Part shown: positions 1-32,131 of the stretch, piece after piece | Layout: each line of letters opens with the position of its first letter | Position numbering within the stretch: position 1 is the stretch's first letter | NCBI GenBank assembly: GCA_029552985.1 | Contig: JAKPDB010000127.1 | Span: 1 to 32,131, forward strand | From: a bacterium | GTDB lineage: Bacteria > Ratteibacteria > UBA8468 > B48-G9 > DTJG01 | Length of the DNA stretch: 32,131 nucleotides | Reading direction: 5' to 3' | The notes under the pieces: generated by a model | Database searches by the model: none | What the model saw: the letters and a program-made list of their open reading frames with translations, nothing else | What the model was told of the DNA's origin: nothing | Program-made: the position numbers and the translations under genes

Positions 1-228
1 TTCCACCTTGATAAGAGTAATGTCTGAATTCACTGAATAGTGATTATTTTTTGAAACAATTACAGCACTTGCCTGAGTTGATTTCAAAAGCACAAGATAC
101 TTTGGATTAGCAACAAATGTTACTGACCCTTTCTTCGCTTCCTTAATCCCTGATACATCAGTGATTACAGTATCAGGATCTCCCACGATTTCTCCGCCCA
201 CAAGCTGGGCGATTTCCTTAACTGTCAT
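1..228 (-). CDS. lpxD: UDP-3-O-acylglucosamine N-acyltransferase LpxD, N-terminal part (3' end outside window)
   Basis: Reverse-strand translation MTVKEIAQLVGGEIVGDPDTVITDVSGIKEAKKGSVTFVANPKYLVLLKSTQASAVIVSKNN... matches the LpxD N-terminal domain; location after bamA-skp is the usual order. Start could also be the in-frame ATG at 237; AAGGA spacing favours 228. Confidence 0.85.
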   Translation of the reverse strand, partial: MTVKEIAQLVGGEIVGDPDTVITDVSGIKEAKKGSVTFVANPKYLVLLKSTQASAVIVSKNNHYSVNSDITLIKVE

Positions 229-242
229 TTTAAACATTTCCT

Positions 243-779
243 TTACTTTGCGTCTTTGTTCAAAAATTTCACAATCTGTTCTGTAATATCTGTTCCTTCA
301 GGACCATAAAGTATCGCTTGAGCGTTCAATATAAAATCATATTTTTCTTTAATTGCAAATTCCTTTATGGCATCCTGAATTTCTTTTAATCTTGCTTCAA
401 TCAGCTGGTTCTTTTTCTCATCAAGTTTTTGATTGGCAGCACCAACAAAATTATAAAATTCTTGCTGCAATCTCTGAATTTCCTCTTCAGTTTTCTTTTT
501 TTCTTCTGGCTTCAGAACATCCTTCTGTTTTTCATAAGATTCCTGAGCTTTTCTGAGTTCCTCCTGCTTCTTTGCGATTTCCTTCTGCTGGGAATCTCTT
601 TCTTTTTCGAACTCAGTCCTGCTTTCAGCAGTCTTTTTATACTGGTCAAATACCATTTCAAGATTTACATATCCTATTTTAACCGGTCGCATTTCCTTTG
701 ACGCTGTGGCTGAAAAAGCATAGCCAGCAACACACAACATTGCCATTGCTACAAAAACCGACTTCAATAATATTTTCAT
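243..779 (-). CDS. skp: OmpH/Skp family periplasmic chaperone
   Basis: Signal peptide, 'KIGYVNLEMVFDQYKKTAESRTEFEKE' start and long coiled coil typical of OmpH/Skp; between bamA and lpxD. Confidence 0.85.
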   Translation of the reverse strand: MKILLKSVFVAMAMLCVAGYAFSATASKEMRPVKIGYVNLEMVFDQYKKTAESRTEFEKERDSQQKEIAKKQEELRKAQESYEKQKDVLKPEEKKKTEEEIQRLQQEFYNFVGAANQKLDEKKNQLIEARLKEIQDAIKEFAIKEKYDFILNAQAILYGPEGTDITEQIVKFLNKDAK

Positions 780-3013
780 GTTTTCTCCTCTCTTGTTTTT
801 AAAATCCCATTGTAAAACCTATGTGAAGCTGCCCTTTCCCCTGGTATGGTTCAGGATTAACTGCCCAGCCATAGTCTAATTGTATTGGCACTGGGAGTAT
901 GGGAACCTTTACCCTTAACCCAACTCCTGCGCCATATTTCAGATCGCCAAAGTCAAAATCCTTTTCCCATACATTGCCCGCGTCATAAAACACAACCAAC
1001 CAAAGAATTTCATTTTCACCTGATAAAGGATACAACAATTCAAAATTTTGTGCAAATATAGACTTACCACCAAGGTAATGTCTACCATCAACACTTCTTG
1101 GACCAAGCTCTCTTTCCTTGTATCCTCTTACAGTGCCTATGCCTCCTCCAAAAAATCTTTCATATAGGGGAACTTCTTTTGTAGAGCCCAGATGACTTAC
1201 TGAACCCGCATAGGTTTTGCTGTGAAAAACAAATTTGCCGAAGCTTTTATAATAGTCGTTTTCAACCGTTGACTTTAGGTATTCAAGGTCACTTCCGAGA
1301 AAAGAAGGAGCATATTCAAAGGAAAGTTGTAACTGGTCTCCATCTTTCGGCATAATCCTTCTGTCAAGATTTTGAAAACCGAAAGTCGTTGTTAAACTAT
1401 TGACCCTGTTGGTTCCTGCCTGTGACTGAAATTCAGGTATGTGAATATCGCTCAATTTAATTTCATCAGTCATTATCTTACACCCTATTGAAAAATTTTC
1501 CCACCGTCTACCAATTCTTATGTCAAAACCATTATGTTTTTCAGCATATTCATCCCAAGATCTATCAGTAATAAAAATATCAGGGCCAAATGAAATAGGT
1601 TTATCAAAAAGATACGGTTCAGTAAAACTTAATATAAAATGTTTTGTAACACCACCAATCATTGCTTCCAGGTTCATGTTCTGTCCAGCACCCCTGAAAA
1701 GCGGTGGGTCTGAAATATCAAAATTTCTCTGTTGAATGCCTATAAATCCAACACCCTTTTCAAGGGAACTGTAGCCAGCACCTATTGTGAACATTCCTGT
1801 TCTTTCTCTATCTTTTACTCTTACATCAATGTTCACCAGTTTTTCATCCTCTGTTGGTTCTGGGTTAATTTCAATTTCATCAAAAAATTGAAGATCTGAC
1901 AGATTGTTAAAACTTTTTCTCAATTTTTCTCCAGAAAATTCATCTCCTGGATAAATTGCCATTTCACGTCTTATTACCTTGTCCTTTGTCACCGTATTGC
2001 CCCTAATATTGATTTCATTAACATATACCTTTGGCCCAGGATTAATCGTAAATGAAAAATTTATCTTTGAATCGCTTATTTCAGGAACTGGTATAACTTC
2101 TGGCCTTATATAACCTGAATCGGAATACATCCGGCGAATATTTAACAGCGTTTTTTCAAATTTCATTTGAGAATAAACATCTCCTTCGCGATATTCAACA
2201 AGCTTTTTTATCTTGTTGACATCAAAAATCAAATTGCCAGAAAATTCTGTTTTCCCAAAATAAAACTTTTCTCCTTCCTTTACAACAATATCAATCACAA
2301 TCATTTTATTTTCAATGGAAATTCTTCTGTCTATGGAACAATCAGGATAGCCATTGTTATGATAAAAATCTTCAAGCCGTTTTATATCCTGGTCAAGAAT
2401 TTCAGGTTTAAAGGTCCCCCTTATAAAGGGCATTTTTCTCTGTTTGATTTTCATTTTTTTTCTCAACATTGAAGAATTGAATGCATGATTCCCTGAGAAA
2501 TTAATTATACCAACATATAATTTTCCTGTACCTTCATGAATGGTAAATGTTACAATCACTCTATTATTGGTAACTGGCTGGGTTTTCGCAGAAATTTCAG
2601 TAAAATATATTCCTTTTTCTTCGTATTTCTGTTTCAGCCGTGCTATTGCCTTTTCAATGAGCGCATCATTACAATAATCTCCTTTTTTTATTTCCACAAT
2701 TTTTTCAAGTTCTGCTTTATTAAAAACTTTTGCACCGGTGAATTTTATTCCTTCGACCTGGGGATTTTCTTCAACAAAAAGAGTGATATCAAGTCCCTTT
2801 TCAGTTTCTTTTATTTCATATTTCACAGAAGAAAAATATCCTGTCTCCATCAAGGACTGAATATCTCTTTTCCAGAGTTGTTCGTCAAAAAGACCCTGTG
2901 GCTTTGTCCTCAACATCAAACTTATTCTCGTGGAAGAAACTGTTATATTTCCCTTGATGGAAATACTAGCAACAATGTTGCTATCTGAATAAAGAAAAAC
3001 CGGTAAAAGAAGG

Positions 3014-5522
<2,509 letters not shown>

Positions 5523-5530
<8 letters not shown>

Positions 5531-6560
5531 ATACGTTCCTCAATTCGTTTCTCAATATATTCAATCTTAAACTGTCTCTTTGTACTGCATCCATCTCTGT
5601 TGCTGATTCTAACTGTAAGGAAGCAGGTAAAATTCTATAAAATAATCTTTTCAGCGCCATGGCATCTACATTTATAATACCCAAATTTTTTCCAAAAAGC
5701 AAAAGAGAAAGACCTTTTATTGAATTAGATGAACTAATTCCTTTCTCATTTTCAAAGATTCTATCAAGAAAGCAAACAATTTTTCTTTTAATCGCCACAC
5801 GGTCAATGGTACCCATTGACATCAATTCATATTTTCTAATTGTACGGCATACCGACTCAAAATCCTGGCATAATTCAATTTCCTGTTTTCCCAGAGCAGG
5901 ACCTGTAGCAATCTGATACACATCTGCAATACTTTTTGAACCCTCCCCATAAAACCCTCTGATGATGCAGCCAATCTGTGAAATGACTCCAAAGACCAGT
6001 TTGATTTTTCCGGTCATTTTCAATGCTGGCAAATAAATTAATGAGGATACTCTCAACGCAGGTCCCACATTTGTTGGGCAACACGTAAGATATCCAAATT
6101 CTCTATCAAATGCGTAATCAAAATGCCTTGATAGAATATCGTCAACATGGTTCAACCTGTCCCATAAATTGTAGAAATTTTCTTTTCCACCATAGACGGC
6201 TATTCTGAGATGGTCCTCTTCATTCACAAAAATTCGCAATCTCATTTGAGGGAACCATATCAGAATTTTTCCGAAACCATGCTCCGCCATTTCTGGACTT
6301 ATAATATGCCGCTCGATGAGAACATTTCTGGTCACATGGTCTATATCTGTCATGGAAACAATCACAGGCGTTTCGTCAGCAATACAGGTAGAAACATCAA
6401 TCACTTCTTTTACCAGTTGCTCTGCCTGTTTTTCATTCATCTGGTGCGGAAATGGGTATTTTTTAATATTCCGAGCAAGTCGCAATCTTACTGTGAAAAA
6501 TGTTGGTTCTTCACTTAAAACAGGTTCTTTTAACACCAGATTTTTCAAATGTTTATCCAT
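5523..6560 (-). CDS. mcsB: Protein-arginine kinase McsB
   Basis: Phosphagen-kinase-fold motifs: RLRLARN, NEEDHLRI, YLTCCPTNVGPALRVS, RGFYGEGS; C-terminal RDSLRLNILR. Adjacent to mcsA and clpC. Confidence 0.93.
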
Positions 6561-7002
6561 TTTTTATAAATAATTCAATTTCCTTTTTAATTTTTTTTAC
6601 ATGTTCAATATCCTGCTGTGCAACCGCGCGCCTCATTTCATTTTCAAAATACAATACAAAATCCCTGTTAATATTTTCGCTGTAAGGAATCTTCCCTCTG
6701 TGGAACGAACCATAATGATATTTCTTAATTTCTCTTTTTATATGAGACCTGAAAATCTGATAACATCTTGCACATCCTGCAACGTGTGATTGTTTCCAAT
6801 CTTCCAATGTCATGCCACAGAATGGGCAACTTTTCTGTGGAAAAGAAACTCTATTTTGCTGGAAAGTTTCAAGAATTACCTTTATTTCAGGGTTGTTCCT
6901 TACGCAATCAGGGCAATAACAACCGCTGATCGTTTTCCCACCCGCAGAAATTTCCATATAAAAAAATCGCGCGGTATTTTTACCGCAGGATGTGCAAATC
7001 AT
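6553..7002 (-). CDS. mcsA: McsA-like zinc-binding activator of McsB
   Basis: Four CxxC motifs (CTSC, CPDC, CPFC, CARC) and C-terminal UVR-like helix; overlaps mcsB start by 8 bp. Confidence 0.88.
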   Translation of the reverse strand: MICTSCGKNTARFFYMEISAGGKTISGCYCPDCVRNNPEIKVILETFQQNRVSFPQKSCPFCGMTLEDWKQSHVAGCARCYQIFRSHIKREIKKYHYGSFHRGKIPYSENINRDFVLYFENEMRRAVAQQDIEHVKKIKKEIELFIKNG

Positions 7003-7005
7003 CTT

Positions 7006-7878
7006 TTAAATAGGTGTCCCGTCCTTCTGTACCAACCGGTGAAATTCTTCTCTGATTTTTCTGGTCAGGGATCCCAATTTTCCCGAACCAATTTTTCTTC
7101 CGTCAATCAAGGTGACTGGAATAATTTCCGCTGCTGTACCAGTAAGGAAACATTCGTCAGAATTATAAAGATCATATCTTGTCAACAATTTCTCCTCAAC
7201 ATCAAGTCCTATTTCTTTACCAATCTGGATCACAGCATCTCTTGTAATTCCATCAAGAGCTCCAGCAAAAATTGGTGGCGTTAAAAGTTTATTTTCAACC
7301 ACAATGAAAATATTTTCCCCTGTACATTCTGCGATATATCCGTCATTGTTAAGAAAAAGTCCTTCCATTGCGCCTGCGTTTGTTGCTTCAATCTTGGCAA
7401 GAATATTGTTTAAGTAATTCAACGACTTTATAGCAGGGTTCAAACTTTCTGTCAGATTTCTTCTTGTAGGAATGGTCACAACAGAGAGCCCTTTTTCATA
7501 ATATTCTTCGGGATAAAGATTGATTCTGCTTGCGATAACAAAAATTGTTGGTTCTGGACACTTTCTCGGGTCAAGTCCAAGATCTCCCACCCCTCGGGTT
7601 ACAACAACCCGAATGTAAGAGTCCCGTAGTTTGTTTTTCTTTACTGTCTTTTTAATAATTTCTGCCATTTCTTCCATTGAAACAGGAATTTCGAGAAGTA
7701 TGGCTTTTGCTGATTTATACAACCTTTGAATGTGCTGGTACAAACGGAAAATTTTCCCGTCATACGAACGCAATCCTTCAAAAACACCATCGCCATAAAG
7801 TAATCCATGATCAAATACAGAAATTTTTGCATGTTTTTCGTCAACAAATTTACCGTCCAAGTATATCCATAGTCCCAT
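7006..7878 (-). CDS. ilvE: Branched-chain amino acid aminotransferase (class IV PLP enzyme)
   Basis: DHGLLYGDGVFEGLRSYDGKIFRL, KSLNYLNNILAKIEA, GYIAECTGENIF, TGTAAEIIPV motifs. Confidence 0.9.
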   Translation of the reverse strand: MGLWIYLDGKFVDEKHAKISVFDHGLLYGDGVFEGLRSYDGKIFRLYQHIQRLYKSAKAILLEIPVSMEEMAEIIKKTVKKNKLRDSYIRVVVTRGVGDLGLDPRKCPEPTIFVIASRINLYPEEYYEKGLSVVTIPTRRNLTESLNPAIKSLNYLNNILAKIEATNAGAMEGLFLNNDGYIAECTGENIFIVVENKLLTPPIFAGALDGITRDAVIQIGKEIGLDVEEKLLTRYDLYNSDECFLTGTAAEIIPVTLIDGRKIGSGKLGSLTRKIREEFHRLVQKDGTPI

Positions 7879-7880
7879 TT

Positions 7881-8573
7881 TTACTCCCTGTTTATAATTT
7901 TTCCATTAGATAAGTATATGACATTTGTCGCAATTTTCAAAAAATTTTCGTTGTGAGTGGCTATTACAAAAGTTTTTCCTTTTTCCGTATTCAAAGATTG
8001 TATCAGAGAAATCAGTTCAAGAGAAGAGTCCCTGTCAAGATTCCCTGTGGGTTCATCAGCAAAGACAACTTCTGGGTCGCATATAAGACTACGGCATATG
8101 CCAATCCTTTGTTTTTCTCCACCAGAAAGATTGTTAGGATACGAGTGAAGTTTGTGTTCGAGGTGAAATTCTTTAAGAATTCTTTGAACTTTTTCTCTGT
8201 GTTCACTTATTGGTCTATTAGGATGTTTAATCATCAAAGGTATCATAATATTTTCTTCAACACTTAATTCTGGAATTAAGTAAAAAAACTGAAAAACAAA
8301 ACCAAACATTTTATTACGTATCATGGCAGCTTCTCTTTCTTCAAGGGATGAGACATCTCTACCGTCGAGAATCACTTTTCCTGAATTCGGTTTATCCAGT
8401 AAAGCGAGAATATTCAGTAGTGTGGTCTTTCCAGAACCAGATGGTCCAAGAATCACAGTCACGTTGCCCTTCAGAATAGAAAGCGTAATGTCGTCGAGGG
8501 CTTTCACACCGGTCTCATAACTTTTGACAATATTTTCTGCATAAATGATTGCGTGGTTTTCAACCATATTCAT
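7881..8573 (-). CDS. lolD: ABC transporter ATP-binding protein, LolD-like
   Basis: Walker A GPSGSGKTT, signature LSGGEKQR, Walker B VVFADEPTGNLD; MacB/LolD-type sequence; ATGA overlap with LolC/E-type permease. Confidence 0.85.
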   Translation of the reverse strand: MNMVENHAIIYAENIVKSYETGVKALDDITLSILKGNVTVILGPSGSGKTTLLNILALLDKPNSGKVILDGRDVSSLEEREAAMIRNKMFGFVFQFFYLIPELSVEENIMIPLMIKHPNRPISEHREKVQRILKEFHLEHKLHSYPNNLSGGEKQRIGICRSLICDPEVVFADEPTGNLDRDSSLELISLIQSLNTEKGKTFVIATHNENFLKIATNVIYLSNGKIINRE

Positions 8574-9751
8574 TCATACCTCAATGCTGTTGCAGGTTCG
8601 AGATTTCCTGCCCTGTAAGCAGGAAATATTGAAGCAACAAGCGTTGTGATGAAAACTGCCGCACATATTGAGAAAATTTCTATGGATGAAATTTCAATGG
8701 GTAAATACGAAATGCTGTATATATATTCAGGTAGATGGACAATGTTGTATCTTTTCAACACCCACACAATAATTCCTCCGAGCACCAGTCCGCATACCAA
8801 TCCTCTTATGCCAAGCAAAAATCCCTGAATCAAAAACACTGCTCGAATTTGGGATTTCGTCATCCCAAGCGCTTTCAGTACCCCAATTTCTCTGATTTTT
8901 CTGTACACAGTCATCATCAAACTGCTTGCGATATTAAAAGAAGCCACAATAATAATGATGGCTAAAATCAATAGCATCGCCTTTTTTTCAAGGGCAAGCG
9001 CTGCAAAAAGAATCTTATTTTTCTTGATCCATGTGGTTACCTGCGCATCAGCAGGTAGCATTCCTTTTACAATTTCTGCTATCTTTTCACAATGATAAAT
9101 GTCATTGACTGTAATACCAATATTTGCAATTTGCCTTCCTGAAAGAAAGTTGTTCTGGAAATTCTCAAGAGATATAATTCCTATTGATACATCTACATTA
9201 TACACTCCGTATTCCACAATTCCTGTCACTTGTAAAACATATTCACGTGGTGGAATTCCTCCGATAATAACAACAGTATCACCAACATTGATATCAAGTT
9301 CCTTTGCAAGTTCACTTCCAAGTATAATTCCGCCAGAATAAATTCCTTCGAGATTGCCCTGTTTGATAAATTTCTTCATGCAAACAATTTCACTATCTCC
9401 TTCAATACCCCTGAGGTAACCTCCGATCAAATACTGAGACGATTTATAAATAATCTGTGTCTGGGCAAAATATCCAGTACCTGTGATTCCTGGTATTTGT
9501 CTTAAACGTTCTGCAATATTTTTGTAGTCATTTAGGTATGGATTGCCTTCTGCAACAATGTGAGGTTGTGCTCCAATAATTTTTCTTTTCAGGTCATTAC
9601 TGAAACCATTCATTACCCCAAGCACAATCATTAAACTCGCTACTCCCAGAGCAATGCCCGTGACACTAACAAAGCTTGTAAAATAGATAAAGCTTTCCTT
9701 GTGTCTTCTTCCGATAAACCTGCGAGCAAGAAAAAATAGACATCTATTCAT
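8570..9751 (-). CDS. lolC: Lipoprotein-releasing ABC transporter permease, LolC/LolE-like
   Basis: N-terminal 'RRFIGRRHKESFIYFTSFVSVTGIALGVASLMIVLGVMNGFSNDLK', periplasmic domain, C-terminal FtsX-type TM segments. Confidence 0.87.
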   Translation of the reverse strand: MNRCLFFLARRFIGRRHKESFIYFTSFVSVTGIALGVASLMIVLGVMNGFSNDLKRKIIGAQPHIVAEGNPYLNDYKNIAERLRQIPGITGTGYFAQTQIIYKSSQYLIGGYLRGIEGDSEIVCMKKFIKQGNLEGIYSGGIILGSELAKELDINVGDTVVIIGGIPPREYVLQVTGIVEYGVYNVDVSIGIISLENFQNNFLSGRQIANIGITVNDIYHCEKIAEIVKGMLPADAQVTTWIKKNKILFAALALEKKAMLLILAIIIIVASFNIASSLMMTVYRKIREIGVLKALGMTKSQIRAVFLIQGFLLGIRGLVCGLVLGGIIVWVLKRYNIVHLPEYIYSISYLPIEISSIEIFSICAAVFITTLVASIFPAYRAGNLEPATALRYE

Positions 9752-9836
9752 ATATTTTTGGTATTTGACAAATCTTTGTATAGCAATAAATTATTATGCA
9801 GGGTATAATATTGTATCATATAAACAAGGAGGGTTT
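9752..9836. promoter_or_regulatory. Divergent intergenic promoter region between the lolC operon and the isomerase-rtcB genes
   Basis: Only gap separating divergent gene blocks; contains perfect TATAAT at 9804-9809, TTGACA at 9765-9770 (33 nt apart, so not one promoter as a pair), inverted repeat TATTAT(9792-9797)/ATAATA(9805-9810), and SD AAGGAGGG before ATG 9837. Confidence 0.45.
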
Positions 9837-10802
9837 ATGAAATTGGGGGTTTTTCTGGTGCTGTTTGGTGGTAAAAGGTTTGAAGAGGCCCTGGACATTG
9901 TAAAGGAGCTGGGCCTTGAAACAGTGGAGATAGGAACAGGCAATTATCCGGGTAATACCCATTGTAACCCGGATGAACTGCTTGCAGATGAAAGTAAGTT
10001 AAAGTCGTTCAGTAAAGCAGTTGAAAAAAGAGGGCTTGAAATTTCTGCTTTATCCTGTCATGGAAATCCTCTACATCCAGATAAAAAAATTGCTGAAGCT
10101 CACAGACATGTCCAGAGACAGACAATCCTTCTTGCAGAAAAACTTGGCATCAAAAGAATTATTGGATTTTCTGGTTGTCCTGGAGATAGTGAAAATGCAA
10201 AGGCACCAAACTGGGTGACCTGTCCTTGGCCAGAAGATTTTTCAAAAACACTTGCCTGGCAATGGGAAAATTGCGTGATACCGTACTGGAAAGAAGAAGT
10301 GGAATTTGCAAAGAAACACAATGTTACTCAAATATGTCTTGAAATGCATCCGGGATTTGTTGTTTACAATCCTGAAACTTTATTAAAACTGCGACATGCA
10401 GTTGGTGAAGTCATTGGCGCAAACTTTGACCCCAGTCATCTATTCTGGCAGGGAATAGACCCGATTGCTGCTGTAAGAAAACTTACTGACGCCATATATC
10501 ATGTTCATGCCAAAGACACAAAAATTGATAGCATCAACTGTTCAATCAATGGAGTCCTTGATACAAAAACATATCTTGACGAGATCAATCGTTCCTGGAT
10601 TTTCAGGACCGTTGGCTACGGTCACAACGAAGAATTCTGGAGAAATTTTGTAAGCAACCTGAGATTGGCAGGATATGACGGCACATTGAGCATTGAACAT
10701 GAGGACAGTTTGATGAGCATTGATGAAGGACTGAAAAAAGCCATTTCTTTCCTTAAAAACATCTTGATTAGTGAACCAAAACCTAAGGCATGGTGGACTT
10801 GA
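9837..10802 (+). CDS. Sugar phosphate isomerase/epimerase (xylose isomerase-like TIM barrel)
   Basis: MKLGVFLVLFGGKRFEEALDIVKELGLETVEIGTGNYPG... ICLEMHPGFVVYN, GANFDPSHLFWQG, YHVHAKDT, SIEHED. Start moved from ORF-track 9699 to 9837 because of a strong SD and the divergent lolC start at 9751. Confidence 0.88.
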   Translation: MKLGVFLVLFGGKRFEEALDIVKELGLETVEIGTGNYPGNTHCNPDELLADESKLKSFSKAVEKRGLEISALSCHGNPLHPDKKIAEAHRHVQRQTILLAEKLGIKRIIGFSGCPGDSENAKAPNWVTCPWPEDFSKTLAWQWENCVIPYWKEEVEFAKKHNVTQICLEMHPGFVVYNPETLLKLRHAVGEVIGANFDPSHLFWQGIDPIAAVRKLTDAIYHVHAKDTKIDSINCSINGVLDTKTYLDEINRSWIFRTVGYGHNEEFWRNFVSNLRLAGYDGTLSIEHEDSLMSIDEGLKKAISFLKNILISEPKPKAWWT

Positions 10803-11377
10803 AAAATCAAAACGGCCGCTGCTGGAAAATTATTCTTGGTGGCTCTGGTGGTCAGGGTATTGTTACTATGAGCAGGGTTCTGGCATACGCGGGAGTAATA
10901 AAAAAACTCAATGTGAGTTTTCTGCCAGCATATGGAGCTGAAATGCGCGGTGGATATGTTTATAGCATGCTTTCATTATCAACAAGAGAACTTGTTTCTC
11001 CTGTGATTTCACAAGCTGATTATGGTATCTTTCTCAATGAAAATTCCATGCGATTACTCAGTCAATACCTGAAGGAAAACGCATGGATTCTATGGAACAG
11101 TTCCCTCATTAAACCAGCAAAATACAACAAGAACCGCGACATAGGAATCCCTGCGTCTGAAATTGCCGAAAAACTTGGCAGTGTCAAAATTGCAAATATG
11201 GTCATGCTTGGTGGACTGCTCAAACTCCTTGAAAAATCGTCATTTCCTGTCATTGAAAAAGAAGTTAAAACGAGTATCAAACATGTTATGGGTGAAAACA
11301 AAAAAAACTTAGATTTGAATCTTAAGGCAGTATCAGAGGGGATAAAACTGGTTGAAGAGGTGATGAAAAATGTCTAA
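10790..11377 (+). CDS. 2-oxoacid:ferredoxin oxidoreductase gamma subunit (KorC/VorC/PorG-like)
   Basis: ILGGSGGQGIVTMSRVLAYAGVIKKLNVSFLPAYGAEMRGGYVYSMLSLS is the typical gamma-domain signature. Confidence 0.87.
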   Translation: MVDLKNQNGRCWKIILGGSGGQGIVTMSRVLAYAGVIKKLNVSFLPAYGAEMRGGYVYSMLSLSTRELVSPVISQADYGIFLNENSMRLLSQYLKENAWILWNSSLIKPAKYNKNRDIGIPASEIAEKLGSVKIANMVMLGGLLKLLEKSSFPVIEKEVKTSIKHVMGENKKNLDLNLKAVSEGIKLVEEVMKNV

Positions 11378-12818
11378 CTGGAAATCAGAAATCACTCAAA
11401 TTGGTCCCTGCAAATGGATGATACCTCGAAAAAACCAGATGCTGGTACCAGGCATCATTTATATTTCTGAAACAATGCTTCATCGCACCTTTGAAGACAA
11501 TGTGCTTCAACAGGTTGCAAATGTTGGGTGTCTTCCGGGGATTATTTCTTATAGTCTTGCAATGCCGGATGTCCACTGGGGATATGGAGCGCCTATCGGA
11601 GGAGTTGCAGCATTTAGAAAGGATAGTGGCGTCATTGTTCCTGGATTTGTTGGATATGATATTAATTGCGGAGTAAGGCTGATTCGTTCCGACATTACTG
11701 CATCAGAAATTGCAGACAAACTCGAAAAACTTGTGAGTTGTTTATACTCAAACATTCCTTCTGGAGTTGGTTCGACAGGAAAAATTATTTTAAAGATAAG
11801 CCAAGTAGACCAGGTACTATCACAGGGAGCAGGTTATGCTCTAAAACAGGGCTATGGATGGAATTCTGATATTGAAAGAACAGAAGAAACAGGTTGCATG
11901 AAAACAGCAGACCCTGACAGTGTAAGTCCGAGAGCAAAGGAAAGAGGTTCTGACCAACTGGGAACTCTTGGGTCTGGCAATCACTTCCTTGAAATTCAAC
12001 AGGTTGTAGAAATTTATAATAAAGAAGCAGCAAAGGTATTTGGCTTATTTGAAAATCAAATCACAGTGATGGTGCATACTGGAAGCAGGGGACTTGGATA
12101 TCAGGTTTGCGATGATTACCTTGCTACATTTGGTAAAGTATTAACAAAATACGGGATTAATCTTCCTGACAGGCAGCTTGCGTGTGCACCTATTGACTCA
12201 CAGGAAGGAAAGAATTATTTTGCTGCAATGAGCGCTGCTGCAAATTTTGCCTGGGCAAACCGACAAATTATTACCCACTGGATTAGAGAATGTTTTGAAA
12301 AGGTATTTTCTGTACCTGCTGAAAGGTTAGGACTTTTTGTGGTTTATGATGTCGCCCACAATATTGCAAAATATGAAAAACATTCCTTTGAAGGCAAAAA
12401 CGACTATGTATATGTTCATCGCAAAGGCGCAACAAGGGCATTCCCAAAGGGACACGAGGCAGTATGTGATATTTATAAAAACATCGGACAACCTGTCATC
12501 ATTCCAGGAACCATGGGAACAAGTTCCTATGTTCTTGTTGGTACACAACAGGCATTGAATGAAACTTGGGGCTCGACATGCCATGGAGCAGGTCGGTTGA
12601 TGTCAAGGGCGCAGGCAATCAAGAAAAGCAAAGGAAGAAAAATAGAAGAAGAACTTCTGGCTCTTGGTGTAATGGCAAAAGCAAAAAGCAGGGGTGGACT
12701 TGCTGAAGAAATTCCTGAAGCTTACAAAGATGTGGATGAAATAGTGAAAGTCGTTGAACAAGCAGGACTGTCAACAAAAGTTGCAAAAATGAAACCCCTT
12801 GCAGTGATCAAGGGATAA
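11370..12818 (+). CDS. rtcB: RNA-splicing ligase RtcB
   Basis: MPDVHWGYGAPIGGVAAF, GYDINCGVRL, GTLGSGNHFLEIQ, HTGSRGLG, DVAHNIAKYE, HRKGATRAFPKGH, IPGTMGTSSY, CHGAGRLMSR: all core RtcB motifs intact. Confidence 0.95.
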   Translation: MSNWKSEITQIGPCKWMIPRKNQMLVPGIIYISETMLHRTFEDNVLQQVANVGCLPGIISYSLAMPDVHWGYGAPIGGVAAFRKDSGVIVPGFVGYDINCGVRLIRSDITASEIADKLEKLVSCLYSNIPSGVGSTGKIILKISQVDQVLSQGAGYALKQGYGWNSDIERTEETGCMKTADPDSVSPRAKERGSDQLGTLGSGNHFLEIQQVVEIYNKEAAKVFGLFENQITVMVHTGSRGLGYQVCDDYLATFGKVLTKYGINLPDRQLACAPIDSQEGKNYFAAMSAAANFAWANRQIITHWIRECFEKVFSVPAERLGLFVVYDVAHNIAKYEKHSFEGKNDYVYVHRKGATRAFPKGHEAVCDIYKNIGQPVIIPGTMGTSSYVLVGTQQALNETWGSTCHGAGRLMSRAQAIKKSKGRKIEEELLALGVMAKAKSRGGLAEEIPEAYKDVDEIVKVVEQAGLSTKVAKMKPLAVIKG

Positions 12819-12841
12819 ACACAGCAGATGCAAATAGTCCT

Positions 12842-12901
12842 TTGACGACTTGAAGAAGATTTATTTTAATAAATTGATTAAAGAAGGTGGGGTTGACAAC
12901 C
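12842..12901 (+). promoter_or_regulatory. Putative sigma70 promoter (TTGACG-N17-TTTAAT) followed by palindrome GGTTGACAACC
   Basis: TTGACG 12842-12847, TTTAAT 12865-12870 (17-nt spacer); palindrome GGTTG-A-CAACC at 12891-12901, upstream of the 12965 gene. Confidence 0.45.
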
Positions 12902-12964
12902 TCATACAGAGATGAAAAAATAAAACCACTGATTTTTTGAACGCAACGTTAACCAGGAGGCAAT

Positions 12965-14269
12965 ATGGTAAGAAAGGTTCTTATAGGTTGCATGATTTCG
13001 ATAATGTGCTGGGTTTTTTCTGCAATCTGCCAGGTTATTTGTACACCAGACAAAACTGCAGTATCAGTGAAATCAGGAGATATTTTTGTTTTTACAGTTT
13101 CTAATCCAAACCCGCCGCAGGATATTTCCATCAAAGTATATGATGCAAACGGTAAATATGTAAGAACACTTTTTGAAAAATGCACAACTGAAACACAGTT
13201 CAAAATTCCGTGGAACCTGAAAGATGCTGATGGAAAAACAGTCAATCCTGGAAAATATACTGTAAAGGTTCAAACTGGCTTAAATCTTGTACTTGACGCA
13301 ACTTTCGGTAAAAATGGCATCATTGGTGGTGATGATACATTCATCAGTCCAAGGAATGTCAGGGTTGATAAAAAAGGTTGTGTTTATGTGCTGGATTATG
13401 GAGCTGGAATAATATTCAAATTCAATCCAGATGGTACCCCAGCGAATGATATTGCAGGTAAAAATAAAATTATGGGACCATCATCACCTTACTGGGTCAA
13501 TATCGCTGTTGATGAAGATGGAAGAATTTACGGAACTGTTGGTCATAGTGTACTGGTTTACGATGGTAAAACAGGGGAACAAATTTATTACGTTGGAGAA
13601 TTCTTTGGAAACGATGTGGGCTGGGAAACAACAAAAGGCGGACTTGGTTGGCCAAGCTGGGTGGGTCTCAATAGCGACTATCGTCTTTATGCCTCTTGCC
13701 CTGGATACTCATACTGGGCTGGTTTTGATAGAAGAAAGAAAGGAAAAGAAGGAGGGCTCTGGCGTTCAAAAGGAGGTATACCAGGAGAATCAGGAGATAC
13801 AGATGGAAAGAAAGCCATTTATCTTGCGCATGCCTATTACACAAACCGCAATGGCATCACAAAGTGGATTGATAAAGATACGTCTGTTGAAATTGCTTAT
13901 AGCATCACTTCTTTCACAGACCCGGTAAAGAAAACCACAGAACAGATGGCAAATGTTTATGGCGTCGCATTTGACAAAGAATCAGGAATTTTCCTTGTTC
14001 AGAGAGACCCAGTCAGAATTATCAAAATTTCAGATAATGGCTTTGGGTTTGACTTTGTGAAACAATTTGCTTCTCCAGGAAATGATGCGTCTAAACTTGA
14101 ATTTATGGCACCAAAAGATGCAGCAGTTTCTCCTGACGGAAAATATCTTTATGTGATAGAAGATGGAGAACCCATCAGCAAAACAAATACTGCACCAGGT
14201 CTTGCACGGCTTATGAAATACAAAATTACCTATCAGGACGAAAAGCAAATTACGATACTCGTTCAGTAA
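12965..14269 (+). CDS. Secreted NHL-repeat beta-propeller protein with FlgD-type Ig-like domain
   Basis: Signal peptide; 'ISIKVYDANGKYVRTLFEK...KIPWNLKDADGKTVNPGKYTVKV' (FlgD Ig-like); NHL-like repeats 'SPRNVRVDKKGCVYVLDYG', 'PYWVNIAVDEDGRIY'. Confidence 0.75.
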   Translation: MVRKVLIGCMISIMCWVFSAICQVICTPDKTAVSVKSGDIFVFTVSNPNPPQDISIKVYDANGKYVRTLFEKCTTETQFKIPWNLKDADGKTVNPGKYTVKVQTGLNLVLDATFGKNGIIGGDDTFISPRNVRVDKKGCVYVLDYGAGIIFKFNPDGTPANDIAGKNKIMGPSSPYWVNIAVDEDGRIYGTVGHSVLVYDGKTGEQIYYVGEFFGNDVGWETTKGGLGWPSWVGLNSDYRLYASCPGYSYWAGFDRRKKGKEGGLWRSKGGIPGESGDTDGKKAIYLAHAYYTNRNGITKWIDKDTSVEIAYSITSFTDPVKKTTEQMANVYGVAFDKESGIFLVQRDPVRIIKISDNGFGFDFVKQFASPGNDASKLEFMAPKDAAVSPDGKYLYVIEDGEPISKTNTAPGLARLMKYKITYQDEKQITILVQ

Positions 14270-14303
14270 AATGCTGCGTTTAATTTTCCAAAAAGGGACT
14301 ATT

Positions 14304-16736
14304 ATGAAAAAGTTGTTGTTTTCGATAATGGTGTTTTTATGCATTTTTTCATTAACTTCGCAAGCCCAGCAGAAGAAAAATCCTGAAAAAATCTATGTGA
14401 GATTCAAAATGCTTTCAGCAGACCAGGTATATGCATATTTAAAAACTGTTATCCATCATTCTCCCTGGTCAAAAAATTATCCAACAATTCCCCGTGGTGG
14501 AGAAAATTACGCAAGATTGCGGATTAAACAAAATAATTTCTCTCCATGGGTAGAAATTGATGGTGACTGGGGAACCATTGTCTTTGATTTCAAAAGTTCT
14601 CAGATATTGGAAAATGTTGAAGTTGAAATCCAGTTATCCACTAAAGACGATGAGTCAGGAATATTTAAAACAATGAAGATTCAGGAAAAAGGAAGTATTG
14701 TCGCAATCAGTTTGCCTTCTGACTACTATAACAATCCAGATGGAATACTCACTGTCAGGCAGGAATCAGAAAAACATTTGAAAATGGCTCAATCTCTTAA
14801 TCTTTCCCGAGAAAATCTTCCAAAAAAATTTTCCTTTTACACAGGCGCGGGTGGCTATGGAAGTTTATATACGGATGTTGAAATCTGGAAGAATGAACTT
14901 AAAACATTAAGAACCCTTGGCATCAATGGAACAAGTTATCCATGGAATGCTGAACAAAACAATATTTATAAAGAACTCGGTTTCGATAGATTTGTAACGT
15001 ACAATCCAGGAAACCCTGACCAGGCAAAAAAAGAAAAAGAACTTTCAGAGGAAACATTTTCAAAAATTCAGGCAGTTGTTATTGCTGATGAACCAGGAAA
15101 TTACGGTCTTTACCAGATAAAAAATGAACCAGTAGAGAACTTTCACAGGTTTCTTGAAAGCAAGGGATTAAAACCAAAAGATTTTAATGCAAAGGACTGG
15201 TCTGATATTAAGCCCCTCACAGACAAAAAAGAAATTGAAAAAATTGAGTATAACTGGGGACCAAAATATGGCGAGGCAGCAAGAAAGACATATTACTGGA
15301 CAATAAGATACACTGAACACATGACGAACCAGTATTTTAAAAATATCACAAATTCCCATGAAAAACAGTATCAGCCAGGAGTACTGACATTTGTTAACTA
15401 TACAGACCATCCCATGATTCTCGGCGGTATGATGCTTCCAGGAAGCCCTGACTGGTTTGAGATGGGTTTACAAAGGGCAACCACATTGATGTGGACAGAG
15501 GACTGGATGTATGGTGGAATCAGGTCATGGGGAAATGGGCTTTACCAGCGACTGGGATTTCTGTGTGACATTCTGCGAAACGCAGCAAGCAAACATAATC
15601 AGCCCCTTGGTTTTTACAATACAATGGACGGAGAAGATGGTATCAGAATGAAAGGATTTATAGTAATCGGACATGGAGTAAAAATTATTGATTACTTTTA
15701 CTATGGACCAACATATTCTGCTACAGAAAACTACTGGTCAGATAGTATCTCACAATATCAGGGGGTTGCAAAAGTTATCAGGGACATAGGAAAGGCAGAA
15801 GAACTTGTATATCCTGGACAGGTACCAAAACGAGATGTGGCGATTATTTACAGTACCACAGAAGAAATCTGGGACCAAAATGGTGCCAAGGGACATGAAA
15901 AGCAATATCTTCATATCGCGCTTGCCCAGCAAATGTACCATGCAGATGTACTGAACGAGGACTTAATTCTGGAAAGAGACCTGTCACAATACAGGGTCAT
16001 TTATTTCACGGATACACGCTTTCCTATTGCTGGACTAAAAAAACTGAAGACCTATGTGGAAAATGGTGGAACACTGGTAATGATGCCGGGTGCAGGTGAA
16101 AAGGATGAATATGATAATAATGTAAATGTAATTACATCACTTCTCGGAACAGATATCAAAACAATTTCCATTGAAAAACCAGAGAAAACCAGTATCATCT
16201 TGAACACAAGCACTGGAATTCAAAGTGATATTCCTGTCATCGTTTCATTCAAAAAGGCAGAAGTGTTAGGCGCTGTCAAAGACCAGATTTTGGGCAAATT
16301 TTTAGACGGTTCCCCCGCAATTCTCAGTAGTAAAGTAAAAAAAGGCAGAATCATTTATTATATGTTTATGCCAGGACATAACTTTTTTTCCCAGGTACAG
16401 GAAGCAAATCCTGAAGGATATGTAAAAAATTTTCCGGAACATGCAAAAAAAATTATCAGTTTTCCTTGTGAAATGTCAGGCATTAAAAAACAAATCGAAA
16501 TATCAGAAGGTACATTTGATGCAAATTTACTTATTTCAGAAAAAGGCGTGGCACTGGTACTGGTCAATCTTGGAAGAGACCCTATAGCAAGTGCCAATTT
16601 CAAAGTTCAGGCACAGGGAATTAAATCAGTGACATCTATTGAAAACGGTAATCTTCAATTCAAAGAAGAAAATGGATATGTATATTTTTCAATGCCTGTC
16701 AATGGATTGACAGACATTGTCATGCTAAAAAAATGA
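14304..16736 (+). CDS. Secreted glycoside-hydrolase-like protein (TIM-barrel region plus beta-galactosidase-trimerisation/GATase-like region)
   Basis: Start at ATG 14304 with signal peptide MKKLLFSIMVFLCIFSLTSQAQ; 'LRTLGINGTSYPWN'; 'YRVIYFTDTRFPIAGLKKLKTYVENGGTLVMMPGAGE' resembles GH42-type domain 2. Family not resolved by eye. Confidence 0.6.
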   Translation: MKKLLFSIMVFLCIFSLTSQAQQKKNPEKIYVRFKMLSADQVYAYLKTVIHHSPWSKNYPTIPRGGENYARLRIKQNNFSPWVEIDGDWGTIVFDFKSSQILENVEVEIQLSTKDDESGIFKTMKIQEKGSIVAISLPSDYYNNPDGILTVRQESEKHLKMAQSLNLSRENLPKKFSFYTGAGGYGSLYTDVEIWKNELKTLRTLGINGTSYPWNAEQNNIYKELGFDRFVTYNPGNPDQAKKEKELSEETFSKIQAVVIADEPGNYGLYQIKNEPVENFHRFLESKGLKPKDFNAKDWSDIKPLTDKKEIEKIEYNWGPKYGEAARKTYYWTIRYTEHMTNQYFKNITNSHEKQYQPGVLTFVNYTDHPMILGGMMLPGSPDWFEMGLQRATTLMWTEDWMYGGIRSWGNGLYQRLGFLCDILRNAASKHNQPLGFYNTMDGEDGIRMKGFIVIGHGVKIIDYFYYGPTYSATENYWSDSISQYQGVAKVIRDIGKAEELVYPGQVPKRDVAIIYSTTEEIWDQNGAKGHEKQYLHIALAQQMYHADVLNEDLILERDLSQYRVIYFTDTRFPIAGLKKLKTYVENGGTLVMMPGAGEKDEYDNNVNVITSLLGTDIKTISIEKPEKTSIILNTSTGIQSDIPVIVSFKKAEVLGAVKDQILGKFLDGSPAILSSKVKKGRIIYYMFMPGHNFFSQVQEANPEGYVKNFPEHAKKIISFPCEMSGIKKQIEISEGTFDANLLISEKGVALVLVNLGRDPIASANFKVQAQGIKSVTSIENGNLQFKEENGYVYFSMPVNGLTDIVMLKK

Positions 16737-16748
16737 CCGGAGGCGAAA

Positions 16749-17582
16749 ATGAAGTTCAGTATTCAAACAATCATTCTTCCCTACAATAACCTTGAAGAAA
16801 TCGGAGAAATTGCGCACAAGTATGGCTATGACGGAGTTGAATGGAGGGTATTACCTGACTCATGTCTTAAGGATTTTGGTCCAGAGGTAAAAAACAATCT
16901 CGCAGTTTGCACATTGAAACAAAGTGTACCACTCATCAAAAAAATCAATGCAGAATTCAATTTGTCTGTTGCTGGTTTTTCGTCCTATGTAGAAATGGAT
17001 CAACTGGATGATATAAAAATCATCAGGGATGCAGGATGCGAACTTGGTTGCCCATTTTTTAGAATTAGAGAACTTTATTACAGAAGAGACCGCAATTACC
17101 ACGAAATTGTTGAAGACGGGTGGAGAAAATTTGAAAAGGTGGAAAAGATTCTTGAATCTTATCCCATAAAGGCAGCGATTGAAATACACAATGGTTTTGT
17201 CGTGAGTTCCTGCGCAGCAGCATATCATTTCTGTTCAAAATTCAGTCCAGAACATCTCGGTGTGATTCATGACCCTGGCAATCAGGTTGTCGAAGGAAGA
17301 GAAGACGCAAAAATGGGAATTGAAATCCTTGGTCCTTATCTGATACATGTTCATTTCAAGAATATGATATGGGAGAAAAAAGGTGTAAGAGAAGATGGAA
17401 CTGTTGAGTGGAAACCAAAAAGCGTGCCACTAAATGAAGGAATCATTGACTGGAAGGACTATATTGAGCAGTTGAAAAATTGCGGTTATAAAGGTTTTCT
17501 TTCGAACGAAGATATGGATACAGCATCAGGTTCCATTGAACAGCGGCTATCACAAATCAACTATCTCAAACAGTTTGTATAA
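16749..17582 (+). CDS. Sugar phosphate isomerase/epimerase (xylose isomerase-like TIM barrel)
   Basis: EIAHKYGYDGVEWRV, AAIEIHNGFVVSS, LGVIHDPGNQVVEG, LIHVHFKN motifs; SD CGGAGG before ATG. Confidence 0.85.
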   Translation: MKFSIQTIILPYNNLEEIGEIAHKYGYDGVEWRVLPDSCLKDFGPEVKNNLAVCTLKQSVPLIKKINAEFNLSVAGFSSYVEMDQLDDIKIIRDAGCELGCPFFRIRELYYRRDRNYHEIVEDGWRKFEKVEKILESYPIKAAIEIHNGFVVSSCAAAYHFCSKFSPEHLGVIHDPGNQVVEGREDAKMGIEILGPYLIHVHFKNMIWEKKGVREDGTVEWKPKSVPLNEGIIDWKDYIEQLKNCGYKGFLSNEDMDTASGSIEQRLSQINYLKQFV

Positions 17583-17612
17583 AAACAGAACTATTGTTCA
17601 TCTACTGTTTTT
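17581..17612 (+). terminator. Possible intrinsic terminator after the 16749-17582 gene
   Basis: AAAAACAG (17581-17588) / CTGTTTTT (17605-17612), 16-nt loop containing a small GAAC-TATT-GTTC hairpin; ends in T5. Low-GC stem. Confidence 0.3.
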
Positions 17613-17770
17613 ATCGCCTCAAGGGCATCCTCATAGGAATCTGTTGGCATATATTCGTACCCACGTTTATCGATTTCAAGCAAGTCCTGAAAGGTTAGGG
17701 ATAGATTTGCTTTGCTTCTAACATTTACTACTGCGGAAAAAATTTTCCCTTGACAACTTCTTGCTGTGCA
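17591..17770 (-). pseudogene. Possible C-terminal gene remnant
   Basis: Reverse-strand open frame of about 60 codons ending ...SKANLSLTFQDLLEIDKRGYEYMPTDSYEDALEAIKTVDEQ*; protein-like composition, no plausible start or SD, upstream in-frame stop at 17771-17773. Confidence 0.3.
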
Positions 17771-17777
17771 TTAACAT
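17750..17777 (+). promoter_or_regulatory. Putative sigma70 promoter for the 17843 gene (TTGACA-N16-TAACAT)
   Basis: Perfect TTGACA 17750-17755; weaker -10 TAACAT 17772-17777. Confidence 0.35.
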
Positions 17778-17842
17778 AGTTTTTGAAGCACAAACAACTG
17801 AATTTGTACAAATGGAAACTTTTCAAAAAAACGAGGTGGGAA

Positions 17843-19084
17843 ATGAAATATAGAATTTTTGTTTTTATGTTTTTGTGTTTAACTCTAAATCTTTTTGGAA
17901 CGGTTACTACATTGATTGAGGTTTATATTCCTGTTTTAGGACCACAGAGGGAAACAGATATTAAAAAAGTATTATTTGTGACATATTATTCTCTTCCGGA
18001 ATCCGAAATAAATTTTACCTGTCAGCCATACTTTGTAAATAAGGTACCTGAAAGGATAGAAGAATTTAAAGAGGAGAATATTAATCTTGCATCTCTGGCA
18101 GGCATAAAAATTGCTGATTGTACCATATATGGACCAGAAGGACCCAAAATTACTATTGATGTAAAAAATTTGAAAAGTGTCAATGGCATCCCCAAAGAAA
18201 AAATACTTAAACTCACGATTAAAGCACTTATTTTAAATTTGAAAAAGAAGGGCATAAACCATTGCATAATTTCTATCTTGGGCAAACAACAGCACCCAGA
18301 ATTAAAATGGGCTGAGTATGAAATAACGGATCTTACAGAAACACTTCCTGTTTTTTATGATTTACAAAAATTTTCGCATCCTCAAACAAAGTACTTTTTT
18401 GTCAAAAACATTGAATATGAAGAAATAAAAAAGGATACGTACAGACCCAAAGAAACCAAAATTACTTTTGAAGAAGACATTGATGGCGATGAAAAAAAAG
18501 AAAAGGTTTTAATCTGTATAGGAAATGACGCTGAAAAAGATTATACCTTCACGATATACATCAATAATAAGAAAATGCTTTCAGACTATATTGAACGTGT
18601 GGATCGTATCGGTGTGGTCGACATTGATTCGAAGGACGAATTTAAAGAAATAGAAATTTATAGTGTCGGTCCGAGTGATGATTTTATCAGCAGATTCTAT
18701 AGATTTGAAAAGAATAAAGTGAAATTTATGGGAGAACTATCACGTTTAGCGTGGATTGAAGACGGACTTTTATATGTCCATGACTGGACAGGACACTGGA
18801 GTATCTCAAGAAAGTATTACATTGATAGGGATGGAAAATTCCAGGAGGTGAACCAACCATTTTACTGGGTGGGGCTAAAACTCAAGATTGAAAAAGAAAT
18901 TCCAGTATATTTTTCCCCTGAGAAGAAATCAATAGTGGATGTAGCAAAGAAAGGCGAGGAGATATCAATAATTTTTGAAAAAGAAGGAAATCTTCTGGTG
19001 AAGACTCAAAAAGACCTGGTTGGATGGGTGAAGTTGTCAGATATTGCAATTGCTTGCGAAAGTACCTTACCGACCGCAGATTAA
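17843..19084 (+). CDS. Secreted hypothetical protein with C-terminal SH3-like domain
   Basis: Start at ATG 17843 with SD (GAGGTGGG) and signal peptide MKYRIFVFMFLCLTLNLFG; C-terminal 'VDVAKKGEEISIIFEKEGNLLVKTQKDLVGWVKLSDI' is SH3b-like; 'DIDGDEKKEKVLICIGND' FG-GAP/dockerin-like segment. Confidence 0.65.
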   Translation: MKYRIFVFMFLCLTLNLFGTVTTLIEVYIPVLGPQRETDIKKVLFVTYYSLPESEINFTCQPYFVNKVPERIEEFKEENINLASLAGIKIADCTIYGPEGPKITIDVKNLKSVNGIPKEKILKLTIKALILNLKKKGINHCIISILGKQQHPELKWAEYEITDLTETLPVFYDLQKFSHPQTKYFFVKNIEYEEIKKDTYRPKETKITFEEDIDGDEKKEKVLICIGNDAEKDYTFTIYINNKKMLSDYIERVDRIGVVDIDSKDEFKEIEIYSVGPSDDFISRFYRFEKNKVKFMGELSRLAWIEDGLLYVHDWTGHWSISRKYYIDRDGKFQEVNQPFYWVGLKLKIEKEIPVYFSPEKKSIVDVAKKGEEISIIFEKEGNLLVKTQKDLVGWVKLSDIAIACESTLPTAD

Positions 19085-19113
19085 GATAAATATAAAAAAC
19101 ATACACCATATGC

Positions 19114-19134
19114 TGAACAAAAAGATATTGTTCA
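19114..19134. repeat. Inverted repeat TGAACAA-N7-TTGTTCA upstream of the GH51 gene
   Basis: Perfect 7-bp arms at 19114-19120 and 19128-19134; not followed by a T tract. Confidence 0.55.
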
Positions 19135-19216
19135 CCTATATATCATTCGTACTAATAGAGGTAAAGGTTGAATTGGGGTGAATTTTGTTGTAGCATAACT
19201 GGAAACAGGAGGAAGC

Positions 19217-20746
19217 ATGAAAGCACATATTATCATTGATTTCACAAAGGCAATTGGAAAGAAAAATCCATATTTCTTTGGGTCTTTTATTGAACATGTT
19301 CATCGTTGCGTTTATCCAGGAATTTTTGACCCAACATCAGAACTGGCTGATGAAGATGGCATGAGAAAAGATGTTCTTGAAGAAATAAAAAAATTGAAAC
19401 CGGGCACCATTAGATGGCCTGGTGGAAATTTCTCTTCATGGTATCACTGGAAAGATGGTATTGGGCCTAAAGAAAAAAGATTATCAAAAATATCGTATGC
19501 TGATGATATGATCAGGGAAGAATATCATCAGTTTGGAACAGATGAATATATCAAACTTTGCAGAAAAACACTTGTTGAGCCATACATTACAGTGAATGCT
19601 GGCTGTGGTACTGCAAAAGAAGCAGCAGAATGGGTCGAATACTGTAATTACGAAGGCAAGACATTTTACGCATCCCTTCGCAGGGACAACGGAAACAAAA
19701 CACCATTCAGAGTGAAATTCTGGGAAATTGGAAATGAAATCTATGGCGACTGGCAGGTCGGAACAAAAAATGCTATTCAATACAGTGAACTTGTGAATGA
19801 ATTTTCAAAAGCGATGAAGAGGGTCGACCCAACAATAAAGGTGATTGCAGTGGGAATGGGGAAACATGACCCTGCATGGGACAGGGTCATTCTCAATACC
19901 TGCTGGGAATATATTGATAGTATTAGTGTGCATATATATATTGGAAGACATGAGTACTTTGATTCTTTTGGACAGATTTACACAATCAGAGACCATCTGA
20001 AAAAAATGGAAGATGATATTATTTCAATATCAGAGAAAAAAACGGCAAAAAGAATTGGCATCGCTCTTTCTGAATGGGGCGTCTGGTATAGAAAAGGGCA
20101 CAAAGATGACCTTGATGAAATTTATAATCTTAAAGACGCCCTCGTGTTTGCAAGCGCTATGAATCTTTTGCTTGGATTCTGTAACTGGCTTGATTTCACA
20201 CACCAGTCAATGCTTGTCAATTGCCTTGGTCTTATCAGAACAAAACAGAACAAAATTGTAAAACAGGCAATTTATTTTCCTTTTCTTCTTTTTGCCAGTG
20301 AAACAGGAGACACAGTTCTTGCACCCACAGTGTTGTGTGAAACTTTTTCCTGTAAGGATTACAGGTATTTCCCCTGGCCAACTTTTGATGTGGGAAAAGA
20401 CAATTTCCAGATAGATGAAAGTCGTGTTCCACAGATGCACAATGTTCCATTTCTTGATGTCTCAGCGACATATGACTCAAAAGAAAACTCCCTGTGTATC
20501 ATTGTTGTCAACAGACATCCTGAACAATCAATTTCAACTTCCATTGAACTTCGCAATTGCAAATGTCAAAAACGTATCACTGCATCAGTAATTACGGGTC
20601 CTGATGTATATGCAGAAAATAATTTTGATAAAGAAGTCATCGGAATGGAAACATATCAGGAAACACTGAAAAATCATCTAATATGGGATTTTCCCAGGCA
20701 CTCAATCACAATGTTGAAAATTCCTCTGGAGGCAAAAAATGGCTGA
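19217..20746 (+). CDS. Alpha-L-arabinofuranosidase, GH51 family (no signal peptide)
   Basis: NPYFFGSFIEHVHRCVYPGIFDP, IRWPGGNFSSWYHWKDGIGP, KFWEIGNEIYGDWQ (acid/base E), IALSEWGVWY (nucleophile E). Confidence 0.92.
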   Translation: MKAHIIIDFTKAIGKKNPYFFGSFIEHVHRCVYPGIFDPTSELADEDGMRKDVLEEIKKLKPGTIRWPGGNFSSWYHWKDGIGPKEKRLSKISYADDMIREEYHQFGTDEYIKLCRKTLVEPYITVNAGCGTAKEAAEWVEYCNYEGKTFYASLRRDNGNKTPFRVKFWEIGNEIYGDWQVGTKNAIQYSELVNEFSKAMKRVDPTIKVIAVGMGKHDPAWDRVILNTCWEYIDSISVHIYIGRHEYFDSFGQIYTIRDHLKKMEDDIISISEKKTAKRIGIALSEWGVWYRKGHKDDLDEIYNLKDALVFASAMNLLLGFCNWLDFTHQSMLVNCLGLIRTKQNKIVKQAIYFPFLLFASETGDTVLAPTVLCETFSCKDYRYFPWPTFDVGKDNFQIDESRVPQMHNVPFLDVSATYDSKENSLCIIVVNRHPEQSISTSIELRNCKCQKRITASVITGPDVYAENNFDKEVIGMETYQETLKNHLIWDFPRHSITMLKIPLEAKNG

Positions 20747-21926
20747 ACTCAATATTCTTGTGATTGGTGGCGGAATGATTACACAGCAGGTGATTTTGCC
20801 TGTGCTCATTGATGAAAAAGAAAAAGGGAAAATTTCATCAATTGCCGTTGCCTCAAGAAGAAAGGACACAGTTGAAAAACTGTCAGCACTTTTCCCCCAG
20901 GCAAAAATTAAGGGATACCCTGAGAAAAAGGATTCTGACCCGGATGCATGGAAAATTGCCATAAAAGAACTGGAAAGACCTGCAGTTGTCATTGTGGCAA
21001 CGCCTGATGACCTGCATGCAGAAATGGCTCTTACTGCGATAGAACAATGCCATCATGTAATTGTTCAAAAACCTCTATGTCTGACTGTGAAAGATGCAAA
21101 AAATATTCTGGAACAATCAAGAAAAAACGCAGTTTATGTGTTTACTGATTATCACAAAAGACATGACCTAGCCCTACGTGCTGCACAGTATAAATATAGA
21201 AAGGGTGAACTTGGAGAGGTTTTGTGTGGACATGCCTGGCATGAGCAAAGAAGAGAAATTCCATTAAAGTATTTCAGAAATTGGTGTGAGAGAAGCAGTC
21301 CGTTTGAGTATCTTGGCACCCATTACATTGACATGTTTTACTTCATCACAAGTCTTCTTCCAAAAAAAGTTATTGCAAAGGGGCAGAAAAAACTTCTTAT
21401 CTCACTTGGAATTAACGCGTATGACTCATGCCAAGCGTTTGTTACATGGAGCAATGGCGCTGTTCAGTATCTGCAGACATCCTGGATATTACCAGAGGCA
21501 AATCCATGTTTATCAAATCAGGGGTTTCAAATCACCTGCACAGAAGGAGAATTCAGAGCAGACAATGCAAACAGAAATTCAAATTTTTCAACGACAAAGA
21601 ATGGTTATGAACTATTCAATCCCTATTTTTTTAAACCCTATCTTGACTGGAATAACCTTGAAAAGACAAAATATTCAGGTTATGGTGCAGATAGTATCAT
21701 CCAGGCAATTGATGACTGTCTGGAAATTGCACAACAAACCCTGCATCTTGACAGAAAAAAAGCACTTGAAAAAAGGAAAGAACTGATCAATAAATTCGAA
21801 AAAACAAGGCCATTACCCAATCAAGCAATTATTGCCACAAGTGTAATTGAAGCAGGAAAAATGAGTATGATGAAAGAAGGGAAAGCTGTCGTAATTGATA
21901 AGGATTTTTCCCTGTATTATGAGTAA
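20739..21926 (+). CDS. Gfo/Idh/MocA family oxidoreductase
   Basis: NAD-binding N-terminus ILVIGGGMITQQVILPVL, 'VIVATPDDLHAEMALTAIEQCHHVIVQKPLCLTVKDAKNI'. Confidence 0.9.
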   Translation: MAELNILVIGGGMITQQVILPVLIDEKEKGKISSIAVASRRKDTVEKLSALFPQAKIKGYPEKKDSDPDAWKIAIKELERPAVVIVATPDDLHAEMALTAIEQCHHVIVQKPLCLTVKDAKNILEQSRKNAVYVFTDYHKRHDLALRAAQYKYRKGELGEVLCGHAWHEQRREIPLKYFRNWCERSSPFEYLGTHYIDMFYFITSLLPKKVIAKGQKKLLISLGINAYDSCQAFVTWSNGAVQYLQTSWILPEANPCLSNQGFQITCTEGEFRADNANRNSNFSTTKNGYELFNPYFFKPYLDWNNLEKTKYSGYGADSIIQAIDDCLEIAQQTLHLDRKKALEKRKELINKFEKTRPLPNQAIIATSVIEAGKMSMMKEGKAVVIDKDFSLYYE

Positions 21927-23119
21927 AATTCTTTTACTGCTTCATACATTGCCATAATATTTTCAGGTGGTACATCTGGCTGAATATTGTGAATCTGACA
22001 GAAAACAAAACCACTTCCTTTTGATAGAATTCTAATACACTTGTGAACATGCCTTTTTACCTCATTTGGCTCAGCATACGGCAAAATGTGCTGTGTATCG
22101 CACCCACCACCCCAGAACGTGATGTATTTACCGAACTTGCTTTTTAATTTTTCAAGTTGCATATTTTCAGCAGTAAATTGAACAGGATTGATAATGTCAA
22201 CCCCCATCTCAATTAAATCAGGGATAACATCATAGATCGAGCCATCTGAATGCAGGAAAAGAAAAACACCAGATTCCTTGATAAACTGGTAAAGTTTTTT
22301 CTGATATGGCTTGACAAGTTTTCTGTAAACAATAGGTGAAATCTGGAGTCCCTGCTGTGTCCCCAAATCGTCATTCACATTTACAATTTGCACATAATCG
22401 CATACGTACTTTTTATATTTTCTAAACCGTTCAATATATGCATTCACAAGGTTATCAAAAATACACTCTGCAATTTCTGGCTGAAGAACAAGGTCCATCA
22501 TAAATTGCTCAAATCCCCTTAATAGTTGCGCTCCCATAAAAACATGTACTGCAAAATTTCCCATTAGTGCATAATCTGTTGACTGATAAAGGTGCTGTGC
22601 CTTTTTCCCGATTTCTTCTATCGTTTCATCAACAAAAAATGGCCAATCAAAATTTTCAAAGATATCCTTTCTTGATTCAATGTCTCTTATCGATCGTGCA
22701 TTCGCCAAAGGAAAATCAACAACTTCAAAATACCAACAATTTTTTGGCCTTTTTGCAATTACTTTCCCGGTCATGTCAACTACCTGCTCTGAACCATCTT
22801 CAAGCTTCACTGGATTCCACCGGTCAGGTATTTCACAGTAAGAACCATCAGGAAGTTTCGCGCTTTTCCAGTTCTTTGGTTCGGGGAATACCGGTAACAC
22901 ATCAGCGTCAACAATTTTAAGTACCTCTGGCTCAACAATCGCAACCTGCTGGTAAGGGTCATAAACTTGTGTTTTCCCTGTTTTTATTCCAAGATAATTC
23001 TTCAGTTTGTTGTAAGCCACAGCAGTAATACCTGTTGAATCCATTCCACCAAGGTCAATTGGAATTCTATCTACTGGTTGATGCCTGATTGCATTTAAAA
23101 TTCTTTCTCTCGGTGTCAT
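21917..23119 (-). CDS. Uroporphyrinogen decarboxylase (URO-D)/methyltransferase family protein
   Basis: MTPRERILNAIRHQPVDRIPIDLGG..., 'FLFLHSDGSIYDVIPDLIEMGVDIINPVQ', 'YITFWGGGCDTQHILPYAEPNEVKRHV', 'FCQIHNIQPDVPPENIMAMYEA'. Confidence 0.88.
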   Translation of the reverse strand: MTPRERILNAIRHQPVDRIPIDLGGMDSTGITAVAYNKLKNYLGIKTGKTQVYDPYQQVAIVEPEVLKIVDADVLPVFPEPKNWKSAKLPDGSYCEIPDRWNPVKLEDGSEQVVDMTGKVIAKRPKNCWYFEVVDFPLANARSIRDIESRKDIFENFDWPFFVDETIEEIGKKAQHLYQSTDYALMGNFAVHVFMGAQLLRGFEQFMMDLVLQPEIAECIFDNLVNAYIERFRKYKKYVCDYVQIVNVNDDLGTQQGLQISPIVYRKLVKPYQKKLYQFIKESGVFLFLHSDGSIYDVIPDLIEMGVDIINPVQFTAENMQLEKLKSKFGKYITFWGGGCDTQHILPYAEPNEVKRHVHKCIRILSKGSGFVFCQIHNIQPDVPPENIMAMYEAVKEFYS

Positions 23120-24318
23120 GGCAGCCTCACTTCAAAAAATTGCCTTTTTTCTGCTGATTCCCTTGCCCACAGGCATGTAAGAGCGCTTATAATACCCGCT
23201 TCTATTGGTGATCGCGATGGCCTTTTCTCTTTCATTGCCATCAAGAAATCATAGGCAAGCTCTCTATCACCACCAAAGTGTGGCATATCTCCTGTAAAAT
23301 CAATTTTTTCAACGACAGGTGTGAAGTGGTCGTACACAATGATACTATTTCGATACCAGTCAAAGTCAATTGTTCCCTTATAACCATATAATCTCGCACC
23401 ACGCCTTCCTACCGCCTGGTTTCTAACAAAAAAGTTCTGAGAATAACTAACCTGGACACCATTATCAAGTTCAATTAAAGCATTTCCACTGTCTTCATTC
23501 TTTATCTCTTTTGAAAACATACATTTCTGCCAGTCATTCCAGTCAACCTTTTCTCCTCTGAATCGCTTATAAAAAAGATTAAACGGACTTTCGATACACT
23601 CCATTTTTTCGTCGCAATCCCTGCACAATAATTCAAATGGTTTATTCCGTTTCCCATAAATTCTTTGAGCATTCATTGCAGCAATCATTTTTGGTTTTCT
23701 TCCTGTCAGGTAAAAAATATAGTCAAAATCATGGGTTGCCTTCTGCAGGAAAAGACCGCCGACCTGGTGATAATTCCGGTACCAGCTATTAAAATACACA
23801 GAGCCATACGGAACATCATTCCATGCCACAACATGCTCGACTTCTCCAATTCTTCCAGAATCAATAATTTGTTTCACCTTTTGCGCCATAGGCGTTAGAC
23901 GAAGTGGAAAAGAAATCACTGTGGGTGCTGTAACATTTCTGAATGCCTCTTTCAGCATTCGCACCTGTTCAAAAGTTATGGCAACTGGCTTTTCAAGGAA
24001 AAGTGGCAGATTTTTTTTCGCAACCTTGCACGCCATTTCAGTGTGGAGATGACATCTTGTTCCGATCATGACCCCGTCAAGTTCCATCTTTTCAAGCATT
24101 TCATCAGCAGAGATAAAATATTTTGTATCTTTCATTAAATCAGGATCAATTCTCCTTCGTATGCGACTTTCAGGGATATTTTCCTTTACTGCCCTTTCAA
24201 TGTCGCCTGCAGCAGGATCAGCAATAGCAGCAATGTGATAGGGAATATCAAAAACCTTCATTGCTGCTGCCATATGTGAAACGCGAAGTCCAAAACCAAT
24301 AATTCCCACTCTTAACAT
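23116..24318 (-). CDS. Gfo/Idh/MocA family oxidoreductase
   Basis: MLRVGIIGFGLRVSHMAAAMKVF; 'MIGTRCHLHTEMACKVAKKNLPLFLEKPVAITFEQV'; ATGA overlap with the downstream URO-D gene. Confidence 0.9.
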   Translation of the reverse strand: MLRVGIIGFGLRVSHMAAAMKVFDIPYHIAAIADPAAGDIERAVKENIPESRIRRRIDPDLMKDTKYFISADEMLEKMELDGVMIGTRCHLHTEMACKVAKKNLPLFLEKPVAITFEQVRMLKEAFRNVTAPTVISFPLRLTPMAQKVKQIIDSGRIGEVEHVVAWNDVPYGSVYFNSWYRNYHQVGGLFLQKATHDFDYIFYLTGRKPKMIAAMNAQRIYGKRNKPFELLCRDCDEKMECIESPFNLFYKRFRGEKVDWNDWQKCMFSKEIKNEDSGNALIELDNGVQVSYSQNFFVRNQAVGRRGARLYGYKGTIDFDWYRNSIIVYDHFTPVVEKIDFTGDMPHFGGDRELAYDFLMAMKEKRPSRSPIEAGIISALTCLWARESAEKRQFFEVRLP

Positions 24319-24340
24319 GTGTCCTCCAGGTGAGTATGAA

Positions 24341-24368
24341 ATTCTATCACATTTTCATTCTGCGTCAA
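24341..24368 (-). promoter_or_regulatory. Putative sigma70 promoter (TTGACG-N16-TAGAAT, extended -10) for the 23116-24318 gene
   Basis: On the - strand: TTGACG (24368-24363), 16-nt spacer ending TGA, TAGAAT (24346-24341); SD GGAGG just before ATG 24318. Confidence 0.6.
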
Positions 24369-24378
24369 CAACTGATAT

Positions 24379-24407
24379 TTGACTTTTTACCATTTTACCA
24401 TTATACT
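24379..24407 (+). promoter_or_regulatory. Putative sigma70 promoter of parA (TTGACT-N17-TATACT)
   Basis: -35 24379-24384, -10 24402-24407, spacer exactly 17 nt; predicted start point falls on the ATG at 24414. Confidence 0.65.
24386..24401 (+). repeat. Exact tandem 8-bp direct repeat (TTTACCAT)x2 inside the parA promoter spacer
   Basis: TTTACCAT 24386-24393 and 24394-24401; read directly. Confidence 0.9.
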
Positions 24408-24413
24408 GTTTCC

Positions 24414-25193
24414 ATGGCCACAATCTACTCTATTACAAATCAAAAAGGTGGCGTTGGAAAAACTACAACATGTCTTTGTCTTGGTTCAGCTCTTGCTGAA
24501 AAGGGATACAGGGTATTATTGATTGATTTTGACCCTCAGGCCGGGCTGACAGTATGTCTTGGTTTTGACCCTGATTGTTTTCCCACGACCATCTATGACG
24601 TCATCATCAACTCTGAACAATATCCCCTGCAAAAAATTATTACAGATACAAGAGTTCTCAATCTCAAAATTGCTCCAGCCAATCTCGATCTTGCGGGCGC
24701 AGAAGGCGAATTAATAGGTGAAATTGGTTGGGATAGAAACCTCAGGGATGCCATTAATCCTATCAAAAATGAATTTGACTTTATTTTTATTGATTGCCCT
24801 CCAAGTTTGGGAGTTCTAACAACAAATGCGTTAATCAGTGCGCACACAGTAATTGTGCCAGTGCAAACTGAGTTTCTTGCATTACGTGGATTAAAGCAAC
24901 TTGGAGATATTATTGCAAAGGTAAAGAAAAAGGGTAATCCCTCTTTAAGAAAGAGAATCCTTCGAACCATGCATGATGTAAGAACCCTTCATTCAAAGGA
25001 AGTTGTTGAAGAACTTGAAAGAATTTTCCCTGATGAAATTTTTAAAACTATCATCAAACGTACTGTGAAGTTTGCGGATGCTTCTCTTGCAGGAGTTCCC
25101 ATTTTGCTTTATGCAAAAAGTTCAGAAGCCGCAGAGGCATACAGACATCTTGCAGAGGAGGTGATTGAGGATGCCAAAGAGACCGTCTCTTAA
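24414..25193 (+). CDS. parA: ParA/Soj family partition ATPase
   Basis: MATIYSITNQKGGVGKTTTCLCLGSALAEKGYRVLLIDFDPQAGLTVCLG, 'DFIFIDCPPSLGVLTTNALISAHTVIVPVQTEFLALRGLKQL'. Start at 24414 rather than ORF-track 24330: conserved N-terminus begins there. Confidence 0.93.
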   Translation: MATIYSITNQKGGVGKTTTCLCLGSALAEKGYRVLLIDFDPQAGLTVCLGFDPDCFPTTIYDVIINSEQYPLQKIITDTRVLNLKIAPANLDLAGAEGELIGEIGWDRNLRDAINPIKNEFDFIFIDCPPSLGVLTTNALISAHTVIVPVQTEFLALRGLKQLGDIIAKVKKKGNPSLRKRILRTMHDVRTLHSKEVVEELERIFPDEIFKTIIKRTVKFADASLAGVPILLYAKSSEAAEAYRHLAEEVIEDAKETVS

Positions 25194-25455
25194 AGGCAGG
25201 GGCGTTGACATTTTTCTTGGAAAACCAGAAAAGAAAGAAAAAGTTAAAAAAGAGGAAAATAAGGGTAAAGCCACTTTTTACTTCCCCCAGAAACTTATCT
25301 CAGATCTTGACGAAGCATGGTTTGTCCTGAGAAGAATTGACAGAAAAATTAAAAAGTCAGATATCGTTCAGGCAGCCCTGGAAATTTCACTGCAGGGATT
25401 AAAGGAAGGGAAGGAAGAAAACCCGTTGATTCAATATTTCAAAAAAGAAAAGTGA
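25171..25455 (+). CDS. Small ParA-partner protein: basic N-terminus plus ribbon-helix-helix-like domain
   Basis: MPKRPSLKGRGVDIFLGKPEKKEKVKKEENKGKATFYFPQKLISDLDEAWFVLRRIDRKIKKSDIVQAALEISLQGLKEG...; beta-strand/helix/helix pattern of RHH proteins; overlaps the parA 3' end; SD GAGGAG. Confidence 0.7.
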   Translation: MPKRPSLKGRGVDIFLGKPEKKEKVKKEENKGKATFYFPQKLISDLDEAWFVLRRIDRKIKKSDIVQAALEISLQGLKEGKEENPLIQYFKKEK

Positions 25456-25479
25456 AACTCTATCTTTCACCTATCACTT
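25450..25479. repeat. Nested inverted repeats between the RHH gene and the sigma factor gene
   Basis: GTGAAA(25452-25457)/TTTCAC(25465-25470) and AAGTGA(25450-25455)/TCACTT(25474-25479). Confidence 0.5.
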
Positions 25480-25510
25480 ACGGGAACAGTTTTTACAGCC
25501 CAATTGTCTA

Positions 25511-26095
25511 ATGAATACAAACAAGATCAATGAGTTCGATGACGAAACCCTCGTAAGAAGAGTACAAGAGGAAGAAGATATGTACGCATTTGAGATGCTT
25601 GTGAAAAGATACCAGGATAAAGTTTATGGAATTTGTTTCAGATTTATAGGTGAACATCATGAAGCGTTTGACTGTACCCAGGATACCTTTGTCAAAATTT
25701 ATCAAAAAATTCACTCATTCAAGCATCTTTCTTCATTTGGAACATGGGTCTACAGAATTGCAGTCAATACCTGCAAAAATCGATTGTCCTGCTGGGACTT
25801 TATGAGAAAGAAAAAAACAATGTATCTTGGAAACAGTGGTGCTAACATTGAAAACCACTTCATTTCTCCTGCACAACAATATGAAAAAACCAGAATCAGT
25901 GAAATTGTTCAAAATGCCATCAGTAAACTGCCCTTTGACCAGAAACAGATTGTGATTCTTCGCGATATCCAGCAACTATCCTATGAAGAAATTGAAAAAA
26001 TCACAAACCTTCCGCTCGGGACAGTCAAGTCAAAATTATCAAGAGCTCGCAGTAAACTCAAAGAACTGTTAAAGGACATCAAACATGAATTGTAG
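25511..26095 (+). CDS. ECF-type RNA polymerase sigma factor
   Basis: sigma2 'DDETLVRRVQEEEDMYAFEMLVKRYQDKVYGICFRFIGEHHEAFDCTQDTFVKIYQKI'; sigma4 'LPFDQKQIVILRDIQQLSYEEIEKITNLPLGTVKSKLSRARSKLKELL'. Confidence 0.93.
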   Translation: MNTNKINEFDDETLVRRVQEEEDMYAFEMLVKRYQDKVYGICFRFIGEHHEAFDCTQDTFVKIYQKIHSFKHLSSFGTWVYRIAVNTCKNRLSCWDFMRKKKTMYLGNSGANIENHFISPAQQYEKTRISEIVQNAISKLPFDQKQIVILRDIQQLSYEEIEKITNLPLGTVKSKLSRARSKLKELLKDIKHEL

Positions 26096-27020
26096 AGAAG
26101 TTCAAAGGATTCTTTCTGATTATCTTGAAGGACTTGTTTCAGATTTGCAGAAAAAAGAAATTGAGCAACATCTTCAAATGTGCCAGAAATGTCAGATTGA
26201 ACTTGATGAAATGAAAAAAACTGTGAAACTTCTCAGAAGCATTCCCTCACCACAAGCACCAGAAAAACTGGTCGAAAGCGTAATGGAAAAAATCAGTGCT
26301 GAAAAACCCAGAAAAAGAAAATTTGCATTTTTATTAACCGCGATTGCATTTGCAGAAATTATTGTGTTTGTTGCGCTTTTCAAAATTCAAAAGCCGGTCC
26401 AGATTGTATATCAGCCAGAAACTCACGTAAAAATCACCCAAAAACACCAAGAAGAAAAAAAGCCAGAGATTGTTAAGAACAAACCGGTTTCTCGCGTTAA
26501 AGAAAAAAAGAACGCCATTGTTTCTGGTGAAAAAACGCCAGAACAGGTAAGAACAGAAATTGTGATTCAACTTGCATATCTTCCTCAGCCGCAAATGACT
26601 TTCGCAAAAAGAAATTCAGAGAAGGAAATTGGTGCAAATGTTCTAGAACAGCAAAAACCTGCTGAAGTTTCATTGCTTGATCAGGGTATGAAAAAAGAAA
26701 CTTCTGTAGAGAAAAAATCTCAGGAAATTGTAACATCGCTGGCAGCAAAATCTGCTGGGATACCTGCGCCAGCAGAAAAATTGAGCGTTGAATCTGAAAT
26801 CATCAAATACATTACTGATGCCGGTGGAAAAATTCTATCAGCATCACCTGCTTCTGATATAGAAGTCAGTTATGTATTTGTTGCAGAAATTCCTGCTTCT
26901 TCATACAAAAATTTCCTTGACAATCTGGCAGGAAAATTTCAGATAAAAAATTATGATCTCATCAAGGATGCCGCGGTTTCTGAAACCTTTATCACAATAA
27001 GATTACAGATTTTCAGATAA
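26085..27020 (+). CDS. Zinc-finger anti-sigma factor, single-pass membrane protein
   Basis: N-terminal zf-HC2: MNCREVQRILSDYLEG...EIEQHLQMCQKC (HxxxCxxC); TM segment FAFLLTAIAFAEIIVFVALF; overlaps the sigma gene by 11 bp. Confidence 0.85.
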   Translation: MNCREVQRILSDYLEGLVSDLQKKEIEQHLQMCQKCQIELDEMKKTVKLLRSIPSPQAPEKLVESVMEKISAEKPRKRKFAFLLTAIAFAEIIVFVALFKIQKPVQIVYQPETHVKITQKHQEEKKPEIVKNKPVSRVKEKKNAIVSGEKTPEQVRTEIVIQLAYLPQPQMTFAKRNSEKEIGANVLEQQKPAEVSLLDQGMKKETSVEKKSQEIVTSLAAKSAGIPAPAEKLSVESEIIKYITDAGGKILSASPASDIEVSYVFVAEIPASSYKNFLDNLAGKFQIKNYDLIKDAAVSETFITIRLQIFR

Positions 27021-27636
27021 GTGCCTTTATGATAAGAAACACCCCGAAGATAGAAAGAAATATTCCGCAGCATACTGTAACAATCCTATAAACAAAAGGG
27101 CTAAATTTTGTTCTTCCTCTGTTGATTGAATAAGACACCAAACTGTACCAGAAAAAATCAGCAGAAATATGGCCGAGAAAAAACGCAATCAACCCCGAAA
27201 ACCCTCTTGGTAGAGCGATTGAAAGATATGCAAGACCAATTGTTACCCACCACACAAGCCAGTAAGGATTTGAAATACTTACAACAATACCGTGAAAAAT
27301 CGAGGAACCCCTGGTGGTATTAATATTCTGTTGAGGAGAAAATTCAAACTTTGTTTTTTTCAACATTGAAATCGCCATCAACAAAAGAACGCACCCACCT
27401 GCAATACTTAAAAGCTTTGAAATACCGGGCTCTTTCAAATATGCACCAAAACCAGCGACAAGTAGCAGAACCATCACAAATTCCAAAATTGAATGGCCTG
27501 CTATCAAAAGTGGACCCTGGCTTGCTCCATACTTAAAAGACCTTGTAATTGTCACTGCAAGAAGCGGACCAGGGCTCAATGCACCTGAAAGAGCCACGAC
27601 AAAAGAACTCACACCAATCGCAAAAAGATTCATCAC
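27013..27636 (-). CDS. LysE family transporter
   Basis: 'VVALSGALSPGPLLAVTITRSFKYGASQGPLLIAGHSILEFVMVLLL' LysE/RhtB signature, six hydrophobic segments. Confidence 0.85.
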   Translation of the reverse strand: MMNLFAIGVSSFVVALSGALSPGPLLAVTITRSFKYGASQGPLLIAGHSILEFVMVLLLVAGFGAYLKEPGISKLLSIAGGCVLLLMAISMLKKTKFEFSPQQNINTTRGSSIFHGIVVSISNPYWLVWWVTIGLAYLSIALPRGFSGLIAFFLGHISADFFWYSLVSYSINRGRTKFSPFVYRIVTVCCGIFLSIFGVFLIIKALI

Positions 27637-28430
27637 AGAAGATAGCTTTTCAAAACCCTTATGTCATGAGGAAGTACCACATCTGGTTCCCATGCCTGAA
27701 TGTATTCGCCTGAAAGAAATCCCTGATAGTTAATTTCCTGTAGTAGCCTCAGCGCGGTTTTATAAGGAATCTCTCCTTCTCCCATCAGAGCAAGAGTAAC
27801 ATTTCTCTGTTCATCATAAATACCATCGTGAATGTGACAGTGCTCTACAAATTCTTTTACCCAGTCAAATGCTTCTTTTATTGTCATACCTTTTGTATAC
27901 GGATGCATAATGTCCCAGTTGATTTTAATATTAGGACTTCCAGCAATTTTCACTGCCTTTGCCGCAATATCTGCTCTTGAAAAAAAGTCGTGTGTTTCAA
28001 GGCATATAAATACTCTGCATTTTTCAGCATACTCTGCAACAATTCCAAGACATTCACCCACAATTTTTATTGCCTCTTCCACACTGATTTCTTTATCTGG
28101 AATTCCTCCAAATACCCTAATTCTTTTTACCCCAATATCACACGCAAGATCAATAAATGCTTTTGTCATTTCAAGAGATTCTTTTCTTTTTTGGGCATCT
28201 GTAAAACAATACCTGATTGAAGTCGCAAGACAGGAGCATTCAATCCCGCTATCATCAAAAATTTTTTTTATTTCCTTTCTTTTTTCTTTGCCTGTTTCAA
28301 TTTCAATACCGTGCCTGTGCTGTGCTTGAGCACGTGGTTCCACACCATCATAACCATATTCTTTCGCGTACTCCAGCATTTTATAAAGGTCTGCCTCAGG
28401 ACATGAGAAACTCATAAAGGCAAATTTCAT
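27633..28430 (-). CDS. Sugar phosphate isomerase/epimerase (xylose isomerase-like TIM barrel)
   Basis: EYAKEYGYDGVEPRAQAQHRHGIE, RVFGGIPD, FICLETHDFFS, INWDIMHPY, HCHIHDG, FLSGEYI; ATGA overlap with lysE-like gene. Confidence 0.88.
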   Translation of the reverse strand: MKFAFMSFSCPEADLYKMLEYAKEYGYDGVEPRAQAQHRHGIEIETGKEKRKEIKKIFDDSGIECSCLATSIRYCFTDAQKRKESLEMTKAFIDLACDIGVKRIRVFGGIPDKEISVEEAIKIVGECLGIVAEYAEKCRVFICLETHDFFSRADIAAKAVKIAGSPNIKINWDIMHPYTKGMTIKEAFDWVKEFVEHCHIHDGIYDEQRNVTLALMGEGEIPYKTALRLLQEINYQGFLSGEYIQAWEPDVVLPHDIRVLKSYLL

Positions 28431-28488
28431 CTTCCACTCCTCGTTAAATGCAAAAAATTTTGACCAGTTAAAACATTTTTCTCAGTCA

Positions 28489-28529
28489 CCCTTGCTTTCT
28501 CCCATCGAGATAGAGGGCCCGGACAAGGG
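28489..28529 (-). other. GC-rich possible structured RNA/DNA element in intergenic region
   Basis: CCCTTG(28489-28494)/CAAGGG(28524-28529) closing a GC-rich 29-nt interior that contains a smaller CCC...GGG hairpin, in otherwise AT-rich sequence. Confidence 0.3.
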
Positions 28530-28593
28530 ATACCATCATCAGAGAATAATCATTAAGTAAAACACCTATTTTTCATTTTTCACAACTTTTTGT

Positions 28594-31389
28594 TCATTCT
28601 TTTAATGAACCAAAAATGTCTATTTTTTCAGATGACTCTTCAATAATCCTTTCCACAATAGCATCGTCAATTGTGTTTTCAGCAAGCCCGTCTCCATCCA
28701 GATATTTCAGTATTTGAGCAAAAAGATATCTTGCCTCAGGCAAATTCTGATCAAGGTTCAAACTGGTGATAATAATGTGTCCTTTCCCGAATGCAAATTC
28801 AATAAGATATGCCAGAGAATACATTCTAAAACAGGTACTGAAAGAACGAATCACTGGTTCTTCTTTCAATTTACCAAATAATCTCAAATCTATTGGCGGA
28901 TTTTCAGCAATCATCCTATAAAATTGAAGATCACAGAAATTCTCATGTGGGAAATCGCCAAGCATCGGATGATTTCTTACAATTGTTCCTGTGTTACCAT
29001 CTTCGTAAGTTGGATAATTGGCTGGAGGTGTGAAAAAATATCGTCCAGTAAAAAGAGCTAATTTGGAGAAAAATGGTCTTGTGATTCCTTCAGGTGCAAC
29101 AAGAATTAATTTTCCTCCGTCCATGACATAGTTTGAAAGATTTCTGTCTAAAATTTCTGATACCACCACTTTGGGAAATACAGACCTGACATAGGATTTT
29201 TTCATGCTCTGTGCTTTCAATGTTTTTATCCAGGTTCTCTTTGCCTTACCATAAATTGCAATTTCAGGTATATTTACTGATTCTGGAAATATCCAGTAAT
29301 CCCATTGGTTTTCAAAAGTTCTGCCTTTTTCTTTTGTCCTGATGTGCAATTGCACTTTTTCAGGGGATTTTACTTCCGGCAATTTGGTTTTGATTTTCCC
29401 GATTTTATCTGTGCAAAATGGCTTATGTTTGAAAGAAAATTCACCGTGCTCTTTTATTGTTTTTCCTGATAAACTCCATTCAATTGCAGGATTTTGTAAT
29501 GGTGGATGGGAAAAATCTGAAATAAAAATGTTCCTTTCAAAATTCTTGCCAGAAACATAAATCCTGTCATCAAAATTACTATCAGTCAGAATTGCTGTAG
29601 TCGATGTGGTCTGTCGCCATACTTCAGCTGAAGCATATTTTTTTTCATAAAACTCATCAACAATTCCCTGAGAAGCAAACCCAATGTCCATTGCTGTGAA
29701 ATGGCAAATCCCTGCAAGAGTGGGATAATCGCGACGGATTTGCTCAAGTTTTGTCTTTGCCTCAATAAACTGCAGTTTCTGGCTGTTTACGATTAACTCT
29801 GGCAGTAAATGTTCAAGCTGTGCTTTTTTTGCATTTTCAAGAGCAATATCAAGCGCATAGGGTCTTACAGCGCCTGTAAATTTTTCTTTATTTCTGATAT
29901 CCGGAAATGATGTCCACCACCTGAATTCGTGTTGAATCACAGGTATAGAGACCCTGCTGTTTTCTTTTGCTTCTGCGCAATAAAAATCAAGTGGCATTCC
30001 CTTAACTTTGTACACTGTTCCATCTGTCCATAACACAAAACTCGATGGCTTTATTGCCTTTGTTTCTCTGTAACATTTCCATGCTGTTTCTGGATACAAA
30101 ACATGTCGATGACCATACTCGTTACTCATGCAATAAAGATTTGCTGAAACGTGATTCACATCTCTGATGACTGTTGCATTCCATTGATATCTTAACAGTT
30201 TCCGTCTTTCTACATCTGGTTGAGGCCATTGATACTGGTGATATTGTGAGTGACCTGCCCATGCTCCCATCATTCCGATTTCACTTTGTACCAGCAATCC
30301 CATTTCATCTGCAATATCAAAATACTCAGCAGCTGGGACATAGGATTGGCACCTCACATAAATATAACCGTATTGACGCAACACCGAAAGTTTTTTTCTC
30401 CAGCGCTCTCTATCTGTATCAGGACATCCTGTTTCAGGATTTACCACAAAATCGCCTGTGCCAATCATATAATATGGTTGATCATTGATAAGAAAATGCT
30501 TGCCCCTGGTTGAAAGATGCAAAAAGCCGGCCCTCTCACTTCTGCTATCAATGACTTTTCCATTTCTTTTCAATTCAACATCAACCCGATATAGAAGCGG
30601 AGTTTCAGGAAACCATAATTGAATGTCTTTCACAGGGATACTGAAAACAATCTTTCCAGGACCTGTCTTTCTTACCACATGAGCGCACTGTTTGCCTGAT
30701 GGGTCTTTAACAGAAACCTCTATGTCGTTATCTTCTGAATTACCACCTATTTTTATCATGAAATTCAAACATTTATCAACAGGGTCAGGATGTATCCAGC
30801 AGTGTTCAATCCATGCGTCTCCAGTACTTACAAGTTCCACTGTTCTATAAAGTCCTGACCAGTATCCATTCCAGTTCAGCGCAAGTCCGAGCCATCTGTT
30901 TTTCTCACTAACTCTTACTGCAACAAAGTTGTCCTTTTCGAGTTCAACAACATCTGTGATATCAAATGCAAATGGAACAAATGGCCCTGAATGAGAACCA
31001 ATGTATTTTTCATTAACCCATATCTCTGCAAAAGGATGAACACCACCAAAATAAATCCAGATTTTCCTGTTTGCCCATTGTTCAGGAATTCTAAAAGTCT
31101 TTCCATACCAACCAGTGCCATGATAAGTAGCCCTATAAACACGTGCCTTTATTCGAAAATCCCACACTTCATCAAGGGAATCATCTCCAAAGCCCTGTCC
31201 CTGCCATGACCCGGGCACAGATATCTTTGATGTAAAAGCATTTTCATTAGCATACCATTTTTCATTGATTCCAATATCCTTCGGGTCAAGCGTAAAAAGC
31301 CATTGTCCGCCAAGATCAATGAATTTTTCAGACGGATGTCTTATCACTGGATTTACCCGCACAGGCGCCATTTTGCAAAATTTTTCCAT
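28594..31389 (-). CDS. Glycoside hydrolase family 2 (beta-galactosidase/glucuronidase-like) with C-terminal GATase-like extension
   Basis: Jelly-roll 'VSVPGSWQGQGFGDD..WYGKTFRIPEQWANRKIWIYFGGVHPFAEIWVNEKYIGSHSGPFVPFAFDIT', candidate acid/base SNEYG and nucleophile VIQHEF; C-terminus 'NYVMDGGKLILVAPEGITRP'. Start placed at ATG 31389 (SD GAGGGGG) rather than 31446. Confidence 0.85.
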   Translation of the reverse strand: MEKFCKMAPVRVNPVIRHPSEKFIDLGGQWLFTLDPKDIGINEKWYANENAFTSKISVPGSWQGQGFGDDSLDEVWDFRIKARVYRATYHGTGWYGKTFRIPEQWANRKIWIYFGGVHPFAEIWVNEKYIGSHSGPFVPFAFDITDVVELEKDNFVAVRVSEKNRWLGLALNWNGYWSGLYRTVELVSTGDAWIEHCWIHPDPVDKCLNFMIKIGGNSEDNDIEVSVKDPSGKQCAHVVRKTGPGKIVFSIPVKDIQLWFPETPLLYRVDVELKRNGKVIDSRSERAGFLHLSTRGKHFLINDQPYYMIGTGDFVVNPETGCPDTDRERWRKKLSVLRQYGYIYVRCQSYVPAAEYFDIADEMGLLVQSEIGMMGAWAGHSQYHQYQWPQPDVERRKLLRYQWNATVIRDVNHVSANLYCMSNEYGHRHVLYPETAWKCYRETKAIKPSSFVLWTDGTVYKVKGMPLDFYCAEAKENSRVSIPVIQHEFRWWTSFPDIRNKEKFTGAVRPYALDIALENAKKAQLEHLLPELIVNSQKLQFIEAKTKLEQIRRDYPTLAGICHFTAMDIGFASQGIVDEFYEKKYASAEVWRQTTSTTAILTDSNFDDRIYVSGKNFERNIFISDFSHPPLQNPAIEWSLSGKTIKEHGEFSFKHKPFCTDKIGKIKTKLPEVKSPEKVQLHIRTKEKGRTFENQWDYWIFPESVNIPEIAIYGKAKRTWIKTLKAQSMKKSYVRSVFPKVVVSEILDRNLSNYVMDGGKLILVAPEGITRPFFSKLALFTGRYFFTPPANYPTYEDGNTGTIVRNHPMLGDFPHENFCDLQFYRMIAENPPIDLRLFGKLKEEPVIRSFSTCFRMYSLAYLIEFAFGKGHIIITSLNLDQNLPEARYLFAQILKYLDGDGLAENTIDDAIVERIIEESSEKIDIFGSLKE

Positions 31390-31518
31390 TTTTACCCCCT
31401 CACGATCCAATCCTGCCCGTGAACGGAAATAGCAATGTAGCATCAAATATGTTATCTTTTTTTCCGTCCCTTTTTCTCAACCGCCCGGCTATGAAGTAAT
31501 ACAAAATTGTTTTTAATG

Positions 31519-31528
31519 TAGTATACTA
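31519..31528. promoter_or_regulatory. Perfect palindrome TAGTATACTA overlapping a TATAAT box between divergent glycosidase genes
   Basis: TAGTATACTA 31519-31528; TATAAT 31527-31532; upstream of ATG 31566. Confidence 0.35.
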
Positions 31529-31565
31529 TAATTTACAAGAATTTTGAACACCACCAGGAGAAACA

Positions 31566-32131
31566 ATGACAGAGCAATTTCATGAATGCGGATGGGTCTG
31601 GTATGAAACACCGGGTTATGATGATTTGAATGTTTACATGATGGCGAGAAAGGAATTTGAAATAAGTAAAATTCCATCGCAAGCAGAAATAAAAATTACT
31701 GCTGATTACAGATATAAACTTTATGTAAATGGCAATTTTGTGTGCTTTGGACCAGCAAGGGGCTATCCAGAACATTATGTTTTTGACAGGGTTGATGTTG
31801 CAGGATATTTAAGAAAAGGAAAAAATGTTCTTGCAGTGCTTGTACATCAACCAGGTATTGGAACTTTTCATTCAATCTATGCTGGTGGTGCAGGATTACT
31901 GATTTCCGGAAACATTGCAGGCATTGATATCGGGACGAAAAGAAAAAACTGGCTTGTTAAAAAATGTCCCGGGCATAGACAGGATACAGCACGACGATCC
32001 ATTCAAATGGGTTTTCAGGAGTGTTTTGACGCCACAAAGATTGAACCTGACTGGAAACTACCCGGTGCCGACATTAAGGATGGAAAAAATGGCTGGTGTA
32101 TGGAATCATACTGGAAACCAGCAGGATGCGC
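31566..32131 (+). CDS. Probable alpha-L-rhamnosidase (GH78-like), N-terminal part, truncated by window end
   Basis: SD CCAGGAG; MTEQFHECGWVWYETPGYDDLNVYMMARKEFEIS...ADYRYKLYVNGNFVCFGPARGYPEHYVFDRVDVAGYLRKGKNVLAVLVHQPG resembles GH78 N-terminal accessory domains. Confidence 0.7.
   Translation, partial: MTEQFHECGWVWYETPGYDDLNVYMMARKEFEISKIPSQAEIKITADYRYKLYVNGNFVCFGPARGYPEHYVFDRVDVAGYLRKGKNVLAVLVHQPGIGTFHSIYAGGAGLLISGNIAGIDIGTKRKNWLVKKCPGHRQDTARRSIQMGFQECFDATKIEPDWKLPGADIKDGKNGWCMESYWKPAGC

Follow-up and report, generated by a model that had tools for sequence, protein, structure and literature searches.

The window analyzed here, i.e., the whole stretch of 32,131 nucleotides, belongs to a draft genome of 2.2 Mb (86% complete) that carries three parA genes. 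One of these lies on the forward strand at positions 24414 to 25193 (ATG at 24414, stop at 25193) and encodes a Soj-like Walker-type ATPase of 259 amino acids, with a Walker A motif of the deviant type (NQKGGVGKTTT) and a match to Pfam AAA_31 (E = 4e-56). It overlaps by 23 nt a second forward-strand gene (25171 to 25455; ATG at 25171), the product of which (94 amino acids) has a motif at its N terminus, followed by a linker and a probable ribbon-helix-helix (RHH) domain. An earlier note on this DNA had described this overlapping pair, and both the overlap and the residues that it quoted proved to be exact. The promoter of parA (24379 to 24407, forward strand) comprises a -35 box (TTGACT, 24379 to 24384), a 17-nt spacer, and a -10 box (TATACT, 24402 to 24407), and it is conserved in 7 congeneric genomes, while the flanking DNA diverges. 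Because the ATG is only 7 nt past the -10 box, the parA mRNA is probably leaderless. The spacer is filled by two tandem 8-bp TTTACCAT units (24386 to 24401, forward strand). These units are conserved in the genus, with one or two substitutions in some species, and constitute a putative RHH operator that the partner protein may bind.

This partner, referred to as type A, was found in eight genomes, in all of which it directly follows and overlaps parA. Its N terminus, RPSLKG[RK]G.[DE]IFL, is nearly invariant across the eight orthologues and the remainder is well conserved in the alignment, while the linker that follows the motif ranges from about 10 to 30 residues and is also variable in sequence. 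Adjacency to parA across related genomes and conservation of the N-terminal motif, both of which had been proposed as checks, were thus confirmed. Since the two genes are always adjacent and overlapping in eight genomes, and the N terminus is kept while the linker varies, the pair represents more than a chance arrangement. Directly downstream of the partner gene, at 25511 to 27020, the window carries genes for an ECF sigma factor and a zinc-finger anti-sigma factor, which are kept in six type A loci and may be functionally linked to the pair.

The solved structures nearest to the window ParA are those of M. xanthus-type ParA, mycobacterial ParA, and Soj (E = 1e-56 to 5e-41 in a PDB profile search). 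The E values of these Soj-like matches are lower by at least 30 orders of magnitude than those for ParF (E = 4e-9) and delta (E = 5e-11), and by its sequence, the window ParA is outside the ParF/delta subgroup. In a maximum-likelihood tree, the ParAs associated with type A and with three further partner types described below (B, C, and D) formed one group each, apart from the main clade of ParB-partnered ParAs.

The type A partner matched no family in Pfam or NCBIfam, and a PDB profile search with it yielded sensible matches only to RHH proteins (TTHA0139, E = 0.15; CdbA, E = 0.34). In its AlphaFold2 model, a disordered tail is followed by an extended segment (residues 33 to 38) and three helices (residues 40 to 54, 62 to 78, and 85 to 93), with a core pLDDT of ~90. 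A predicted ribbon (KATFYFP) and the first two helices would together form the RHH DNA-binding domain (residues 32 to 78; 25264 to 25404, forward strand), and the third is an extra C-terminal helix (25423 to 25449, forward strand). The best Foldseek match to the model was 3no7, the RHH centromere-binding ParB of plasmid pCXC100 (TM score of 0.66 by target; E = 1.7), and lower-ranked matches included other RHH proteins. As several weak signals agree (PDB profiles, model, and Foldseek), none of them significant alone, RHH is the best reading, and the RHH-like fold claimed in the earlier note is probably correct. A point that counts against the interpretation given below is that Foldseek gave no meaningful match, and no RHH match, for the model of the type B partner.

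Canonical partition and chromosome-organizing genes were searched for in 35 genomes of the source phylum. PF02195 (ParB_N) matched in 0 of 35, compared with matches over the cutoff in 303 of 351 genomes outside the phylum (from a sample of 386 genomes including the 35). TIGR00180 likewise gave nothing over the cutoff within the phylum, whereas the search for canonical ParB was positive in 10 of 14 control genomes. A weak TIGR00180 match in one phylum genome (G013) was rejected as a ParB; it is a short HTH-like open reading frame on a contig with transposase-like genes. The parS core GTTNCACGTGNAAC was present in 0 of 35 genomes in the phylum versus 18 of 26 outside, where it often lies next to parA. 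The same held for SMC over the cutoff (0/35 versus 20/26) and for ScpA (0/35 versus 22/26). The source bacterium and its phylum therefore appear, from their sequences, to have lost ParB, parS, and SMC. The earlier observation that no other ParB-like gene is visible in the window extends to the rest of the 86% complete genome (0 matches to PF02195), and a separate canonical parABS, for which a search had been suggested, was found neither in the source genome nor in the 35-genome set. The description of the locus as a minimal ParA system devoid of the ParB CTPase and HTH domains is supported by the same absence of ParB_N. In one family of the phylum (f4; G028, G030, G032, and G034), no Soj-like ParA was found either, in addition to the absence of ParB, SMC, and ScpA.

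At no fewer than 55 of the 58 parA places in the phylum, the gene after parA is a small one whose RHH-like product has a three-part layout of N-terminal motif, linker, and RHH-like domain; two of the remaining three places are contig ends, and one has no recognizable partner. Outside the phylum, the partner encoded after parA was, in most of the cases examined, a canonical ParB with LG[KR]GLxALI. The RHH-like partners fall into about six types with type-specific N-terminal motifs: type A (the window type; 8 genomes), type B (MKKxGLGKDPLSWI; 26 genomes in three families, including the source genome at contig C70), type C (RLGSDPLSWI; 8 genomes, including the source genome at contig C166), type D (MKRLGPQxKKLFE; 11 genomes), and two further, rarer types. 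The neighborhoods of types A, B, C, and D are chromosomal. The window pair is thus accompanied by other, parallel ParA-RHH systems in a phylum devoid of ParB, a point that the earlier note missed. The type C gene precedes a GAF/histidine-kinase-like gene. In C166 of the source genome, the type C parA and its partner are separated by a 71-amino-acid open reading frame (MALKKVMGSKIGRLDLKM...), which matched nothing in Pfam and is missing from most congeners.

The N termini and the RHH domains are reshuffled among the partner families, as judged from sequence comparisons. Types B and C have a GLGxDPLSWI tail in common and differ in their RHH domains, their hhalign match covering mainly the tail and linker. 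Conversely, type C and a family of plasmid proteins have a common RHH domain (hhalign probability of 99%) and different tails. Distant plasmid-borne relatives of the type C and type B partners are encoded immediately after parA in five genera (Tenacibaculum, Flavobacterium, Adhaeribacter, Lawsonia, and, more distantly, Prosthecochloris), and in a sixth, Thermus, a relative is encoded by an unannotated frame that follows a fragment of parA. The plasmid partners are annotated as hypothetical proteins and have a GGLxxLLG-like tail (GGLSSLLG, GGLNSLLG, GGLGSLLQ, SGLATILG, and GGLDDIIR in the five genera) and an RHH-like domain; Pfam gave nothing significant for them. Outside the phylum, the type B DNA-binding domain (PKYQTY...RITKNS...DIPDE) has relatives that occur on their own, and in the four of these that were read, GLGxDPLxWI was missing along with the parA neighbor. 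The swaps between B and C and between C and the plasmid family, together with these tail-less relatives lacking parA, indicate that the tail travels with ParA and joins different RHH domains.

Residues 4 to 17 of the window partner (RPSLKGRGVDIFLG; 25180 to 25221, forward strand) form a ParB-like segment that is a candidate ParA-activating peptide. In alignment with the ParB pattern G[KR]G[LV]..[LF][IL], the type A tail matches in pattern and spacing, with the first leucine displaced, and R10 of the partner aligns with the central basic residue of ParB. A position-specific scoring matrix (PSSM) built from 16 ParB N termini, with p values from shuffles and background proteins, gave p values of ~0.01 for the window tail, ~0.02 to 0.03 for type B, and 0.002 to 0.02 for four of the five plasmid tails; the tails of type D, type F, Lawsonia, and an unrelated genome (G036; see below) were not significant. 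Every RHH-partner tail scored fell below all true ParBs, and type A fell well below. The ParB-like N terminus proposed in the earlier note is supported in its pattern, but the likeness of the type A tail to ParB, at the sequence level, is modest.

In M. xanthus, the ParB residues that matter are L11, R13, L15, L18, and I19; R13 is near ParA Y81/E82/D110/E117, and the hydrophobic residues fill a ParA pocket of V116, L150, L152, L155, L187, and L192 (PMC12462528). The ParAs of types B and C retain nearly all of the residues of the peptide pocket and the arginine cage. In type A, the cage (Y81-D82-D110-E117) is kept in 8 of 8 ParAs, as is L150-G151, and the hydrophobic pocket is altered (V116G, L152V, L155T, L187K, and L192G), which counts against our interpretation. 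With the cage intact and the pocket substituted, the arginine contact seems to be conserved and the hydrophobic contact reshaped, and the type A tail can be regarded as a candidate activator of ParA. In type D, the ParA lacks Y81 and the partner lacks the basic residue. The altered pocket, a PSSM p value of only ~0.01 per family, and type D and F tails that are unlike ParB could also be taken as signs that the resemblance is coincidental and that the RHH domain or the C-terminal helix contacts ParA. We consider this unlikely, given that the tail is conserved as strongly as the RHH core with a variable linker between them, that types B and C share the tail and not the RHH domain, that the plasmid relatives score independently as ParB-like tails, and that the cage residues of type A are kept together with the basic residue.

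In types A, B, and C, the promoter has a conserved element that is specific to the type: the tandem repeat of type A, AAGTTATGAACTTCATA-like repeats between the -10 box and the start in type B, and a palindrome, TGTAAACNNNGTTTACA, in type C. Outside the promoter, one site resembling the type A repeats was seen on a 200-kb contig from a relative; their only clear site is the two-repeat one in their own promoter, which counts against our interpretation. The type B unit, AASTT with a period of 8 (AASTTNNN), recurs elsewhere on the chromosome in arrays of three to nine units. On the sampled contigs to which these counts refer, arrays occurred at six places (one of them the promoter; expected, ~0) on the 145-kb contig of G006 that holds type B, at four on G014:C13 (one is the promoter), at three on G010:C3, and at five on G004:C150 (expected, 1.3). 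None occurred on 200 kb of the type A contig of G006. None was found on three type B parA contigs either, including that of the source genome itself, which counts against our interpretation. In all three contigs that hold ppdK, representing two families, an array starts directly after this gene, within tens of bases of its stop codon. A motif-free period-8 scan recovered exactly the type B arrays on two contigs at a relaxed threshold; a stricter threshold matched nothing even on array-bearing contigs. On the contigs examined, dnaA was not found, and the origin was not located there. The RHH-ParB of pSM19035 activates its ParA only with at least four contiguous repeats (PMC9499535), and the longest type B arrays reach this number. 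From its sequence and placement, the type B array at ppdK is a candidate centromere.

Taking these observations together, we consider it likely that the window pair is a chromosomal ParA-RHH module for partition or DNA positioning. The partner would dimerize through its RHH domain and bind 8-bp repeats; the pair of repeats inside the parA promoter would mediate autorepression, and further partner-bound repeats are expected at the DNA cargo. The flexible tail would dock on the ATP-bound ParA dimer and stimulate ATP hydrolysis in the manner of the ParB N-terminal peptide. Paired tails reaching a nucleoid-borne ParA-ATP dimer would trigger hydrolysis, by which the DNA complex would be moved over, or tethered to, the nucleoid. 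Such a ratchet would resemble that of ParABS and would operate without CTP clamps, spreading, or SMC loading. ParA-RHH modules would then stand in for the missing ParB-parS-SMC axis in the phylum. The type B module, with its aroE neighbor, GLGKDPLSWI tail, and AASTTNNN arrays, would be the likeliest chromosome segregator, and type A would be a genus-level paralogue acting on some DNA cargo. With somewhat less assurance, we lean toward a broader reading, in which the phylum lost ParB, parS, SMC, and ScpA and segregates its chromosomes by means of ParA-RHH modules that were repeatedly built from portable tails (ParB-like or GLGxDPLSWI) and unrelated RHH domains. New centromeres would be 8-bp arrays at conserved places, e.g., after ppdK, and the window pair would be one of up to three such modules per cell.

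The RHH domain might instead serve only for autoregulation, with the protein linking ParA to a cargo other than DNA. A genome with several ParA paralogues can use them to position different cargos (PMC10241942), and the sole clear type A site being its own promoter fits this possibility. So does the arrangement of type D, in which the pair precedes a gene for a PilB/T2SSE-type ATPase in 11 of 11 loci (Pfam T2SSE, 6e-138; e.g., L058:4015-5730); the constant presence of this neighbor suggests that type D may position or regulate type IV pili. For type A, we regard a non-DNA cargo as doubtful, since only the ECF sigma/anti-sigma pair follows it, with no obvious cargo gene, and the partner model consists of tail, RHH domain, and short helix with no extra domain.

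It is improbable, in our judgment, that the pair is a plasmid- or element-derived cassette that stabilizes an integrated element rather than serving the chromosome, even though a ParA with an RHH partner is a typical plasmid arrangement, related pairs resembling types C and B occur on plasmids as described above, and type A is limited to one genus and one distant genome. A scan of GTDB genomes for type A recovered only seven loci, all in genomes of the source phylum, and tblastn searches found no type A in plasmid and phage collections. Within the genus, the type A neighborhood is stable, with a block of genes for the ECF sigma factor, the zinc-finger anti-sigma factor, a LysE-like transporter, and a sugar isomerase in six to seven of seven loci, and housekeeping-type genes are close by on several type A contigs. 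Additionally, the parA of the paralogous type B adjoins aroE in 18 loci from three families. Finally, the absence of ParB, parS, and SMC is very improbable as an artifact of incomplete metagenome-assembled genomes: although all of the genomes are many-contig drafts and the source genome is 86% complete, ParB_N is also missing from the 16 of these 35 that reach 90% completeness or more with contamination of 5% or less, four independent markers (ParB, parS, SMC, and ScpA) are missing together from every phylum genome, which incompleteness does not explain, and parA genes are present with other partners instead.

A chromosomal ParA-RHH module, the reading that we prefer, has counterparts among known systems. 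As the window pair would, TP228 ParF-ParG, pSM19035 delta-omega, and pCXC100 ParAB combine a short ParA with a small RHH centromere-binding protein bearing a flexible tail. Autoregulation and centromeres of short tandem repeats would also be common to these plasmid systems and the present one, for which the two TTTACCAT units of the type A promoter and the type B AASTTNNN arrays agree with the operator/centromere organization of RHH plasmids at the level of sequence alone. In contrast to the ParF/delta plasmid systems, the ParA here is Soj-like, the tail resembles that of ParB, and the genes are chromosomal in a genome without ParB. The SegAB system of archaea (Sulfolobales) is likewise a chromosomal ParA-like ATPase with an RHH partner, and SegB binds sites upstream of its own operon (PMC12284271, PMC9178275). 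The window pair has in common with SegAB a chromosomal location, a ParB-less genome, and an RHH partner (here a probable one). SegB reportedly lacks sequence similarity to bacterial proteins, and we found no description of a ParB-like tail on it; the PDB profile search with the window partner gave no SegB match. Unlike in SegAB, several different RHH domains carry ParB-like tails here, and they do so in bacteria. By analogy, the mode of working may be like that of delta-omega/ParF-ParG and SegAB. With canonical ParABS and SMC-ScpAB, the module shares the Soj-family ParA, the G[KR]G[LV]..[LF][IL] tail pattern with its first leucine displaced, and overlapping genes for ParA and its partner, but it occurs in a phylum without CTPase/HTH ParB, parS, SMC, or ScpA. 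Since both ParB and parS were searched for and are absent, the window pair is not a member of canonical ParABS. In McdAB-type and other cargo-positioning systems, too, the gene for a small adaptor adjoins that of a ParA-family ATPase; unlike in those systems, the adaptor here is predicted to be an RHH protein that binds DNA, and a putative operator lies in the promoter.

ParB, parS, and SMC are regarded as near-universal bacterial means to mark, move, and fold the origin region. RHH-based partition and the archaeal chromosomal SegAB are already known, and in the open-access literature searched, we found no prior report of a bacterial group devoid of ParB and SMC with RHH partners. As far as that literature shows, the replacement across a bacterial phylum, the shuffling of tails, and the RHH arrays at conserved chromosomal places are new. 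If our interpretation is correct, the ParA motor is conserved and the centromere-binding part is exchangeable for another fold, as in SegAB. Natural domain swaps of this kind uncouple the peptide that would activate ParA from the CTP switch and the sliding clamp, and they lead directly to two questions: what a partner must provide to ParA, and whether an RHH array can segregate a chromosome without SMC loading. The tail-RHH architecture on plasmids of Bacteroidota, Lawsonia, and Chlorobi would represent previously unnamed partition partners that are annotated as hypothetical proteins. Additionally, an unrelated genome (G036; 99% complete, 1.2 Mb) matched neither ParB_N nor ScpA and gave nothing over the cutoff for SMC. 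On its contig C2, parA is followed by a gene for a 107-amino-acid RHH-like protein with a TLGSNPLEAYL tail and nothing significant in Pfam, which is possibly a parallel case.
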